A stretch of DNA of 64,000 bases, from NCBI RefSeq assembly GCF_944380985.1, contig NZ_CALWJJ010000007.1:43872-107871 (forward strand), written 5' to 3'. The notes beneath the pieces are model-generated. The model was given only the letters and a program-made list of their open reading frames with translations. It was not told the origin of the DNA and searched no databases. The stretch is from an uncultured Agathobaculum sp. GTDB taxonomy: Bacteria; Bacillota; Clostridia; Oscillospirales; Butyricicoccaceae. The first letter of the stretch is position 1. Each line of letters starts with the position of its first letter. Positions 1-64,000 of the stretch are shown here, piece by piece. The translations under genes and the position numbers were made by a program.

Positions 1-1020
1 CTGATCATCATCGCTTTTGTTACAGTCGGCATGGCTGAGCTTGGCAAAAAGGCAAACCGCCTGTTTTTGCTCACACTTGCCCTCGCCTACGGTACGACAG
101 TGCTCTCCGGCTTTATCACATTTTTTATCGGCCGGGCAGCGCTACCCACGCTAATTCAGCCAATTACAGGCGATGTGCTGGAGAGTAACGCCTTTGCGCC
201 GTTTTTCACCATCGAGATTGACCCGGTCTTCGGTGTAATGACCGCACTCGTTTTATCCTTTGTGCTCGGTATCGGTATGGCTAACCTGCACGGCAATGCC
301 ATGCTCAATGTTTTCCGCGATTTGCAGAAGATCGTCTCCGGTGTGCTCGCGCGCATCATCATTCCGCTAATTCCGATACACATTGCAGGATTATTTGCGG
401 GCATCGCAGCTGAAGGCCGTCTCTTTGCCACGATCCGAATGTTTGCTTCGCTGTTTTTCATCATACTGGCACTGCAACTGCTATATATTTTTTCACAGTT
501 TGTGCTGGCAAGCGCCGTCTGCCGCAAGAACCATATTAAAAGCATGAAAAATGTCATCCCGGCGTATTTTACCGCCCTCGGCACGCAGTCGAGCGCGTCC
601 ACCATCCCAATCGCGCTGGGCTGCGCTTATAACAACCATGTCAGCCGTGACGTAGCGGATTTTGTTGTGCCGCTGTGCGCGACTATCAATTTAAATGGCG
701 ACACCATCTGCCTGACGCTCGGCTCGATGGGCATCATGCTTGCCAGCGGTATCGAGCCGACGTTTGCGGCATTTGCGCCCTTTATCATGATGCTGGGCGT
801 TACTATGGTGGCAGCGCCCGGCGTGCCCGGCGGCGGCGTGATGAGCGCGCTCGGGCTTATCACCTCCATGCTAGGCTTTACCGAGCCGATGCAGCAGCTC
901 ATCATTGCGCTGCATTTTTCACAGGACAGCTTCGGTACCGCAACCAATGTGACCGGTGACCAGGCGATCGCGCTGATCGTTGATAAATTTGATAATGCCG
1001 GCAGCGGGCACATCCGCTAA
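1..1020 (+). CDS. Dicarboxylate/amino acid:cation symporter (DAACS/SLC1-like), 5' truncated by window edge
   Basis: Membrane protein, probably a sodium- or proton-coupled symporter for C4-dicarboxylates or acidic amino acids. The reading frame is open from base 1, so the true start lies outside the window. Seen: several hydrophobic segments, a serine-rich re-entrant loop (GTQSSASTIP), an NLNGD motif and a glycine-rich PGVPGGGV segment, all in the order expected for the C-terminal half of the family. The substrate cannot be read from sequence. It lies 21 bp ahead of the PAP2 gene, so the two may be co-transcribed. Confidence 0.85.
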   Translation: MIIIAFVTVGMAELGKKANRLFLLTLALAYGTTVLSGFITFFIGRAALPTLIQPITGDVLESNAFAPFFTIEIDPVFGVMTALVLSFVLGIGMANLHGNAMLNVFRDLQKIVSGVLARIIIPLIPIHIAGLFAGIAAEGRLFATIRMFASLFFIILALQLLYIFSQFVLASAVCRKNHIKSMKNVIPAYFTALGTQSSASTIPIALGCAYNNHVSRDVADFVVPLCATINLNGDTICLTLGSMGIMLASGIEPTFAAFAPFIMMLGVTMVAAPGVPGGGVMSALGLITSMLGFTEPMQQLIIALHFSQDSFGTATNVTGDQAIALIVDKFDNAGSGHIR

Positions 1021-1041
1021 CAGCAGAAGGGAGGCTCCTTC

Positions 1042-1614
1042 ATGGAGGTTCTGCTTGACACCATCCACGCCTTTGATTATCACATTTTAGTACAGATTGC
1101 CGATCGCTGGCGCGGCGGCCTGTCCGACGCAATCTGGACTGCCATCACCACGCTCGGCAATGGCGGCGCGTTATGGATCATTACCGCTGTTTTATTGCTG
1201 TTTTTCCGTAAGACACGGTGCGCGGGTGTGGCCATGCTGGCCGCTCTTTTAATCGGTGTGCTGATCGGCAACATAATGCTCAAGGAGTGGATTATGCGCC
1301 CTCGCCCCTTTGTCACACATGCGGATCTGACCGCACTGCTCCAGCCGGGTGACCGGTGGTCCTTTCCCTCAGGACACACGCTGTCCAGTTTTGCCGCGGC
1401 AAGCGCGCTGTGTTATTTCCACCGCAGGGCTGCGGTTTTGGCTTATATTATGGCAACACTGATCGCGTTTTCCCGCCTCTATGCAAGTGTTCATTACCCA
1501 ACCGATGTGCTCGCGGGTATGCTGCTGGGAATTCTATGTGGTCTGCTCGCTGGTTGGCTGACCGGCCGTGCAGCCGATCGCATCCATACCATCCGATTGA
1601 GAAAGGGTGACTGA
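1042..1614 (+). CDS. PAP2-family membrane phosphatase
   Basis: 190-residue membrane phosphatase of the phosphatidic acid phosphatase type 2 family, likely acting on a lipid phosphate or undecaprenyl pyrophosphate at the outer face of the membrane. The three-part catalytic signature is complete: KEWIMRPRPF near residue 75, FPSGHT near 110, and SRLYASVHYPTD near 150. Several transmembrane segments alternate with these motifs. The start is preceded by AAGGGAGG. The flippase gene starts immediately after its stop codon, which suggests a shared role in cell-envelope lipid or polysaccharide export. The exact substrate is unknown. Confidence 0.88.
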   Translation: MEVLLDTIHAFDYHILVQIADRWRGGLSDAIWTAITTLGNGGALWIITAVLLLFFRKTRCAGVAMLAALLIGVLIGNIMLKEWIMRPRPFVTHADLTALLQPGDRWSFPSGHTLSSFAAASALCYFHRRAAVLAYIMATLIAFSRLYASVHYPTDVLAGMLLGILCGLLAGWLTGRAADRIHTIRLRKGD

Positions 1615-3033
1615 ATGAATCAATACAAACGGCTGCTTAGCAACACCGTTATTTTTGCGGTTGGCACGTTCAGCTCCAAAATCCTGGTCATCCTGATGCT
1701 CCGCTTCTACACGGGCATGATGACGACAGACGAAATGGGCATCGCTGACCTAATTATCAAAACCACCAGCATCCTCTATCCCGTGGTGTCGCTGTCCATT
1801 GGCCAGGCGGTCATCCGATATGGGCTTGAACGCGGGCGCAGAAAAGCCGACGTGTTTACGATCGGACTTGCAACGGTGCTTATCGGCTTTGTCATCGCGC
1901 TGCCCTTTCATCCACTACTCAGCTTTGTGCAATACAATACCTCGGCGGGCGCAGCCGGCTCCTTGGTGGAATACCGATGGCTTATCTATCTGTATGTGTT
2001 CACCTCATGCACGCAGAACGTATGCGGTCAGTTCATTCGCGCGCTCGGGTATGTACGTCTTTATGCAATTGACGGCATTTTTCGCACGCTGGTTACCATT
2101 TTACTCAACATCCTCTATCTCACGGTATTTGATTGGAATATTTTCGGCTATGTATTTTCGATCATCTGCGCCGATGCGCTTTCGACCATCTGCCTATTCC
2201 TGATCGCCGCGCTGTGGAAGTTCATCCGTCTGCGCCGACCGAACTTCCATCTGTGGCGCAGCATGCTGGCCTATGCCCTTCCGCTTGTGCCGGACGCTAT
2301 CCTTGTCTATATCATCGGCTTTTCCGACCAGGCCTTTCTCGCCGCCATGCAGGATACCTCGGTCAGCGCGATCTATTCCATTGCCTACCGCGTGCCGACG
2401 CTTATCGCGCTTGTCGCCTCTATTTTTGTCGATGCATGGCAGATTTCGATCGTCAACGACAATTCGCGCGATGAGCAGATTCGCTTTTTCTCCAACGTCG
2501 GCAACACATACAGCTCGATTGTGTTCATCATCGTCTCGGGCGGCATTCTGTCTGCTAAAGCGACAATTTCCGTACTTGCTGTGCCGGACTATTATATTGG
2601 CTGGACCTTTATTCCCATTCTTGCGCTGGGCGCTGGCTTTAACTGCCTATCAAGCTTTCAAAAAAGCGTGTACTTGCTTGAAAAACGCACGATACCGTCT
2701 TTTCTGTCGACTGCTTTTTCCGCCGGAGTCAACATTGCGCTCAACGCAATGCTCATCCCGCACTATGGCGGCACGGGCGCTGCGATAGCAACACTTGTCA
2801 GCTATGTCGCGTTGTTTGTCTACCGCGCGATCGACAGCCGCCGCTTTATGCCGGTTCAATGGCAGAAAATGCGCCTTACAGCCACAGTGCTGCTAACTAC
2901 CGTGCAGGCGATCATCATGCTGCTCGAACCACCGCTATGGCTGCTGTGGCAGGTTGCGCTGTTCGTACTCGTATTTCTGCTCAACTGCCATGCGCTCATG
3001 GCAGGCGTCAACAAGTTGCTCCACCGCGCATGA
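1615..3033 (+). CDS. Wzx-like polysaccharide/lipid flippase (MOP superfamily)
   Basis: 472-residue polytopic membrane protein with about 12-14 hydrophobic segments. The N-terminus (SNTVIFAVGTFSSKILVILML) and overall pattern are those of oligosaccharide flippases of the polysaccharide-biosynthesis family. Such proteins move undecaprenyl-linked sugars across the membrane. It starts with no gap after the PAP2 gene (stop TGA, then ATG) and is followed by a strong terminator, so the three genes at the left edge probably form the end of one operon. No glycosyltransferases are adjacent in view, so the cargo cannot be named. Confidence 0.82.
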   Translation: MNQYKRLLSNTVIFAVGTFSSKILVILMLRFYTGMMTTDEMGIADLIIKTTSILYPVVSLSIGQAVIRYGLERGRRKADVFTIGLATVLIGFVIALPFHPLLSFVQYNTSAGAAGSLVEYRWLIYLYVFTSCTQNVCGQFIRALGYVRLYAIDGIFRTLVTILLNILYLTVFDWNIFGYVFSIICADALSTICLFLIAALWKFIRLRRPNFHLWRSMLAYALPLVPDAILVYIIGFSDQAFLAAMQDTSVSAIYSIAYRVPTLIALVASIFVDAWQISIVNDNSRDEQIRFFSNVGNTYSSIVFIIVSGGILSAKATISVLAVPDYYIGWTFIPILALGAGFNCLSSFQKSVYLLEKRTIPSFLSTAFSAGVNIALNAMLIPHYGGTGAAIATLVSYVALFVYRAIDSRRFMPVQWQKMRLTATVLLTTVQAIIMLLEPPLWLLWQVALFVLVFLLNCHALMAGVNKLLHRA

Positions 3034-3035
3034 AT

Positions 3036-3071
3036 AAAAAAAGAGGCACACCCTAGGGTGTGCCTCTTTTT
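3036..3071. terminator. Bidirectional intrinsic terminator
   Basis: Perfect hairpin, AAGAGGCACACCC paired with its complement, flanked by A-runs on the left and T-runs on the right. It can end transcription of the flippase operon (+) and of the Rrf2 gene (-). Confidence 0.9.
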
Positions 3072-3081
3072 GTCTATATGC

Positions 3082-3510
3082 TCAGATTGAAAAATCAAGT
3101 GGCTGCTCTTGGCTGACCAGATCCTCTAGCGTAATTCCGTCAAGGTATTGATTGATCACATCATACAGCCCGCGCCACAGCCCAAGCGTTATGCAGCCCT
3201 CTGCCCGGGAGCACTCGATCGGGTCATGTTCCATGCATGCCACCGGAGCAAGAGAACCCTCTGTGATCCTGAGAATTTCGCCAACTGTATACTCGGAGGG
3301 ATGGCGTGACAGCTGATACCCGCCTTGCGCGCCGCGGGTAGAGGTAACAAGCCCTGCACGCGACAGCTGCACCACAATCTGCTCAAGATATTTTGCCGAA
3401 ATCTCCTGACGCCTGGAAATATCCCGCAGCGGAATATAACCCGCAGCATCATGCTGCGCAAGGTCAATCATCAGACGTAAGGCGTATCGCCCTTTGGTTG
3501 AGATCTTCAC
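3082..3510 (-). CDS. Rrf2-family transcriptional regulator (IscR/CymR type)
   Basis: 142-residue winged-helix regulator. VKISTKGRYALR at the N-terminus and the helix-turn-helix around ISAKYLEQIV are typical of Rrf2 proteins. Three cysteines in ACMEHDPIECSRAEGC, near residues 95-110, match the iron-sulfur ligand spacing of IscR-like members, so it may sense Fe-S or cysteine status. The start chosen is GTG at 3510 because a perfect GGAAGGGAGGG ribosome site sits 6 bp upstream; a longer TTG start would include that site in the coding region. No isc/suf genes adjoin, so the regulon is unknown. Confidence 0.87.
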   Translation of the reverse strand: MKISTKGRYALRLMIDLAQHDAAGYIPLRDISRRQEISAKYLEQIVVQLSRAGLVTSTRGAQGGYQLSRHPSEYTVGEILRITEGSLAPVACMEHDPIECSRAEGCITLGLWRGLYDVINQYLDGITLEDLVSQEQPLDFSI

Positions 3511-3553
3511 AAAATCCCTCCCTTCCAATTATTTTAGGTGTATAGGCATGCCG

Positions 3554-6121
3554 TCACTGATTTTGCAGCTTATCAATCACCGCATCAATATGGCATTTTA
3601 CCTGCTCTACCTCCCACTGCAGCTCGGCCGCGGACATCCGCTCGGCGCCGTGCCCCAGAATGATCATCTGTTCCAGCCCATCCGATGTGGCAACGCGCAC
3701 GCGATGCTTGCGAGAGAGATCATAGGAGGCCTGCTCGATATACATATCCGCGGTTTCCGCCTCTTTAGTGTAAACAATGTGCAGCCCGTGCCGTTTTTCA
3801 ATCGAGCCGACGCCCCCTTTGACCTTATATGCGTCAAACACCACAATTAAGTGGCATTTTCGAATGCTCTGGTAATCGCTCAGCAGGTTGATAAGTGCCT
3901 CACGCGCAGCGTTTACGTCTGTCTGTGCCATCGCACGCAGCGCATCCCAGGCAAAAATGATATTATACCCATCCACAAGCAGATAATCATCCGGACGGAT
4001 ACGGGTCACATACAGCTGTTCGAGTGTCGCCGCTTTTTTGCGGCTCTGCTGGAACGCTTCGAATCCACGATCCTTGATCGGCCCGTATGTGCGCTCGAAC
4101 AGCGCGCGCAGCACCTCGTCATCATCCAACCCCGCATACGGCGCAGCACGGTGTACGGCGGCAGGCGCCTGCATCTCTTGCTCCGCTGTAATCTGCATAC
4201 CAGAGTCAACATGCGCGTGCGCGCGCACCTTATCCCAGCGCACAACATGCCCTGCCCCATGCGAGCAAAACACCGAATCAGCCGGGTTGTCGGTATCTCG
4301 CTCGGCCTGGTAGCCAATTGCCTCGATCACCTCGCGCGTATTGTGGCAGGGCGCGTAGCCGTTCGGCGCGCAGGACAGCCGGCCGCGCCCCTTGGTAAAG
4401 GCCGCCAAGTCGGCGCCGTAATTGCGCATGGTCGAAACCGGCGCAAAGCCAACCAGCACCGAGCCAGTTTCGATCTGCTCCGGCGGGTCAAACGTGCCCT
4501 CCATACGCTGTATATCGGCAATCGCGCGGCCAACACAGTCGTCCGGCAGCTCTATCCGGAACGCATAATATGGCTCAAGCAACACGTTTTCCGCCTGCAT
4601 CAGGCCATTGCGCACCGCACGATAAGTTGCCTCACGAAAGTCGCCTCCCTCGGTGTGCTTTAGGTGCGCACGTCCGGCGAGAAGCGTGATCTTGAGGTCG
4701 GTTACCGGCGCACCGGTCAGCACGCCAAGATGTGTTTTCTCTGCTAGATGCGTCAACACCAACCGCTGCCAGTTGAGGTCGAGCCGGTCGGCCGGACACG
4801 CGCTGGCAAACTGTATGCCACTGCCGCGCGCACCAGGCTCTATCAGCAGATGCACCTCGGCGTAATGGCGCAGCGGCTCAAAATGACCGATGCCAATGAC
4901 CGGCGCCGCGATCGTCTCCTTGTAAACGATGCTGCCCTCGTCAAATGATACCCGCACGCCAAAGCGTTCCTCGATCAGATCGGTCAGAATTTCAAGCTGC
5001 ACCTCTCCCATAAGCTGCACCTGGATCTCGCCCATCCGCTCGTTCCATATCACCCGCAGCTGCGGATCCTCCTCGGCAAGCTGACGCAAATTTTGCAGCA
5101 TTGTGTGCGCGTCGCACCCCTCTGGCAAAACGAGCCGGTAACCAAGCACCGGCTCGAGCATGGGCGGCATAGCGCCTGCCGCCGCACCCAACCCCATGCC
5201 AGGGCGCGTATGCGTCAGACCAGTGACAGCGCAAACCATGCCGGGCTCCGCTCGCTCGATCGTTTGGTATTTTTCACCCGAGTAAACCCGGATCTGATTG
5301 ACCTTTTGCTGCCATCCGCCATCCTCCTCGCCGGACAGCTGGGTGCGCACCGGCAGGCTGCCGCCCGTAATCTTGAGGTAGGACAGGCGATTGCCCTGTG
5401 GATCCCGTGCAATCTTGAACACTTGTGCGGCGAATGCGTCGCAGCGCGCTGGCTCAATGGCATAGTGGTCGATGCCGTCAAGCAGCTCACGCACACCCTC
5501 CAACCTGAGCGCCGAGCCAAAATAGCATGGGTATGCCCGGCGCGTGGCAATCAGGCGGGCAATCTCATCCTGCCCCAGCTCGCCGGTAGACAGGTACCGC
5601 TCGAGCAGCATTTCATCGCACATGGCAAGCTCCTCGGCCATACTTTCCGGCGCACCAAAGTCGATACAGCTGCTGTCCAGTCGGCGGCGCAGCTCTGCCA
5701 AAAGCGTCTCGCGCGCTTGCACTGCTACGTCCATTTTGTTGATGAACAAAAACGTAGGGATACGATGGCGGGCCAGCAGCCGCCAAAGCGTTTCGGTATG
5801 CGCCTGCACGCCGTCCGTTCCGCTAATCACCAGCACCGCGTAGTCAAGCACTTGCAGGGTGCGCTCCATCTCTGCGGAAAAATCCACATGACCCGGGGTA
5901 TCAAGCAGCGTGACAGCCGTGTCCGATAGTGTAAGCTCCGCCTGCTTGGAGAAAATCGTAATGCCGCGCGCACGCTCAAGCGCAAATGTATCCAAAAAGG
6001 CGTTCCGATAGTCGACACGCCCGAGCTTCTTCAGCGCGCCGGAGGTGTAGAGCATACCCTCCGACAGCGTGGTTTTCCCTGCATCAACATGTGCAAGGAT
6101 GCCGATCACAAGTCGTTTCAT
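3554..6121 (-). CDS. TetM/EF-G-like translational GTPase fused to a C-terminal NYN (YacP-like) domain
   Basis: 855-residue cytosolic protein. The N-terminal two-thirds resembles ribosomal-protection factors and EF-G: P-loop AHVDAGKT, DTPGHVDF (G3), NKMD (G4), then domain II and EF-G domain IV/V-like sequence. From about residue 700 a separate domain begins with LLVDGYNIIFAWDAL and continues DAYKVKGG and VATSDGLEQ, as in YacP/NYN nucleases. The fusion is known in Clostridia, and tetracycline resistance is not implied by it. The start is ATG at 6121, behind GGAAAGGAAG. A ribosome-rescue or rRNA-processing role is inference. Confidence 0.85.
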   Translation of the reverse strand: MKRLVIGILAHVDAGKTTLSEGMLYTSGALKKLGRVDYRNAFLDTFALERARGITIFSKQAELTLSDTAVTLLDTPGHVDFSAEMERTLQVLDYAVLVISGTDGVQAHTETLWRLLARHRIPTFLFINKMDVAVQARETLLAELRRRLDSSCIDFGAPESMAEELAMCDEMLLERYLSTGELGQDEIARLIATRRAYPCYFGSALRLEGVRELLDGIDHYAIEPARCDAFAAQVFKIARDPQGNRLSYLKITGGSLPVRTQLSGEEDGGWQQKVNQIRVYSGEKYQTIERAEPGMVCAVTGLTHTRPGMGLGAAAGAMPPMLEPVLGYRLVLPEGCDAHTMLQNLRQLAEEDPQLRVIWNERMGEIQVQLMGEVQLEILTDLIEERFGVRVSFDEGSIVYKETIAAPVIGIGHFEPLRHYAEVHLLIEPGARGSGIQFASACPADRLDLNWQRLVLTHLAEKTHLGVLTGAPVTDLKITLLAGRAHLKHTEGGDFREATYRAVRNGLMQAENVLLEPYYAFRIELPDDCVGRAIADIQRMEGTFDPPEQIETGSVLVGFAPVSTMRNYGADLAAFTKGRGRLSCAPNGYAPCHNTREVIEAIGYQAERDTDNPADSVFCSHGAGHVVRWDKVRAHAHVDSGMQITAEQEMQAPAAVHRAAPYAGLDDDEVLRALFERTYGPIKDRGFEAFQQSRKKAATLEQLYVTRIRPDDYLLVDGYNIIFAWDALRAMAQTDVNAAREALINLLSDYQSIRKCHLIVVFDAYKVKGGVGSIEKRHGLHIVYTKEAETADMYIEQASYDLSRKHRVRVATSDGLEQMIILGHGAERMSAAELQWEVEQVKCHIDAVIDKLQNQ

Positions 6122-6149
6122 AGCTTCCTTTCCGCTTTGTCTTTCTATC

Positions 6150-6178
6150 ATTATAGCAAAAACCGGTTGTCTACACAA
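6150..6178 (-). promoter_or_regulatory. Sigma-A promoter of the TetM-like/NYN gene
   Basis: TTGTGT, 17 bp, TATAAT on the minus strand, about 30 bp before the ATG. Confidence 0.55.
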
Positions 6179-6216
6179 GCTGAAGAAACCAATGCATATC
6201 GATCCTTTAGGGCCGA

Positions 6217-6741
6217 TCAGCGCTTTTCAAAGTCGCGGTACATAAGGCTCGGCTGAATACCGGTATTATTTTGGTATTTTCCGCTTGAATAACTGTCGTA
6301 TTCGCCGTCGATGTCGTGGTAATATATCTGGCAGATCTCAACATTGGGATAGATGCGAATGGGCTGCACGCAGAAAATTTCAAGCGTCCAATAGCCCGCA
6401 AAGCCAACGTCTCCGAAGCCTGCCGTCACATGGATGAATAGGCCAAGCCGGCCGGTCGACGACCGCCCCTCAAGCATGGGGATATAGCGATCGGTTTTGG
6501 TGTATTCATTTGTGCGGCCAAGATAGAGCCGGTTCGGCTCAAGCAGCAAGCCCTCTTCCGGGATCTCAACGCGGTGGGCGGCATTCGGCTTTTTCATGTC
6601 GAGCACATATTCGTCATACACAAGCAGCTCATTGGCCAGCGACAGATTATAGCTGTTCGGGTTGACGCGCCCCGGGTCAAACGGCTCTATAACGATTTCC
6701 TTACCCATGTGCTTTACAATTTCCCTGCCAGATAAAATCAT
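6217..6741 (-). CDS. dcd: dCTP deaminase
   Basis: 174-residue enzyme that converts dCTP to dUTP in pyrimidine deoxynucleotide synthesis; it would act as a cytosolic homotrimer. Signature segments are the N-terminal ILSGREI, PNSYNLSLA near residue 30, and LEGRSSTGRLGLFIHVTAGFGD around 90-110, followed by TLEI containing the catalytic glutamate. A clear AGGAGAG ribosome site precedes the ATG. It stands alone between two unrelated genes. Confidence 0.9.
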   Translation of the reverse strand: MILSGREIVKHMGKEIVIEPFDPGRVNPNSYNLSLANELLVYDEYVLDMKKPNAAHRVEIPEEGLLLEPNRLYLGRTNEYTKTDRYIPMLEGRSSTGRLGLFIHVTAGFGDVGFAGYWTLEIFCVQPIRIYPNVEICQIYYHDIDGEYDSYSSGKYQNNTGIQPSLMYRDFEKR

Positions 6742-6808
6742 AGTTATCTCTCCTGTTCAAACGATTTTGTCAAACAGCGCGCGTGCCGCGCTGACTTATG
6801 CCGTCATT

Positions 6809-8584
6809 TCATTCCACACGCAGCTTTTCGACCGCAGTCTCATCTGGCGTGACATAAGCGGTCTGATACTCGTGATATATCACCATGCCTGGTCTTGCGC
6901 CCGCAGGCTTTTTGACCTGCCGCACGGGCGTGTAATCGACCGGCACGCGGGAAGAGCCGCGCGCTTTGGAGTGATATGCCGCGATCATTGCAGCCTCAGT
7001 CATTGCTGTATCGCTTGGCACACGGCCGTCCGCTACAAGAATAACATGCGATCCATGAATCTTCTGTGTGTGGAACCAAATATCACTCTTGAGTGCGGTT
7101 TTCAGCGTCAGCAGGTCGTTTTGCAGGTTGTTCTTACCCGCAAACACATCAAAACCGTCGCTCGTGCGGTAGTGAAAAGGTTTTGCCTGAACTGGCTTTG
7201 CACGCAGCTTTTTGTTGCGCGTCTGCTTGTTGGAAAGCACGCCCGCCTGCGCCAGTTCCTCACGCAGCTGCGCCAGATCACGCTCGTTCTCGGCTTCGCC
7301 AAGGTTTACAAGCACACTTTCCAGATAATTAAGCTCGGCGCGCCCTTGCTCGATCTGCTGTGTCAACACTTCCTCGGCTGTTTTGGCTTTATTATACTGT
7401 TTGAAATAACGCTGCGCATTCTGCTGCGGCGTCAGCCGCGCGTCAAGTGTGATCTCGACCTCAGGGCAGTCCGCGGTGTAATAGTCCACAACCGTCGTCT
7501 GGCGCATCCCCTTTTCCAGCTGGTACAGATTGGCGGTGATCAGATCGCCCATGTGCTTGAGCTGCTCACGGTTCTTCGTCGCGTCAAGTTCCTTTTGTTG
7601 CGCCGCGAGCTTGCGTATCAAACGGTCGTGTGCGCTAGCCACAGCTCTATGCAAGTCGGCTGCGCGGCGTGCCATACGCTCGGCTTTACCCTTTTTCTCA
7701 TAAAATACAGAGAGCAACGCACAAAAACTGTCCGCCTGCGATAGATTGATCGCACCCTCATACTGCGTAACCGGCAGAAAGGTAAAGTCAAACACCGCGC
7801 CGTCCTCCGCGCGTGCGAGTAAAAATGGCTTCCAACGCTTTTCACGCACATAGTCCATCAAATCGTCAAATACGCGGCCAAGCTGCTGCCACTCACCAGC
7901 GGTCATCTGCATAAGCGGCTTTGCCGCGTCGCCGGTCGCGCGGTAGGACAGCTCACGGCACAACAGCGGCGAAAACCCGAGTAGCTGCCCCAGTAAAAAA
8001 CGATCAAGCCCTTGCTCGCCCTCGGCCTGCTGGGCCGCAGCTGCCAGGCCCACACCTGAAAGTGTAAGCGGGTCGTGCTTGTTCTGCGGTGGCGGCATGC
8101 GGTAAAACAGGCCGGGCAGCACCTGTCGCTTGCCGGACAGATCGCCGTCAACGCGGCGCAGCGCGTCGATAATACGATCATCTTCCCCGCACAGTATGAT
8201 ATTGGACTGTCTGCCCATCAGCTCACAGATCAGACGTTTTTTGCAGGGTACGCCCAGCTCGTCCGTGGTGTCCAGCTCGATAGAGAACATACGCTCGACC
8301 GCAGGCTGCGTAATCGACGCGATCTTCGCCCCCTGCACATGCTTACGCAGCAGCATACAGAACCTGGGCGGCACAGCTGGGTTTTCACGCGCTTCGTCGA
8401 TAAGATGCGCGCGCGCCGCACCCGCGGCAATCGAGAGCAGCAGACGGCGCGCACCGCCGTGCCCACGGGTCTGTAGCACGATCTCATCCCGGTCGGGCTG
8501 GTAGACTTTTTCTATTCGGCTGCCCGCAAGTGCGCTATTCAGTTCATCGGTAACTGCCCCAAGGCAGATAGCGTCTAATGGCAT
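6809..8584 (-). CDS. rqcH: RqcH (NFACT-family ribosome-associated quality control factor)
   Basis: 591-residue homologue of Rqc2/NEMF, once called fibronectin-binding protein FbpA. In bacteria it binds stalled 50S subunits and adds C-terminal alanine tails to incomplete proteins. Seen in order: NFACT-N domain (MPLDAICLGAVTDEL, residues 1-190), a helix-hairpin-helix region, a charged coiled coil around residues 290-430, and a C-terminal NFACT-R domain with SDIWFHTQKIHGSHVIL. Length matches the family. It follows the Nif3-like gene by 12 bp on the same strand, so co-transcription with nif3-trmK is likely. Confidence 0.9.
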   Translation of the reverse strand: MPLDAICLGAVTDELNSALAGSRIEKVYQPDRDEIVLQTRGHGGARRLLLSIAAGAARAHLIDEARENPAVPPRFCMLLRKHVQGAKIASITQPAVERMFSIELDTTDELGVPCKKRLICELMGRQSNIILCGEDDRIIDALRRVDGDLSGKRQVLPGLFYRMPPPQNKHDPLTLSGVGLAAAAQQAEGEQGLDRFLLGQLLGFSPLLCRELSYRATGDAAKPLMQMTAGEWQQLGRVFDDLMDYVREKRWKPFLLARAEDGAVFDFTFLPVTQYEGAINLSQADSFCALLSVFYEKKGKAERMARRAADLHRAVASAHDRLIRKLAAQQKELDATKNREQLKHMGDLITANLYQLEKGMRQTTVVDYYTADCPEVEITLDARLTPQQNAQRYFKQYNKAKTAEEVLTQQIEQGRAELNYLESVLVNLGEAENERDLAQLREELAQAGVLSNKQTRNKKLRAKPVQAKPFHYRTSDGFDVFAGKNNLQNDLLTLKTALKSDIWFHTQKIHGSHVILVADGRVPSDTAMTEAAMIAAYHSKARGSSRVPVDYTPVRQVKKPAGARPGMVIYHEYQTAYVTPDETAVEKLRVE

Positions 8585-8596
8585 ATCGATCTTTCC

Positions 8597-9373
8597 TTAT
8601 ACAAATTGGATGCAGTCTGCATGGCGTTCGGACACCATGGTGCATACCTGCGGAAAGGCGGCGCCGATCTGGTCGGAAAATACGGCGGCGACCGGGTTTT
8701 CAGTCGGAAAATGGCCGGCGTCGGCCAACGTCAGTCCGAGCGACTGCGCGCGCTGCATCAAGTCATAGCTGCAGTCACCGATAACAAAGGCCTCCGCCCC
8801 TTTGGCAAGGGCATAGTCCATCAGCTTACCGCACGCGCCGCCGCCAACTGCCACGCGGCGGATCGGCCTACCACCGTCACAAAAGCGCACGCCGCCCGCG
8901 CGCAAGCACTCTTTGACATAGAGCGCAAACTCTCGCGGCTGCATTTCGCGCGGCAGGTTGCCCACGCGGCCGAGCATGCCATTATCGCCGGCCTCCATGC
9001 TCTCAACTCCTGTCAAGAACAGCGCGGCGGCAAGCGCGTCGTTGACACCGCCCTCAGCGCAGTCGGCGTTCGTATGCATACAGATGAGCGCAATTTCATG
9101 TCTGATCGCCGCGCGCAGAATACGCCCAGTCGTGTCATCCGCCGTGACACGCTGCACTGAGGTGAAAATCGCCGGATGATGGGCAACTACCAGCTGTGCC
9201 CCAGCCTCAGCCGCCTCAGCAACGACCTGCTCAGTCACATCGAGCGCGCAAAGCACCTTTGTTACCGTCTGCGCCCGATCGCCGCACAACAGGCCGACAT
9301 TATCCCAGTTTTCTGCCAGCGCGGGCGGCGCAAACCCCTCAAGAAAAGTTAATATATCCTGAACCGTTGTCAT
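8597..9373 (-). CDS. Nif3-like dinuclear metal centre protein
   Basis: 258-residue member of the Nif3/YqfO (GTP cyclohydrolase I type 2-like) family, which forms hexameric toroids with a two-metal centre. The motifs NWDNVGLLCGD, VVAHHPAIF and MHTNAD supply the expected histidine and aspartate ligands, with a further GGGACGKL segment in the C-terminal half. The biochemical function of the family remains uncertain. Its ATG overlaps the trmK stop as ATGA, a pairing seen widely in Firmicutes. Confidence 0.9.
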   Translation of the reverse strand: MTTVQDILTFLEGFAPPALAENWDNVGLLCGDRAQTVTKVLCALDVTEQVVAEAAEAGAQLVVAHHPAIFTSVQRVTADDTTGRILRAAIRHEIALICMHTNADCAEGGVNDALAAALFLTGVESMEAGDNGMLGRVGNLPREMQPREFALYVKECLRAGGVRFCDGGRPIRRVAVGGGACGKLMDYALAKGAEAFVIGDCSYDLMQRAQSLGLTLADAGHFPTENPVAAVFSDQIGAAFPQVCTMVSERHADCIQFV

Positions 9374-10059
9374 TTACATTCCTCCAATGCTTGCCTGATC
9401 GCCTGTACCAGCGCGTTTTGCGCAGCGAGACGATCAGCGCTATGTGTTTTCGCCCGCTCCAAGCCTGCTTTCGCACGCATTTCACGCGTGAGCAGCTGCT
9501 GTAAATAGTCCGCCGCGCCCGGCGCGCGTAACAGTGCAGGCGAAACCACACACTGCGCAAGCGGTACCTCTTTTGCCGGTGCGCCGCCGCGGACGGACAG
9601 CACCACATACCGCCGCCGATCCTCCCGGCAGACCGCCTCCTGCTCGATTGCATAGCCATGCGCCCACAGCCACTGCCGCAGCTCGTATACCATCGTCATC
9701 GGCTGGAGCAGTAGAAGATGCGCACCCGCTCGCGTCCAAGGGGCATTCTGCAGGATCTGCGCAATCGTCTGCCCACCCATACCGGCGATGCTCACCGTGT
9801 CGCATTCGCTTGGCCGAACCGCATCCAGACCAGGTGCGCGCCGAAGCGGAAGCGTCACCCCATGCTCCCTTGCGTTCAGCGCAGCATGCGCGAGGGGGCC
9901 AACACCGATGTCCGATCCGATCGCATACGCAATGCGCCCCTCAAGCAGTAGCGAAATGGGCAGCTTGCCGTGGTCTGTTCCCACATCGGCCAGCCGCGCT
10001 CCCTGCGGAACCAACGCGGCAAGACAGGCAAGCCGCGGTGTCAATACCATACTTTCCAT
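9370..10059 (-). CDS. trmK: tRNA (adenine(22)-N1)-methyltransferase TrmK
   Basis: SAM-dependent enzyme making m1A22 in tRNA. The 229-residue sequence carries the Rossmann motif ADVGTDHGKLPI near residue 25, a conserved SDIGVGPL strand, and the C-terminal coiled-coil half typical of TrmK. The ATG at 10059 is preferred to an upstream TTG that lies next to the terminator of the preceding gene; the ribosome site is weak either way. It overlaps the Nif3-like gene by 4 bp, indicating translational coupling. Confidence 0.88.
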   Translation of the reverse strand: MESMVLTPRLACLAALVPQGARLADVGTDHGKLPISLLLEGRIAYAIGSDIGVGPLAHAALNAREHGVTLPLRRAPGLDAVRPSECDTVSIAGMGGQTIAQILQNAPWTRAGAHLLLLQPMTMVYELRQWLWAHGYAIEQEAVCREDRRRYVVLSVRGGAPAKEVPLAQCVVSPALLRAPGAADYLQQLLTREMRAKAGLERAKTHSADRLAAQNALVQAIRQALEECK

Positions 10060-10068
10060 ACTGCGATC

Positions 10069-10101
10069 CAAAAAAACAGAGCCGGCACAATTTGCCGGCT
10101 C
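10069..10101 (-). terminator. Intrinsic terminator after the DUF1858 gene
   Basis: AGCCGGCA hairpin with a 5-nt loop followed by a run of seven Ts on the minus strand. It separates the DUF1858 gene from trmK; trmK must then rely on read-through or a cryptic promoter. Confidence 0.8.
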
Positions 10102-10112
10102 CGGTTTTCCAC

Positions 10113-10313
10113 TTACTCGCCCAAAAAGGCGTTGAGCTTGGCAACCAATTCGTCCGCACTGGTGCCGTGCACCATGCAGGCTTCCTCGATGCTCTCACCC
10201 TGCGAGGCGGGGCAGCCCAGGCAGTGCATGCCGATCTCCATGAAAAACCTCGCCGTATCTATATTGCGGTTAAGAACCTCACCAATCGTGGTTTTCTTTG
10301 TAATAGCAGCCAT
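10113..10313 (-). CDS. DUF1858 domain protein (small CxxC protein)
   Basis: 66-residue protein covering a whole DUF1858 domain. MHCLGCPASQGESIEEAC holds the characteristic CxxC pair and a third cysteine, consistent with redox or metal binding. The function of the family is not established, though it often sits beside hybrid-cluster proteins. The ATG at 10313 has AGGAGG 5 bp upstream; a longer frame has no ribosome site. Transcribed alone from a good sigma-A promoter. Confidence 0.88.
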   Translation of the reverse strand: MAAITKKTTIGEVLNRNIDTARFFMEIGMHCLGCPASQGESIEEACMVHGTSADELVAKLNAFLGE

Positions 10314-10344
10314 ATTGGACCTCCTATTGATTTTATTTGACAAT

Positions 10345-10373
10345 AGTATACCCCAACACGATGTAAATTTCAA
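10345..10373 (-). promoter_or_regulatory. Sigma-A promoter of the DUF1858 gene
   Basis: TTGAAA, 17 bp, TATACT on the minus strand, about 30 bp before the start codon. Confidence 0.65.
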
Positions 10374-10491
10374 TGACCAATCTGAAAAATCCCTACCAAT
10401 TTTGAAGCTTCTTCTAAACACCCATAGTTTTTAAAATAGATAGGCAGAAAACAACCCTTGTCTTTGCCTGGCTCACGAGCAAACGCTAAAC

Positions 10492-10528
10492 GAAAAAAAC
10501 GTCCGACAAGTCAACCTGCCGGACGCTG
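10492..10528 (-). terminator. Intrinsic terminator of the zinc-ribbon gene
   Basis: CGTCCG/CGGACG hairpin with a longer imperfect stem, followed by seven Ts on the minus strand. Confidence 0.7.
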
Positions 10529-10546
10529 TTATCAATTTAAATGGCC

Positions 10547-10825
10547 TCAGCCCTGCTCACGCATCTTGGCAAAGCACTCGCTGCAATATACCGGACGGTC
10601 GGACTTAGGCTCGAATGGTACGCGCGCCTCGCCGCCGCATGAAGCGCAGGTGGCGGTAAAGTATTCACGCGGACCACGCGCCGCATTCTTGCGGGCATCA
10701 CGGCATACCTTGCAGCGCTGCGGCTCGTTCTGGAAGCCACGCTCTGCGTAAAATTCCTGCTCACCCGCAGTGAAAACGAACTCCTGGCCGCATTCCTTAC
10801 ATACTAAAGTCTTGTCTTCGTACAT
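10547..10825 (-). CDS. Small zinc-ribbon protein
   Basis: 92-residue cytosolic protein with three CxxC-type knuckles: CKECG at residue 9, CKVCR near 38, and the pair CASCGG/CSECF near 60-83. This is the 'zinc-ribbon domain containing' layout common in Clostridia: one probable zinc ribbon from the first two knuckles and a second from the last two. RNA, DNA or protein binding is possible, but no function is known. It has a good ribosome site (GAGAGG) and its own terminator, so it is probably monocistronic. Confidence 0.8.
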   Translation of the reverse strand: MYEDKTLVCKECGQEFVFTAGEQEFYAERGFQNEPQRCKVCRDARKNAARGPREYFTATCASCGGEARVPFEPKSDRPVYCSECFAKMREQG

Positions 10826-10907
10826 CGTTTTTACCTCTCTTTGATACCGTTTTCCCTCAGGAAACTGAAATTATATCGCGCACAGGCGCTAAATGGCCCG
10901 CTTACGC

Positions 10908-11507
10908 CTAATTAGGTTTAATGGCCGCCGATTTCCGCTTGATACGCTGGATTGCATTATCGACAGATTTGATCGGTTTGTGCAGCGTCTCGGACATTTC
11001 CTGATAAGAAGAGCCGTCCAGAAAGAGCGTTAAAACCTTTGCTTCAAATTCGGACAGGAGCGAGTAAAGCCGTTTTGTCAGCTCCTCCCTCTCCTCGTTG
11101 CCGATCACCAGCGATTCGGGGTCGCTCATCGGTGCCGTAACCCGGCTATGCGATTCCGCAAGGTCTTCAAACAGAGGTCGGTCGATCGACATGGAATGGT
11201 TGAGCGGCTGGTGCCGCGGCGACGCTGCTGCGCGCACCGCAGAAAAAATCTTACGCATGATACACAGTCTGGCAAATGCACCGAAAGATACGCCTCTTTC
11301 ACCGTCGTACTCCTGGATTGCTTTCATCAGGCCGATCATGCCCTCTTGTAGCAGATCCTCCTCGTCTGCACCCGCCAAAAAGTAAGGTCGCGCACAGGTT
11401 TTGACCAGTCGCGTGTAGCGTTTGACCAAATCCTCGGCCGCGATACCGCTGCCCTGCTGCGCAAGGAGGCATAACGCCTCGTCGGTCATTTCAGGCAAAG
11501 CGGTCAT
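10908..11507 (-). CDS. sigH: RNA polymerase sigma factor, SigH/Spo0H-like
   Basis: 199-residue sigma-70 family protein. Region 2 is clear (DEEDLLQEGMIGLMKAIQEYD, then FGAFARLCIMRKI), and region 4 has the helix-turn-helix GSSYQEMSETLHKPIKSVDNAI. Size and sequence resemble SigH, which drives early sporulation and stationary-phase genes in Bacilli and Clostridia, fitting a sporeforming host. The start at 11507 follows GGTGAT. An ATG 18 bp upstream would lie within a few bases of the predicted transcription start, so it is less likely. The assignment to SigH rather than another small group sigma is probable, not certain. Confidence 0.8.
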   Translation of the reverse strand: MTALPEMTDEALCLLAQQGSGIAAEDLVKRYTRLVKTCARPYFLAGADEEDLLQEGMIGLMKAIQEYDGERGVSFGAFARLCIMRKIFSAVRAAASPRHQPLNHSMSIDRPLFEDLAESHSRVTAPMSDPESLVIGNEEREELTKRLYSLLSEFEAKVLTLFLDGSSYQEMSETLHKPIKSVDNAIQRIKRKSAAIKPN

Positions 11508-11535
11508 TTTATCACCATTCTTCATGTTAAGAAAT

Positions 11536-11564
11536 ATTATATGCGAATAGTCTGGAAATGTCAA
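11536..11564 (-). promoter_or_regulatory. Consensus sigma-A promoter of the sigma factor gene
   Basis: Exact TTGACA, 17 bp, TATAAT on the minus strand. The predicted start point is about 20 bp upstream of the chosen ATG. Confidence 0.85.
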
Positions 11565-11642
11565 GATTTTTTTGTGATATTTACTATCAAGCATTCAGAA
11601 TGCCGCTTTCTTTTTATGCTGTTTGACGAAGCGTTCACAAAT

Positions 11643-13487
11643 TCACTCAACCGTGACCGATTTCGCCAGATTTCGAGGTTTATCGACATCACAATTACGC
11701 TCTACCGCCACATAGTATGCCAAAAGCTGCATGGGAATAATCGACAGTGACGCCGAAAATTCATACAAGCATTTCGGCAGGCGGATGATATGCTGGCAAA
11801 CCGACTCATCACCCGTAAAATCATCCGTTGTGACAAGTACGACGCTCGCGCCGCGCGCAATCACCTCTCGGATGTTAGACACAGTCTTTTCAAACAGTGC
11901 AGGCTGCGTCGCCAGTGCGACAACCAGCGTTCCTTCCTCGATCAGCGAGATGGTGCCGTGCTTTAATTCGCCCGCTGCATATGCCTCTGAGTGGATATAG
12001 GAGATCTCTTTAAGTTTGAGCGATGCCTCGAGCGCCGCGGCGTAATCCAGCCCACGGCCAAGGAAGAACACGCTCGGCCGATTGGCATATAGCGTTGCGA
12101 TGCGCTGCATATCCTGCTGGCATTCGAGCGTCTTTTCGATGCATTCCGGCAGGCGTTGCAGCTCGGCGCACAGCGCGCGCTCATCGCCAATCGAGATCAG
12201 GCCGCGTGTGCGCGCAATTTTGACCGAGATCAGATAGAGTGCCGCGAGCTGCGCGGAATACGCTTTGGTGGTCGCGACCGCGATCTCGGGGCCGGCCCAA
12301 GTATAGAGCACACCGTCCGCCTCGCGTGCAATCGTCGAAGAGACCACATTGACTACTGCTATCGTAAACGCACCCGCCTGCTTTGCCAGCCGCATTGCTG
12401 CAAGCGTGTCTGCAGTCTCACCTGACTGGCTGATGACAATACACAAATCTTTTTTACCGATAATCGGATTTTCATAGCGAAATTCAGAGGCAACTTCTGC
12501 TGTACAACGGATACGGCACATCGCCTCGATCACGCGCTTGCCTACCATGCCCGCATGCAGCGCGGAGCCACAGGCGACAATGTGGATGTTTTCAATCTCG
12601 CGCAGGCGCTCATCGGTCAGGCCGTTGTCTTCAAACAGGACGGCGTTGTTTTGCAGCCGTGGTTTAACCGTGTCTGCGACCGCCTTGGGCTGCTCCATGA
12701 TTTCTTTAATCATAAAATGCTGGTAACCGCCCTTTTCCGCAGCGGACATATCCCAGTCGGCTGTCTGCACCGGTTTATCGACCATGTCGCCAAACTCATT
12801 CATCACGGTTACGCTGTCCGGACGGACGACCGCTACCTCGTTGTCATCGAGGATGATATAACGCTTGGTGCGGCTAATGATCGCGGTGATGTCGGAGGCG
12901 ATCATGTTTTCCCCCTCGCCGATGCCGATGACCAGCGGATTGTCGCGCCGCGCCGCGACAATCTCCTCCGGATTATCCATCGATACAACGCCAAGCGCAT
13001 ATGACCCGCGGATACGCTGAACCGCGCCCAGCACGGTCTGCGCCAGATCCTCCTGCTTACCGGTGTGCAGATAGTCCACCAGGTGCGCTACGGTCTCGGT
13101 ATCGGTCTCGGATTGGAAGGTATAACCGTGCGCCTCCAGGCTCTCACGCAGTTCCTTGTAATTTTCTATAATACCGTTGTGTACGACGGCAACCTTGCCC
13201 GCGCCCTCCCGGCCGCCAAGATGCGGATGCGAATTACGGTCAGACGGCTCGCCATGCGTCGCCCAGCGCGTGTGCCCGATGCCGCAGGTGCAGTCGAGTC
13301 CGCCCTCCGCTTTGATCTTCTCCTCCAAATTGGAGATGCGGCCCTGCGTTTTGACAACGCGTAGCCCCTCCCCTGTAAACGCCGCGATGCCCGCCGAATC
13401 ATAGCCTCGGTATTCCAGGCTGTACAAGCCTTTGAGCAGAATGGGCAGTGCATTTTCGCGCCCGGTAAAACCAACGATTCCACACAT
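11643..13487 (-). CDS. glmS: Glutamine--fructose-6-phosphate aminotransferase
   Basis: 614-residue enzyme making glucosamine-6-phosphate, the first step to UDP-GlcNAc for peptidoglycan. MCGIVGFTG gives the N-terminal nucleophile cysteine of the glutaminase domain (residues 1-230). Two SIS sugar-isomerase domains follow, with SQSGETADT near residue 350, and the C-terminus ends in NLAKSVTVE. The ATG at 13487 is used because the cysteine must be residue 2; AGGAGG lies upstream. Expression is controlled by the glmS ribozyme in its leader. Confidence 0.96.
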   Translation of the reverse strand: MCGIVGFTGRENALPILLKGLYSLEYRGYDSAGIAAFTGEGLRVVKTQGRISNLEEKIKAEGGLDCTCGIGHTRWATHGEPSDRNSHPHLGGREGAGKVAVVHNGIIENYKELRESLEAHGYTFQSETDTETVAHLVDYLHTGKQEDLAQTVLGAVQRIRGSYALGVVSMDNPEEIVAARRDNPLVIGIGEGENMIASDITAIISRTKRYIILDDNEVAVVRPDSVTVMNEFGDMVDKPVQTADWDMSAAEKGGYQHFMIKEIMEQPKAVADTVKPRLQNNAVLFEDNGLTDERLREIENIHIVACGSALHAGMVGKRVIEAMCRIRCTAEVASEFRYENPIIGKKDLCIVISQSGETADTLAAMRLAKQAGAFTIAVVNVVSSTIAREADGVLYTWAGPEIAVATTKAYSAQLAALYLISVKIARTRGLISIGDERALCAELQRLPECIEKTLECQQDMQRIATLYANRPSVFFLGRGLDYAAALEASLKLKEISYIHSEAYAAGELKHGTISLIEEGTLVVALATQPALFEKTVSNIREVIARGASVVLVTTDDFTGDESVCQHIIRLPKCLYEFSASLSIIPMQLLAYYVAVERNCDVDKPRNLAKSVTVE

Positions 13488-13555
13488 ATCAATCAATTCC
13501 TCCTAAAAAAGGATGGCAGTTTACTGATTTTGAATATAAAAATAGTGCGTTATGC

Positions 13556-13703
13556 AGGAAACTGCTCTGTGCGCGCGGTCACCCACGCGTTTTAACAGCC
13601 TGCTTACGACCAACCCACTCATGGCCGAAGGGCATCCGCCGAAACTTTCGATCAACCCTTTCCTCGTCAACTGCGATACCGGCTGCACCGCAGTTCTGGC
13701 GCT
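13556..13703 (-). ncRNA. glmS self-cleaving ribozyme/riboswitch
   Basis: The 5' leader of glmS contains the conserved ribozyme core on the minus strand. GCGCCAGAACTGC begins at the cleavage site (between 13703 and 13702). GACGAGGAAAGGGTTGATCG and TTCGGCGGATGCCC follow near 13665-13630, and the 3' P4 region with GGGTGACCGCGCGCACAGAG lies near 13565-13595. All pieces and their order match the known class. Binding of glucosamine-6-phosphate triggers cleavage and lowers glmS mRNA. A TATAAT box lies just upstream of the cleavage site. Confidence 0.93.
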
Positions 13704-13757
13704 TTGCATATTATAGAGTTTTACGACCCAACACTCTCGCCTCCCTCCACACAGAAC

Positions 13758-13786
13758 AAGGTGGATGCAAAAACCACATCCACCTT
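13758..13786 (-). terminator. Hairpin after glmM
   Basis: Perfect 10-bp stem AAGGTGGATG/CATCCACCTT with a 9-nt loop. The T-run after it on the minus strand is short, so termination may be partial and allow read-through into the glmS leader. Confidence 0.55.
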
Positions 13787-13805
13787 TTCCGCTGGCTTTT
13801 TCTTA

Positions 13806-15158
13806 TTATACGACAGACTCAATCACCTTGGCAACCCTTTTTGCCAAGGTATCGACCTGCACGCTGTCCTTCCCTTCGACCATAACGCGCACGAGCGCCT
13901 CAGTGCCCGAGGGTCGCACCAGGATACGGCCCGCTTGGCCCAGCTCGCCCGCAGCCTGTTCAATCGCTTCCTTGACCGCAGGTAGCTGCTGTAAGCTTGC
14001 CTTTTTGTCGTTTGGCACTTTAACGTTAATCATCACCTGCGGCCACGGCACAACCTCAGCTGCAATCTCCGAGCATTTCCTGCCGCTAGCCTTGAGAATG
14101 GACATGAATTGCAGCGCGGTCAGCTCGCCGTCGCCTGTCGAGGCGTATTCCAGAAAAATCACATGGCCGGACTGCTCGCCGCCCAGGATATAGCCTTTTT
14201 GCAGCATCATTTCCAGCACATAACGGTCGCCGACATTCGAGCACTCAATGCGCATGTCGTTTGCCGCGGCATAGGCATGCAGCCCCATATTGGACAGTAC
14301 AGTTGCGACAAACGCGCCGCCGCGCAGCTTGCCCTGCTTTTTCATATGCGCCGCGCATACCGCCATGATGCGGTCGCCGTCAAGTTCTTCGCCAGTCTCG
14401 TCAACGATCAGACAACGGTCGGCGTCACCGTCAAACGCCACACCCAAATCAAAGTCGCCGCTCTTGACGCGTTTTTTCAGTTGGTCCAAGTGCGTTGAGC
14501 CGCAGCCCGCGTTAATATTGACGCCATCCGGCTCATAGTAGCGGATCTCCGCTCTGCACTCGACCAAACGCATCAAACGCTCGACCGTAGTCGAAGAAGC
14601 ACCGTTTGCACAGTCCACCGCCACGCGCAGACCGGACAGATCACCTGGAATAGTTTCCGCCAGATGATCGGTATACTCGACAACCGGGTCGATCTTGCTT
14701 TGCAGCACACGTCCCAGTTTTTCATGCGTCGCCCGCGGGATGGCTTCTAAATCATCAATCAAGTCCTCGATCTTGGCCTCGGTCTCGTCCGGCAGCTTAT
14801 AGCCGTTGCCCGCAAAGATCTTAATGCCGTTATATTCAAATGAATTATGGCTGGCCGAGATGACGATACCCGCGTCCGCCTTGTGTTTAATGGTCAGATA
14901 GGCCACGGCCGGCGTCGGGATAACGCCAAGCAGCTCAACATCGGCGCCGACCGAGCAAATGCCCGCAACAAGCGCGTTTTCCAGCATATCCGAGGAGATG
15001 CGCGTATCCTTTCCTATGAGCAGCTTGGCCTTGCCGCTGTGGCCTGCCTCCTGCGTTAGCACATAGGCCGCTGCCGCGCCAATTTTGAAAGCGAGCAGCG
15101 CGTCAAGCTCGACGTTTGCTACGCCGCGCACGCCGTCCGTTCCGAAATATCTACCCAA
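13806..15158 (-). CDS. glmM: Phosphoglucosamine mutase
   Basis: Converts glucosamine-6-phosphate to glucosamine-1-phosphate for UDP-GlcNAc synthesis. 450 residues. GRYFGTDGVRG at the N-terminus, the phosphoserine loop ISASHN near residue 103, the metal-binding DGDADR near 240, and the C-terminal RPSGTEALVRVM are all present. I place the start at TTG 15158 because family members begin 'MG(R/K)YFGTDG' and AGGTGT lies 8 bp upstream; an in-frame GTG at 15167 is the alternative. It is 37 bp from ruvB and upstream of glmS, its pathway partner. Confidence 0.94.
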   Translation of the reverse strand: MGRYFGTDGVRGVANVELDALLAFKIGAAAAYVLTQEAGHSGKAKLLIGKDTRISSDMLENALVAGICSVGADVELLGVIPTPAVAYLTIKHKADAGIVISASHNSFEYNGIKIFAGNGYKLPDETEAKIEDLIDDLEAIPRATHEKLGRVLQSKIDPVVEYTDHLAETIPGDLSGLRVAVDCANGASSTTVERLMRLVECRAEIRYYEPDGVNINAGCGSTHLDQLKKRVKSGDFDLGVAFDGDADRCLIVDETGEELDGDRIMAVCAAHMKKQGKLRGGAFVATVLSNMGLHAYAAANDMRIECSNVGDRYVLEMMLQKGYILGGEQSGHVIFLEYASTGDGELTALQFMSILKASGRKCSEIAAEVVPWPQVMINVKVPNDKKASLQQLPAVKEAIEQAAGELGQAGRILVRPSGTEALVRVMVEGKDSVQVDTLAKRVAKVIESVV

Positions 15159-15195
15159 ATGTAACACACCTAACTTTCATTATGATAAAGACAGG

Positions 15196-16236
15196 TCAAA
15201 GCACCTGCTGCCCGTCTGCCGGTTCCATATGCAGGTGGCGGTATGCCTGTAAGGTCACGCAGCGCCCGCGCGGCGTGCGGCTCAAAAAGCCGATCTGCAT
15301 GAGATAAGGCTCATAAACATCCTCGAGTGTGATTGCTTCCTCGCCGATCGTGGCTGCCAGCGTATCCAGCCCGACAGGACCGCCGCCATAGTTTTGGATA
15401 ATGCTGGTCAGCATCGTTCGGTCAATGTTATCCAGCCCAAGCTCATCGATCTCGAGCGCACGCAGCGCAAGGTCAGCGCTCTGCTTGTCGATCACGCCTG
15501 TGCCGCGCACCTGGGCAAAATCGCGCACACGGCGCAGCAGCCGATTGGCGATGCGCGGCGTGCCGCGGCTGCGGCGCGCGATTTCAAACGCGCCCTCCCG
15601 CTTACAGGGTATATTCAGTATGCCGGCCGATCGCTCAACAATGCCGCACAGTTCCTCGGGCGAATAAAGCTCAAGCCGCAGCATAACGCCGAAACGGTCG
15701 CGCAGCGGATTGGTCATCTGGCCCGCGCGCGTCGTCGCGCCGATCAGCGTAAAGCGCGGCAGATCAATACGAATCGAACGCGCCGACGGCCCCTTGCCAA
15801 TGATGATGTCGAGGGCAAAATCCTCCATCGCAGGATATAGTATCTCCTCAACCGCACGATCAAGCCGGTGGATCTCGTCGATAAACAAAATATCATCTTC
15901 CGATAAATTTGTCAATAAAGCCGCCAAATCACCCGCTTTTTCGATCGCAGGGCCGCTTGTAATGCGAATATTAACGCCCATCTCGGCCGCAATAATACCC
16001 GCGAGCGTAGTTTTGCCAAGGCCCGGCGGGCCGTAAAGCAGCGTATGGTCGAGCGGCTCGCCGCGCAGCTTGGCGGCCTCGATGTAAACCATCAGGTTTT
16101 CCTTGGCTTTGGCCTGGCCGATGTAGTCCGCCAAGGATTTGGGACGAAGCGAGTTTTCCGCTTCGTCCTCAGACAGCTGCCGCGTCGAGATGATACGCTC
16201 GTCATCGGCCATGCCGCCGGAAAATTCGATGCTCAA
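15196..16236 (-). CDS. ruvB: Holliday junction branch migration ATPase RuvB
   Basis: 346-residue AAA+ motor that drives branch migration with RuvA. Walker [10 protein letters not shown] near residue 70, Walker B LFIDEIH near 115, sensor GATTRAG near 165, and the C-terminal winged helix with [12 protein letters not shown] and [11 protein letters not shown] are intact. The start is TTG at 16236, supported by GGGAGTG 7 bp upstream; the downstream ATG at 16212 has no ribosome site. It is the last of a tight ruvC-ruvA-ruvB run. Confidence 0.96.
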
Positions 16237-16248
16237 AACTACACTCCC

Positions 16249-16857
16249 TTACTGTTTCACCAGCTTTTTCAGACAGCTTCGGATAATGTCCTCAGCCTCC
16301 ATGCCCGCCGTATCCAGACCCTCCATCGCGTGCAGCGCTTCTGCCTGGGTGTAGCCCAGCACCATGAGCGCCGCGACTGCCTCCTGCGTGTGGTTGACAC
16401 CGCCAGTGGCCGCAGCCGCGGCAACCGGCGCGGCCACTGAAGACATTTCGAGCTGCTCCTTGCTCATTTTATCCCGCAGCTCGAGAACAATACGCTGGGC
16501 AATCTTCTTGCCGACTCCCGGCGCCTGCATGAGCATTTTTTCATCGCCCGTGATGATAGATAGTGCAAGCCGGTCGGGCGGCGCGGCCGACAGAATAGAC
16601 AACGCAGCCTTTGGCCCAACGCCCGATACGCCGATCATCATCTCAAAGCACGAAAGCTCTTCTTCGTCGATAAAGCCATATAGCTCAAAGACGCCCTCGC
16701 GCACATTGAGATAGGTCAGAAGGCGCGCGCGCACGCCGGTCTTCAGTTTTCCGATTGTGTTTTGCGAGGCGTGGCACGCATAGCCCACACCGCCGCAGTC
16801 GATCACCGCCAGCCCCTGCCGGAGCATGGCGACCGTACCGTCTACATAATAAAACAT
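16249..16857 (-). CDS. ruvA: Holliday junction DNA-binding protein RuvA
   Basis: 202 residues. N-terminal OB fold (FYYVDGTVAMLRQG), two helix-hairpin-helix motifs (VGPKAALSILS and APGVGKKIAQRIVLELRDK), and a C-terminal RuvB-contact domain after an alanine-rich linker at about residues 140-155. As a tetramer it holds the Holliday junction for RuvB. Its ATG directly abuts the ruvC stop codon. Confidence 0.96.
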   Translation of the reverse strand: MFYYVDGTVAMLRQGLAVIDCGGVGYACHASQNTIGKLKTGVRARLLTYLNVREGVFELYGFIDEEELSCFEMMIGVSGVGPKAALSILSAAPPDRLALSIITGDEKMLMQAPGVGKKIAQRIVLELRDKMSKEQLEMSSVAAPVAAAAATGGVNHTQEAVAALMVLGYTQAEALHAMEGLDTAGMEAEDIIRSCLKKLVKQ

Positions 16858-17352
16858 TTACCGCAAATCCTCATATCGTTTTACTGCCCCTGTGTGGCCA
16901 TGGCAAATGCAAAGCGCCAGCGCATCGGCTGCGTCGTCCGGCCGGGGCAGCTTGGTCAAGTGCAGAATGTTCTTGGTCATCTCCATCATTTGGTGCTTAT
17001 CCGCGCTGCCGTAGCCGACGACCGCCATCTTAACCTGGTTTGGCGTATACGCGACAGGATGTAATCCCTTTTGCGCAAGCGCGAGCAGGATGACCCCCCT
17101 CGCCTGCGCAACCTGGATGCCGGTCGTGATATTTTTGGAAAAAAACAGCTCTTCAACCGCAACCTCATCCGGATGGAAGGTATCGACAATCGTGCCGATG
17201 TCCGCGTAGATCTCGCAAAGGCGCAGGTGCATCGGCACGCCCGGTGCGGTCTTGATCGCACCGTACTGCACGGCCGTAAATTTCATATTGTCAAACCGCA
17301 CAACGCCGTAGCCGATCGTGCCGTATCCCGGGTCGATACCAAGAATTGTCAT
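16858..17352 (-). CDS. ruvC: Holliday junction resolvase RuvC
   Basis: 164-residue endonuclease. GIDPGYGTIGYGVV carries the first catalytic aspartate, VAEVELFF-like EVAVEELFF the glutamate, and DAADALALCICH the C-terminal acidic pair. The start ATG at 17352 has AGAGGA 8 bp upstream. It is the first gene of ruvCAB, which resolves recombination intermediates. Confidence 0.95.
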   Translation of the reverse strand: MTILGIDPGYGTIGYGVVRFDNMKFTAVQYGAIKTAPGVPMHLRLCEIYADIGTIVDTFHPDEVAVEELFFSKNITTGIQVAQARGVILLALAQKGLHPVAYTPNQVKMAVVGYGSADKHQMMEMTKNILHLTKLPRPDDAADALALCICHGHTGAVKRYEDLR

Positions 17353-17381
17353 ATACAAAATCCTCTGCCAATAACTTTTCT

Positions 17382-17410
17382 ATTTTAACATGAAACCAGC
17401 CTGCGTGCAA
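17382..17410 (-). promoter_or_regulatory. Sigma-A promoter of ruvCAB
   Basis: TTGCAC, 17 bp, TAAAAT on the minus strand, about 30 bp before ruvC. Confidence 0.6.
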
Positions 17411-17422
17411 CACCTGGCACGC

Positions 17423-17445
17423 AAAAGAGCGGCGCAATGCCGCTC
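17423..17445 (-). terminator. Terminator of the trpS-wecAB operon
   Basis: GAGCGGC/GCCGCTC hairpin with a 5-nt loop followed by TTTT on the minus strand, directly after the PLP enzyme gene. Confidence 0.75.
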
Positions 17446-17446
17446 C

Positions 17447-18703
17447 TTATCTCTCTTGCCGGTTTTTGATGCGCTCAGCCGCAAGCAGAATACCTGCTTT
17501 GCCCGAAGCATAGGTAAGGCCGCCCTGCACATAGCACATATATGGCTCGCGCATCGGCGCATCCGCTGATAGCTCGATCGATGCGCCTTGTACAAAGGCC
17601 CCTGCCGCCATAATGACCTGATCGCCATACCCCGGCATATTCCATGGCTCGGGCGTGACGAACGAGTCCACCGGCGCGCCTGCCTGAATGCCCTCGCAAA
17701 AGCGGCGCAACGGATCGGGCGCGCCGAACGCGATGGTCTGGATAATGTCGTAACGCGGCTGCTCGGCTTTGGGGCTTACCTCGTAGCCCAATTTTTCCAT
17801 CACCTTAGCGCAGAAAATCGCCGTCTTAAGCGCCTGTGCCGTGGTGTGCGGCGCGAGAAACAGCCCCTGATACAGCAGGCGGTTCTGACCCAGCGTGCAG
17901 CCGCACTCACCGCCAATGCCGGGCGCGGTCAGCCGATATGATGCATTCTCAACCAGGTCCGCGCGCCCCGCAATATAGCCGCCGGTAGGCGCAAGACCAC
18001 CGCCCGGGTTTTTGATCAGTGAACCCGCAACCAAATCGGCGCCGACCTGCGTCGGCTCTAGTTCTTCGACAAACTCACCGTAGCAGTTGTCCACCAGAAT
18101 AGCGGCGGCCGGATTGGCCTGCCGCACGGTCCGGCAGATCTCCCCAATCTCAGCGCACGACAGTGTCTTTCGCACCGCGTAACCGCGGCTTCGCTGGATG
18201 AACACGAGCTTTACACGCTCGTCCTTTGCTGCCTTTGCAATTTCAGGCAGGTCGGGCAGACCTTCTTTCAGGTCGACCTGTTTATAACCAATGCCGTAAT
18301 TCCTCATGCTACCGCAGTAGTCGCCGGTGATCGTGTTCTGCAATGTATCATACGCCGGACCGGTGACCGAAAGCACTGTATCTCCGGTTCTGACCGCGGA
18401 GAAAAGCGCGCAGGACAGCGCATGCGTACCGTTGACAAAGCCGATGCGCACAAGCGCGGCCTCGGCGCCGAAAATATCCGCATAGATGCGGTCAAACGTG
18501 TCTCGGCCGTAGTCATCATATCCATAGCCGGTCGTACCGGCAAACAGATTGTCGGACACGCGGTTTTTCGCAAAAGCTGCCAGCACCTTTTCCGTATTGC
18601 GGTCGCATATGTCCTCAATTCGCGTAAAGTATGGCATGATTTCGCGCTCGGCCTGCTGGCCAAGCGCGCGGATCTCCTCCGATATTTTCAAGTATCCTGA
18701 CAT
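17447..18703 (-). CDS. Methionine gamma-lyase-like PLP enzyme (aluminum-resistance protein family)
   Basis: 418-residue fold-type I PLP enzyme of the family often annotated 'methionine gamma-lyase family' or aluminum resistance protein. GTTGYGYDDYGRDTFDR near residue 60, IGFVNGTHALSCALF near 90, DNCYGEF near 205, and the SLIKNPGGG segment with the likely PLP lysine near 230 match the family. The ATG at 18703 lies 7 bp after the preceding stop codon. True substrate unproven. It is the last gene of a five-gene run beginning at trpS. Confidence 0.85.
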   Translation of the reverse strand: MSGYLKISEEIRALGQQAEREIMPYFTRIEDICDRNTEKVLAAFAKNRVSDNLFAGTTGYGYDDYGRDTFDRIYADIFGAEAALVRIGFVNGTHALSCALFSAVRTGDTVLSVTGPAYDTLQNTITGDYCGSMRNYGIGYKQVDLKEGLPDLPEIAKAAKDERVKLVFIQRSRGYAVRKTLSCAEIGEICRTVRQANPAAAILVDNCYGEFVEELEPTQVGADLVAGSLIKNPGGGLAPTGGYIAGRADLVENASYRLTAPGIGGECGCTLGQNRLLYQGLFLAPHTTAQALKTAIFCAKVMEKLGYEVSPKAEQPRYDIIQTIAFGAPDPLRRFCEGIQAGAPVDSFVTPEPWNMPGYGDQVIMAAGAFVQGASIELSADAPMREPYMCYVQGGLTYASGKAGILLAAERIKNRQER

Positions 18704-18710
18704 TTTTCGG

Positions 18711-19478
18711 TCATTCTCCCAATAGCGATGTTCCATCCGGCAGAGCAAACAGCGCCTCGCTAGGCGCTTCAATCTGTAAACTGGTGACGGTTACCTGCCG
18801 TGTCAGCGTGTCTCCGCTGTAAAAAGAGGCTGTCTTGAGCAGCCCGGAAGCCGCCGACACCGCATACACACAACGGTACCCTCCCTGTTCGAACGTAACC
18901 GTGACGCATGGCTCGTATTCCACATCCTGCCGCGCTGCTGCCAGCAGCTCGACGCCCTCGGCCAGCACATCCTCATAGGTTGGCAGCATGGCCGCAGCAT
19001 CGTCGCTAAAATCGCCCCACGCCCCCCGGTAGGCGGTGCGCGCATTCGCGTTCCAGGCGTAGGCTGTCTCTCCATCGCGCAGCAGTGTGCTCTGCACGCC
19101 GCCTACTTCGTCTAACGTATCCGTGCGCACGAGGCCATCCCGTACATAGCGTCGGCAGCGCAGTGCGGATGAGCCGCCCTCGTAATAGAGCGTATTTTCG
19201 ATTGTGCAGCTGTATGCCGCAGGCCGGGTCAGCGAGGCGATCACGCTTTGTGCATTGTGCGTGCCAATTTCAACATCGGCAACGCTCTGTGCGGTCAACA
19301 TGGCGCTGCCCTGGCTGACGGCCGGCGCGTCCGTGCTGCCCTGTGGCAGCGTAATACCTGTATCACGCCGGTACAGCACACCCGAAGATAGTACATAGCT
19401 CATCACCAGCAGCACAACCAGCACGCCCGCGCCGATTGCCGCAGTCATGGGCGCGGACAGGTTTTTGCGCGGCCGCAT
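18711..19478 (-). CDS. Unknown protein with one N-terminal membrane anchor
   Basis: 255-residue protein I cannot assign to a family. Positively charged residues 1-10 (MRPRKNL) precede one hydrophobic segment at about 15-35; the rest is hydrophilic and predicted to lie outside the cell. The C-terminal half reads like antiparallel beta strands (SCTIENTLYYEGGS, QVTVTSLQI), reminiscent of LolA-like lipid-carrier folds, but that is speculation. Two cysteines lie in the outer domain. It overlaps wecB (TGATG) and precedes the PLP enzyme by 7 bp. Confidence 0.7.
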   Translation of the reverse strand: MRPRKNLSAPMTAAIGAGVLVVLLVMSYVLSSGVLYRRDTGITLPQGSTDAPAVSQGSAMLTAQSVADVEIGTHNAQSVIASLTRPAAYSCTIENTLYYEGGSSALRCRRYVRDGLVRTDTLDEVGGVQSTLLRDGETAYAWNANARTAYRGAWGDFSDDAAAMLPTYEDVLAEGVELLAAARQDVEYEPCVTVTFEQGGYRCVYAVSAASGLLKTASFYSGDTLTRQVTVTSLQIEAPSEALFALPDGTSLLGE

Positions 19479-20626
19479 CACGGCGCAAACGGCGCCGGCC
19501 CATCCGGCCGCAGGCCGAAATATTGCTCGATCGCCTGCACAATACGCGCCGAGGTCTTGCCGTCGCCATAGGGGTTGACGGCATGCGCCATGGCGGCATA
19601 TACCTGCCGATCGTCAAACAGCTTACGCGCAAGACGCACAATATTGTCCTGCTCAACGCCCGCGAGTTTTACCGTGCCAGCCTCAATCGCCTCGGGCCGC
19701 TCGGTCTCGCGGCGCAGCACCAGTACCGGTTTTCCGAGGCTTGGCGCCTCCTCCTGCAAGCCGCCTGAATCGGTCATAATCAGATAGCAGCGCGCCATCA
19801 GGTTGTGCATTTCGTCGACCGCGAGCGGGTGGATCAAATGAACGCGCTCGTTACCGCCCAGAAACTTTTCCGCCGTCTCGCGCACATAGGGGCTTAGATG
19901 CACCGGATAGACAAAGTGCACATCAGGATAGGCTGCAGACAGCGCGGCGATTGCACGGCAGATGTTCTCCATCGGCGCACCGTAATTCTCGCGGCGATGC
20001 GCCGTAACCAGCACTACACGGTTGTTTTCATAATCGATTGCCCGCAGCGCTGGATCACGAAAACAAAAATCCGGCCGAACGGTCATATGGATGGCGTCCA
20101 CCACCGTGTTGCCGACCACAAATACACCGTCGGCGATGGCTTCCCGCGTAAGGTTATCACGGTTACGCGGGGTGGGTGCAAAATGCAGCGTGGCGATCTG
20201 GCCGGTCAGCTTGCGGTTCATCTCCTCCGGAAAGGGGGAATATTTATCATAGGTGCGCAGACCTGCTTCAACATGGCCGACCGGAATTTTGTGATAAAAT
20301 GCCGCAAGCGCGCCTGCAAACGTAGTCGAGGTATCGCCATGTACCAGCACAATGTCCGGCTGCGCCTGATCGAGCACTTCATCAAGCCCGTGCAGGCTTT
20401 TTTCCGTGATGAGCGCGAGCGTTTGCCGGGGCTGCATAATATTCAGGTCATAGTCTGGCCGGATGCGGAAAATATCCAGTACCTGGTCAAGCATTTCGCG
20501 GTGTTGCGCGGTCACACACACGATGGACTCGGTGTTTTCATTCTGCTCCAGCGCATGCACAAGCGGCGCCATCTTGATTGCCTCCGGCCGCGTGCCAAAC
20601 ACCGTCATCACCTTAATTTTATTCAT
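19478..20626 (-). CDS. wecB: UDP-N-acetylglucosamine 2-epimerase (non-hydrolysing)
   Basis: 382-residue enzyme interconverting UDP-GlcNAc and UDP-ManNAc. Seen: VFGTRPEAIKMAPL at residues 9-22, HGDTSTTFAG near 95, HVEAGLRT near 115, FPEEMNR near 130, and DSGGLQEEAPSLGKP near 290, which carry the family's active-site residues. The start ATG at 20626 has GGGGAAAG upstream and overlaps the end of wecA by 8 bp. Together with WecA it points to synthesis of a secondary wall polymer or teichoic acid-type linkage unit. Confidence 0.95.
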   Translation of the reverse strand: MNKIKVMTVFGTRPEAIKMAPLVHALEQNENTESIVCVTAQHREMLDQVLDIFRIRPDYDLNIMQPRQTLALITEKSLHGLDEVLDQAQPDIVLVHGDTSTTFAGALAAFYHKIPVGHVEAGLRTYDKYSPFPEEMNRKLTGQIATLHFAPTPRNRDNLTREAIADGVFVVGNTVVDAIHMTVRPDFCFRDPALRAIDYENNRVVLVTAHRRENYGAPMENICRAIAALSAAYPDVHFVYPVHLSPYVRETAEKFLGGNERVHLIHPLAVDEMHNLMARCYLIMTDSGGLQEEAPSLGKPVLVLRRETERPEAIEAGTVKLAGVEQDNIVRLARKLFDDRQVYAAMAHAVNPYGDGKTSARIVQAIEQYFGLRPDGPAPFAP

Positions 20627-21752
20627 CGTCGTCTTTCCCCTCCTGTGCGTGCGTCTGCTCAGATGGCGCATCATCCTGCTCATCCTGCTCTGCATGCGGG
20701 TGCCTGCCCCAGTGCTCGGCGCCATAAACGATGCATGCGCCGACCAGGATAACTGCAAGCACCGCCAGCAGCAGCACGATCGCCTTAACCTCGCCAGACG
20801 AGGTCAGTACAACCGCAGTCAGCCCAAGCGTTGCGCTGATCGCATACAGAATTGCAACCGCCTGCTTTTGGTTAAAGCCCATGTCGATCAGCTTGTGATG
20901 CACATGACCCCTGTCCGGACTCATTGGGCTGCGGCCTGATGCCACACGGCGGATGATCGCGTTGGCCGTGTCGAAAATCGGCAGGCCCAGGATGAGAAAC
21001 GGCACGGCAAATGAGATGACCGCGTAAAACTTAAACAGGCCCATGATGGACACCGTTGCAAGCATATAGCCCAGAAATGTAGAACCCGTGTCGCCCATAA
21101 ATATTTTGGCCGGGTTAAAATTATACGGCATAAAGCCTATGCACGCGCCGGCAAGCGCTGCCATGGTAACCGCAATAAGCATATTGCCGGTCAGCAGCGC
21201 GACCGCAAGCATGGTGATCGCCGCAATCGACGACACGCCGACTGCGAGGCCGTCCAGTCCATCGATCAGATTAACTGCATTCGTTATGCCGACAATCCAG
21301 ATGATAGTAACCGGTATAGAGAACACACCCAGGTGAAAATAGAGCGCATCGGAAAATGGATTGAGATTGGTAAACAACTCAATTTTTAGATTGCCCACAC
21401 AAACCGGGATGGCGGCGGCCGCGATCTGCACGGCAAACTTCAGCCCCGCACCAAGTGCAAGCACATCGTCAAAAATGCCAAGCGCAACGATGATGGATGC
21501 ACCAAGCAGCACGCAGAGCATCGTCTGGTCAAGCTGCCCGAACGCTAGGATCGAGCACAAAAAACCGCCAAAAATAGCAAGACCGCCCAGCCTCGGAATC
21601 GGCTCTTTGTGCATCCGGCGTCCGTCCTTCGGCACGTCGATCGCGCCGATCTTTTGTGCAAAGCGCTTGACCTGCGGCGTAAACAGATAGGACAGAATCC
21701 CCGCCGCAATGAATGCGGCGATGACAACGCCGATCACGACATATTCAGGCAT
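20619..21752 (-). CDS. wecA: Undecaprenyl-phosphate GlcNAc-1-phosphate transferase (WecA/TagO family)
   Basis: 377-residue polytopic membrane enzyme attaching GlcNAc-1-P to undecaprenyl phosphate, the first step of wall polymer synthesis. About 11 membrane segments. Motifs are MHKEPIPRLGGLAIF near residue 47, DDVLALG near 95, NAVNLIDGLDGLAVG near 160, GDTGSTFLGYM near 215 and the histidine loop GHVHHKL near 285. The C-terminal tail of about 30 residues is strongly acidic. The start at 21752 has GGAAGGA upstream and lies 26 bp after trpS. Confidence 0.92.
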   Translation of the reverse strand: MPEYVVIGVVIAAFIAAGILSYLFTPQVKRFAQKIGAIDVPKDGRRMHKEPIPRLGGLAIFGGFLCSILAFGQLDQTMLCVLLGASIIVALGIFDDVLALGAGLKFAVQIAAAAIPVCVGNLKIELFTNLNPFSDALYFHLGVFSIPVTIIWIVGITNAVNLIDGLDGLAVGVSSIAAITMLAVALLTGNMLIAVTMAALAGACIGFMPYNFNPAKIFMGDTGSTFLGYMLATVSIMGLFKFYAVISFAVPFLILGLPIFDTANAIIRRVASGRSPMSPDRGHVHHKLIDMGFNQKQAVAILYAISATLGLTAVVLTSSGEVKAIVLLLAVLAVILVGACIVYGAEHWGRHPHAEQDEQDDAPSEQTHAQEGKDDDE

Positions 21753-21777
21753 TGGTTCCTTCCTCTCATCGTGGGCT

Positions 21778-22788
21778 TTATCGCCCGACAAAGCCCACCT
21801 TCCGGTAGACCTTATCCAGCGTTCTGCGCGCAAGATAGGATGCCTTTTGCGCACCCTGCTGATACACCTGCTCCAGGTAATCCTTGTTACGCAGCAGATC
21901 TTCGGTCTTTTCGCGGATCGGACGCAGCAGTTCGACAACCGCCTCGCCTGCCGCCGGCTTGAACGCGCCATAGCCCTTGCCTGCAAACTCGTCCTCCACC
22001 GCGGCAACCGTCTTGCCGGTCGCCAGCGCATATATCTGGATCAGGTTGGAAACACCCGGCTTGTTCTGCGGGTCCATGGCGATACGGGTGTCCGAATCGG
22101 TCACAGCACGCTTAAACTTACGCATGATGTCCTCGGGCTTGTCCATCAACAGAATATAACCGTTCGGGTTGGGATCGGATTTGCTCATCTTGCTGGCGGG
22201 ATCGGCAAGGCTTGTAATCTTGGCGCCCTCTCCCGCCTTGGGATAATATCCCTCCGGCATGGTGAAAGTATCCGGAAAACGGCCGTTAAAGCGGTTTGCA
22301 ATATCGCGGCAGATCTCGATATGCTGGCTCTGATCGACGCCAACCGGCACAAGATCGGTCTGATAGAGCAAAATATCCGCCGCCATGAGCACCGGGTAGG
22401 TAAACAGGCCTACATTGATATTATCCGCGTGCTTGGCCGACTTGTCCTTAAACTGCGTCATACGGGAGGCCTCGCCGAACATGGTAAAGCAGTTGAGCAC
22501 CCAGGCAAGCTCGGCATGCGCCGGTACATGGCTTTGGATAAAAAGGACGCTCTTATCCGGGTCAAGACCGCAGGCGATATACTGCGCGAGCACCTCAAGC
22601 GTTGCGCGCCGCAGCGCTGCCGGCTCCTGGCGAACAGTAATCGCGTGCATGTCGACCACGCAGTAGATGCAGTTATAGTCCTCTTGCAGCAGGGGGAAAT
22701 TGCGGATTGCGCCGAGATAGTTGCCCAGCGTCAGCTTGCCCGAAGGCTGCACCCCCGAGAATATCGTTTTTTTCTGGTTTTCGCTCAT
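21778..22788 (-). CDS. trpS: Tryptophanyl-tRNA synthetase
   Basis: 336-residue class I synthetase. The HIGH-like signature is [10 protein letters not shown] near residue 18 and the KMSKS loop is KMSKSDPN near 195, with [16 protein letters not shown] for tryptophan/ATP binding near 135. Full length for the bacterial type. It heads the wecA-wecB-unknown-PLP run, being 26 bp from wecA. No T-box leader is visible: the transcript starts about 65 bp upstream. Confidence 0.96.
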
Positions 22789-22859
22789 AAATAACTTCCC
22801 TTACATCGTTTGCTCACAGGTTGTTTTGCCCAGAGTGCAACACTTCATACTTATTTGTA

Positions 22860-22888
22860 ATCATATCACATTTTGTTTGCTGTTGCAA
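22860..22888 (-). promoter_or_regulatory. Sigma-A promoter of trpS
   Basis: TTGCAA, 17 bp, TATGAT on the minus strand. Confidence 0.65.
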
Positions 22889-22912
22889 CGGATTTCTCCC
22901 GTTCACGCGATA

Positions 22913-22941
22913 TTGACAGCATTCTGCCGGCGGAGTATGAT
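22913..22941 (+). promoter_or_regulatory. Sigma-A promoter of glpK
   Basis: TTGACA, 17 bp, TATGAT, about 35 bp before the glpK ATG. It is divergent from the trpS promoter 25 bp away. Confidence 0.8.
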
Positions 22942-22975
22942 AAGAATAAATTTGGCAACCAGGGGGCAGTCCATC

Positions 22976-24466
22976 ATGGCGCAGTATATCCTCGCCCTGG
23001 ATCAGGGCACGACCAGCTCACGCGCAATTCTGTTTGACCGTGAGCAAAACATTCTCGCGCTACGCCAGCACGAGCTGGCGCAGCATTATCCGCGCGAAGG
23101 CTGGGTCGAGCAGGATCCGATGGACATCTGGTCGACTCAGTACGCGGCCATGCTTGAGGTGCTCGCAGCAGCCGACGTTTCTCCCGACGAAGTGGCGGGT
23201 ATCGGCATTACCAATCAGCGCGAGACCACCATCCTGTGGGACCGCCAAACCGGGCGGCCCATTTACAACGCGATCGTCTGGCAGTGCCGCCGCACGGCCG
23301 GCATTGTGGAAGAGCTAGTGCGACAGGGGCTTAGCGGGTACATCCGGCAAACCACCGGCCTGATTCCGGACGCCTATTTTTCCGGCACCAAAATCAAATG
23401 GATCCTCGATCACGTTGATGGGGCGCGCGAAAAGGCAAAGCGCGGTGATGTCCTGTTTGGCACAGTGGACAGCTGGCTCATCTGGAAGATGACGGGCGGG
23501 CGCGTACATATCACGGATGCGACCAACGCCGCACGCACGATGATCTTTGACATCCATAAGCTCGACTGGGACGACGTGCTGCTGGACGCGCTGGGCATTC
23601 CGCGCGCCATGCTGCCGCGGGTATGCTCATCCAGCGAGATATACGGCAGCGTCGCCCTGCCAGGGGCCGACGTGCCGATCGCCGGCATTGCGGGCGACCA
23701 GCAGGCCGCGCTGTTCGGCCAGACCTGCTTTGATGCGGGCGAGGCCAAGAACACCTACGGCACGGGCTGTTTTTTGCTGATGAATACAGGTGAGACCGCG
23801 TGCGAGAGCCGCAACGGCCTGCTGACAACAATCGGCATCCAGCTTGACGGAAAGACGCAGTACGCGCTTGAGGGCAGCGTATTCGTCGGCGGGGCGGTCA
23901 TCCAATGGCTGCGCGACGAAATGCGCTTTTTTTCAGAAAGCCAGGACGCGGAGTACTACGCGCGCAAGGTGCCGGACACCTGCGGCGTCTATTTGGTGCC
24001 CGCTTTCACCGGCCTTGGCGCGCCGCACTGGGATATGTATGCACGCGGCTGCCTAGTCGGCTTGACGCGTGGCACGCGGCGCGAGCACATTATCCGCGCG
24101 GCACAGGAGTCGATCGCCTATCAGGTAAACGACCTGCTAGGCGCGATGGCGCGCGACACCAGCGTGCCGCTTGCAATGCTGTCGGTCGACGGCGGTGCGA
24201 GCCGCGATAGCTTTCTGATGCAGTTTCAAGCGGATATTGCAAACTGCACCATCCGCCGACCGGTCATCCGCGAGACGACGGCGCTCGGCGCGTGTTACCT
24301 CGCAGGGCTTGCGGCCGGCGTGTGGAAAGACCGCGCTGAGCTTCGGCAGCTCTGGCGCTGCGACACGCTCTACCAGCCAGACATGGCGGCGGATACCCGC
24401 GCCCGCCTGCTCGCGGGCTGGAGCAAAGCGGTCGGACGCAGTCTTGACTGGGCAACACATGACTAA
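22976..24466 (+). CDS. glpK: Glycerol kinase
   Basis: 496-residue FGGY kinase that phosphorylates glycerol to glycerol-3-phosphate. [15 protein letters not shown] at residues 6-20, GITNQRETT near 82, the glycerol-contact segments IVWQCRRT and [11 protein letters not shown], and [14 protein letters not shown] near 265 are intact. The start is ATG at 22976 behind AGGGGG. It is a single-gene unit with its own promoter and terminator and no glycerol facilitator nearby. Confidence 0.97.
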
Positions 24467-24489
24467 GGCCGGTTTTGCGCAAGGCCAGC

Positions 24490-24530
24490 AAAGGGGCAGA
24501 CGCCAACAGGCGCCCGCCCCTTTGTCCTTT
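24490..24530 (+). terminator. Terminator of glpK
   Basis: AAAGGGGC...GCCCCTTT stem with an inner CGCC/GGCG stem and a T-rich tail (GTCCTTT). Confidence 0.75.
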
Positions 24531-24563
24531 ATTCGCTTATTTGCTGTCTGATGCGGCTGTACA

Positions 24564-26168
24564 TCAACCCTTGTAAGTCTCTCGAAACTCAAGGAATTCA
24601 TCATAGGTGCATTCTTTATCTAATACGCCCGTCTCGCGAATCTCGATGATACGGCTGGCAATGGTCTGCACGAACTCATGGTCGTGCGAGGCAAACAGCA
24701 CCGTACCCTTGAAATCCCGTACGCCGTTGTTAACCGCAGTGATCGATTCAAGATCAAGGTGGTTAGTCGGCTGGTCAATCACCAGCACATTTGAGCCAAA
24801 CAGCATCATGCGCGCGAGCATCAGGCGTACCTTTTCGCCACCTGAGAGTACGCGCACCGGCTTATACACGTCATCGCCCGAGAACAGCATGCGGCCGAGA
24901 AAACCGCGCAGCGTCGACTCGAGCGTGTCGGTCTGCGAATAGGGCGCGATCCAGTCGAGCATATTTTCGGTGTGGCCCTCGAAATATTCGTTGTTATCCT
25001 TGGGAAAATAGCTCTGAGAGGTCGTAACCCCCCACTTAAAGCTGCCCTCGTCCGGCTTGGTCTCACCCATCAGGATTTGGAACAGCGTGGTCATAGCAAG
25101 CTCATTATCTGAAATAAAGGCAATCTTGTCGCCCCGCCGCACGATAAAAGACACGTTATCGAGCACTTTTTCCCCGTCAATGGTCTTAGAGATGCCGCGC
25201 ACCTCGAGGATGTCCTTGCCCGCCTCACGATCCTGCTGGAACGCCACCCACGGATAGCGGCGCGAAGACGCGGGCAGCTCCTCCACGGTCAGCTTGTCGA
25301 TCAGCTTGCGGCGGCTGGTCGCCTGGCGCGACTTGGACTTATTGGCCGCAAACCGCTGGATGAAGTTTTGCAGCTCTTTGATTTTCTCCTCATTCTTGCG
25401 ATTCTGATCCTTAATCATACGCTGGATGAGCTGAGAAGACTCGTACCAGAACTCGTAGTTGCCGACATACAGCTTGACCTTGCCGTAATCAATGTCAACA
25501 ATATGGGTACACACGTTATTGAGAAAGTGACGGTCGTGCGAGACGACCAGCACTGTGCCCTCGAACTCCGCCAGAAAATCTTCAAGCCAGCGCACCGCCT
25601 GTATGTCCAGATGGTTGGTCGGCTCGTCAAGCAGAAGGATATCCGGCTTGCCAAACAGCGCGCGGGCGAGCAACACCTTGACCTTTTCCACATCGCCGAG
25701 GTTTTTCATCTCGGTATATAGGATAGCATCCGCATCCAGGCCCAGTCCGTTTATCAGTTGGCCCGCCTCGGTTTCGGCTTCCCAGCCGCCCATTTCGGCA
25801 AACTCTGCCTCAAGCTCGGCGGCGCGGTTGCCGTCCTCCTCGGTAAAGGGTTCCTTCATGTAAAGCGCGTCTTTCTCCTGCATGACCTCCAAAAGCCGCG
25901 GGTTTCCGCCGAGCACGGTGTTTAACACGGTCTCGTCGTTAAATGCAAAGTGGTCCTGCTTGAGCACGCTCATCCGCGTTTTGGGTGCGATGGCCACCGT
26001 GCCGGTCGAGGGATCAAGATCGCCCGATAAAATGCGCAGAAAGGTTGACTTGCCCGCGCCGTTGGCGCCGATGACGCCATAGCAGTTTCCCTCGGTGAAT
26101 TTGAGGTTTACATCCTTAAACAGCGGCTCGCCGCTGAAGTTGAGGCTCAGATCAGAAATGGTAATCAT
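24564..26168 (-). CDS. ABC-F family ATPase (ribosome-associated type)
   Basis: 534 residues with two ABC domains and no membrane segments. The first Walker A is GANGAGKST near residue 40, followed by LLDEPTNHLD with the ABC-F linker in between (residues about 230-320, rich in charged residues). The second domain carries signature LSGGEKVRLMLARM and VIDQPTNHLDLES; its Walker A region (SDNELAMTTLFQ) is atypical, as in the YkpA/YbiT branch. Such proteins bind the ribosomal E site. Start at 26168 behind GGAGGAAA. An antibiotic-resistance role cannot be claimed. Confidence 0.9.
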   Translation of the reverse strand: MITISDLSLNFSGEPLFKDVNLKFTEGNCYGVIGANGAGKSTFLRILSGDLDPSTGTVAIAPKTRMSVLKQDHFAFNDETVLNTVLGGNPRLLEVMQEKDALYMKEPFTEEDGNRAAELEAEFAEMGGWEAETEAGQLINGLGLDADAILYTEMKNLGDVEKVKVLLARALFGKPDILLLDEPTNHLDIQAVRWLEDFLAEFEGTVLVVSHDRHFLNNVCTHIVDIDYGKVKLYVGNYEFWYESSQLIQRMIKDQNRKNEEKIKELQNFIQRFAANKSKSRQATSRRKLIDKLTVEELPASSRRYPWVAFQQDREAGKDILEVRGISKTIDGEKVLDNVSFIVRRGDKIAFISDNELAMTTLFQILMGETKPDEGSFKWGVTTSQSYFPKDNNEYFEGHTENMLDWIAPYSQTDTLESTLRGFLGRMLFSGDDVYKPVRVLSGGEKVRLMLARMMLFGSNVLVIDQPTNHLDLESITAVNNGVRDFKGTVLFASHDHEFVQTIASRIIEIRETGVLDKECTYDEFLEFRETYKG

Positions 26169-26277
26169 CTGTATGTGTTTCCTCCATCTATCGTTCAAAT
26201 CTGTAACAGTATACCACACAATCCCCACTTTTTACAGACTTTTTTATACGCCAGCGCGCAATTTTGTTTATGTTGTA

Positions 26278-26306
26278 TTGAAACAAAGCCGCGAAAGGTC
26301 TATACT
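26278..26306 (+). promoter_or_regulatory. Sigma-A promoter of the nitroreductase-sirtuin pair
   Basis: TTGAAA, 17 bp, TATACT, followed by an AAGGAGGT ribosome site. Confidence 0.7.
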
Positions 26307-26338
26307 ATATTTAATGTAATCAAGGAGGTTTTTTCTCT

Positions 26339-26860
26339 ATGTCCAATCTGATGGAGATCATTAAATCCCGCCGCTCGACGCGCGCGTTTAAAAGTGAGCT
26401 GCCGCCGCGCGAGCAGATTATGCAGCTGATCGAGGCCGCCGAATGGGCGCCCCCCGGCATGGGCAAGTGCCTGTGGCACTTTACTGTGATTTACAATGCA
26501 GAAAAATCACTCGCGCTTGCCCGCGCTGTCGCTGAGGCGGACAACTGCGGGCCAGACTATAATTTTTACGGCGCGCCGGTCAATATCATCATCTCCTATC
26601 AGCGTGACGAGCACCATGCCTTTGTCGATAGCGCTTCAGCTATGGAAAACCTGCTACTGATGGCAACCGCGCTCGGGCTTGGCTCGTGCTGGATCAATCA
26701 GATCCGTGAGTGCTGCGATGTACCCCGTGTGCGCGCCCTGCTGACCGAGTACGGCGTGCCCGAAGATCACATCGTTATCTGCTCGGCGGCTATCGGCTAC
26801 ATTGCGAAGGAAACACCCGCCAAGCCCCGTAAGGAGGGTCGGGTCACGTTTGTCGAATAA
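26339..26860 (+). CDS. Nitroreductase-family flavoprotein
   Basis: 173-residue FMN-dependent oxidoreductase of the nitroreductase fold. The N-terminal IKSRRSTRAFKSELPPREQIMQL and EAAEWAPPGMGKCLWHF segments bind FMN, and the central SASAMENLLLMATALGLGSCWI helix is the dimer core. Physiological substrate unknown. The ATG has AAGGAGGT upstream. It is followed 37 bp later by a sirtuin gene in the same direction, so the two are probably co-transcribed. Confidence 0.88.
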   Translation: MSNLMEIIKSRRSTRAFKSELPPREQIMQLIEAAEWAPPGMGKCLWHFTVIYNAEKSLALARAVAEADNCGPDYNFYGAPVNIIISYQRDEHHAFVDSASAMENLLLMATALGLGSCWINQIRECCDVPRVRALLTEYGVPEDHIVICSAAIGYIAKETPAKPRKEGRVTFVE

Positions 26861-26897
26861 AGAGGCCTAACGTTACAGGAAAAAGGAGATTTGTTAT

Positions 26898-27614
26898 ATG
26901 GATGCAGCGACTGCCAAACTCAAAGACTGGGTTCAAGCCAGCGATAACATTGTATTTTTCGGCGGCGCTGGCGTGTCGACCGAGTCTGGCTTGCCGGATT
27001 TCCGCTCGGTCGACGGACTGTATCACCAGCAGTATAAATATCCGCCCGAAACCATTTTGAGCCACACCTTTTTCATGGCCGAACCAGCGGAATTTTTCCG
27101 CTTTTACCGCGCAAAAATGCTCGCGCCGGACGCCAAACCAAATGCCGCCCACTTAAAACTTGCCGAGTGGGAGCGCATGGGCAAGTGCCGTGCGATCATC
27201 ACACAAAACATCGACGGGCTGCACCAGCAGGCAGGTTCCAAAGAGGTGCTCGAGCTGCACGGCTCGGTACTACGCAACCACTGCATGCGCTGCCGCAAGC
27301 CTTATGATGTGCGTGACGTCATATCCTGCACGGGCGTGCCAAAATGCAGCTGCGGCGGCACGATCAAGCCGGATGTTGTGCTCTATGAAGAGAGCCTGGA
27401 CACGCATACTATTAACAAAAGCATAGAGTACATTCGTGGAGCGGATATGCTAATTATCGGCGGCACTTCGCTTGCAGTTTACCCAGCGGCAGGACTGATT
27501 GATTATTATCACGGCGACAAGCTTGTGCTTGTCAATAAGTCCGAAACCCCGGCCGACCGCCGCGCAAACCTTGTGATCCACGCACCCATCGGAGAAGTAT
27601 TTTCACAACTTTAA
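26898..27614 (+). CDS. NAD-dependent protein deacylase, sirtuin (SIR2/CobB family)
   Basis: 238-residue enzyme removing acyl groups from lysines using NAD. FFGGAGVSTESGLPDFRS near residue 22, TQNIDGLHQQAG near 105 and the catalytic histidine in LELHGS near 125 are present. A four-cysteine zinc module (HCMRCRKPY, SC, KCSCGG) lies at about residues 132-160. A GGTSLAVYPAAGL motif binds NAD near 195. The ribosome site AAAAGGAGA is good. Confidence 0.93.
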   Translation: MDAATAKLKDWVQASDNIVFFGGAGVSTESGLPDFRSVDGLYHQQYKYPPETILSHTFFMAEPAEFFRFYRAKMLAPDAKPNAAHLKLAEWERMGKCRAIITQNIDGLHQQAGSKEVLELHGSVLRNHCMRCRKPYDVRDVISCTGVPKCSCGGTIKPDVVLYEESLDTHTINKSIEYIRGADMLIIGGTSLAVYPAAGLIDYYHGDKLVLVNKSETPADRRANLVIHAPIGEVFSQL

Positions 27615-27638
27615 CCCAGCCGAGCATAAACATTCATT

Positions 27639-27668
27639 TTGCATGAAATCCTCCTTTTCGGCTATACT
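27639..27668 (+). promoter_or_regulatory. Sigma-A promoter of the DUF378 gene
   Basis: TTGCAT, 18 bp, TATACT, about 33 bp before the ATG. Confidence 0.6.
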
Positions 27669-27700
27669 AAAGGCAAACCGAAAGGGGGATATTCTTTATT

Positions 27701-27916
27701 ATGATCGACAAAATCGCTCTGACGCTCGCCATCATCGGCGGCCTAAACTGGGGCAGCATCGCCTTGTTCAGCTTTGATCTGGTCGCCTTCCTGTTTGGCG
27801 GGCAGACAAGCATCCTAAGCCGCATCGTTTATGGACTTGTCGGTCTCGCGGCACTGTGGTGCATCACACTTTTGTTCCGCAGCAGCACCGAGCCGACCGA
27901 GCGGCATGCATCCTGA
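27701..27916 (+). CDS. DUF378 small membrane protein (YuzA-like)
   Basis: 71-residue protein with two membrane segments (residues 4-24 and 40-60) separated by a loop. LAIIGGLNWGSIALFSFDLVA is the hallmark of DUF378, a widespread family of unknown role. It has a strong AAAGGGGG ribosome site and its own promoter. Confidence 0.88.
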   Translation: MIDKIALTLAIIGGLNWGSIALFSFDLVAFLFGGQTSILSRIVYGLVGLAALWCITLLFRSSTEPTERHAS

Positions 27917-27931
27917 CAAACACCGCGCAAA

Positions 27932-27959
27932 AAAGCCCCCGGCTGTATCCGGGGGCTTT
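27932..27959. terminator. Bidirectional terminator between DUF378 gene and glyQS
   Basis: AAAGCCCCCGG hairpin with a 6-nt loop; the T-run is longer on the minus strand (glyQS side). Confidence 0.88.
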
Positions 27960-27970
27960 GCACTACCTAT

Positions 27971-29362
27971 TTAAAACGCAGTGCGCTTTGCGATATAGCC
28001 GGCAACGTCCTCTACGCGGATGCGCTCCTGCTCCATCGAGTCGCGCTCGCGCACGGTGACACAACCGTCCTGCTCGGTCTCAAAGTCGACGGTCACGCAG
28101 TACGGGGTGCCGATCTCGTCCTCGCGGCGGTATCGTTTACCGATCGAGCCTGCGTCGTCAAAATCGACCGAAAACTGCTTGGACAGGCTCTCCCAAATGG
28201 GCATTGCCTTATCCGACAGCTTTTTCGACAGCGGTAGCACCGCAGCCTTGAACGGCGCAAGCGCCGGATGCAGGCGCAGCACAGTACGCACGTCATCCTT
28301 GCCGTTCTTGTCCTGGCCGACGACCTCCTCGTCATATGCATCGCACAGGAAAGCGAGCGCCACGCGATCAGCCCCAAGCGATGGCTCGATGACATATGGA
28401 ATATACTTCTCGTTTGCCTCCTGGTCGAAATACTCCATCGAAACACCCGATGTGTTCTGGTGCTGGGTCAGGTCAAAGTCGGTACGGTCCGCAATGCCCC
28501 ATAGCTCACCCCAGCCGAATGGGAATAGAAACTCGATGTCGGTCGTGGCGTTGGAGTAGTGCGAGAGCTCCTCCTGGTCATGATCGCGCAGGCGGAGATT
28601 TTCCTCTTTCATACCGAGCGAGAGCAGCCAGTTGTGGCAGTAGTCCTTCCAATACTTGAACCACTCAAGATCGGTGCCGGGCTTGCAGAAAAACTCCAGT
28701 TCCATCTGCTCAAACTCGCGGGTGCGGAAAGTGAAATTGCCGGGTGTGATCTCATTGCGAAAAGACTTACCTACCTGTCCGACGCCAAACGGAATCTTTT
28801 TGCGAGTTGTGCGCTGAATGTTCTGAAAGTTGACGAAGATGCCCTGTGCAGTCTCAGGGCGCAAATAGATCTCGTTTTTCGCGTTCTCGGTCACACCCTG
28901 ATAGGTCTTGAACATTAGATTAAACTGGCGAATGTCGGTAAAGTTATGTCCGCCGCAGTTCGGGCATGCGATCTGGTGCTCTTCGATATAGGCTTTCATC
29001 TGCTCGTTGGTCCAGCCGGCCGGGTTTTCGCCGGTTGCATCCTCAATCAACTGGTCTGCGCGGTGACGGGTTTTGCAGTCCTTGCAGTCCATCAGCGGAT
29101 CGGAAAAACCGCCGACATGACCCGAAGCAACCCAAGTGGTTGGGTTCATCAGGATGGCAGCGTCCAGGCCGACGTTATACGGACTTTCCTGCACAAACTT
29201 TTTGCGCCAAGCAGCCTTGACATTGTTCTTAAACTCTACGCCGAGCGGACCATAATCCCAGGTATTGGCAAGGCCGCCGTAGATTTCCGAGCCGGAATAC
29301 ACAAAGCCGCGTCCCTTGCACAGTGCGACGATTTTCTCCATTGTCTTTTCGCTGTTTTTCAT
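27971..29362 (-). CDS. glyQS: Glycyl-tRNA synthetase, single-chain class II (alpha2)
   Basis: 463-residue synthetase of the type shared by some bacteria, archaea and eukaryotes. [21 protein letters not shown] at residues 18-38, the insertion with zinc-ligand-like CKDCKTRHR and CPNCGG, class II motif 2 near [21 protein letters not shown], and motif 3 with [14 protein letters not shown] are visible. The start at 29362 follows AGAAGGAGA. The short leader (about 70 nt) leaves no room for a T-box. Its promoter overlaps that of tRNA-Ala. Confidence 0.95.
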
Positions 29363-29426
29363 GATCATTCTCCTTCTGGCGCATCTGGCTGATGCACGCA
29401 TTTTTTGGCCAGGCATAAAAAAACGC

Positions 29427-29455
29427 TTGACACTGATTTATTCTACATGTATAAT
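29427..29455 (+). promoter_or_regulatory. Consensus sigma-A promoter of tRNA-Ala
   Basis: Exact TTGACA, 17 bp, TATAAT. It occupies nearly the same DNA as the oppositely directed glyQS promoter. Confidence 0.88.
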
Positions 29456-29468
29456 TATTACTTGTCAA
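29440..29468 (-). promoter_or_regulatory. Sigma-A promoter of glyQS
   Basis: TTGACA, 17 bp, TAGAAT on the minus strand. Its -10 box lies inside the spacer of the tRNA promoter, and its -35 lies just beyond the tRNA -10 box. Confidence 0.8.
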
Positions 29469-29525
29469 GGGCTGTTTGGAACAAGAAATTACAGTGAATT
29501 ACGCCGTAAAATCCATCATAAATTT

Positions 29526-29601
29526 GGGCCTGTAGCTCAGTTGGGAGAGCGTTCGGTTCGCATCCGAGAGGTCGAGAGTTCGAATCTCTTCAGGTCCACC
29601 A
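29526..29601 (+). tRNA. tRNA-Ala, anticodon CGC
   Basis: 76-nt cloverleaf with encoded CCA. Acceptor GGGCCTG/CAGGTCC contains the G3:U70 pair that marks alanine tRNAs. D arm GCTC/GAGC, anticodon loop TTCGCAT (anticodon CGC, codon GCG), variable loop AGGTC, and T loop TTCGAAT. All arms pair. A CGC anticodon fits the GC-rich codon use of the window. Confidence 0.95.
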
Positions 29602-29607
29602 GGCCAC

Positions 29608-29652
29608 GAGCCGCGGTTTTGATATGAAGCAATATCAAAACCGCGGCTCTTT
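29608..29652 (+). terminator. Long hairpin terminator after tRNA-Ala
   Basis: Perfect 18-bp inverted repeat (arms 29608-29625 and 29632-29649) with a 6-nt loop followed by TTT. Very stable; the short U-run is unusual but the position fits termination. Confidence 0.65.
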
Positions 29653-29906
29653 GACGTAAATATGAAAATTTCAACACTTCTTCCCCTTTTATGGCGATAG
29701 ATGACTTTTTCTATGCAAGCGGCGGGCTTGCTTTACCGGTGCCGACGGCGCTAAAGCATTTGAGCCTGACTGATCCGGTGCAATTTTAGCCTGAGTATCT
29801 GCAATCATGGACTTGGGGGTGATGCTTTTTTATCGCCTGACGGACCGCATCCTCTTTTTGCTGATGCGGTAGAGGATAAAAGTGCAGAGAATGATCGCTA
29901 ACGCAA
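29653..29906. other. Intergenic stretch with no recognised gene
   Basis: About 250 bp between the tRNA terminator and the cupin gene. It holds only short open frames without convincing ribosome sites. One small inverted repeat, ACCGCATC/GATGCGGT, lies at 29844-29870. It could be decayed coding sequence, but nothing can be named. Confidence 0.4.
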
Positions 29907-30242
29907 TTAGGGTTTCACCAAAATCAAATGCATCTTAAACCGGGTCACAGCTCTCACCGCATGCGGAATGCCGGCCGGCATGATGATGCACTCCCCGGCA
30001 TTTACCGTATGCGGCACTCCATCTATCGTAATCTCGCCAGTACCCTCCAGGATGACAGCCATAGCGTCACCGGATGCAGCATGGGTGCTGATGGATGTTC
30101 CCGCGTCAAAGGCAAAGAGCGTCATCCCCGCCCCCGGCTGCTGAGCTATTGTCAGGCTGACTACCCTGCCGGTTTCATATTGTACTTGATCCTGAATGAA
30201 AAATGGCTGTGCATGCGGTACGTTTTTAATCAACTGTTCCAA
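29907..30242 (-). CDS. Small cupin-domain protein
   Basis: 111-residue single-domain cupin (beta barrel). The central segment STHAASGDAMAVILEGTGEITIDG and later AGECIIMPAGIPHAVRA follow the two cupin motifs, with histidines that could bind a metal. The role is unknown; similar small cupins are often stress- or redox-linked. Start is TTG at 30242, supported by AGGAGG 8 bp upstream. Its transcript begins at a promoter whose operator matches that of ahpC, so it is probably co-regulated with peroxide defence. Confidence 0.85.
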   Translation of the reverse strand: MEQLIKNVPHAQPFFIQDQVQYETGRVVSLTIAQQPGAGMTLFAFDAGTSISTHAASGDAMAVILEGTGEITIDGVPHTVNAGECIIMPAGIPHAVRAVTRFKMHLILVKP

Positions 30243-30385
30243 AATATTTTCCTCCTATTCAAATTGTTCAATAGTGGATATTGGTAAAAAAATCTACTAC
30301 ACCGATGCAACGCGTAACATCAGCAGAGGCTACTGCGCATTCAATGAGTCGGGAGCATTCTTTTTTATCCTTCTTATTTTTTAGT

Positions 30386-30433
30386 TTATCCCAAGGAAAC
30401 GCAAATTTCCGTTGCCATAGCAACAGAAACCAT
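30386..30433 (-). CDS. Possible 15-codon leader ORF upstream of the cupin gene
   Basis: ATG at 30433 has an AGGAG ribosome site 7 bp upstream and opens MVSVAMATEICVSLG before a TAA. It lies about 28 bp after the predicted start point of the cupin transcript. It may be a leader peptide, or the start of a gene that has been lost. The quality of the translation signal is the only support. Confidence 0.35.
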   Translation of the reverse strand: MVSVAMATEICVSLG

Positions 30434-30448
30434 GCTTTTTCTCCTATG

Positions 30449-30464
30449 GTTAGCTTTAGCTAAC
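30449..30464. promoter_or_regulatory. Operator copy 1 (cupin side), GTTAGC-N4-GCTAAC
   Basis: Perfect 6-bp arms with a TTTA spacer, overlapping the predicted start point of the leftward cupin transcript. The same motif lies at the ahpC promoter (30666-30681). Confidence 0.65.
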
Positions 30465-30467
30465 TTA

Positions 30468-30495
30468 ATAATACAGCTTTTTATTAAATTGTCAA
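30468..30495 (-). promoter_or_regulatory. Sigma-A promoter directed toward the cupin gene
   Basis: TTGACA, 16 bp, TATTAT on the minus strand, with operator copy 1 directly downstream. Confidence 0.65.
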
Positions 30496-30627
30496 TATGC
30501 TTGAGAACGAAAAACTTTTTAGTTTGGTAGAACCCCCTCTTACAAAATGAAGTTGTTTTCTGATAAATGGCAGTTATTTATTTGTATTAACTTGATAATA
30601 TAACTTGAGATATAATCGAGTTAGCTA

Positions 30628-30656
30628 TTGACAACCGTGAAAACGAATTGTATAAT
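30628..30656 (+). promoter_or_regulatory. Consensus sigma-A promoter of ahpC
   Basis: Exact TTGACA, 17 bp, TATAAT, with operator copy 2 beginning 10 bp downstream of the -10 box. Confidence 0.88.
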
Positions 30657-30665
30657 TGCCACATA

Positions 30666-30681
30666 GTTAGTTTCTGCTAAC
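30666..30681. promoter_or_regulatory. Operator copy 2 (ahpC side), GTTAGT-N4-GCTAAC
   Basis: One mismatch from copy 1 in arm symmetry, the same 16-bp length, and the same position just past the start point. Likely bound by the same repressor, whose gene is not obvious in the window. Confidence 0.65.
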
Positions 30682-30715
30682 TGATGCAAATTATGTTATT
30701 AAGGAGGACAAAGTC

Positions 30716-31279
30716 ATGTCTCTAATTCAAAAGGAAATCTCCGATTTTTCTGTTCAATGCTATCATAAAAGCAAGTTCAGCACCGTAACCAAAGCTGATG
30801 TGCTGGGCAAGTGGAACGTATTCTTCTTCTACCCTGCGGACTTTACTTTCGTCTGCCCCACAGAGCTGGAGGATCTGGCCAATCTGTATGACAAGTTCCA
30901 GGCTATCGGCTGTGAGGTATACTCGGTATCGTGCGATACCCACTATGTCCACAAGGCTTGGCATGACGCTTCCCAGCGCATCCAGAAAATTCAGTATCCC
31001 ATGCTGGCCGATCCGACTCACTGCCTGGCTGAAGATTTTGATGTCTATATTGCGGCCGACGGCCTGGCCGAACGCGGCAGCTTTATTGTCAATCCAGAGG
31101 GTAAGATCGTAGCATACGAGGTTAACGCAGGCAACGTCGGCCGCAATGCGGACGAGCTGCTGCGCAAAGTACAGGCCTGCCAGTTTGTAGCAGAGCACGG
31201 CGATGAGGTTTGTCCAGCCAAGTGGCAGCCCGGTGCAGAAACGCTCAAACCCAGCCTCGACTTGGTTGGACAGCTGTAA
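30716..31279 (+). CDS. ahpC: Peroxiredoxin, alkyl hydroperoxide reductase subunit C
   Basis: 187-residue typical 2-Cys peroxiredoxin. The peroxidatic cysteine is Cys47 in FTFVCPTE and the resolving cysteine is Cys166 in DEVCPAKW. NAGNVGRNADELLR is also conserved. It reduces hydrogen peroxide and organic peroxides, and its disulfide is recycled by the reductase encoded 17 bp downstream. AAGGAGG precedes the ATG. Controlled by a consensus promoter with a palindromic operator. Confidence 0.97.
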   Translation: MSLIQKEISDFSVQCYHKSKFSTVTKADVLGKWNVFFFYPADFTFVCPTELEDLANLYDKFQAIGCEVYSVSCDTHYVHKAWHDASQRIQKIQYPMLADPTHCLAEDFDVYIAADGLAERGSFIVNPEGKIVAYEVNAGNVGRNADELLRKVQACQFVAEHGDEVCPAKWQPGAETLKPSLDLVGQL

Positions 31280-31296
31280 ATCGTGGAGTAGAAGCA

Positions 31297-32913
31297 ATGG
31301 AAAACCTTTACGATGTAGTCGTCATCGGCGGCGGCCCGGCGGGTCTCACCGCTGCGCTTTATCTGGCCCGCGCGCGCTATCGGGTGATTGTGGTTGAAAA
31401 AGAGCGCTTTGGCGGACAGATCACCATCACCGCCGAAGTGGTCAATTACCCCGGCGTTGGCAAAACCAGCGGCACAGAGCTGACCGAAACCATGCGGCAG
31501 CAGGCGGAACGCTTTGGCGCCGAGTTCCTGCTTGCCGAGGTTACAGGGCTGGATCTGGCCGGTGATGTCAAGACCGTGCACAGCAGTCGGGGCGATCTGC
31601 AATGCTTTGGCGTTCTGCTGGCTACCGGTGCTCATCCGCGCACTGTGGGATTCCAAGGCGAAGATCAGTTCCGCGGCCGGGGCGTGGCCTATTGCGCCAC
31701 TTGTGACGGTGAATTCTTCACTGGAAAGGATGTCTTTGTAGTGGGCGGCGGCTTTGCCGCAGCCGAGGAGAGCGTGTTCCTGACCAAGTACGCCCGCAAT
31801 GTGACCATTCTGATCCGTGAGGACGATTTTACCTGCGCCAAAGCCACGGCAGATGCCGCCCGCAGCAATGAAAAGATCACCGTCATCACCAATACAGAGG
31901 TGGAGGAAGTCGCGGGCGATAACGCGCTCAATTATCTGCGTTACCGCAATAACGCGACCGGCGAAGTCACCGAATATCGGTCGCAGCCGGGCGACAGCTT
32001 TGGCGTGTTCGTGTTTGCCGGTTATGCGCCGGCCACAGAGCTGGTACAGGGGCTTGCAGAATGCGACACACAGGGCTACATCCTCACAGATCGCAGCCAG
32101 AAAACCACCGCAGACGGTCTCTATGCTGCCGGGGATGTGTGCATCAAGCCGCTGCGGCAGGTGGTTACCGCGGTGGGCGACGGCGCACTGGCTGCAACCG
32201 AACTCGAACGGCTGGCCGCCTTCATGCAGATGAAAACTGGCCTGCATCCTACGCCGCCGGTGAGCCGAGCAGCGGCGCAAACCGAGCAGATGGCAGATCG
32301 CCCGGGCGTTCTCTTTGATGAAGAAATGCTTGCCCAGCTAAATACTGTATTCGCCCGCATGGCTGCCCCATTGCTCCTACGCCTCTCACTGGATGATACG
32401 CCGCTCTCCTCCGAGCTGCGGCAGTATATGGAGCAGCTTGCCTCGCTCACTGACAAACTGCGGGTAGAGGAAGAGCCAGCCAGAAGTGTGGAAAATCTCC
32501 CCTGCGTGCGTGTGTGCCGGTCGGATGGAAGCTGGACCGGCCTTGCCTTTCACGGCGTGCCCGGCGGACATGAGTTTACCTCATTTGTCCTGGGGCTTTA
32601 TAATGCCGCCGGGCCGGGCCAGGCTCTGGATGATAAAACGCTGATAGACATTCGCGCCATCAACAAACCGGTCGATCTGCAAATACTAGTCTCCCTCTCC
32701 TGCACTATGTGCCCGGAGCTAGTCACAGCCGCCCAGCGAATCGCATCGGAGAGCCCATGCATCACCGCGCAGGTATATGATCTCAACCACTTTCCTGCTC
32801 TGCGGGAGCAGTATCAGGTGATGAGCGTTCCCTGCATAGTGGTCAACAACGGAGAGCGGGTGACATTCGGCAAGAAAAATGTTCGTCAGCTGCTCGAGAT
32901 AATCACCCAATAA
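31297..32913 (+). CDS. AhpF-like flavoprotein: thioredoxin reductase domain with C-terminal thioredoxin-fold module
   Basis: 538-residue FAD/NAD(P)H disulfide reductase. Residues 1-310 are thioredoxin-reductase-like: GGGPAGLTAALYLA, the redox pair Cys133/Cys136 in YCATCDGEF, NAD-binding GGGFAAAEE, and C-terminal TTADGLYAAGDV. After a linker, residues about 340-538 form a tandem thioredoxin-fold module with Cys469/Cys472 (SCTMCPEL), like the N-terminal domain of classical AhpF but placed at the C-terminus. It most likely regenerates AhpC. Start ATG at 31297 behind GGAG. Confidence 0.9.
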   Translation: MENLYDVVVIGGGPAGLTAALYLARARYRVIVVEKERFGGQITITAEVVNYPGVGKTSGTELTETMRQQAERFGAEFLLAEVTGLDLAGDVKTVHSSRGDLQCFGVLLATGAHPRTVGFQGEDQFRGRGVAYCATCDGEFFTGKDVFVVGGGFAAAEESVFLTKYARNVTILIREDDFTCAKATADAARSNEKITVITNTEVEEVAGDNALNYLRYRNNATGEVTEYRSQPGDSFGVFVFAGYAPATELVQGLAECDTQGYILTDRSQKTTADGLYAAGDVCIKPLRQVVTAVGDGALAATELERLAAFMQMKTGLHPTPPVSRAAAQTEQMADRPGVLFDEEMLAQLNTVFARMAAPLLLRLSLDDTPLSSELRQYMEQLASLTDKLRVEEEPARSVENLPCVRVCRSDGSWTGLAFHGVPGGHEFTSFVLGLYNAAGPGQALDDKTLIDIRAINKPVDLQILVSLSCTMCPELVTAAQRIASESPCITAQVYDLNHFPALREQYQVMSVPCIVVNNGERVTFGKKNVRQLLEIITQ

Positions 32914-32981
32914 ACGGGTTCTTACCTTGCTCCATTTGAGAGACGTCTTAACGAAACTAAAATAATTGTACTTTACAAGCA

Positions 32982-33010
32982 ATGGCCGCCTGCATCTTGC
33001 AGGCGGCCAT
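32982..33010 (+). other. Stable hairpin after the AhpF-like gene
   Basis: Perfect 13-bp inverted repeat ATGGCCGCCTGCA with a 3-nt loop and no U-run. It may stabilise mRNA ends or assist the following T-rich hairpin. Confidence 0.6.
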
Positions 33011-33028
33011 ATACATACGGAAAATCGC

Positions 33029-33062
33029 TTCGAAGTAATAAAAACTTTACTTCGAATTTTTT
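33029..33062 (+). terminator. Probable terminator of the ahpC operon
   Basis: TTCGAAGTAA/TTACTTCGAA hairpin with an 8-nt loop followed by six Ts. It could alternatively be an operator, being symmetrical and AT-rich. Confidence 0.6.
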
Positions 33063-33070
33063 ATAAAGTT

Positions 33071-33095
33071 GAATATAAATCATTGACTTATATTC
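33071..33095. promoter_or_regulatory. Probable TetR autoregulatory operator
   Basis: Inverted repeat GAATATAA-N9-TTATATTC that overlaps the -35 box of the following promoter. Confidence 0.55.
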
Positions 33096-33112
33096 ATTGA
33101 ATGTGATATAAT
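33083..33112 (+). promoter_or_regulatory. Sigma-A promoter of the tetR-aldo/keto reductase operon
   Basis: TTGACT, 18 bp, TATAAT, overlapped by the inverted repeat at 33071-33095. Confidence 0.65.
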
Positions 33113-33138
33113 CATTTTGCAACAAGGGAGGCGATTAA

Positions 33139-33750
33139 ATGACAAACCGGCAGTTGGCCGCGCTTGAGACCAAAAAAAAGCTGCTGGCAGCAGCAAAGCG
33201 AATCGTACAGGAAAAAGGGCTTTCCAACACCTCCATTGAGGAGATCACCAAAGCATGTGGTGTGTCGAACGGCACATTTTACACCTATTTTAAACGAAAA
33301 GAGGATGTGATTTTTGCCATTAGCTACGATGTATATCAAGAGATATATGAAAAGGCCCAGGCGTATGACGGCACTTTTATGGATCGGCTGATATTCTTTA
33401 TGGAGAATTTTTCGGGCTATATTGAAAAAAGCAGCCTGAAGCTCTGCCAGGAATGGGTGCGCAATACTGTCGATCCCGACCTGATAAACGACCCGGAAAG
33501 CACCAGCAAGCTGACGCAGGACCTGGCGTCGGTACAAAAGCTGATGGAAAGCGGTATCGAGCGCGGGGAACTGAAAAAAGATGCCCCTGTCGACACCCTT
33601 TCCCACACGCTGGTGGATGTGCTATACGGGCAAATGCTGTGCTGGGATATGTCGGGCGGCGCATACAGCTTTGCAGCACGCACAGAAGAATTTTGCAATA
33701 CGTTTTTGGATGCGATCATGCGTCCGTATTTAACCGAGCTGAAAGGATGA
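33139..33750 (+). CDS. TetR/AcrR-family transcriptional regulator
   Basis: 203 residues. The N-terminal helix-turn-helix (KKKLLAAAKRIVQEKGLSNTSIEE, then GVSNGTFYTYFKRKEDV) is typical of TetR repressors; the C-terminal helical domain would bind an unknown ligand. AAGGGAGG precedes the ATG. It is the first gene of a run with two aldo/keto reductases and probably represses it through the inverted repeat in its own promoter. Confidence 0.9.
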   Translation: MTNRQLAALETKKKLLAAAKRIVQEKGLSNTSIEEITKACGVSNGTFYTYFKRKEDVIFAISYDVYQEIYEKAQAYDGTFMDRLIFFMENFSGYIEKSSLKLCQEWVRNTVDPDLINDPESTSKLTQDLASVQKLMESGIERGELKKDAPVDTLSHTLVDVLYGQMLCWDMSGGAYSFAARTEEFCNTFLDAIMRPYLTELKG

Positions 33751-33758
33751 GTCTATCA

Positions 33759-34622
33759 ATGAACATTCCAACGATTCAATTAAATGACGGTGTTTCCATT
33801 CCCGTATACGGCTTTGGCACCTTCCAAATCCCGGCCGACGGCAGCACATATCGCGCGGTCAGAGAGGCGCTTGACCTAGGTATCCGCCACATTGACACTG
33901 CAGTCGCCTACTTTAATGAGCGGGAGGTCGGCCAGGCCATACGGGAAAGCGGCATTGACCGCAGCGAGGTTTTTCTAACCAGCAAGCTGTGGCTGCAAGA
34001 TTACGGTTATGAAGCGGCGAAAAAGGGTATCGATACCTCGCTGCGTAAACTGGGGCTTGACTATATGGACCTCTACCTGATCCACCAGCCTTATGGGGAT
34101 GTTCCCGGCGCATGGAAAGCGATGGAAGAGGCAAGGCAGGCAGGCAAGATCCGCTCGATCGGCGTTAGCAATATGACGCCTAAGATCTGGAACCAGTTCA
34201 TCCCGCAGCTCGACACCCTCCCCTCAGTTAACCAGATCGAGTTCAGCCCGTATTATCAGCAGCGGGAGATCCGCAAGATTATGGATGCCGCTGGCGTCCG
34301 GCTGGAGGCATGGGGCCCGCTCGACCACGGCGATCAAAAGATGCTTTCCGATCCGCTCATCCAGCAGATCGCGGATAAACATGGCAAAACGCCTGCGCAG
34401 ACCATCCTTCGGTTTATCGTGCAGGAGGGTTGCATTATCTTCCCCAAGTCGGTAAAGCGCGAACGCATGCAGAGCAATATGGAGATCTTCGACTTTGCGC
34501 TATCCGACGATGAGATGGACAAAATGCGCGCGCTTGATACCGGCAAGGGCACCCATGATCCCGATGCGCCGGGCGTAGCGGAGATGCTGATCAACGCATT
34601 CGACGTTCATGCAGACGACTGA
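33759..34622 (+). CDS. Aldo/keto reductase 1
   Basis: 287-residue NADPH-dependent oxidoreductase of the AKR superfamily (AKR5-like). The catalytic tetrad is visible: Asp and Tyr in HIDTAVAYFNE, Lys in TSKLW, His in LIHQP. IIFPKSVKRERMQSN near residue 240 binds the cofactor phosphate. An in-frame ATG 12 bp upstream overlaps the tetR stop codon and is an alternative start. Substrate unknown; probably an aldehyde or diketone sensed through the TetR regulator. Confidence 0.9.
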   Translation: MNIPTIQLNDGVSIPVYGFGTFQIPADGSTYRAVREALDLGIRHIDTAVAYFNEREVGQAIRESGIDRSEVFLTSKLWLQDYGYEAAKKGIDTSLRKLGLDYMDLYLIHQPYGDVPGAWKAMEEARQAGKIRSIGVSNMTPKIWNQFIPQLDTLPSVNQIEFSPYYQQREIRKIMDAAGVRLEAWGPLDHGDQKMLSDPLIQQIADKHGKTPAQTILRFIVQEGCIIFPKSVKRERMQSNMEIFDFALSDDEMDKMRALDTGKGTHDPDAPGVAEMLINAFDVHADD

Positions 34623-34638
34623 GAAAGGAAGCTGAAAA

Positions 34639-35484
34639 ATGGAATACAGGGAACTTTATAACGGGGTGAAAATCCCCATGCTTGGTCTTGGCGTATACCA
34701 GATCCCGGAATACGAGACGGCGAAGGACACTGTTATAACCGCACTGAAAACCGGCTACCGTCTAATTGATACGGCGCAGAGCTATATGAATGAGCAGGCC
34801 ATTGGCGATGCAATACGAGAGAGCGGCATTCCCCGGGAGGAAATCTTTATTACCACAAAACTGTGGATACAGGACTTCTCCTATGACGGCGCACTTCAGG
34901 CGACTGAACGCTCGCTCCAGCGCCTTGGCACAGATTATATTGATCTGATGCTGCTCCATCAGCCGATGGGCAACTATATCGATGCATGGAAAGCCCTCGA
35001 AACGCTGTATCGTCAGGGTAAACTTAAAGCCATAGGCATGGCCAACTGTTATCCGCATGTGCTGGCCGATCTATGTGAAACCTTTGAGATCAGGCCTATG
35101 ATTAACCAGGTGGAGTTGCATCCTTTCTTCCAGCAGCAACTTAATATTGATACCATGAATGAGTATGGTGTTGTGCCGCAGGCGTGGGCGCCCTTTAACG
35201 AAGGCATGCACGACTTCTTCCGCAACCCGATCCTGACCGAGATCGGCAGTAAATACGGCAAGACCGCCGCGCAGGTGGCTCTTCGCTGGAACATCCAGCG
35301 CGGCGTAGTGGTGATCCCCAAATCCGTCCATGTGGATAGGATCGCGCAAAACTTCGATGTATTCGATTTTTCGCTGTCACAGGAAGATATGGACAAAATC
35401 AAAACGATGGACATCGGGCATAGCGAAATCGTGAACCACTTTGACCCTAAATGGATCAAAATGCTGCATATGTATACGTTCTGA
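34639..35484 (+). CDS. Aldo/keto reductase 2
   Basis: 281-residue AKR, clearly related to the preceding gene but diverged. Tetrad residues lie in LIDTAQSYMNE, TTKLWIQD and LLHQP, and VVIPKSVHVDRIAQN is the cofactor motif. It starts 16 bp after the first reductase behind GAAAGGAAG and is followed by a terminator, closing the tetR operon. The pair probably arose by duplication. Confidence 0.9.
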   Translation: MEYRELYNGVKIPMLGLGVYQIPEYETAKDTVITALKTGYRLIDTAQSYMNEQAIGDAIRESGIPREEIFITTKLWIQDFSYDGALQATERSLQRLGTDYIDLMLLHQPMGNYIDAWKALETLYRQGKLKAIGMANCYPHVLADLCETFEIRPMINQVELHPFFQQQLNIDTMNEYGVVPQAWAPFNEGMHDFFRNPILTEIGSKYGKTAAQVALRWNIQRGVVVIPKSVHVDRIAQNFDVFDFSLSQEDMDKIKTMDIGHSEIVNHFDPKWIKMLHMYTF

Positions 35485-35514
35485 TATAGCCTATCCCCTC
35501 GTTCGAGCCATGAT

Positions 35515-35554
35515 AAAACCTGCCGGCATCACATGGATGCCGGCAGGTTTGTTT
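35515..35554 (+). terminator. Terminator of the aldo/keto reductase operon
   Basis: AAACCTGCCGGCATC stem with a 5-nt loop followed by GTTT. Confidence 0.8.
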
Positions 35555-35573
35555 ATGCAAAGCGGCGAAAGAG

Positions 35574-36914
35574 TCACTGGTCTGGTTGCATCAGCACATG
35601 GCGCAGACGCAGCAGCTCGACGGCTGCCAGCGCCGCTGCGAGCAGCGCGGTTGCCGCAAAATTAAGCCAAATGCCGGTAAGCCCCAGCGGCCACAGCACC
35701 ACTACCAGCAACACTGGAAAGATCAGTGCGGTCGAAACCGAGATCAGCGAGGCGGAAAGCGGCTTTTCAATCGCAAGCATATAGCTTTGCGTTGCGAACG
35801 AAAACCAACGGGTAAGATATGTGATGCTGAACAGCTGCAACGCGCCGATCGACATCGTCAGCACTGCATTGTCAGCGCCGGGCATAAACAGCAGCGTAAT
35901 TGGCCCGGGCAACAGCACAATCACCACCGCCGCAAGCAGCGATACCACAGCCGCCCCGGCAAAACAGCATTTTTCAATCGCTCGCACACGCGAAAACTTT
36001 CCCGCGCCCCAGTTATAGCCGACCGCGGGTTGTAGCGAATCGCACATACCGTAGAACAACGGCTGAATAAAGCCCTCCGCGTACATCAGGATACCGTAGA
36101 CCGAAACAGCGGTCTCGCCCCCCAGACGCACCAGAATGAAATTGAGCAGTATTGATGTGATGCGGCCAGCGATATTGTTTAAGAAATTCGGGCTGCCGCA
36201 GGCGATGATCTGCCGCACCAAAGCAGCGCGAAAACGCGGTCGGCGCAAGCGCAGCAGTGCTTTACCGCGCACAAATGGGATGAACGCAATCAGCGCGCAC
36301 ACCGCCATGCCCATACAGGTTGCGAGCGCCGCCGCCCATACGCCCCAGCGAAACACGCCGAGAAATAGAAATTCCAACGCCGCGCTGATCACACTCATCA
36401 GTATATTAAGCAGCATGCTGCCACGAATATAGCCGCAGATACGCAGAAAGTTATCCATTGCAAATATGATTGTTGTCACCGGCGAGCCGATGGCGTACAC
36501 GCGGACATGCTGCACCGCAAGCATAGCAAATTCGCCCTCCGCGCCCATCAACTGGATGAACATGGGCGCCGCTACATACAGCAGCGCGCCTATTACCACA
36601 CCCGTGCCGACGATCATCAAACAGGCACAGGTAAAGATATTGCAGGCCTCATCCTCTTCCTTGCGACCAAGATTAATTGCGATTGGCACCGAGGAGCCAA
36701 AGCCGATCAGGTCTGCAAGAGAAAAATTGATAATGACAAACGGCATGGCCAGATTGATTGCAGCAAAGGCGGTCATGCCCAGATATTGCCCGACAAATAC
36801 GCCGTCAATCGTCTGATAAAGCGCCGAGGCCAGCATGCTGATCGCGCCGGGTATTGAGGCGATGAAAAAAAGCTTAATTGGGGCGGTCCTGGAAAATAAG
36901 GTCGCCGAATTCAT
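35574..36914 (-). CDS. MATE-family efflux transporter
   Basis: 446-residue membrane protein with 12 predicted segments in two repeats. The first repeat begins KLFFIASIPGAISMLASALYQTIDGVFVGQYLG, where the YQTIDGVFVG element is typical of MATE/NorM-like proteins; the second contains QPAVGYNWGAG. It would export drugs or metabolites using an ion gradient. The start at 36914 follows GAGAGGA. It is 44 bp downstream of the cytidylate-kinase-like gene and shares its promoter. Confidence 0.9.
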   Translation of the reverse strand: MNSATLFSRTAPIKLFFIASIPGAISMLASALYQTIDGVFVGQYLGMTAFAAINLAMPFVIINFSLADLIGFGSSVPIAINLGRKEEDEACNIFTCACLMIVGTGVVIGALLYVAAPMFIQLMGAEGEFAMLAVQHVRVYAIGSPVTTIIFAMDNFLRICGYIRGSMLLNILMSVISAALEFLFLGVFRWGVWAAALATCMGMAVCALIAFIPFVRGKALLRLRRPRFRAALVRQIIACGSPNFLNNIAGRITSILLNFILVRLGGETAVSVYGILMYAEGFIQPLFYGMCDSLQPAVGYNWGAGKFSRVRAIEKCCFAGAAVVSLLAAVVIVLLPGPITLLFMPGADNAVLTMSIGALQLFSITYLTRWFSFATQSYMLAIEKPLSASLISVSTALIFPVLLVVVLWPLGLTGIWLNFAATALLAAALAAVELLRLRHVLMQPDQ

Positions 36915-36958
36915 AGTTTCTGTCCTCTCTTTATAATTGCTATAATTGCTGTAAAGGA

Positions 36959-37585
36959 TTACGGCTGTGCAGACCCGCGCAGCCACTGCTCGGCATAATT
37001 GGCAAGCGCTGGTGCGGCATGCTTGATCGACATGCCGGTGGTGTTAACACACAGGTGATAGCCCGCCTTATCTCCCCAGCGCAGATCGGATACCATGCCG
37101 TGTACACTCGCGCGCGCCGCATCCACCTGCCGCATGCGCTTTTCAATTTCCCGGTCGGTGAGCGCTTCGTTTTCCGGGGCGCGGGCGCGGCAGCGCGCAA
37201 GCTTTGCGGGCAAATCGGCATAGACAAAGATACTAAACGGATGAAAATCGGCAAGCACGGCGCTCGCCCCGCGTCCAACGATAACGCAGTCGCCCTGCTC
37301 TGCCAGCGTTCGGGTGATCTTACGCTCGGCCACCAGCAGCTTTACCGTTTGCTTGGTAACCGGCGAATATGCGGAAAAGCTCTGCCCATAGTGCATTGAA
37401 AATCCCGCAGGCATGCCCCGCCCCAGCAGCGTTTCAACATACCACTGGCTGGTCTCCGTCTGACGGGCAAGCGCCTCCAGTATTTCCCTGTCGTAATAAG
37501 CAAAGCCCAGGCAGTCGGACAGACGTTTACCCAGCTCCCGACCGCCGCTTCCAAATTCGCGACTGAGTGTGATGATGCGTGGCAT
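36959..37585 (-). CDS. Cytidylate kinase-like protein
   Basis: 208 residues of the 'cytidylate kinase-like family', distinct from housekeeping Cmk. ITLSREFGSGGRELGKRLSD gives the P-loop, YYDREILEALA follows, and IVGRGASAVL and RVxAP-like RARAPENE segments line the nucleotide site. The substrate is uncertain; such genes are common in gut Clostridia, often next to MATE transporters. Start at 37585 behind GGGGAGGG. It is first in a two-gene operon with the MATE gene. Confidence 0.82.
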   Translation of the reverse strand: MPRIITLSREFGSGGRELGKRLSDCLGFAYYDREILEALARQTETSQWYVETLLGRGMPAGFSMHYGQSFSAYSPVTKQTVKLLVAERKITRTLAEQGDCVIVGRGASAVLADFHPFSIFVYADLPAKLARCRARAPENEALTDREIEKRMRQVDAARASVHGMVSDLRWGDKAGYHLCVNTTGMSIKHAAPALANYAEQWLRGSAQP

Positions 37586-37643
37586 TTCAATCCCTCCCCT
37601 TTCCATACTGCAAAGCAATGCGTTGGATAACAAGTCATATTAA

Positions 37644-37657
37644 GTCCGATGTCGGAC
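37644..37657. promoter_or_regulatory. Operator GTCCGA-N2-TCGGAC
   Basis: Perfect 6-bp arms just downstream of the predicted start point of the cytidylate-kinase-like/MATE operon; likely binding site for a dimeric repressor. Confidence 0.65.
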
Positions 37658-37674
37658 AAATTGCAGTAAGAGGA

Positions 37675-37703
37675 ATTATAGCACACCGGTTCTTCAATGT
37701 CAA
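37675..37703 (-). promoter_or_regulatory. Consensus sigma-A promoter of the cytidylate-kinase-like/MATE operon
   Basis: Exact TTGACA, 17 bp, TATAAT on the minus strand. Confidence 0.85.
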
Positions 37704-37719
37704 GCTGCCGACGGGCATA

Positions 37720-37752
37720 CAAAAAGCGCACTTTTCAAAGTGCGCTTTTTGT
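37720..37752 (-). terminator. Terminator of the tyrosine recombinase gene
   Basis: AAAAAGCGCACTTT/AAAGTGCGCTTTTT hairpin with a 2-nt loop and T-runs on both strands. Confidence 0.88.
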
Positions 37753-37764
37753 ATAAATTGTATT

Positions 37765-38832
37765 TCACCGGGAGGCGGCCGTCTCGTCCTCCTCCGACGA
37801 CTCGCTTTTCCATTTCCCCTCCGTACGCGGCCTGACCGAAGCCAGCGGATTTTTTGCGGCCGCCTCACGCAGGCTGCTGTCCTCAATATGGGTGTAGATC
37901 ATAGTCGTACTGACGCTGGTATGTCCCAGAAGGTTTTGCAGCGTGCGGATGTCCACCCCACTCTGATACATCAGCGTCGCCGCGGTATGACGCAGCTTAT
38001 GCGCAGAGTACTTATGCGTATCCAGACCTGCCTGACCGATGTATTTTTTAACCAGCCACTTGACCGTTTGTACATTGATGCGGTTACGGTTTCGGCTGAT
38101 GAATAGCGCATTTTTATCCCGCTCATGCGGTGTAATGCGCTTTGGCAGATAACGCTCCAGTGCTAGCCGGCAGGCATCGTTCAGGTATACGATGCGCTCT
38201 TTGTTGCCCTTGCCGAGCACGCGTACCGAGTCCTGCTGAAAATCCGAAAGGTTAAGCCCTGCAAGCTCGGACACACGCAATCCACAGTTAAGAAATAGCG
38301 TCAGGATGCAGAAATCGCGCTCGGCGAACTCCCCCTGCACCGCCTCGAGCAGCCGCACGCTGTCATCAGCCGTCAAATAGACCGGCAGCGACTTGCGAAT
38401 GGTGGGTGACTCGAGGTTGCTGATCGGATTGACCTCAAGCAGGTGCTTTTTATCGGTCAAATAGCGGAAGAACGCGCGAATCGCGGACACCTTGCGCGCG
38501 CGCGAAACGCTATTAAGTCCATAATCGGTCGAGACGCTGTTCTGCTGGGTTGGGCGCTCGCCGGACATGTATTCCAGATAATCATACGCATCGGACAGCG
38601 TGATCCCTTGCAGAAACGCAATGTCAACATCGTCAATCGGGATCTGGTCGATCGGCAGATCACCCGGTACAAGCCGCTTATTATGCTTAAGTACCCGGAA
38701 AAACAAGCGCAGATCCAGGTAATATTCATGCGCAGTTTTGGAGGACTTCCCCTGTACGGTTGAAATATAGGTCAAAAAATCGCGCAGTACACGCGGCGCG
38801 TCCGCCGCATATTCCGACATAGGCCGTTCCAT
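37765..38832 (-). CDS. Tyrosine recombinase, XerC/XerD-like
   Basis: 355-residue site-specific recombinase. The catalytic residues are all present: Arg in LNCGLRVSEL, Lys in GKGNKERIV, His-X-X-Arg in HKLRHTAA, His in LGHTSVSTTMIYTHI with the nucleophile Tyr. It has an N-terminal SAM-like domain and an unusual acidic C-terminal tail of about 25 residues. Length and isolation among core genes suggest the chromosome-dimer resolvase rather than a phage integrase, but the dif site is not visible here. Start ATG at 38832 behind GGAGGAGG. Confidence 0.88.
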   Translation of the reverse strand: MERPMSEYAADAPRVLRDFLTYISTVQGKSSKTAHEYYLDLRLFFRVLKHNKRLVPGDLPIDQIPIDDVDIAFLQGITLSDAYDYLEYMSGERPTQQNSVSTDYGLNSVSRARKVSAIRAFFRYLTDKKHLLEVNPISNLESPTIRKSLPVYLTADDSVRLLEAVQGEFAERDFCILTLFLNCGLRVSELAGLNLSDFQQDSVRVLGKGNKERIVYLNDACRLALERYLPKRITPHERDKNALFISRNRNRINVQTVKWLVKKYIGQAGLDTHKYSAHKLRHTAATLMYQSGVDIRTLQNLLGHTSVSTTMIYTHIEDSSLREAAAKNPLASVRPRTEGKWKSESSEEDETAASR

Positions 38833-38868
38833 TGATACTGCCTCCTCCCGCATCTTATGCTATTTTTT

Positions 38869-38897
38869 ATTATACCGCTATCCCATGGTTTCGTCAA
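38869..38897 (-). promoter_or_regulatory. Sigma-A promoter of the tyrosine recombinase gene
   Basis: TTGACG, 17 bp, TATAAT on the minus strand, about 35 bp before the start. Confidence 0.75.
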
Positions 38898-38933
38898 ACG
38901 CTCAACTTTTCGATGTAATTGCACAAAAGGCTA

Positions 38934-38962
38934 TTGACTGCTGCCTGCTTTGATGCTATCGT
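38934..38962 (+). promoter_or_regulatory. Possible promoter of ktrB-ktrA
   Basis: TTGACT, 17 bp, TATCGT. The -10 match is modest. It leaves a leader of about 115 nt. Confidence 0.4.
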
Positions 38963-39083
38963 ATATCTTGATTATACCGGCTGCGCTCTGTCCACCGGTA
39001 TCTATGCCGCTGTTAGGCCCAACACCAAAAGGAGGTCGGAAAACAAAACTGCCTTTCCGGCAGCATCTGTTTTCACAATCATC

Positions 39084-40388
39084 ATGTCACAGTTTGACAG
39101 CTTTATCAAGAGACAGCCGCCCGGCAGGCTGATCGCGCTGGGATTTGCGCTTGTGATTCTGCTCGGCACAGGTTTACTCCTGCTTCCCATCTCGGTCCGG
39201 GCGGATGCAAACGTCACGCTGATCGACGCACTGTTTACCTCAACCAGTGCAGTGTGTGTGACCGGGCTAATCGCCATCGATACGGCAGACCATTTTACCG
39301 TGTTCGGACAGGCGGTCGTTGCCGGACTCATCCAGGTGGGTGGCCTGGGCGTTACCTCAGTGGGTGTCGGCTTTATTCTGGCTGCTGGTGGACGTATCAG
39401 CATCAAAAGCCGTCTGCTGGTGAAAGAAGCGCTCAATGTGGACGGTTTTAAGGGCATGGTCCGGCTGGTGCAAGCCGTTCTGCTGATGACACTGTGCTTC
39501 GAGGGTGCTGGCGTCGTGCTCAGCTTCATCTCGTTTGTGCAGGACTATCCACCGCTCAAAGCTCTGTGGATCAGTATTTTCCACTCAGTGGCTGCGTTTA
39601 ACAATTCGGGCTTTGATATTTTAGGCGGTCTACGTAACCTGATCCCCTATCAAAACGATATTCTTCTCAATTTTACCACCGCTGGATTGATTATTTTTGG
39701 CGGTATGGGTTTTCTTGTCATTCTCGACCTGCTGCGCTGCCGCTCGTTCCGCCGGCTGACGCTGCACTCCAAGGTTGTGTTGGCGACTACAGGCATGCTG
39801 CTCGTGCTCGGCACGCTGCTGCTCAAAGCAACTGAGAATATCAGCTGGCTTGGCGCGTTTTTCCATAGCGTTTCCGCTCGCACAGCAGGTTTCTCCACCT
39901 ATCCGATTGGATCGTTTACAAGCGCCGGCCTGTTCGTGCTGATTATTCTGATGTTCATCGGCGCATCGCCCGGCTCGACCGGCGGCGGCATCAAAACAAC
40001 AACCTTTTTCGCCCTAATGCAGCAGGCGCGTTCGGTATTCTCCAAAAGGCACCCGGGCGCCTTTCATCGCATGCTGCCGGTCGAGGTGCTCCGCAAATCC
40101 TCGGTGATCGCGCTCTTGTCTGTACTTGTGGTTTGCATCGGCACCTTTCTCCTGTGCATTCTCGAGCCGGAGTACGATTTCATTCAGCTGCTGTTTGAGG
40201 TGGTATCCGCCTTTGGAACAGTCGGCCTGTCGACTGGTATCACCCCCGACCTTGGCACAATGGGTAAGCTGGTCATCATACTTACCATGTATATCGGCCG
40301 CCTAGGAGCATTTACTCTGCTCTCGATCTGGATTGATCGCCCCGACCCCAGCGCGCATTATACCGAAGAACAGATAATGATAGGATGA
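39084..40388 (+). CDS. ktrB: Potassium transporter subunit KtrB/TrkH family
   Basis: 434-residue ion-conducting membrane subunit. The four pore repeats each supply a TVG-like filter: SAVCVTGL near residue 55, NNSGF near 175, RTAGFST near 270 and GTVGLSTGI near 385. ASPGSTGGGIKTTT near 300 is also characteristic. The ATG at 39084 gives the normal family N-terminus, but it has no ribosome site; the only good AAGGAGGT lies about 50 bp upstream with no usable start codon after it. ktrA follows 10 bp later. Confidence 0.9.
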   Translation: MSQFDSFIKRQPPGRLIALGFALVILLGTGLLLLPISVRADANVTLIDALFTSTSAVCVTGLIAIDTADHFTVFGQAVVAGLIQVGGLGVTSVGVGFILAAGGRISIKSRLLVKEALNVDGFKGMVRLVQAVLLMTLCFEGAGVVLSFISFVQDYPPLKALWISIFHSVAAFNNSGFDILGGLRNLIPYQNDILLNFTTAGLIIFGGMGFLVILDLLRCRSFRRLTLHSKVVLATTGMLLVLGTLLLKATENISWLGAFFHSVSARTAGFSTYPIGSFTSAGLFVLIILMFIGASPGSTGGGIKTTTFFALMQQARSVFSKRHPGAFHRMLPVEVLRKSSVIALLSVLVVCIGTFLLCILEPEYDFIQLLFEVVSAFGTVGLSTGITPDLGTMGKLVIILTMYIGRLGAFTLLSIWIDRPDPSAHYTEEQIMIG

Positions 40389-40398
40389 GGTAAACGAT

Positions 40399-41070
40399 AT
40401 GAAAAAACAGAACTTTCCTACATCATTTGGCGTGATTGGCCTTGGCCGCTTTGGCACCGCGCTCGTCCGCACACTGGCCGAAGCCGGCAAAGAGGTTATT
40501 GCGGTGGATAAGGATGAGAGCAAGGTCAAGGCGGTGCGCAAATATACCGACTTTGCCTTTGTCATCGAAACGCTCACCGAGGAGGCGCTTGAAGAAACCG
40601 GCATCCAGAACTGTCAGACCGTGACCATCTGCATCGGCGAGCAGGTCGACGTGAGCGTGCTTACCACGATGATGGCGATCAAGATGGGTATCCCGCATGT
40701 GATTTCCAAGGCCAACAGCCGCGAGCACGGCGAAGTGCTTAAGCACCTCGGCGCCACCGTAGTCTACCCCGAATCCGACATGGCCGTGCGTATTGGCAAG
40801 CGTATGATCTCGGGCAATCTGCTCGACTATATCTCACTTGACAATCAGGTCGAGATTCGCCGCATCCAGGTGGGCGGCCATCTGGTCGGGTGCAGCGTGC
40901 AGCAGGCCGACGTACGCAGGAAATACAGCATCAATATTATTGCCGTCGAGCGCGACCATCAGACGATGGTGGATTTTTCCCCGCAATTTCGGTTCCAGAT
41001 CGGCGACATCATCGCCGTGATCGGTAAAGCAGACCATATCTCCCGGTTTGACACCGATATGCAGCAGTAA
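40399..41070 (+). CDS. ktrA: Potassium channel regulator KtrA/TrkA (RCK protein)
   Basis: 223-residue cytoplasmic gating subunit. RCK_N is a Rossmann fold, GVIGLGRFGTALVRTLAEAG with the acidic end AVDKDE, and covers residues 10-135. RCK_C (IRRIQVGGHLVGCSVQQADVR to IGDIIAVIG) covers 145-215. It forms an octameric ring binding nucleotides (and often c-di-AMP through RCK_C) to control KtrB, encoded directly upstream. Confidence 0.93.
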   Translation: MKKQNFPTSFGVIGLGRFGTALVRTLAEAGKEVIAVDKDESKVKAVRKYTDFAFVIETLTEEALEETGIQNCQTVTICIGEQVDVSVLTTMMAIKMGIPHVISKANSREHGEVLKHLGATVVYPESDMAVRIGKRMISGNLLDYISLDNQVEIRRIQVGGHLVGCSVQQADVRRKYSINIIAVERDHQTMVDFSPQFRFQIGDIIAVIGKADHISRFDTDMQQ

Positions 41071-41116
41071 CCGCTGTGGCCGCGCTGCGTAAAGACCGTT
41101 TGCCGCCAGCCGGAAG

Positions 41117-41150
41117 CAAAGCTCGGACGATTGCCCGTCCGAGCTTTTTT
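41117..41150 (+). terminator. Terminator of ktrB-ktrA
   Basis: AAAGCTCGGACG/CGTCCGAGCTTT hairpin followed by TTT. Confidence 0.85.
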
Positions 41151-41204
41151 GGACTGATTTTGTGCACGGTACAATGGCAAGCTGCCCTTTTAGGAGGTAA
41201 TCAT

Positions 41205-42134
41205 GTGATTATTACCGTAACACTCAATCCCGCACTGGACAAAACCGTATCTATTCCGGACTTTTTGCCGGGCACGGCCAATCACATCACTGCTGTCCGT
41301 ACCGATCCGGGTGGCAAGGGTCTGAACGTCTCCAAAGTGATTGCGCGTCTTGGCGGCGCGAGTACGGCGGTCGCCCTGCTGGGCGGCGCGACCGGCCGCC
41401 GCATCGCTAAGGAGATGGACGTGCCTGGCATCACCTGTCGCTTCACTATGACAGCAAGCGAGACCCGCACAAACCTCAAAATCGTCGACCCGGCAAGGCA
41501 CACTAACACCGACCTGAATGAGCCCGGCCCGACTGTCAGCCCGGATACGCTATGCAGTATGCTCGCCGAGGTCACGGCAGCCCTCTGCCCCGGCGATATA
41601 GTGGTGCTATCAGGAAGTCTGCCGCAAGGCGTACCAACGGACACCTACGGCGTATGGACCGCAGCCTGTCGCAAGGCTGGCGCGCTGGTGTTTCTGGATG
41701 CGGACGGTGAGGCGCTCGCGCACGGCGTTGCGGCAAAGCCCTATCTCATCAAGCCCAATACGCACGAGCTATCACAGCTTGTCGGCCGCACGCTCGCGCA
41801 CATAGATGACTTGCTCGCCGCAGCGCGCGGGATTATCGCGTCAGGCGTCGCGCGCGTGGTCGTTTCTATGGGTAAAAACGGCGCACTGTTTATCAGTCGG
41901 GAGCAGGTGTATCGCGCCGAGGGCATTTCGGTTCCGATCGGTAGTACGGTGGGGGCAGGCGACAGCATGGTCGCCGCGCTTGCCTATGCCGCAGCATGCG
42001 GCATGGATGACGAAAATACCGCCCGGCTGGCAATCGCCGCGAGCGCGGCCAGCGTCGAATGCTGTGGCTCGCAGGCCGCAGCGCGCAGTGCGATTGACGC
42101 TTTGCTGCCGCGTGTTGCGTTCCATAAGATCTGA
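41205..42134 (+). CDS. 1-phosphofructokinase/tagatose-6-phosphate kinase family (PfkB) sugar kinase
   Basis: 309-residue PfkB-fold kinase phosphorylating a sugar phosphate, probably fructose-1-phosphate or tagatose-6-phosphate. TLNPALDKTV at residues 4-13, DPGGKGLNVSKVIARLGG near 30, GSLPQGVP near 130 and the C-terminal GSTVGAGDSMVAAL with the catalytic Asp near 250 are intact. The start is GTG at 41205, with AGGAGGT 7 bp upstream; an ATG two bases earlier is out of frame and reads directly into TGA. No PTS fructose genes adjoin, so the specific substrate is open. Confidence 0.88.
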   Translation: MIITVTLNPALDKTVSIPDFLPGTANHITAVRTDPGGKGLNVSKVIARLGGASTAVALLGGATGRRIAKEMDVPGITCRFTMTASETRTNLKIVDPARHTNTDLNEPGPTVSPDTLCSMLAEVTAALCPGDIVVLSGSLPQGVPTDTYGVWTAACRKAGALVFLDADGEALAHGVAAKPYLIKPNTHELSQLVGRTLAHIDDLLAAARGIIASGVARVVVSMGKNGALFISREQVYRAEGISVPIGSTVGAGDSMVAALAYAAACGMDDENTARLAIAASAASVECCGSQAAARSAIDALLPRVAFHKI

Positions 42135-42198
42135 CTGGCGAGGGGCTTCCGCTGCTAACCGTGCATCATCTGCCGCTTGGCAGCCCTTTGATATGGCG

Positions 42199-42229
42199 CA
42201 TCCTGCTGCTTTGCAGGATGTGTTTTTTT
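42199..42229 (+). terminator. Terminator of the PfkB kinase gene
   Basis: CATCCTGC/GCAGGATG hairpin with a 6-nt loop followed by seven Ts. Confidence 0.85.
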
Positions 42230-42308
42230 CCTTTCTGGCAGTTTGTTCGGCTTTTCATTATTTTTTGTCCATAATACTTTAATTTTTCAGGTATTAAATT
42301 AATTATAT

Positions 42309-42336
42309 TTGACCTTTTTTCAATTTGCATTATGCT
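42309..42336 (+). promoter_or_regulatory. Possible promoter of the iron-sulfur gene remnant
   Basis: TTGACC, 16 bp, TATGCT, about 33 bp ahead of the TTG start codon. Confidence 0.4.
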
Positions 42337-42368
42337 TATCTCATCATAGGACAAAGGAGGTCTTTCCC

Positions 42369-42587
42369 TTGCGCCGACTATCTATCGCAACATCAGGTCG
42401 GGCGCAAGAGGTCATCGAGGGCCTGTGCCGTGATGTCAAGCATCGTATCAGCACCAGCTCGCCGGGGCTGTGCCCGGTCGATATGGCGCTGTCTTTTCTG
42501 TGTCTGGTGCCACGCGCAGACCTGCGGCAAATGAGCCGGTGGACGGCATCGACCGCGGAAGAAGCCGACACGTGCGGTGCTATATGA
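42369..42587 (+). pseudogene. Remnant of a NuoF/HymB-like 4Fe-4S protein gene
   Basis: A perfect AAAGGAGGT site precedes a TTG-started frame reading RRLSIATSGRAQEVIEGL and then SPGLCPVDMALSFLCL. A shift of one frame at about 42510 continues as CHAQTCGK and stops. Combined, CPVDMALSFLCL-CHAQTCGK resembles the start of the cysteine motif (CGKCxPCR) of NADH dehydrogenase 51-kDa-like iron-sulfur domains. The rest of that motif and about 70-100 further codons are missing or scrambled. I read it as a truncated, frameshifted pseudogene; a short expressed 72-residue protein is the less likely alternative. Confidence 0.55.
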
Positions 42588-42654
42588 CCTTGACCGCAAT
42601 GCCGCACGACGGCACTCGCACAAAAATCCCGCTGTGCAGCAGATAGCGGCAAAC

Positions 42655-42686
42655 AAAAAGCGCACCATTCGGTGCGCTTTTTGTTT
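42655..42686. terminator. Bidirectional terminator downstream of argF
   Basis: AAAAAGCGCACC/GGTGCGCTTTTT hairpin with a 4-nt loop and T-runs on both strands; ends the arginine operon. Confidence 0.9.
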
Positions 42687-42700
42687 TGCCGTATACGCGG

Positions 42701-43618
42701 TTACTGCTCCTCCTGGCTGCCCATTAGCGTAACCATAACAGCTTTCTGAGCGTGCAGGCGGTTTTCTGCCTCCTCGAAGATCTCGTCCGCGTGCTCTTCA
42801 AACACCTCGGTCGTGATTTCCTGTCCGCGGTAAGCGGGTAGACAGTGCTGCACCATGCAGCCGGGCTTTGCAGCGGCGAGTAGCTCGCCATTTACCTGAT
42901 AACCCTTAAACGCTTTCATGCGGACTTCCTTTTCTTCCTCCATGCCCATGGAAGCCCAGGTATCTGTGATCACAACGTCCGCGTTCTCTGCGGCCTGCAT
43001 CGGGTCATCAGTGAGGGCAAAATCCGGGTTGCCGTTTGCAAATGCCAACACATCCTCGTGCGGACGGTAGCCCTCGGGCGTTGCAACTGAGACCTTCATG
43101 CCGGTCTTAAGGCCACCGACGATCAGCGAATTTGCCATATTATTGCCGTCGCCGATGTAGCACATCTTAAGCCCCTCGAGCACGGCAAACTTTTCGCGAA
43201 TCGTCATCAGATCAGCCAGTACCTGGCAGGGATGGCAGAAATCAGTCAACCCATTAATGATCGGCACCGATCCATATGCCGCAAGGTCTTCAACCTCTTT
43301 TTGCGCATAGGTGCGAATCATAATGCCGTCCAAATAGCGGGATAGCACGCGCGCGGTATCTTGCACCGGCTCGCCGCGGCCGATCTGCAAATCTCGGTTA
43401 GACAGGAACAGCGCCTGCCCGCCAAGCTGATACATGCCGGCCTCAAACGAGACACGAGTGCGCGTGGACGACTTCTGGAAGATCATGCCGAGGCTTTTGC
43501 CCTCGAGATGCCGGTGTGAGATATTGTGCTTTTTTTCATATTTGAGCTGGTCGGCCAGGTCGAGCAGTCCGATGATCTCCTCGGTAGAACAGTCGAGTAG
43601 CTTGAGTAAATGCTTCAT
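42701..43618 (-). CDS. argF: Ornithine carbamoyltransferase
   Basis: 305-residue enzyme forming citrulline from ornithine and carbamoyl phosphate. Carbamoyl-phosphate loop SSTRTRVSFE at about residue 51, HPCQVLADLMT near 130, DTWASMG near 225 and the ornithine-binding HCLPAYRGQEIT near 262. Its ATG follows the argD stop with no gap. It is the last gene of argGHCJBDF; use in biosynthesis rather than degradation is inferred from the operon. Confidence 0.96.
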   Translation of the reverse strand: MKHLLKLLDCSTEEIIGLLDLADQLKYEKKHNISHRHLEGKSLGMIFQKSSTRTRVSFEAGMYQLGGQALFLSNRDLQIGRGEPVQDTARVLSRYLDGIMIRTYAQKEVEDLAAYGSVPIINGLTDFCHPCQVLADLMTIREKFAVLEGLKMCYIGDGNNMANSLIVGGLKTGMKVSVATPEGYRPHEDVLAFANGNPDFALTDDPMQAAENADVVITDTWASMGMEEEKEVRMKAFKGYQVNGELLAAAKPGCMVQHCLPAYRGQEITTEVFEEHADEIFEEAENRLHAQKAVMVTLMGSQEEQ

Positions 43619-44800
43619 TCAAAACACCTCTTTCATGATGGTCAGCGCCTCATCCATCTCGGCCTTGGTAATGGTTAGCGGCGGCAGCAGACGAACTGCA
43701 TTTTTGCCCGCTGTAATCGCAAGTACACCATTTTCGATCAACTTGTTTGCAAAAGCGGTGTGCTTGCCATCCTCTACGATGACGCCAAGCATCAGCCCCA
43801 TGCCGCGCACACCGAGAATATGCGGCGAGCCGAGCGCAAGAATGCCGTTTTTCAGATATTCGCCTTTTTCCCTTACCTGCGCAAGGAACTGCTCATCGCC
43901 CACGGTATCGAGTACCGCGTTTGCAGCCGCGCATACAAGCGGCGTGCCGCCAAACGTGGTCGCATGCGTGCCGGGGCCGAGCACATCCGCACAGTTTTCC
44001 GCCGCGAGCACCGCACCGATGGGCACGCCGCCACCCAGCCCCTTGGCCATGGTGACAACGTCTGGCCGGATGCCGTACTGCTGAAAACAAAACAGGCTGC
44101 CTGTACGGCCGATGCCGGTCTGCACCTCGTCGATGATAAGCAGCATGTCTTTTTCGCGGCAAAGCGTCTCAACCTGCCGGACAAATTCCCGGTCAAGCGG
44201 CAGCACGCCGCCCTCGCCTTGGATAAGCTCCATCATGATCGCGCAGGCCGTCTCGTCCGCCTTACGGCGCAGCGCGTCAAAATCGTTCGCCGGCGCATAG
44301 TCAAAACCCTCGGTAAAGGGGAAAAAGTAGTCATGGAAGCGTTCCTGTCCGGTGGCCTTAAGCGTGGTCACCGTGCGGCCATGAAACGAGTTGATGAGCG
44401 TTACAATCTTATATCGCCCTTCGCCGTATTTGTCAAAAGAATACTTGCGTGCAAGCTTAATTGCACCCTCGTTGGCCTCCGCGCCCGAATTTGCAAAAAA
44501 CACCTTGCCGTTTAAGTTCGTTTTTTCGACGAGTTTTCTCGCAACCTCAATCATCGGCGCGGTCGTAAACAGGTTGGATGCATGCATCAGCTTGTGGGCC
44601 TGCGCAGTGATTGCATCAATGATGGCCTGATTATTATAGCCCATGCAGTTGACGCCGATGCCCGAGGCAAGATCAATGTATTTTTTGCCCGCTACATCCC
44701 ACAGAGTCGCACCCTCACCATGGTCAAGCGCGATCGGAAAGCGGCCGTAGGTGTTCATCACATACTTGCTTTCCTCAGCTTTTAGTTGTTGATAGGTCAT
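43619..44800 (-). CDS. argD: Acetylornithine aminotransferase
   Basis: 393-residue class III PLP aminotransferase making N-acetylornithine. FANSGAEANEGAIKLARK near residue 100, the PLP-contact LLIIDEVQTGIGRTG near 210, and the lysine loop TMAKGLGGGVPIGA near 245 are intact. It starts 16 bp after argB behind GAGGGAA. Confidence 0.95.
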   Translation of the reverse strand: MTYQQLKAEESKYVMNTYGRFPIALDHGEGATLWDVAGKKYIDLASGIGVNCMGYNNQAIIDAITAQAHKLMHASNLFTTAPMIEVARKLVEKTNLNGKVFFANSGAEANEGAIKLARKYSFDKYGEGRYKIVTLINSFHGRTVTTLKATGQERFHDYFFPFTEGFDYAPANDFDALRRKADETACAIMMELIQGEGGVLPLDREFVRQVETLCREKDMLLIIDEVQTGIGRTGSLFCFQQYGIRPDVVTMAKGLGGGVPIGAVLAAENCADVLGPGTHATTFGGTPLVCAAANAVLDTVGDEQFLAQVREKGEYLKNGILALGSPHILGVRGMGLMLGVIVEDGKHTAFANKLIENGVLAITAGKNAVRLLPPLTITKAEMDEALTIMKEVF

Positions 44801-44816
44801 TTCCCTCGCTTCTTTC

Positions 44817-45689
44817 TCACTGGAACATCGTGCCGACGCCCACTTTGGATAGTAATTCGATCAGAATGGAGTGCTTGACGCGGCCGTCCTGTATATTGGC
44901 CTGATCTACGCCCTTGCGCACCGCCTCAACACAGCAATCCACCTTGGGGATCATACCGCCTGTGATGACACCGTCGCGCATCAGACGCGGTACCTCGGAC
45001 ACCTTAAGGTTGGTTAGCAGAGTTGACTCGTCATCTGGGTCGAGCATGAGGCCGCGCACATCGGTCAACAGGATCAGCTTTTTTGCTTTCAGCGCCACCG
45101 CAAGCTTGCAAGCCGCAGTATCGGCGTTGATGTTGTAGTTGGTCTCATCGTCGATGCCCTGCGCAACGGTTGAGACAACCGGGATATACCCTTGCTCAAG
45201 CATATCAATAACAGGAGCGGGATCGACATCCACAATGTCGCCCACGTAGCCGTAGTCAGTGCCTGTGCGGTCGGTCAGGCGGCGAGCCTGGAACAAACCG
45301 CCGTCCATCCCGCCAAGGCCGATGCCGCGTCCGCCCGCCTTTTGTAGCAACGTGACGAGACCTTTATTTACCTTGCCGCACAACACCATTTGAACGATGT
45401 CCATGGTTTCACGGTCGGTATAGCGCAGACCGTTGACAAAACGCGACTCCTTGCCGATCTTTTTGAGCATATCCGAAATTTCCGGCCCGCCGCCGTGCAC
45501 CACGACCACCTTGACGCCAACCAAGTTAAGCAGCACCAGGTCGTGGATGACCGCATCTTTAAGCTCCCCGTTAATCATAGCGTTGCCACCATACTTGACA
45601 ACGACTGTCTGCCCGTAATACTTCTGTATAAACGGCAGGGCTTCAACCAGTATCTTGGCTCGCAGCTCTGCATCCAATTGTATATCCAT
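44817..45689 (-). CDS. argB: Acetylglutamate kinase
   Basis: 290-residue amino-acid kinase. VVVKYGGNAM at about residue 30, VVVHGGGPEIS near 65, INADTAACKLAVAL near 190 and GGMIPKVDCC near 250 mark the active site. Arginine-sensitive forms have an N-terminal helix of the kind seen here (ELRAKILVEALPFIQKYYG), so feedback inhibition by arginine is likely. Confidence 0.96.
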   Translation of the reverse strand: MDIQLDAELRAKILVEALPFIQKYYGQTVVVKYGGNAMINGELKDAVIHDLVLLNLVGVKVVVVHGGGPEISDMLKKIGKESRFVNGLRYTDRETMDIVQMVLCGKVNKGLVTLLQKAGGRGIGLGGMDGGLFQARRLTDRTGTDYGYVGDIVDVDPAPVIDMLEQGYIPVVSTVAQGIDDETNYNINADTAACKLAVALKAKKLILLTDVRGLMLDPDDESTLLTNLKVSEVPRLMRDGVITGGMIPKVDCCVEAVRKGVDQANIQDGRVKHSILIELLSKVGVGTMFQ

Positions 45690-45830
45690 GTCATTCGTCC
45701 TTTACATGAGATCATGTTGTGCTGTACAGGCTTTGCCTGAGCAAGTTTACGCCGGCAAGGCGCTGCAAACTGACGCGTACAAAGGTACGCAACAAGCGAC
45801 CGGCGTCGGATCACGCACATTAGCGCAGCT
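45690..45830 (-). other. Structured intercistronic region between argJ and argB
   Basis: 141 bp without a gene. A nested imperfect hairpin spans 45751-45804 (outer GCCGG/CCGGC, middle CGCT/AGCG, inner GCGTAC-AAAG-GTACGC). It has no U-run, so it is not an ordinary terminator. It may set relative expression within the operon or be a dispersed intergenic repeat. Confidence 0.5.
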
Positions 45831-47039
45831 TTAGGTGCGGTAGTCCCCGTTGATCTTGACATAATCATATGTCAGATCGCAGCCCCACGCGGTCGCGCAA
45901 CACTCGCCCTCGCCGACGTTCACTTCAATGACGACCTCGCTCTCGCTGAGCACTTTTTTTGCAAGGGCCTCGTCAAAGTCGAGTGCCGCGCCCTTTTCAC
46001 ACACTGTCACGCTGCCCGCAGCCGAGGTAAACGCCACGGTGACGTATTCCGGGCGGAACGGAGCCTTGGAGTAGCCCATCGCACACAGCACGCGCCCCCA
46101 GTTAGCATCCGCTCCGAACATGGCTGCCTTGACGAGGTTTGATCCAACGACCGCCTTGGCAAGCCGCTCAGCCACCTCCTCAGAGCGGGAGTTGCTAACC
46201 GTACAGGTGACAAGCTTACTCGCGCCCTCGCCATCTGCCGCAATCTGTCGCGCCAGACGGGTATTGACCTCGTTTAGCGCTTTGCAGAACGCCTGATAAT
46301 CTTCATCCTGCCACTCGATCAGCGCGTTGCCCGCCGCACCGTTGGCCAGTACGACGCACATGTCATTGGTCGAAGTATCGCCGTCCACCGTAACGCGGTT
46401 ATAGGTCTTGCGGACGTTGTCCTGCAATGCTTCGGTCAACATTTCGTGCGTGATCGCACAGTCTGTCGTCAGAAAGGCGAGCATGGTACCCATGTTCGGA
46501 TGAATCATGCCGCTGCCTTTGCAGATGCCGCCGATACGGCAGGTTCTGCCGCTAACGGTAAACTCGACCGCCGCTGTCTTTGGTCTGGTATCGGTCGTCA
46601 TGATGGCAAGGTTCGCCTGCGCCGAACCGTTTTCGGTTAGCTTGATCTCGGATAAGTGCGCCTCGATGCACTCGACCGGCAGACGCTGGCCGATCACGCC
46701 GGTCGAGGCGACAACAATATCATCCTCGTCCACACCGAGTACATGGGCCGCCGCTTTTGCCATACGGCGGGCGTTTTCCATGCCGTCTGGCGCGCAGGCG
46801 TTAGCGTTGCCCGCGTTTGCCACGATCGCACGCGCTACGCCGTTTTCCAGGTGCTCCATTGTGACGTAAATCGGCGCAGCCTTGACGCGGTTCATGGTAT
46901 AAACCGCTGCGGCCGTACACTCGCATGCACTGAAAATGATTGCAGTATCGTCCTGTGCACGGCTGTCCTTGATGCCGCTGCGGATACTGCCCGCAGTAAA
47001 TCCCTGTGCGGCACACACACCGCCGTCGATGATCTTCAT
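45831..47039 (-). CDS. argJ: Bifunctional ornithine acetyltransferase/N-acetylglutamate synthase
   Basis: 402-residue precursor that self-cleaves into alpha and beta chains. The cleavage site is the conserved Thr in MGTMLAFLTTD near residue 180; KGSGMIHPNMG precedes it. STNDMCVVLANG and GANWGRVLCAMGYS belong to the beta chain. Having argJ with no separate argA or argE in view indicates the cyclic acetyl-recycling route. Confidence 0.96.
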   Translation of the reverse strand: MKIIDGGVCAAQGFTAGSIRSGIKDSRAQDDTAIIFSACECTAAAVYTMNRVKAAPIYVTMEHLENGVARAIVANAGNANACAPDGMENARRMAKAAAHVLGVDEDDIVVASTGVIGQRLPVECIEAHLSEIKLTENGSAQANLAIMTTDTRPKTAAVEFTVSGRTCRIGGICKGSGMIHPNMGTMLAFLTTDCAITHEMLTEALQDNVRKTYNRVTVDGDTSTNDMCVVLANGAAGNALIEWQDEDYQAFCKALNEVNTRLARQIAADGEGASKLVTCTVSNSRSEEVAERLAKAVVGSNLVKAAMFGADANWGRVLCAMGYSKAPFRPEYVTVAFTSAAGSVTVCEKGAALDFDEALAKKVLSESEVVIEVNVGEGECCATAWGCDLTYDYVKINGDYRT

Positions 47040-47090
47040 AGGTTCCTCCCTATCGTGCGGAAAGGGCGCCGACCCTTCCGGTTATTTCGC

Positions 47091-48011
47091 TCAAAGCGCT
47101 AGCCCAGCGGTCTCGTCCAGGCCAAGCATGATGTTCATATTCTGCACCGCCGCGCCTGAAGCCCCTTTGCCTAGGTTGTCAAACAGCGCGATAACAATCG
47201 TCTGCTTCTGATGGCCGCACACGATTAGCCGGAGGCTGTCTCGCCCCGCAAGTGTGTCCGCGTAAACCGCCGGCGCTTCGCCGCCAAGCGGCGCGACAGA
47301 AACTAGCTTCTGACCCTCGTAGTGCCTTGCAAGCACATCGTGCACACGCTGCGCGTCCACGCCTGGCAGCATGACGGTGGTCGCCATGCCCTTATAATAA
47401 TCGCCCACAACGGGCACAAACACGGGCGGCTGCGACAGGCCGCAGACATAAGCCATCTCGGGCAGATGCTTGTGGCGCAGGTTAAGGCCATAGATGCGGG
47501 CCGAGCCGAGCCGCGTATCGCGGCCCGCGTCCTCATATTCGGCGATCATCTTTTTACCGCCGCCCGAAAAGCCGGTCAGCGACGAGCAGGCAAAGGCAAA
47601 GTCTGTGCTCACCACGTCGCGCGCGACAAGCGGATACGCACACGCGATAAACCCGCTCGCATGACAGCCGGGATTGGTCACCCGCTTTGACTGCTCGATT
47701 GCCGCGCGGTGTGCGCGCGATAGCTCGGCAAAACCGTAATCCCAGTCTGGATCCACGCGGTGCGCGGTTGAGGCGTCAATCACGCGAGTGGCCGGGTTTT
47801 CGATGAGTGCAACGGCCTCTATCGCTGCCGCATCCGGCAGGCATAGAAACACAATATCCGCCGCATTTAGATACTTACGGCGCTCGTTTGCATCCTTACG
47901 TTTATCTTCATCAATCAGCAGTAGCTCGAGGTCTTCCCGCGCGCTGATACGCTCATAGATTTGCAGGCCGGTCGTACCCTCTTTACCGTCGATATATACC
48001 TTTGGTTTCAT
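47091..48011 (-). CDS. argC: N-acetyl-gamma-glutamyl-phosphate reductase, short (type 2) form
   Basis: 306-residue NADPH-dependent reductase. VYIDGKEGTTGLQIYERI is the N-terminal motif of the short ArgC class (about 310 residues rather than 340-350). VIDASTAHR and the catalytic cysteine in NPGCHASG near residue 115 follow, with histidine in LNLRHKHLPEM. It lies 18 bp after argH. Confidence 0.93.
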   Translation of the reverse strand: MKPKVYIDGKEGTTGLQIYERISAREDLELLLIDEDKRKDANERRKYLNAADIVFLCLPDAAAIEAVALIENPATRVIDASTAHRVDPDWDYGFAELSRAHRAAIEQSKRVTNPGCHASGFIACAYPLVARDVVSTDFAFACSSLTGFSGGGKKMIAEYEDAGRDTRLGSARIYGLNLRHKHLPEMAYVCGLSQPPVFVPVVGDYYKGMATTVMLPGVDAQRVHDVLARHYEGQKLVSVAPLGGEAPAVYADTLAGRDSLRLIVCGHQKQTIVIALFDNLGKGASGAAVQNMNIMLGLDETAGLAL

Positions 48012-48029
48012 GCGCCACTTCCCTCGCCG

Positions 48030-49424
48030 TTACGCATTTGCCGTTTCGACATCCGCAATGAACTGCTCAATCTTGTCAATCTGGCGGGTGACCTCCTGCG
48101 GCGCCGGGCCGCCGATCACCTTGCGTTCGGCCACGCAGGTGCGCAGGTCAAGCGCATCGTACACATCATCGCCGAATTTATCTGAGATCGCGGCAAAGTC
48201 GCGCATGGTCATGGTCTCAAGCGTCTCGTCCGCCTTGATGCACTGGTTGACTAGACGGCCGACCGTCTTATACGCATCGCGAAACGGCATGCCCTTTTTG
48301 GTCAGATAGTCCGCGCAGTCCGTCGCGTTGATAAAACCCGTGGACGCCGCCTTGCGCATATTATCCCGCCGCAGCGTCATGGTAGAGAACATAGGTGTGA
48401 ATACCTCAAGGCACTGTTTTGCCGTGTCAATCGCGCCAAACACGGCCTCCTTATCCTCCTGCATATCCTTATTGTAAGCAAGCGGCAAGCCCTTGAGCAC
48501 AGTCAACATGGCTGTCAGGCTGCCATAGACGCGGCCGGTCTTGCCGCGGATCAGCTCGCACACGTCCGGATTCTTTTTCTGCGGCATGATGGATGAGCCG
48601 GTCGAATATGCGTCGTCCAGCTCGACGAACTTAAACTCCCACGAGCACCAGGAGATAATCTCTTCAGACAGGCGCGATAGATGCATCATCAGGATGGACA
48701 ACGCGCTGAGCAGCTCAACGCAGTAGTCTCGATCGGACACACCATCGAGCGAATTATCAGTCAGACGGGCAAAGCCCAGCTGCTGGCGGACAAACTCTCG
48801 GTCGATCGGATAGGTGGTCGAGGCAAGCGCGCCCGAGCCAAGCGGCATCTCGTCCATGCGCTCGCAGCAGTCCTGCAGACGGGTGATGTCGCGCTTGAGC
48901 ATGTTGGCATACGCCATCATATAGTGCGCAAATGTGGTTGGCTGGGCGCGCTGCAGATGCGTATAACCCGGCATGACCGCATCCAGATTTTCGCGGCTCT
49001 TCTTGGTTAGCGCCCTCATGAACGTGCAGATCATCGAGATCAGCGCGCCGATCTCCTTTTTGACATACATGCGCATGTCAAGCGCGACCTGATCGTTGCG
49101 CGAACGACCGGTATGCAGGCGCTTGCCCGTGTCGCCGATGCGCTCGGTCAGCAGCTGCTCGATGTTCATATGGATGTCCTCATAGTCGAGCGAGAACTCC
49201 ACCTTGCCGTCCTCGATGTCATGCAGAATGCCTTTTAGACCCTCGACGATCTTTTCGGCCTCGTGCGGCTCGATGATGCCCTGCTTGCCCAGCATGGTCG
49301 CGTGCGCGATCGAGCCGGTAATGTCTTCCTTATACAGACGGCAGTCAAACAGAATGGACGAGTTAAAATCGTTTACCACCAGGTCGGTCTCCTTCTGAAA
49401 CCGCCCTGCCCATAACTTTGCCAT
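48030..49424 (-). CDS. argH: Argininosuccinate lyase
   Basis: 464-residue fumarase-superfamily enzyme releasing arginine and fumarate. GRSRNDQVALDMRM near residue 110, GYTHLQRAQPTTFAHY near 158 and the signature GSSIMPQKKNPD near 280 are all present. It is the second gene of the arginine operon, 135 bp after argG. Confidence 0.97.
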   Translation of the reverse strand: MAKLWAGRFQKETDLVVNDFNSSILFDCRLYKEDITGSIAHATMLGKQGIIEPHEAEKIVEGLKGILHDIEDGKVEFSLDYEDIHMNIEQLLTERIGDTGKRLHTGRSRNDQVALDMRMYVKKEIGALISMICTFMRALTKKSRENLDAVMPGYTHLQRAQPTTFAHYMMAYANMLKRDITRLQDCCERMDEMPLGSGALASTTYPIDREFVRQQLGFARLTDNSLDGVSDRDYCVELLSALSILMMHLSRLSEEIISWCSWEFKFVELDDAYSTGSSIMPQKKNPDVCELIRGKTGRVYGSLTAMLTVLKGLPLAYNKDMQEDKEAVFGAIDTAKQCLEVFTPMFSTMTLRRDNMRKAASTGFINATDCADYLTKKGMPFRDAYKTVGRLVNQCIKADETLETMTMRDFAAISDKFGDDVYDALDLRTCVAERKVIGGPAPQEVTRQIDKIEQFIADVETANA

Positions 49425-49484
49425 AGCTTAAATCCTCACTTTTTTCAAACAGAAGGCTGCCGGAAAATAGAAGCAATACGGCAG

Positions 49485-49516
49485 GGCGCGCCGGACCTCA
49501 TGGACCGGCGCGCGCC
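49485..49516 (-). other. GC-rich hairpin between argG and argH
   Basis: GGCGCGCCGG paired with CCGGCGCGCGCC across a 10-nt loop, without a U-run. Likely an mRNA-stabilising or processing element rather than a terminator. Confidence 0.55.
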
Positions 49517-49559
49517 GCGTGGCTGATTGCTCTGTTTCCGTTTGCCGCATACCCTGGAC

Positions 49560-50810
49560 TTACTCGACCGGTGGGAAGTGCTCGCCAGTCTTGTCAAACA
49601 GCATCTGGTCGCCCAGTGCGCGCACCTTAAGCGGCAGGCCAAATAGATTGATAAAGCCCGCGGAATCAGCCTGATCGTAGCAGTCGTCCTCATTGAAGGT
49701 CGCCATGTCCTCAGAGTACAGACTGTACGGCGAAGTGACCGACGCCGGAATAATATTACCCTTGTAGAGCTTGAGCTTGACATCGCCCGTGACGGTCTCC
49801 TGCGTTACGTCGACAAACGCGGAGAGCGCCTTGCGCAGCGGCGTATACCACTGGCCGTTGTAGACGATCTCACCGAACTTCATTGCGACCTGCGCCTTGT
49901 AGTGCGCGGTCTCCTTATCGAGCGTGATCTCCTCAAGCTTCTGGTGCGCCGCATACAGCACCGCGCCGCCCGGGGTCTCATAAACGCCGCGGCTCTTCAT
50001 GCCGACTAGGCGGTTTTCGACAATATCGAGGATGCCGATACCGTTCTCGCCGCCAAGTTTGTTGAGCGTTTCGATGATTGCAACCGTGTCCATCTGCTCG
50101 CCGTCAACCGCGGTCGGCACGCCTTTTTCAAAGTGAATGGTAACATAGGTCGGCCTGTCGGGCGCCATCTCGGGTGATACGCCCAGCTCGAGAAAGCCCG
50201 GACGGTTGATCGGCGCCTCATTGGAGGGCAGCTCGAGATCGAGACCCTCATGGCTTAAATGCCACAGGTTCTTATCCTTGGAATAGTTGGTTTCCTTGCT
50301 GATCTTGAGCGGAATATTGTGCGCCTCGGCGTAAGCGATCTCTTTCTCGCGGGAGTTCAGCTCCCAAAAACGCCACGGGGCGATGATGTCCATCTGCGGA
50401 GCGAAAGCATGAATCGCCAGCTCAAAACGCACCTGATCGTTGCCTTTGCCGGTGCAGCCATGGCAGATCGCATCTGCACCCTCTTTGAGTGCGATCTCGA
50501 CAATGCGCTTTGCAATGATCGGACGCGCAAACGAGGTGCCGAGTAAGTACTGCTCGTAGGTCGCGCCGGCTTTCATAGTGGGGATAATATAATCGTTTAC
50601 AAACTCCTTTGTCAAATCCTCAATATACAGCTTGGACGCACCCGTTTTGAGCGCCTTTTCCTCAAGCCCGTCCAGCTCGGTGCCCTGTCCGACATTGCCC
50701 GATACCGCGATAACCTCGCAGCCATAGTGCTCCTTAAGCCACGGGATCAGCACCGAGGTATCCAGCCCGCCGGAATAGGCCAAAACCACCTTATTATACT
50801 TCTTTTCCAT
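49560..50810 (-). CDS. argG: Argininosuccinate synthase
   Basis: 416-residue ATP-dependent ligase joining citrulline and aspartate. N-terminal P-loop [31 protein letters not shown] near residue 115, and APWRFWEL are conserved. The start at 50810 has GGAGG 9 bp upstream. It is the first gene of argGHCJBDF, behind a sigma-A promoter and a probable ArgR site. Confidence 0.97.
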
Positions 50811-50851
50811 ATCTGCAAACCTCCGCATCTGTCGTTTTTTATGACCTGTTC

Positions 50852-50880
50852 ATTATACTCCCTATCCCTGTGTTTGGCAA
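50852..50880 (-). promoter_or_regulatory. Sigma-A promoter of the arginine operon
   Basis: TTGCCA, 17 bp, TATAAT on the minus strand, about 40 bp before argG. Confidence 0.75.
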
Positions 50881-50906
50881 GAAAAATTTATAATTATTTT
50901 ATATAT

Positions 50907-50920
50907 TGTATATTTATTCA
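50907..50920 (-). promoter_or_regulatory. Probable ArgR/AhrC box
   Basis: TGAATAAATATACA, close to the ARG box form TGAATWWWWATTCA, in an AT-rich stretch just upstream of the argG -35 box. It also lies upstream of the divergent pncB promoter. Confidence 0.45.
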
Positions 50921-50951
50921 ATATATGAATCATCCTGTTTGAAAGAAAAGC

Positions 50952-50980
50952 TTGCACTTTATGAGAAACAGTACTATTAT
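50952..50980 (+). promoter_or_regulatory. Sigma-A promoter of pncB
   Basis: TTGCAC, 17 bp, TATTAT, giving a leader of about 80 nt. Confidence 0.55.
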
Positions 50981-51065
50981 ATCTATAAATGCTCTGCGGC
51001 AAGACAAATGCAGAGGGTGAATAAAAGCGCATGCAATTCAAATGCGTAAAGGGGCGTATTCCGCA

Positions 51066-52508
51066 ATGACCGAAAAAAATCTGACAATGCTGACCGATTT
51101 TTACGAATTTACAATGGCGCACGGATATTTTGAAAAAGGGATAGCAAACCGGCGCGCGTATTTCGATATGTTCTTCCGCCGCGTGCCGGATGGCGGCGGT
51201 TACGCCGTGATGGCAGGGGTCGAGCAGCTGATCGACTATTTCAAAAACCTGCACTTTACCGATGAGGACATTGCCTATCTGCGCAGCCGAGACTGCTTTT
51301 CCGAGGCTTTTTTGGACTATCTGCGGCATTTTGAGTTCGCATGCGACGTTTGGGCTGTGCCTGAGGGCACGCCGGTATTTCCCGGCGAGCCGCTCGTTAC
51401 AGTTGCCGGCCCAATGATCCAGGCGCAATTTGTTGAAACCATGGTGCTGCTTACCATCAACCACCAGACGCTGATCGCCACCAAGGCCAGCCGCATCACC
51501 CGTGCGGCGCATGGGCGCACGGTGCTCGAATTCGGCTCGCGCCGCGCACAGGGGTACGACGGCGCGATCTACGGCGCGCGCGCGGCCTATGTCGGCGGCT
51601 GCCAGGGCACGGCCTGTGTCCTCGCCGACCGCGACTACAAGATCCCCGCAGGCGGCACAATGGCGCACTCCTGGGTACAAATGTTTGACAGCGAATACGA
51701 AGCTTTCCGGGCATATGCGGATATTTACCCTGACAACTGCATTTTTCTCGTCGATACCTACAATGTGCTCAAGAGCGGTGTGCCCAACGCGATCCGCGTA
51801 GCACGCGAGATGGTCGAGCAAAAGGGTGTTCGCCCGCGTGGCATCCGTCTGGATTCAGGCGACATCGCCTACCTTTCGATCGAGGCACGCAAGATGCTCG
51901 ATGAAGCCGGATTCCCGGATATGCAGATCATGGCCTCCAACTCGCTTGACGAGTACTTGGTACGCGAGCTGCTGGTGCAGGGCGCACAGATCGACTCCTT
52001 TGGCATCGGCGAGCGTCTAATTACCTCCAAATCCGAACCTGTGTTTGGTGGTGTGTACAAGCTTGCCGCGGTCGAAAACGAGGACGGCGAGATCGTGCCC
52101 AAGATCAAGGTGTCGGAAAATGTCGAAAAGATCACCACGCCGCACTTTAAGCAGGTCTACCGTCTTATTGACAATAAAACCGGCAAGGCGCTCGGCGATG
52201 TGCTGACCGTGTATGACGAGGAGATTGATCCCTCGCTGCCCTATGTGCTCTTTCATCCCATTCACACCTGGAAGCAGAAGATCGTGTCCGACTTTACCGT
52301 GCGCCCGCTGCGTGTGCGGCTGTTTGATCAAGGTAAATGCGTCTATCAAAGCCCTTCGATCAGCGAGATCCGCAGCTATTGCCTATCCGAGCTGGACACG
52401 CTGTGGGATCAGATCAAACGCTTTGAAAACCCGCAGACCTATTATGTCGATCTGTCCCTCAAGCTCTGGAACTGCAAAAACGAGCTGCTGGCTTCTTGCC
52501 GTATCTGA
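51066..52508 (+). CDS. pncB: Nicotinate phosphoribosyltransferase
   Basis: 480-residue enzyme of the NAD salvage pathway. MLTDFYEFTMAHGYFEKG at the N-terminus, EFGSRRAQGYDGAIYGARAAYVGG near residue 160, GTMAHSW near 200 and RLDSGDIAYLS near 265 are diagnostic; the histidine in GTMAHSW is the one phosphorylated by ATP. The start at 51066 has only a weak GGGG site 10 bp upstream. It is monocistronic. Confidence 0.94.
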   Translation: MTEKNLTMLTDFYEFTMAHGYFEKGIANRRAYFDMFFRRVPDGGGYAVMAGVEQLIDYFKNLHFTDEDIAYLRSRDCFSEAFLDYLRHFEFACDVWAVPEGTPVFPGEPLVTVAGPMIQAQFVETMVLLTINHQTLIATKASRITRAAHGRTVLEFGSRRAQGYDGAIYGARAAYVGGCQGTACVLADRDYKIPAGGTMAHSWVQMFDSEYEAFRAYADIYPDNCIFLVDTYNVLKSGVPNAIRVAREMVEQKGVRPRGIRLDSGDIAYLSIEARKMLDEAGFPDMQIMASNSLDEYLVRELLVQGAQIDSFGIGERLITSKSEPVFGGVYKLAAVENEDGEIVPKIKVSENVEKITTPHFKQVYRLIDNKTGKALGDVLTVYDEEIDPSLPYVLFHPIHTWKQKIVSDFTVRPLRVRLFDQGKCVYQSPSISEIRSYCLSELDTLWDQIKRFENPQTYYVDLSLKLWNCKNELLASCRI

Positions 52509-52528
52509 CCGCAAAGCAAATCAAGGCC

Positions 52529-52554
52529 AAACCGCCGCACCTGCGGCGGTTTTT
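52529..52554 (+). terminator. Terminator of pncB
   Basis: AACCGCCGCA/TGCGGCGGTT hairpin followed by TTT. Confidence 0.85.
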
Positions 52555-52636
52555 ACTATCGGCAGCAGACCCGCCGCCATATCATCTGTGCCGACGTTTG
52601 CCAACGCGGCACACCCGATTTTATCTAATTGCGTAT

Positions 52637-52665
52637 TTGACATGCGTTCCGTCCGGCGTTATACT
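52637..52665 (+). promoter_or_regulatory. Sigma-A promoter of the PadR operon
   Basis: TTGACA, 17 bp, TATACT, about 40 bp before the start codon. Confidence 0.8.
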
Positions 52666-52705
52666 GATAATACATCGAATGCCGAGGTATCCGGAGGTGC
52701 GTATC

Positions 52706-53056
52706 ATGCCCCGCAAGAAAACCGATCCGCTTTTTCCCGCCAGCAACACCATGCTGGTGCTTGCCATGCTGGAAGAGGGCGATAAATATGGCTATCAGAT
52801 CATCCGCGAGCTGGAATGCCGCTCAGACCAGACCTTTTCTATGAAAGAGGGTACGCTGTACCCTATTTTGCACAATCTTGAGGCGCACGGTGAGATCCGA
52901 TCCTATGAGCAGCCATCCGATGCCGGACGTCGCCGCCGGTATTACCGGCTGACCCGTCAGGGCGTCAAAACGCTGGCGCGCTGTCGTAAGGAATGGGCCG
53001 CCTTTTGCAGACAGTTCGGCAAAGTGGTCGGGGGTGAAGCATGTGTCCTCGGATGA
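52706..53056 (+). CDS. PadR-family transcriptional regulator
   Basis: 116-residue winged-helix repressor. NTMLVLAMLEEGDKYGYQIIREL and MKEGTLYPILHNLEAHGEIRSYE are the PadR signature; the C-terminal dimerisation helix is short. The ATG at 52706 has GGAGG 8 bp upstream. It overlaps the downstream permease-prefix gene by 23 bp, a pairing in which PadR normally represses the operon. Confidence 0.9.
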   Translation: MPRKKTDPLFPASNTMLVLAMLEEGDKYGYQIIRELECRSDQTFSMKEGTLYPILHNLEAHGEIRSYEQPSDAGRRRRYYRLTRQGVKTLARCRKEWAAFCRQFGKVVGGEACVLG

Positions 53057-53366
53057 GCGAATTGCCCGCTTTCTTGATGCGGTATGCCAGCACCTGTATT
53101 GGCCACCATACCGCGCACGGGTACGCCGTGAGTTGACCGACCATATCCTGTCCCACGCCGAGTATCTGCACGAGAGCCGCAGCTATGAGTGGGATGAGGC
53201 AGTCGATCGGGCGCTGCAATCGCTCGGCGAGCCGAACGAGCTTGGCCGCGCCCTGCGTCATGCGCGCTTTCCCCTGCTCTATGTGCTCTGCGTGCTGTTT
53301 ACCGGTGTGATATGGGCGGCTATTGCGGCCTGCATTGCCTATTTGCTGCTGCTTTTGATGCAATAA
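53034..53366 (+). CDS. Permease-prefix-domain membrane protein
   Basis: 110 residues. The first 75 are a helical, charged 'permease prefix' domain (RIARFLDAVCQHLYWPPYRARVRRELTDHILSH) of the type found at the N-terminus of PadR-linked permeases; residues 80-108 are a single membrane segment. The permease normally fused to it is absent: the gene ends before a terminator. Start GTG at 53034; a second in-frame GTG lies 9 bp downstream. Confidence 0.75.
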   Translation: MKHVSSDERIARFLDAVCQHLYWPPYRARVRRELTDHILSHAEYLHESRSYEWDEAVDRALQSLGEPNELGRALRHARFPLLYVLCVLFTGVIWAAIAACIAYLLLLLMQ

Positions 53367-53403
53367 AAGCGTTCTGCACCTTGCCATGCAGAACGCTTTT
53401 TTA
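53364..53403. terminator. Bidirectional terminator between the PadR operon and thrE genes
   Basis: AAAAGCGTTCTGCA/TGCAGAACGCTTTT hairpin with an 8-nt loop and T-runs on both strands. Confidence 0.9.
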
Positions 53404-53853
53404 TCCGCTACTTTTGCTTAGCCGCCAAATCTTTTGCGCGGTCTGCGCCACGCAGGCAACCAGGATAATACCAAATGAGATTGCGCCCGCCTCGCGTAGC
53501 ACCAGGCCTCCGTACTGCGTAAAAGCCGTCACATCCCCCCGCACGAGCGCAAAGGTCGTGTGATACAGGTCGCCGCCCGGCGCAAGCGGTATTAGCATGG
53601 GCACCAGCAGCGTGATAACCGGTGTTTTCATAAACCGGGAGAGCACCTCGGCAAGCGCCGCCGTAGCAAGCGCCGCTAGAAAATATGCCAGCACCCGGTC
53701 CGCATAAACATACATTGCCAGCAGGTAGAACACCCAGTTCGCTGCTCCGCCGAGCAGAATAGTCACAAGCCGCCCACCGGATACGCGAAACAGCAGACCG
53801 AACCCAAATGCACCCACCGCAGCCGTTGCTGTTTGCAGTACCATATCCGCCAT
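53401..53853 (-). CDS. Threonine/serine exporter, small subunit (ThrE C-terminal/YjjB-like)
   Basis: 150-residue membrane protein with about five segments. TPVITLLVPMLIPLAPGGDLYHTTFALVRGD is the conserved core of the YjjB half of ThrE exporters. The start at 53853 shares its A with the TGA stop of the preceding gene and has GGGAGGTG 7 bp upstream. With its partner it makes a split form of the single-chain ThrE. Confidence 0.88.
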   Translation of the reverse strand: MADMVLQTATAAVGAFGFGLLFRVSGGRLVTILLGGAANWVFYLLAMYVYADRVLAYFLAALATAALAEVLSRFMKTPVITLLVPMLIPLAPGGDLYHTTFALVRGDVTAFTQYGGLVLREAGAISFGIILVACVAQTAQKIWRLSKSSG

Positions 53854-54620
53854 CAAGCTGCACCTCCCAGCCGCATAAGTACGAGCGCGCATCCTGCCGC
53901 AATCGCCAGCGCGCGCAACAGCGCCTCGCTCGTGCCAAGCAGACCGCTGATCGTGTCGCCCACAATCATGTCACGCAGTGAGGTCACCAGCGAGATACCC
54001 GGGATGAGCAGCATAATGTTGCCGATGATAATATAATCAAGCCCCTGCCCCAACCCGATCTTTACAGCCGCCACGGCTGCAAGGCTGACGGCAGCAGCGC
54101 TCGCCACGGTTAGCACGATCTGCTGCAGACCAAGTTTGTCGCCCGCGCGCCCAATCACATATAACACCAGACTGCACAGCATGGCTGCCAGTCCATCGCG
54201 CCAGCTGCCGCCGAAAAACACCGCAAACGAGCCGGCGACGAGCAGATATGCCGCGGGCTTGCGCCAGACAGGCCCCGCCGGCATCGCACGAATCTCGTCC
54301 AGCCGGCATACAAGCTCGGGAAGCGGTAGCGGCGCGGCGCAGACCGCCCGTGAGAGCGCGTTGACCGCCTCAATCCGCCGCATGTCGGTCTCGCGTCGGG
54401 TGATGCGCCGGGTATGCGTCAATACCGCGCGATCAGCCGTCTGCACGGTAACCACCATGCTCGCCGTGATGGTCAACACATCCGCCCGCACAAATCCATA
54501 GGCGAGCGCCAGCCGTCGGATAGTATCCTCGACACGCGCAATCTCAGCCCCTGCAGTGAGCAACAGCTCGCCCGCATCCAGAATTGCGCACAGGGTCTGT
54601 TCCTGTTCCTGTTGCTGCAT
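53853..54620 (-). CDS. Threonine/serine exporter, large subunit (ThrE N-terminal/YjjP-like)
   Basis: 255 residues. The cytosolic N-terminal part (CAILDAGELLLTAGAEIARVEDTIRRLALAYGF) is the family hallmark, followed by about five membrane segments from residue 120 with GLDYIIIGNIMLLIPGISLVTSLRDMI, the YjjP signature. Start at 54620 behind GAGAGGG. It overlaps the small subunit gene by one base. The amino-acid substrate is predicted from family only. Confidence 0.88.
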   Translation of the reverse strand: MQQQEQEQTLCAILDAGELLLTAGAEIARVEDTIRRLALAYGFVRADVLTITASMVVTVQTADRAVLTHTRRITRRETDMRRIEAVNALSRAVCAAPLPLPELVCRLDEIRAMPAGPVWRKPAAYLLVAGSFAVFFGGSWRDGLAAMLCSLVLYVIGRAGDKLGLQQIVLTVASAAAVSLAAVAAVKIGLGQGLDYIIIGNIMLLIPGISLVTSLRDMIVGDTISGLLGTSEALLRALAIAAGCALVLMRLGGAA

Positions 54621-54670
54621 CTGTTTTCCCTCTCTTAATGTGAAAGCTTGCAAGACGCACCGCGTTTTTA

Positions 54671-56197
54671 TTACAGAAGCGGTGCGAACAGCCGCAGCAC
54701 GCTGGCTGTGATCGAGCGCAGCCACGGCACCTTGTGCAGCCACATGCCATCAATCTGACGGCTGACATTGATGGTCTCCAGAATATCCCGCTTGACCGCG
54801 GCGACGACCGAACTGTGATAAAAACAGGTCGCGCATTCAAAGTGCAGGAAAAACGAGCGAAAATCCATATTGATCGTGCCAACGACCGCAGTATCATCAT
54901 CTGACACAAGGCATTTTGCATGCAGAAATCCCGGCCGGTATTCGTAAATCTTAACACCCGCGCGGTAAAGCTGCTGATAATACGATCGCGTAATCATATA
55001 CACGAGCTTTTTATCCGGTATGCCGGGCGTCAGAATGCGCACGTCCACCCCTGATTGGGCTGCAATCGTCAGCGCGGTAATCATCTCGTTATCCAGCACC
55101 AGATACGGGGTTGTGATATAAACGTAATCCTTGGCGTTGTGGATGATTTGCAGATAGGTCGACTCGCCGATGTTGATGTCATCCAACGGGGAGTCGGCAA
55201 AGGGCTGCACAAACCCGTCTGCCGGCGGCTTGACCGTAGGCAGATAAGGATCGAGCCGCGGCACAGGCTCTCCCGTAACATATTCCCACATCTGCAAAAA
55301 GAGCGAGGTCATATTGGCTGTGCCGTCGCCGCGCAGCATAATACCAGTGTCTTTCCAGTGGCCGAAGCGCACCTTTTTATTGATATATTCGTCCGCCAGG
55401 TTTATGCCGCCCATGTAGCCTACATTGCCGTCAATAATCATCATTTTACGATGGTTACGGTAGTTGAGATAGGTGTTGAGTGTGGGCACAAAGCGGTTAA
55501 AGCGCACTGCCCGGATGCCGAGCGAGGCAAGGTAGCGATCATAGTGTGTGGGCAGGGTTGCAACCGAGCCAACGTCATCATAAATCACGCGCACGTCCAC
55601 CCCGCAGCGTACCTTTTCCTTGAGGATGTCCAGAATGGTGTTCCACATCACACCCTCTTCGATGATAAAATATTCAAAATAAACGAATTTATTCGCCCGG
55701 CGCAGTTCCTCGCACATCGAGGCGAACATCTCCTCACCCACACTGAAATAATGCGTTTCGGTATTGGTCCAGGCCGGCATGCCGTTGAGCGATTGAATAT
55801 AGCGCGCGCGCGCCGCATGGCGCGGATAGCGCCGCGTCAGCTCCTCCGTAGCGGGGGTGCGCATATAGTCGGCAAAATTCGGCGCGGTCGGCTCATACTT
55901 ATGCTGTGTACGCGCACGGTTGAACGGTGTATTGCCCCACAGCAGGTAAAATAAGCCGCCAAACAGCGGAAAGACCAGGATAATGATGATCCAGGCGATT
56001 TTATAGGTGGGGTTATCATATTTGCGCACCAGCCAGATCACCATGATAAAGCTCAATATATTCAGCAGGTAGGGCAGCCAGTTCCAACGGCTGCTGATCC
56101 ATCTCAATCCATACAGCACCGCCACCAGCTGTAAAATAAGAAAGAAACCGACAACCACACGCCGGTCTGCCAGCAGACGGCCCAAAAGTCTGCGCAT
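54671..56197 (-). CDS. cls: Cardiolipin synthase
   Basis: 508-residue phospholipase D-type enzyme making cardiolipin from two phosphatidylglycerols. Two membrane segments within residues 12-60 are followed by two HKD motifs: HRKMMIIDGNVGYMGGINLAD near residue 225 and HAKCLVSDDDTAVVGTINMD near 405. Start at 56197 behind AAAGGAG. Confidence 0.95.
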   Translation of the reverse strand: MRRLLGRLLADRRVVVGFFLILQLVAVLYGLRWISSRWNWLPYLLNILSFIMVIWLVRKYDNPTYKIAWIIIILVFPLFGGLFYLLWGNTPFNRARTQHKYEPTAPNFADYMRTPATEELTRRYPRHAARARYIQSLNGMPAWTNTETHYFSVGEEMFASMCEELRRANKFVYFEYFIIEEGVMWNTILDILKEKVRCGVDVRVIYDDVGSVATLPTHYDRYLASLGIRAVRFNRFVPTLNTYLNYRNHRKMMIIDGNVGYMGGINLADEYINKKVRFGHWKDTGIMLRGDGTANMTSLFLQMWEYVTGEPVPRLDPYLPTVKPPADGFVQPFADSPLDDINIGESTYLQIIHNAKDYVYITTPYLVLDNEMITALTIAAQSGVDVRILTPGIPDKKLVYMITRSYYQQLYRAGVKIYEYRPGFLHAKCLVSDDDTAVVGTINMDFRSFFLHFECATCFYHSSVVAAVKRDILETINVSRQIDGMWLHKVPWLRSITASVLRLFAPLL

Positions 56198-56231
56198 AAG
56201 CGACTCCTTTCCGCGTATTTTCACACGAATC

Positions 56232-56260
56232 ATCATATCGCACCCGCTGACAAAAGTCAA
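56232..56260 (-). promoter_or_regulatory. Sigma-A promoter of cls
   Basis: TTGACT, 17 bp, TATGAT on the minus strand. Confidence 0.7.
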
Positions 56261-56270
56261 TGCGTACACA

Positions 56271-56299
56271 TTGCCCCACGATAAATTCTGTGATAGAAT
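56271..56299 (+). promoter_or_regulatory. Sigma-A promoter of the M24 peptidase gene
   Basis: TTGCCC, 17 bp, TAGAAT; divergent from the cls promoter. Confidence 0.6.
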
Positions 56300-56337
56300 A
56301 AAAAAATCATACAAAACACCGATTGGAGGAACGTGCT

Positions 56338-57537
56338 ATGCCCCATACCCCCGTACCCGTCAGCGAGCTGTCGGCGCGCATCGACCGGCTGCGCCGCGCC
56401 ATGTCACAGCGCCACCCTGGCTGGTCCATGCTGCTGCTGGAAAACAAAATTGACCTTTACTATTTTACCGGCACCATGCAGGAGGGTACGCTTATCGTCA
56501 CACCCGATCTTGCTACCCTGTTTGTGCGGCGCTCGTTTGACTGCGCATCGCGCGAGTCGCTCTTTCCCGATCTGCGACCGATGAGCAGCTTCCGCGACAT
56601 CCGCCAGGCGCTGGGCGAAGTTCCGCCGACCGTCTATATCGCCGCGCGCACAATGACGTTGCAAAAACTCACTCTGCTGCAAAAACATCTTCCGTTTGCA
56701 CCACAACCGATAGACGATGTGCTCAGCGAGCTGCGCGCGCACAAGAGCGAGTACGAGCTTTGCTGTATGAGGCGCGCAGGCAGGCTGCACCAGGCTGTGA
56801 TCGAAAACGTCGCCCCCTCGCTGCTGCGCCGCGGTGTAAGCGAAGCGCGCCTTTGCAGCGAAATCTTTACCTGCATGCTCGATCATGGCGCCATGGGTAT
56901 CTCACGCTTCAATCAGCCCGCAGCGGAGGACGTGCTCGGCGTTGCGAGCTTTGGCGAAAACGGTCTGCGCGCCAGCGCGATCGACAGCCCCTCGGGTAAC
57001 ATCGGCACCTGCATTGCGATGAAGGCGATCGGTTCGTCCGAGCGATGCCTTGAGGTGGGTGACACCGTGCTGCTCGACATCCCCTGCGGTTTTGACGGCT
57101 ACCACACCGACAAATCGATCACCTTTTACTTCGGCGTGCTTGCAAAGCACCCGCAGGGCGCGCGCATCCGCGCCGCACACGAGCAGTGCGTATTTCTGGA
57201 AAACGAGATCGCCAGCCTGATGCGGCCCGACGCGGTTCCGGCAGAGATCTACGAAAAGATTCTCACCCTTGTCGATCCTGCATTCCGGGATGGGTTTATG
57301 AACGCCTGCAAGTTCCTGGGCCATTCGATTGGCCTGACGATGGACGAAACCCCGGTGCTTGCCAGGGGGTTTTCTACACCGCTTGAGCAGGGCATGACAA
57401 TCGCGGTCGAGCCAAAAATTGCGCTCGACGGCATAGGCCTGATCGGAAGCGAGAATACCTATGAGATCGCCGCGCAGGGCCCAGCCCAGTCGCTGACCGG
57501 TTTGAGCGACACCCCGTTTGAAATCACAGGACCTTGA
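56338..57537 (+). CDS. M24-family metallopeptidase (Xaa-Pro aminopeptidase-like)
   Basis: 399 residues. The N-terminal creatinase-like domain (residues 1-150) is followed by a pita-bread catalytic domain in which all five metal ligands can be assigned: Asp in LLDIPCG and Asp in GYHTDKS, His in FLGHSIGL, Glu in MDETPVL and Glu in GSENTYEI. This supports an active two-metal peptidase, probably cleaving before proline, though family members vary. A GGAGG site lies 8 bp upstream of the ATG. Monocistronic. Confidence 0.88.
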   Translation: MPHTPVPVSELSARIDRLRRAMSQRHPGWSMLLLENKIDLYYFTGTMQEGTLIVTPDLATLFVRRSFDCASRESLFPDLRPMSSFRDIRQALGEVPPTVYIAARTMTLQKLTLLQKHLPFAPQPIDDVLSELRAHKSEYELCCMRRAGRLHQAVIENVAPSLLRRGVSEARLCSEIFTCMLDHGAMGISRFNQPAAEDVLGVASFGENGLRASAIDSPSGNIGTCIAMKAIGSSERCLEVGDTVLLDIPCGFDGYHTDKSITFYFGVLAKHPQGARIRAAHEQCVFLENEIASLMRPDAVPAEIYEKILTLVDPAFRDGFMNACKFLGHSIGLTMDETPVLARGFSTPLEQGMTIAVEPKIALDGIGLIGSENTYEIAAQGPAQSLTGLSDTPFEITGP

Positions 57538-57557
57538 CAAAATTTTCATTGAGGACA

Positions 57558-57592
57558 AGCCCGCGCCGGCAAGGCCAGCGCGGGCTTTTTCC
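57558..57592 (+). terminator. Terminator of the M24 peptidase gene
   Basis: AAGCCCGCGC/GCGCGGGCTT hairpin followed by TTT. Confidence 0.85.
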
Positions 57593-57609
57593 TGCCCATA
57601 TATGGGCGC

Positions 57610-57636
57610 ACCGCAGCGCGACGCGGCGCATAGGAT
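57610..57636 (+). promoter_or_regulatory. Candidate mother-cell (sigma-K/sigma-E type) promoter of dpaA
   Basis: AC, 17 bp, CATAGGAT, which fits the sigma-K form AC-N16/17-CATANNNT. dpaAB is known to be sigma-K dependent in Bacillus. No sigma-A promoter is evident here. Short consensus, so moderate support. Confidence 0.5.
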
Positions 57637-57657
57637 GGCACAAAGGAGGTTTTCCCT

Positions 57658-58122
57658 ATGATAAAATCCGTGACCCTTGCGGTCGCCGGCGGGGATGTGC
57701 GGCAGGCGCATCTGGCGGCGCTCCTGCTAGCGGACGGTCATACAGTGCACACCTTTGCGCTCGAACGGCATCAGCCAGCGGGCTGCACCCCTTACAGCGA
57801 TCCGCGCCCCTGCTTTGCCGATGTACAGGTGGTCATCCTGCCAATGCCCGTGCAGCACGGGGATGGACAGCTCAATGCGCCGCTCGCCAATGCCCCGCAT
57901 CCGCTTGCCGATGTGCTGGACGCCATCCCAGCTGGCACGCTGACGCTCGCTGGCGCCGTTCCCTTCTGGGTGCACGCCCGCGCGGTGCAGAACGGTCTGC
58001 CGCTGACCGACTACTTAACCCGCGACGAGCTGGCCATCCGCAATGCGGTACCTACCTCGTTAGCAGTTGTGCACATCTTGCTGGTATATATTTCTGTTTT
58101 TGCGCTTTCATTGTATTTTTAA
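57658..58122 (+). CDS. dpaA: Dipicolinate synthase subunit A, N-terminal part (gene interrupted at codon 132)
   Basis: Codons 1-133 encode the N-terminal domain of DpaA/SpoVFA (VAGGDVRQAHLAALLL, VVILPMPVQ, then LTRDELAIRNAVPT). That last segment aligns with 'DDVAIYNSIPT' of Bacillus SpoVFA, where the protein should continue VEGTIMMAIQHTDFT. Instead the frame runs into 21 unrelated hydrophobic residues and stops. The missing remainder begins 3,253 bp downstream at 61304. AAAGGAGGT precedes the ATG. As it stands the product lacks the NAD-binding domain and cannot be active; excision of the intervening DNA would restore it. Confidence 0.93.
   Translation: MIKSVTLAVAGGDVRQAHLAALLLADGHTVHTFALERHQPAGCTPYSDPRPCFADVQVVILPMPVQHGDGQLNAPLANAPHPLADVLDAIPAGTLTLAGAVPFWVHARAVQNGLPLTDYLTRDELAIRNAVPTSLAVVHILLVYISVFALSLYF
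58051..58057 (+). repeat. Left attachment-site core (attL)
   Basis: CCTACCT within dpaA codons 132-134. The same 7 bp recurs at the right junction. Short symmetric arms (GGTA/TACC in the rejoined site) centre on the first CC, the likely crossover dinucleotide. Confidence 0.75.
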
Positions 58123-58227
58123 GCACAGGCGCGGCTGCGCCATCTGGCGTACTGTACCCAGTTTTCAGCCTTTTTTCTACTCGGCTGCCGCAGTAAGTCA
58201 TTAAATTATCTTATATTTTGTATATTT

Positions 58228-58249
58228 CGACAAAGCTTGTCGTTTTTTT
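58228..58249 (+). terminator. Intrinsic terminator at the left end of the element
   Basis: CGACAA/TTGTCG hairpin with a 3-nt loop and seven Ts. In the unexcised state it would stop the dpaA transcript before dpaB. Confidence 0.75.
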
Positions 58250-58259
58250 CAAGTTAGCA

Positions 58260-58288
58260 TAGACATCCTCCAGGCCGTTTGATATGAT
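58260..58288 (+). promoter_or_regulatory. Sigma-A promoter of the element-borne permease
   Basis: TAGACA, 17 bp, TATGAT. A 10-bp hairpin (58305-58332, GCCCGC/GCGGGC) follows in the leader; no purine riboswitch core was recognised. Confidence 0.55.
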
Positions 58289-58362
58289 ATTACTGTATTT
58301 CACTGCCCGCGGCTATCACACTAGCTGCGGGCGCATTTCACAAAAGGAAGGCTGTTGATCGA

Positions 58363-59691
58363 ATGGAAAAAAAGAAATCGTTAGGCGTCGAGCTATTCCA
58401 GCTCAACGGCAAACCCTCCTGGGGGCAGGCGTTCCCGCAGGCGCTCCAGCATGTGCTGGCCATGCTGGTGGGTAACATCACCCCACCGATGCTGATAGCA
58501 AGCACACTTTCCCTGTCCTCAGCAGATGAGATACTGCTCACGCAGGCAGCAATGCTGATCGGCGGCATCACAACCCTGCTGCAGCTTTACCCTATCATGG
58601 GCTTCGGTATGGGCCTGCCAAACGTCATGGGCGTAGCGTTCGCTTACATGCCCATTCTCACCATGATCGGCACACAGTACGGCATCTCGGCCATCTTCGG
58701 CTCGCAGCTGGTAGCCGGCTTTGTGTCCATCTTCATCGGTATGTTCCTGGGCAAAATACGCCGTTTCTTTCCTCCCATCGTCAGCGGTACGGTGGTGCTC
58801 AGCATCGGCCTTACGCTGTATGAAACGGCAATGAACTACATGGGCGGCGGATCAGCGGCGCAGAACGCGGGAACCTTTGGCTCGGGCAAGTTCTGGATTC
58901 TTGCACTGGTCACGCTCGCAGTCACACTCGCATGTAGCCTGTTCGGCAAGGGTTATCTGCGCGTATCCGGCATGCTGATCGGCATTGCCGTCGGCTATGT
59001 GATCGCGCTCTTTATGGGCGGCATTGTGGACTTTGGCGGCCTGGGTGAATCCAGCTGGATCTCGCTGCCTCGCCCGTTCCACTTTGACCTGTCCTTCCAC
59101 CCGGACGCGATCATCATGATGATCCTAATGTATGTTGTACAGGCCGTGCAGACCATTGGTGATGTCTCCTCAACCGCGATGGGCGGTTTTGGCCGCGAGG
59201 CGACCGACAAGGAACTTGGCGGCGCGATCAAAGGCCAGTCGGTGTGCGGTATGATCGGCGCGGTCATCGGCGGCCTGCCTACCGACCCGTATAGCCAAAA
59301 CGTCGGCCTGATCTGTACAACCAAGGTCGTTGCCAAGCGCGTGTTCCTGATCGTAGGCGTAGTTATGCTGGCTGCGGGCTTTTGCCCCAAGTTCGGCGCG
59401 CTGATGACCACTATCCCACAGCCTGTGCTGGGCGGCGCCACGGTAACCGTGTTTGCGGCGATCACCATGTCGGGCATCCAGCTGCTCAATGAGCAGCCGC
59501 TGAACTACCGCAACAAGATGATCGTGGGCATTGCGCTCGCCATCGGTCTTGGCATCGACGCGGTGCCGAATATCCTGCAATTCTGCCCACAGCTGGTGCG
59601 TAATATCTTTGGCAGCTCGCTGGTGGTCTCTTTCCTGATCGTATTCCTGCTGAATATCATCGTACCCAAGGATGATTCCCCGGCTTGCTAA
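58363..59691 (+). CDS. NCS2-family nucleobase permease (xanthine/uracil type)
   Basis: 442-residue polytopic membrane protein with about 14 segments. LPNVMGVAFAYMPIL near residue 85, the segment-8 motif VVQAVQTIGDVSSTAMGGFG near 260 and GGLPTDPYSQNVGLI near 305 place it in the nucleobase:cation symporter-2 family. The VQTIGD motif looks closer to xanthine/urate transporters than to UraA; substrate not proven. RBS AAAGGAAGG. It lies inside the dpaA element and would be lost from the mother-cell chromosome on excision. Confidence 0.9.
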   Translation: MEKKKSLGVELFQLNGKPSWGQAFPQALQHVLAMLVGNITPPMLIASTLSLSSADEILLTQAAMLIGGITTLLQLYPIMGFGMGLPNVMGVAFAYMPILTMIGTQYGISAIFGSQLVAGFVSIFIGMFLGKIRRFFPPIVSGTVVLSIGLTLYETAMNYMGGGSAAQNAGTFGSGKFWILALVTLAVTLACSLFGKGYLRVSGMLIGIAVGYVIALFMGGIVDFGGLGESSWISLPRPFHFDLSFHPDAIIMMILMYVVQAVQTIGDVSSTAMGGFGREATDKELGGAIKGQSVCGMIGAVIGGLPTDPYSQNVGLICTTKVVAKRVFLIVGVVMLAAGFCPKFGALMTTIPQPVLGGATVTVFAAITMSGIQLLNEQPLNYRNKMIVGIALAIGLGIDAVPNILQFCPQLVRNIFGSSLVVSFLIVFLLNIIVPKDDSPAC

Positions 59692-59701
59692 CCGCAACCG
59701 C

Positions 59702-59743
59702 AAAAAGATCCCCGAAACACTGCAATGTTTCGGGGATCTTTTT
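59702..59743. terminator. Bidirectional terminator between permease and recombinase
   Basis: Perfect 18-bp stem starting AAAAAGATCCCC with a 6-nt loop and T-runs on both strands; ends the two convergent genes of the element. Confidence 0.93.
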
Positions 59744-59749
59744 GCCATT

Positions 59750-61084
59750 TTAAAGCCGCGTACAGGCCGAAAACACACCGCGTTTCCAATCCGATATCTC
59801 CATCCAAAACGCACCTTCCACACCGCACAGATAGACAGTCAGCGCATCCTCCGAAACGACGATCCGTTCGAGCAGTGTACCGTAAATCAGGCTCCCGGGC
59901 TGCGTTCCATCCGCCGGCACCGCCCGACAGGCTGCTCGCTCGGCACCGGTCAGGCGATGCGTAAGCGCCGCCGCATCCTCTACAACTTTGGCTGCATCAA
60001 TATTCAGCTCTGCCAACAGATGCGCCATGCACGCACAAACCGTGTCCTCTGTCACAGAATGCATGGCGCAGCCCTTGCTGCCACGCTGCACCCGTGTCCG
60101 GCAGGTCCAGACCTGGTAGGTTGATCTGTCTGTACGCTGGCGCCGGCGCGGCGTAAGCCGGCTGCCACAGGCAGCGCAAATCAGTTTTCCTGAGCACCAA
60201 TACCGCGCGGAATGGCGCGCATACTGTCCGTTCTTCGTCGCGCGTCGTTGCAGCTCGCGCTGCGCCTGGTCAAATACCGCGCGCGACACGATTGCTTCAT
60301 GGTGGTCCGGCAGGTAGATCTGCTCTTCCCTGCCGTCGTTTTTGACCTTTTTGTGATCGAGAAAGTCAGGTGTGCAGGTCTTTTTTTGCAGCAGGTCGCC
60401 GCAGTATTTTTCATTGCGCAGCAGCCGTAGCACCATAGTAGACGACCACGGCTTATCTTTCGCGCGTGGCGGTAGGATGCCCGCCTCGGTCAGCTCGCGC
60501 GCAATGATCCAGCTACCCTTACCCTCGTGCAGAAATTTGTGGTACACCATGCGGATGACCGCCGCCTCATCCGGCTTGACGGTCAGCTGGCCGCCGCGCA
60601 GATCAAAGCCGTAAATCTGATTGCAGCCGAATACCACACCCTGCTCCATCGACCGCCGCTGGCCCCACTTGACTCGCTCAGAGGTCTTGCGGCTTTCCTC
60701 CTGCGCCACGCTCGCCATGATGGTCAAGCGAAACTCTCCGTCATTTTGCCGCGTATCGATGTTGTCGCCGATGAACACCACGCCTACGCCGATCTTGCGC
60801 AGCGCGCGCGTGTGCGCCAGCGCGTCGACCGTATTGCGGGCAAAGCGCGAAACCTCCTTGGTCAAAATTAGATCAATTTTGCCCGCCTGCGCCGCGGCAA
60901 TCATACGCTGGAAAGCCGGTCGCCGCACTGATGTGCCGGATAGGCCGCGGTCGGCATAGACCTCGGCAAGCTCCCAATCCGGCCGGCGGCTGATGTACTC
61001 TGCAAAATACTGCTGCTGGTGTGCAAGCGAGTGCAGCTGATCATCTTGTGCGGTCGACACGCGGCAATATGCCGCAACGCGCAT
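59750..61084 (-). CDS. Large serine recombinase of the dpaA element
   Basis: 444-residue site-specific recombinase. The resolvase domain (1-140) has AAYCRVST with nucleophile Ser10 and Arg8, then DRGLSGTSVRRPAF and LTKEVSRFARN. The 'recombinase' DNA-binding domain (about 155-260) contains NEKYCGDLLQKK. A zinc ribbon (CAACGSR, then CRTR...GC) lies near 305-345. All parts look intact. The ATG at 61084 has GAGAGG upstream, 14 bp after the 44-residue gene. Position just inside attR and the mother-cell-type promoter suggest it excises the element during sporulation, like SpoIVCA at sigK. Confidence 0.93.
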   Translation of the reverse strand: MRVAAYCRVSTAQDDQLHSLAHQQQYFAEYISRRPDWELAEVYADRGLSGTSVRRPAFQRMIAAAQAGKIDLILTKEVSRFARNTVDALAHTRALRKIGVGVVFIGDNIDTRQNDGEFRLTIMASVAQEESRKTSERVKWGQRRSMEQGVVFGCNQIYGFDLRGGQLTVKPDEAAVIRMVYHKFLHEGKGSWIIARELTEAGILPPRAKDKPWSSTMVLRLLRNEKYCGDLLQKKTCTPDFLDHKKVKNDGREEQIYLPDHHEAIVSRAVFDQAQRELQRRATKNGQYARHSARYWCSGKLICAACGSRLTPRRRQRTDRSTYQVWTCRTRVQRGSKGCAMHSVTEDTVCACMAHLLAELNIDAAKVVEDAAALTHRLTGAERAACRAVPADGTQPGSLIYGTLLERIVVSEDALTVYLCGVEGAFWMEISDWKRGVFSACTRL

Positions 61085-61098
61085 GCGCCTCTCTCCGC

Positions 61099-61233
61099 TC
61101 ACGCCTCAAGCACCCTGCCCACAACGCGCACCAGCTCCTCCGGTGTGATCACGCCCGCCGCGCATAGCGCATCCAGTACCCCCTGCATGAGCGCTCGCTC
61201 CACTGCTTGCCGCTCCTTGTTTGTCAGCTCCAT
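61099..61233 (-). CDS. 44-residue protein upstream of the recombinase (SHOCT-like motif)
   Basis: MELTNKERQAVERALMQGVL then DALCAAGVITPEELVRVV: a short helical protein whose 'LxxAGVITxEEL' segment recalls SHOCT-type modules. GAGGAGG lies 8 bp before the ATG, a stronger site than that of the recombinase. Being first in the recombinase unit, it is a candidate accessory or directionality factor for excision; this is inference. No catalytic motif is present. Confidence 0.72.
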   Translation of the reverse strand: MELTNKERQAVERALMQGVLDALCAAGVITPEELVRVVGRVLEA

Positions 61234-61255
61234 ACAAAACGCCTCCTCGCCCGCC

Positions 61256-61285
61256 ATCATATGCGCTGCGAAATACCAGTATGCC
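61256..61285 (-). promoter_or_regulatory. Candidate sigma-E (mother-cell) promoter of the recombinase unit
   Basis: GGCATACT, 14 bp, CATATGAT on the minus strand; 6 of 8 matches to each half of the sigma-E form GTCATATT-N13/14-CATACAAT. No TTGACA/TATAAT pair is seen in the 70 bp available. Confidence 0.55.
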
Positions 61286-61303
61286 TATACCGCAAACGAT
61301 CTC

Positions 61304-61310
61304 CCTACCT
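61304..61310 (+). repeat. Right attachment-site core (attR)
   Basis: Second copy of CCTACCT, in frame with the dpaA 3' part. In the predicted excised circle, arms GCAAACGA and TCGTTAGC (7 of 8 complementary) flank a 10-bp centre containing the CC dinucleotide, as expected for a serine recombinase site. Confidence 0.75.
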
Positions 61311-61786
61311 GCGAGGGTGCTATTCAGCTGGCGATGGAACAGACCGATTTTACCCTGCAAGGCGCACGCTGCCTGGTGATCGGCTGCGGCCGCATCGGCG
61401 CGCCGCTGGCGCGCAAGTTGCATGCGCTCGACGCGCAGGTCGTTGTCTCGGCCCGATCGCCACGCGATTTTGCGCGCATTGAGGCTGCGGGCATGGGCGC
61501 GCTCGACACGCGCCGTCTTGCCGGGCATTTGAACGGCTTTGACCTGGTGTTCAACACTGTGCCTGCGCCCGTACTTGGCGCAAGCGAGCTTGCAGGACTA
61601 AAAGAGGACTGTGTCGTGATTGACCTGGCTTCCCTCCCGGGCGGCATCTCTCCCGATGCTAAGCTTCCGGCCGCATGCCGCGTACTGCACGCGCTGTCGC
61701 TACCTGGACGGGTCGCGCCGCTGTCTGCCGCCCGCGCCATCCATGACACAGTTTGCGCGGTTCTGGAGGAGGAGGGAATTGTATGA
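61304..61786 (+). CDS. dpaA: Dipicolinate synthase subunit A, C-terminal part (no start codon of its own)
   Basis: 160 codons from the attachment core to the TGA. It begins PTCEGAIQLAMEQTDFTLQG, the direct continuation of the N-terminal part, followed by the Rossmann motif CLVIGCGRIGAPLARKLHALDA, then VIDLASLPGG and LHALSLPGRVAPLSAA, all typical of SpoVFA. No stop, frameshift or decay is visible. There is no ribosome site or start codon at the junction, so it can only be translated after joining to the 5' part. The stop overlaps the dpaB start (ATGA). Confidence 0.93.
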   Translation, partial: PTCEGAIQLAMEQTDFTLQGARCLVIGCGRIGAPLARKLHALDAQVVVSARSPRDFARIEAAGMGALDTRRLAGHLNGFDLVFNTVPAPVLGASELAGLKEDCVVIDLASLPGGISPDAKLPAACRVLHALSLPGRVAPLSAARAIHDTVCAVLEEEGIV

Positions 61787-62373
61787 GCGAGCCGCTCCGC
61801 ATCGGCTTTGCCCTCACGGGATCATTCTGCACCTTTTCCCAGGTACTGCCTGTGATTGAGATGCTTGTAAAGGATGGCAGTCTCGTTACGCCCATCCTCT
61901 CCTATCACGCAGGCACGCTCGATACGCGCTTTGGCACGGCCGCCGATTGGCGCGCGCGTCTGGCCGCGCTGACCGGTCGCGCACCGATCGACACGATCGT
62001 TGACGCCGAACCCATCGGTCCCAAAGCATTGTTCGACGTACTCGCTGTTGCGCCATGCACAGGCAACACGCTTGCCAAGCTCGCGCACGGTATTACCGAT
62101 ACGCCGGTTACCATGGCGGTCAAAAGCCACCTGCGCGGCGACCGGCCAGTCGTGCTCGCTGTCGCCACGAACGACGGGCTTGCCGGCAGCGCAGCCAACA
62201 TTGGCGCATTGCTCGCCCGACGGCATTACTACTTTGTTCCGCTGCGACAGGACGCGCCTACAGCCAAACCCCGCTCGCTCGTCGCGGACATGACCCTTCT
62301 GCCCAAAACCCTTGCCGCGGCGCGCGAAGGCCGTCAGATACAGCCCATTCTGCTCGCGCCGGGTAAAGGGTGA
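61783..62373 (+). CDS. dpaB: Dipicolinate synthase subunit B
   Basis: 196-residue flavoprotein-fold subunit (SpoVFB) which, with DpaA, oxidises dihydrodipicolinate to dipicolinic acid in the mother cell. RIGFALTGSFCTFSQVLPVIEML at the N-terminus, VLAVAPCTGNTLAKLAHGITDTPVTMA near residue 90 and VVLAVATNDGLAGSAANIGALL near 125 are diagnostic. Full length (Bacillus 200). It overlaps dpaA by 4 bp and depends on the same upstream promoter, so it too should be silent until the element is removed. Confidence 0.95.
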   Translation: MSEPLRIGFALTGSFCTFSQVLPVIEMLVKDGSLVTPILSYHAGTLDTRFGTAADWRARLAALTGRAPIDTIVDAEPIGPKALFDVLAVAPCTGNTLAKLAHGITDTPVTMAVKSHLRGDRPVVLAVATNDGLAGSAANIGALLARRHYYFVPLRQDAPTAKPRSLVADMTLLPKTLAAAREGRQIQPILLAPGKG

Positions 62374-62380
62374 AAAAACA

Positions 62381-62417
62381 GCAGGCCTGCCGGGACAATA
62401 CGCCCGCGGGCCTGCTT
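62381..62417 (+). terminator. Hairpin terminator after dpaB
   Basis: GCAGGCC...GGCCTGC stem extended by CGGG/CCCG, followed by a T-rich TTCTTCT tail. Confidence 0.65.
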
Positions 62418-62427
62418 CTTCTGTGTT

Positions 62428-63351
62428 CTATTTTTCCGTTACCCGGTTTTTATCGATCTCGAGATTTTCACCGGTCACAAATGTGACCGCACGGCTGCAA
62501 TTTGTAATTTCAGCATGCGCTACCGCCCCGCCGAACTCGCCGTCAAGCGTCCACGGCACCTTATCCTCCGCGTCAAAGATGATGCGGGAAGTGCGAAAGT
62601 AGGCGAAACGGCTTGAGCTGGTGTTATGCGTCAGCAAATCATTGACAAGCCCCTGCAACTCGATCGGGTTTTCCACCGGATACACAAGCAGCACCTCATA
62701 CAGCCCGTCATCCAGCACTACGCCGCCCGGCTCGATGGCCTTAAATCCGCCAACCGATACGCTGTTCGACACCATACCGTAGATGAAGTGATCCTCCACC
62801 GAAAGCTCGGCGCTCTGCACACGAATGCAATGCGCCCGGATGTTAGTCAGCGCCTTGACACCTGCAAAGAGATAAGCCGCCCGCCCGAAGATGTTCTTCG
62901 ATTGCTGTGGCGTGGCGTAGGAAACCTCGGTAAACACGCCAAAAGCCGCAATATAGTTAAAGTACCGGTCGTTAAATCGCCCGATGTCGAGCGCGTGCAG
63001 ATGATCGCCCACCGTGATTGCGGCCGCATCCGGCACAGACTTGGGTATGCCGAGGCTAAATGCAAAATCATTGGTTGTACCTGCGGGGATATAGCCAAGC
63101 GGCGGCCGCACGGGAGACTCCATCAAGCCCGTCACCACCTCATTGAGCGTGCCGTCTCCGCCTGCGCACACAATGCGGTCAAACTCAATCGCACGGCGAC
63201 GCACCACGTGCGTCGCGTCCTGTGCGCCCTGCGTCACATAGACAGTCACATCATACCCTGCCTGCTGGAACACATTGATGCAGGCGATCGCCTTGCCGCT
63301 GACCGCACCACGGCCGGCATGCGGGTTTACAATCCACAGCAGCTTTTTCAT
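62428..63351 (-). CDS. Diacylglycerol kinase-like lipid kinase (YegS/BmrU family)
   Basis: 307-residue cytosolic lipid kinase with the DAGK catalytic domain. LLWIVNPHAGRG at the N-terminus, the nucleotide loop CAGGDGTLNEV near residue 62, and PAGTTNDFAFSLG near 90 are conserved; LDDGLYEVLLV and LDGEF lie in the C-terminal beta domain with the general base. It probably phosphorylates diacylglycerol or a related lipid. Confidence 0.93.
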   Translation of the reverse strand: MKKLLWIVNPHAGRGAVSGKAIACINVFQQAGYDVTVYVTQGAQDATHVVRRRAIEFDRIVCAGGDGTLNEVVTGLMESPVRPPLGYIPAGTTNDFAFSLGIPKSVPDAAAITVGDHLHALDIGRFNDRYFNYIAAFGVFTEVSYATPQQSKNIFGRAAYLFAGVKALTNIRAHCIRVQSAELSVEDHFIYGMVSNSVSVGGFKAIEPGGVVLDDGLYEVLLVYPVENPIELQGLVNDLLTHNTSSSRFAYFRTSRIIFDAEDKVPWTLDGEFGGAVAHAEITNCSRAVTFVTGENLEIDKNRVTEK

Positions 63352-63383
63352 CGGGCGCGCCTCCTTTGCTTATATGGCAGGTT

Positions 63384-64000
63384 TTATGAAATCAGATCGC
63401 ACACAGCGTTTGCGTAGGCAACCGGATCCTCGACTGGCATTCCCTCGATCAGCAGCGCCTGCGTGTACAGAATATTGGCGTAAGTTGCAAGCCGGTCCGA
63501 CCCCGCCTGATGCAGTTCGCACAGCTTTTTGAAGATCGGATGCTCGGCGTTTAGCTCAAGCACACGCTCGGCATGCACGCGCTGGCTGTCGTCTATCGCC
63601 TGCTGATTGAGCACCTTTTCCATCTCAAGCGTCACCGGCCCCTCGGCACGTAGGCAGCAGGGATGGCTTTTCAGCCGGCCGGTCAGCTCAACTTTTTTGA
63701 CCTTGCCGGTCAGCGCCTCGCCTACAGCGGCCAACAATGTTGCATTCTCCTCAGAGAGCTTTTTGATTTCTTCCTTTTCTCCCTCGGTTTGCAGGCCAAG
63801 ATCAGCGTCCGTGATTGACTTAAACGCTTTCTCCTTATAATCTGCCAGAATCTTGATGCAAAATTCATCAATGCTATCGTCGAGGCACAGCACCTCATAT
63901 CCCTTGTCATGCAGCGTCTCCATTGCGGGCAGTAACTTGATCTTATCCACAGTTTCACCGCAGGCGTAGTAGATATACTTTTGCTCCTCTTTCATGCGGG
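63384..64000 (-). CDS. htpG: Hsp90-family chaperone HtpG, C-terminal part (5' end outside window)
   Basis: The last 205 codons of HtpG. RMKEEQKYIYYACGETVDKI is the conserved start of the middle-domain end; GYEVLCLDDSIDEFCIKIL and LKSHPCCLRAEGPVTLEMEKVL lead into the C-terminal dimerisation domain (NAEHPIFKKLCEL). The frame is open through the right edge of the window, so the ATP-binding domain is not visible. It lies 32 bp upstream of the lipid kinase on the same strand. Confidence 0.95.
   Translation of the reverse strand, partial: RMKEEQKYIYYACGETVDKIKLLPAMETLHDKGYEVLCLDDSIDEFCIKILADYKEKAFKSITDADLGLQTEGEKEEIKKLSEENATLLAAVGEALTGKVKKVELTGRLKSHPCCLRAEGPVTLEMEKVLNQQAIDDSQRVHAERVLELNAEHPIFKKLCELHQAGSDRLATYANILYTQALLIEGMPVEDPVAYANAVCDLIS

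Follow-up and report, generated by a model that had tools for sequence, protein, structure and literature searches.

The window, the whole 64,000-nucleotide stretch of Agathobaculum DNA that was analysed, carries the dipicolinate synthase gene dpaA in two pieces on the forward strand. Codons 1-131 lie at positions 57658-58050, and codons 132-291 with the stop codon lie at 61304-61786, separated by 3,253 bp. Profile searches agree with this division, which the initial annotation had described: the first half, which contains no stop, encodes the DpaA_N domain (PF16924, positions 57658-58047, 78.7 bits with a cut-off of 29.2), while the second encodes the NAD-binding part. In NF006162, the NCBIfam model of dipicolinate synthase subunit A, the halves cover positions 1-134 and 135-291 of 297; as these ranges adjoin, the halves are complementary. 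Rejoined, they give 291 codons collinear with eight whole relatives, in agreement with the uninterrupted family protein that had been proposed from collapsing the junctions. The following dpaB (61783-62373, forward strand), which overlaps the end of dpaA by ATGA (61783), is intact, as had also been claimed (TIGR02852, 238.2 bits with a cut-off of 229, scanned from 61756). An Rfam scan of positions 54000-64000 gave no matches.

The window's own genome is a draft of 1.84 Mb in 20 contigs that is 97% complete. A single DpaA_N match occurs in it, the second half of dpaA gives a single strong match, and a second dpaA copy was rejected as none was found in this draft. A further match to the second half, located on another contig, is weak (23 bits). 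Spo0A and an intact SigK are encoded in the same genome. A second complete dpaA, which the initial annotation had named as speaking against its interpretation, was thus not seen, and no sign of a host unable to sporulate was noted. Upstream of dpaA a SigK-type promoter is predicted on the forward strand (57610-57637), consisting of AC (57610-57611), 17 bases and CATAGGATG (57629-57637). The motif CATANNNT is found upstream of dpaA in all 20 dpaA-bearing Agathobaculum species, in 19 of them as AC-N16/17-CATANNNT, which we take to be SigK-like.

Three genes occupy the 3,253 bp between the halves: one for a purine-type permease, a short ORF of 44 codons, and one for a serine recombinase of the large type. 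The frame of the recombinase (59750-61102, reverse strand, 450 amino acids) is intact and contains Resolvase, Recombinase and Zn-ribbon domains, which bears out the intact enzyme noted initially. It matches the integrase family PHROG 95 with 403 bits and is a member neither of CcrB of the SCC cassette (120.6 bits, cut-off 900) nor of XisF (117.8 bits, cut-off 375), its second-best NCBIfam match. Its start is overlapped by the 44-codon ORF (61099-61233, reverse strand), which has no Pfam or NCBIfam match and whose best PHROG, 5301 'transcriptional repressor', reaches an E value of only 3.5e-4. Directly before the recombinase, a counterpart of 37-46 amino acids is conserved in 11 of the 12 Agathobaculum dpaA islands, and we consider this small protein a candidate directionality factor. 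The permease (58363-59691, forward strand) is an NCS2 nucleobase permease (PF00860, 284.5 bits; TIGR00801 ncs2, 311.8 bits, above the cut-off of 291.8) that appears as cargo and is closest to xanthine permease, with a score for TIGR03173 pbuX (380.3 bits) below the cut-off of 414.15. A copy with 92% identity is present in G004 and a like frame, judged by eye, in G012. A predicted Spo0A box, TTCGACAAA (58226-58234, reverse strand), lies 137 nt upstream of the permease and is perfect with respect to what we assume to be the 0A-box consensus; it recurs in G012 (140 nt upstream) and is absent in G004. Among the three genes of the island, no phage structural or replication genes were recognised with Pfam, NCBIfam and PHROG. 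A phage origin of this island was rejected, the sole phage-type gene being the integrase-type recombinase.

At the junctions, the initial annotation had reported CCTACCT on both sides. The copies are indeed present at 58051-58057 and 61304-61310, but they exceed the shared core: the only sequence common to every junction pair of the 12 split Agathobaculum genes is CC, the first two bases of Pro132. In the window, attL (58051-58064, forward strand) comprises CC (58051-58052), CCTACCT and the island half-site arm TCGTTAGC (58057-58064), and attR (61292-61310, forward strand) comprises the arm GCAAACGA (61292-61299), CC (61304-61305) and CCTACCT. The circle junction forms a dyad centred on CC with a mean of 11.0 of 22 complementary positions (7 to 18 in single islands), compared with 3.7-6.9 of 22 at 12 other axes; the dyad is weak in G008, G009 and G013, with 7 or 8 of 22. 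An exact circle junction was found in none of the viral contigs searched.

The island is not confined to the window. In 25 Agathobaculum genomes, dpaA was found in 20, whole in 8, which provides the uninterrupted relatives the initial annotation had suggested for comparison, and split at the same codon in 12. Besides the window's species, 11 others thus carry related islands at this codon, mostly with different cargo; with 12 species sharing the codon, the position is not due to chance. The island recombinases of the split species share 55-75% identity with that of the window, and all 12 recombinase matches with at least 55% identity in the 25 genomes adjoin a dpaA second half. Most host genomes are drafts, several of them MAGs. 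An assembly chimera was rejected, given that 12 species share the codon and that in 9 of these 12 a single contig holds the two halves, among them G013 with a genome of 2 contigs. In other genera, three relatives are split at the same codon and three at a second site. The recombinase of G064 is located by the first half of dpaA instead of the second. Some order-level genomes show two partial dpaA matches among the matches listed. Related recombinases also occur in or beside cotJC, another spore gene. A search of phage and plasmid DNA returned only three recombinase matches (67-70% DNA identity), of which a plasmid record and one fecal contig have the recombinase by cotJ genes; the viral contigs searched with the recombinase contained no relative. 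By eye, no insertion sites were recognised for the recombinases L054, L055, L056 and L058.

The first half runs through 131 codons without a stop in all 11 complete copies of the split species and the second half through 160 codons in all 12. The median dN/dS is 0.144 and 0.158 for the first and second halves of split genes, and 0.110 and 0.103 for those of whole genes; the G012 first half, at a contig end, was left out of this set and enters the host tree as X. By this measure, slightly higher in split than in whole genes, both halves of the split genes are under purifying selection, part of which may be older than the insertion. The initial description of the halves as free of decay is borne out across the 12 species, with a dN/dS of about 0.15, and this argues against a dpaA that is simply broken in hosts that have lost dipicolinate or sporulation. 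Such a loss would be in line with the lack of a DpaA_N match in 5 of the 25 genus genomes, two of which are at least 90% complete (G011, G015); with the promoter motif CATANNNT of dpaA retained in all 12 split species, and spo0A, sigK and dpaB retained in the window's genome, we consider it very unlikely. Even less credence is due to the idea that the halves work as two separate polypeptides, a split enzyme for which excision is unnecessary. The frame of the second half does stay open upstream within the island in all 12 cases, for 25 to 286 codons, but an in-frame start with a Shine-Dalgarno-like motif at most 60 codons upstream occurs in none of the 12 among the starts listed, no promoter was recognised for the second half, and the tails that follow the first half range in length between 6 and 387 codons.

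A promoter of the mother-cell (SigE) type is predicted before the recombinase operon on the reverse strand (61256-61284), with GCATACT (61284-61278), 14 bases and CATATGAT (61263-61256). The -10 motif CATANNNT, of the mother-cell sigma type, precedes the small ORF and the recombinase in 11 of the 12 islands, compared with a mean of 0.68 and a highest count of 4 in 2000 shuffles of the promoter interval, a control that was not blind because the motif had been picked after inspecting the sequences; the same applies to the shuffle control for the motif TGTCGAA. In five islands (G010, G021, G009, G007, G014) the -35 is unclear as SigE-like, and the 45-kb island of G024 has neither the small ORF nor the promoter motif.

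The CATANNNT motif bears on whether excision is under developmental control at all. An ordinary mobile island, excised constitutively, upon stress or rarely, would also rejoin dpaA, which would then be a mere conserved landing site. The assorted cargo, island sizes from 2.5 to about 45 kb, the phage-type integrase family of the recombinase and the absence of islands from 8 of the 20 dpaA-bearing species are compatible with this. Against it, beside the motif and the related recombinases at cotJC, stands the clustering of the split state on the host tree, with 3 changes compared with a shuffle average of 6.6 and only 1 of 500 shuffles as low. The host groups G000/G004/G012, G002/G024 and G007/G014 reappear in the recombinase tree. 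G013 and G009 form a pair in the host tree but fall into separate recombinase groups, a conflict that fits an ordinary mobile island and from which it follows that islands also move or swap; each tree has several weak or open forks. The recombinase tree was built without x58, for which no start motif was found, and the G007 recombinase has 301 amino acids, being cut by a contig end. One natural whole allele also fits uncontrolled excision: P0016, a protein encoded on a 1,250-bp contig of a public assembly, is identical at 288 of 291 residues to the joined halves of G008, although its source could be a strain in which no island was ever present. This is the only one of the 12 split species with a rejoined match among the 120 of 475 protein matches listed. 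For the window's species, no rejoined DpaA is among the matches listed, the best full-length match having 79% identity, and its cluster of 6 contigs (P0044) holds the second half alone, which speaks against an excision free of developmental control and is also a point against the developmental reading. Taken together, we regard that alternative as unlikely.

Instead, the serine recombinase that the island encodes probably removes it from the mother cell's DNA as spores form, which would restore dpaA in frame. The initial annotation had likewise proposed a developmentally excised element targeted to dpaA, a view with which most of the test results agree: islands at one site in 12 of the 20 species with dpaA, intact halves, the att dyad, the promoter motifs and one whole allele. 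The genus-wide spread, the varying cargo and the Spo0A-family genes go beyond that proposal. In the suggested sequence of events, SigE-type mother-cell sigma factors would turn on the small ORF and the recombinase, and the small protein, as directionality factor, would let attL and attR recombine with the crossover at CC in codon 132. The excised circle would disappear together with the mother cell, and the island would be retained in the forespore. SigK would then transcribe the restored dpaAB, the rejoining of dpaA coming just before dipicolinate is needed.

With a position inside a spore gene of mother-cell type (SigK-like promoter), a short junction repeat and a serine recombinase of its own, the island makes dpaA a new target for elements of the skin, vfbin and gin kind. 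Excision in a terminal cell type by a serine recombinase, as predicted here, is a feature of XisF and the fdxN element of heterocyst-forming cyanobacteria, although the window's recombinase is no XisF member. Skin in sigK of B. subtilis and C. difficile resembles the dpaA island in its serine recombinase, and it shows the mother-cell excision and rejoined composite gene that are predicted for the island, but it is prophage-like and its target is a sigma factor gene, not an enzyme gene. Its directionality factor (RDF) in C. difficile, CD1234, is described in PMC5025042 as dependent on SigE and SpoIIID; in the dpaA islands, the candidate RDF is the small ORF before the recombinase. Vfbin, known from Bacillus weihenstephanensis KBAB4 (Abe et al. 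2013, as cited in passages of PMC4191935, PMC6957869 and PMC10747680), likewise carries a recombinase and interrupts a dipicolinate synthase gene expressed in the mother cell, spoVFB (dpaB); its excision in sporulation matches what is predicted for the dpaA islands. According to these passages it differs in its dpaB target, its phage-related genes and the single strain named, whereas the dpaA islands are mostly small and occur in 12 species of one genus and in other genera. The gin element, which interrupts gerE in Bacillus cereus, has, in the account excerpted from PMC5595907, no phage genes, a variable gene content, the RDF GirX and sporulation-phase expression. It thus shares a serine recombinase, a non-phage nature and variable cargo with the dpaA islands, but has three recombinases compared with one in the window's island, a different target and a host of another class, and Spo0A-family cargo is not noted for it in that excerpt. 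In C. botulinum, the SigK-dependent spore gene yabG is also interrupted by an intervening element, yin, which is prophage-like and was seen in both forms in culture of one isolate (PMC10747680). A partial search of the open-access literature found no report of an interrupted dpaA or spoVFA.

Over the 12 islands, the cargo includes a Spo0A-family regulator in 7, a permease in 3 (the window's included) and type IV pilus genes in 1. The island Spo0A-family proteins, that of G009 being left out of the alignment, have both receiver and DNA-binding domains. Human gut phages also carry a Spo0A homologue on mobile DNA, in their case, as far as the consulted part of PMC10294663 describes, truncated spo0A genes lacking the receiver domain that the island versions keep. 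Should excision be confined to the dying cell, the islands could carry cargo at little germ-line cost, and part of that cargo appears linked to Spo0A. Tentatively, the small spore-gene islands of Butyricicoccaceae might form a class of site-specific cassettes for which genes active solely in the mother cell, chiefly dpaA and also cotJC, serve as cost-free docks; they would leave the chromosome of the dying cell alone and swap cargo freely. Full-length regulators of the Spo0A family that they carry themselves, together with Spo0A-box promoters, might join them to the sporulation circuit, biasing the decision behind their own excision and inheritance.

If the proposed excision is true, gene-by-gene annotation can mistake split species for bacteria that lack the capacity to make dipicolinate. 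With att sites, recombinase, candidate directionality factor and promoter, the 2.5-kb islands form compact excision modules of natural origin and suit experiments on how a single cell type is instructed to cut its genome, while the Spo0A-family cargo makes a steering of the sporulation decision by mobile DNA testable. On the same condition, gene splitting with mother-cell-only repair would be more than an oddity of some Bacillus and Clostridium strains: gut Clostridia would use it stably, across a whole genus, to house cargo.

The initial annotation described dpaA (spoVFA), which encodes dipicolinate synthase subunit A, as cut by a 3,253-bp element, and its coordinates, domains and spacing were confirmed. 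The island occupies positions 58051-61303 of the window, between codons 131 and 132. Its plus strand encodes an NCS2 (xanthine-type) permease; a large serine recombinase of 450 aa and a 44-codon small ORF overlapping the recombinase start are encoded on the minus strand. Pfam, NCBIfam and PHROG profile searches recognised no phage genes in it beyond the integrase-type recombinase. With a GC content of 57.3% versus 57.9% in the flanks, the island is not compositionally foreign. A check for a second dpaA in the genome found the single gene. The genome also contains Spo0A and a whole sigK (254.1 bits with NF004471, cut-off 252; 247.6 bits with the stricter TIGR02846, below its cut-off of 298.65).

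The Agathobaculum relatives compared are presumably gut commensals. In 25 genomes of the genus, the first half was searched for by DpaA_N, while the second half and whole DpaA were located separately. DpaA_N matched in 20: dpaA is whole in eight (G003, G005, G016, G018, G019, G020, G022 and G023) and split at the same codon in twelve (the window's own genome G000, G002, G004, G007, G008, G009, G010, G012, G013, G014, G021 and G024). Nine of the split genomes have both halves on one contig, one of them, G012, with the beginning of its first half on another; in G004, G007 and G014 the halves lie on separate contigs, each ending in island sequence. A recombinase search of the 25 genomes gave 12 matches of at least 55% identity, which fall in exactly the 12 split genomes and each adjoin the second half of dpaA; the next match has 51%. 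Seven islands are fully assembled, with lengths of 2,487, 2,529, 3,253, 3,696, 3,915, 4,243 and 6,556 bp; coordinates give ~23 kb for G002 and ~45 kb for G024. In the wider family (87 genomes in all) the same-codon split was also found in G084, G082 and G064 (there on two contigs), with recombinases 54-59% identical to that of the window; the recombinase of G064 lies near the first half of dpaA, not the second.

The second half comprises 160 codons in all twelve split genes, and the first half 131 codons without a stop in all eleven complete ones. Median pairwise dN/dS values of the split genes are 0.144 for the first half (55 pairs) and 0.158 for the second (66 pairs), those of the whole genes 0.110 and 0.103 (26 of 28 pairs with finite dS for each half). 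Neither the open frame that continues past the first half nor the one reaching back from the second keeps a constant length, and none of the 12 second halves has, within 60 codons, a listed in-frame start accompanied by a Shine-Dalgarno-like motif. Judged by selection, the split dpaA appears still to work as one gene.

In the aligned junction pairs of the 12 islands, CC, the first two bases of Pro132, is the sole stretch common to all, with longer sharing between paired junctions being frequent; it is also kept at both junctions in G084, G082 and G064, from other genera. The Pro132 codon is CCT on 22 of 24 junction sides versus none of the eight whole genes. When the island ends are joined into a circle junction, the arms are complementary about CC at a mean of 11.0 of 22 positions (range among individual islands 7 to 18), compared with means of 3.7 to 6.9 of 22 for 12 shifted control axes; the arms in the window are GCAAACGA (61292-61299) and TCGTTAGC (58057-58064). 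Independently of the junction comparison, this dyad points to CC as the probable crossover, and it fits a serine-integrase attP.

A protein search with the joined DpaA of the window gave no full-length match above 79% among the matches listed, and P0044, the cluster representing the window's own species (98% identical, 6 contigs), contains the second half alone. Among the 120 proteins compared, of 475 found, the predicted rejoined product was matched once, for one of the 12 split species: P0016, a 291-aa protein on one 1,250-bp contig, is identical in 288 of 291 residues to the G008 halves joined at codon 131/132, and its junction residues are identical to those of the joined protein. Its source tag, lgn, was taken to mean an assembly of public reads; P0016 may represent an excised mother-cell genome, or else a strain that lacks the island.

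Between the crossover and the small-ORF start, 11 of 12 islands carry CATANNNT, which we take to be the -10 element common to the mother-cell factors SigE and SigK, 26-34 nt upstream of the start codon. The motif was noticed in the sequences before being tested; 2000 shuffles gave a mean of 0.68 islands and never more than 4, and 4.6% of 71-nt stretches drawn at random from the window contain it. In the window island, GCATACT, apparently close to a SigE -35, stands 14 bases ahead of it; no clear -35 was found in the islands of G010, G021, G009, G007 and G014, and the G024 island has neither the motif nor the small ORF. Upstream of dpaA itself, CATANNNT is present in 20 of 20 species and AC-N16/17-CATANNNT in 19, and the promoter is predicted to be of the SigK type. 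The small ORF encodes 37-46 aa (by-eye consensus close to GLLRALYEAGxITEAxYRALLE) and lies directly upstream of the recombinase in 11 of 12 islands; G064 and the islands L057 and L058 have counterparts recognised by eye. No Pfam or NCBIfam model names it, one weak PHROG repressor match was obtained, and its product is a candidate directionality factor (RDF).

The split state is clustered on the host tree, with 3 changes versus a shuffle mean of 6.6 (1 of 500 shuffles as low). The host groups G000/G004/G012, G002/G024 and G007/G014 recur in the recombinase tree, while the two trees, several forks of which are weak, conflict on G013 and G009, which counts against a purely vertical history. Hence, the islands have probably resided long in some lineages and, in others, moved or been swapped, and been lost. 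G020, with a whole dpaA, stands beside G000/G004/G012 on the host tree.

Seven of the 12 islands (G007, G008, G009, G010, G013, G014 and G021) encode a protein with a receiver and Spo0A_C (65-83 bits), and all seven genomes have a standard Spo0A (156-158 bits) elsewhere as well. All six island proteins aligned retain the acceptor Asp, the RKP Lys and the recognition-helix VERxxR; the acidic pair close to the start is partly conserved. TGTCGAA, presumably the core of the Spo0A box, occurs 10 times upstream of these genes, in four of seven (1000 shuffles: mean 0.27, highest 3). The standard Spo0A of G010 (L084) and G008 (L085), two species that both carry the island gene, has Glu at the phospho-acceptor position, where the other six aligned have Asp. 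Permeases are found in the islands of G000, G012 and G004, in two of which a perfect TTTGTCGAA stands on the minus strand, 137 and 140 nt upstream of the permease gene. YitT-family genes occur in the G012, G007 and G014 islands, while that of G008 also carries QueT, a class-V aminotransferase and a PP-loop protein, that of G002 type IV pilus genes and a MatE transporter, and that of G024, which was only sampled, sugar-nucleotide and glycosyltransferase-like genes and a further recombinase. Given this variety, a module of attL, recombinase, small ORF, promoter and attR recurs and the remainder is exchangeable. The G004 island is a mosaic, since its permease is 92% but its recombinase 73% identical to that of the window.

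In three other family genomes dpaA is interrupted at a second site, a PGG motif near codon 244: G083 (L077:1078-18140, repeat GGGGGGCTG), G036 (L078:1067-19143, repeat CCAGGGGGGGCTG) and G034 (L079/L080, on two contigs). The islands of G083 and G036 are 16-17 kb long and carry genes of purine biosynthesis, identified by Pfam and by eye, respectively, together with a distant serine recombinase (29-30% identity); the sole purF of G083 above the cut-off lies inside its island. At least nine order-level genomes have two DpaA matches each (G134, G204, G222, G227, G228, G231, G233, G368 and G419) and possibly hold further split genes; the listed match of G204 spans 1-246 only, the second-site position. 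Related recombinases accompanied by a small ORF of the type described above interrupt cotJC, a gene for a spore coat catalase, or lie next to it. At L057:5989-12850 (G023) the C half, with a Mn_catalase domain, lies 6.4 kb from the N half, whose own start is not open in frame; L095 (MT839280.1) shows the N half, by eye, and in L097 (Pusillibacter faecalis plasmid pMM59_01) the recombinase lies beside cotJB. L095 and L096 (MT837874.1), the latter examined at its recombinase, are labelled Bacteriophage sp., which is doubtful for L095 because its radA-like, amidase-like and cotJ frames, by eye, read like a bacterial chromosome. Matches to sigK end at model position 67 beside a serine recombinase in G023 (L091, C36) and G006 (L093, C29) and at 212-213 in G018, G016, G001 and G014, which suggests skin-like elements at two sites of Agathobaculum sigK.

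The anatomy, site and conservation of the dpaA island are observations; most likely it is excised in the mother cell, by steps that we infer as follows. After asymmetric division, mother-cell SigE would transcribe the small ORF together with the recombinase gene, the small protein would switch the recombinase to excision, and attL and attR would recombine at CC, leaving the excised circle behind in the dying mother cell. SigK would then transcribe the uninterrupted dpaAB. The forespore genome would keep the island, which would thus be inherited. The same logic is established for skin, with the C. difficile RDF under SigE and SpoIIID (PMC5025042), and for gin (PMC5595907), and intervening elements are known in sigK, spoVFB, spoVR, spsM, gerE and yabG; spoVFB is the partner subunit gene of dpaA. 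The initial annotation knew of no such element described in dpaA, and a search of part of the open-access literature likewise found no report of an interrupted dpaA/spoVFA. New are dpaA as a target, the occurrence at one codon across the genus, the minimal non-phage build and the exchangeable cargo, including full-length Spo0A-family genes, whereas the phage-borne spo0A genes described in PMC10294663 are without a receiver. The dpaA island would accordingly take its place with the known sporulation gene-intervening elements, and its excision is predicted.
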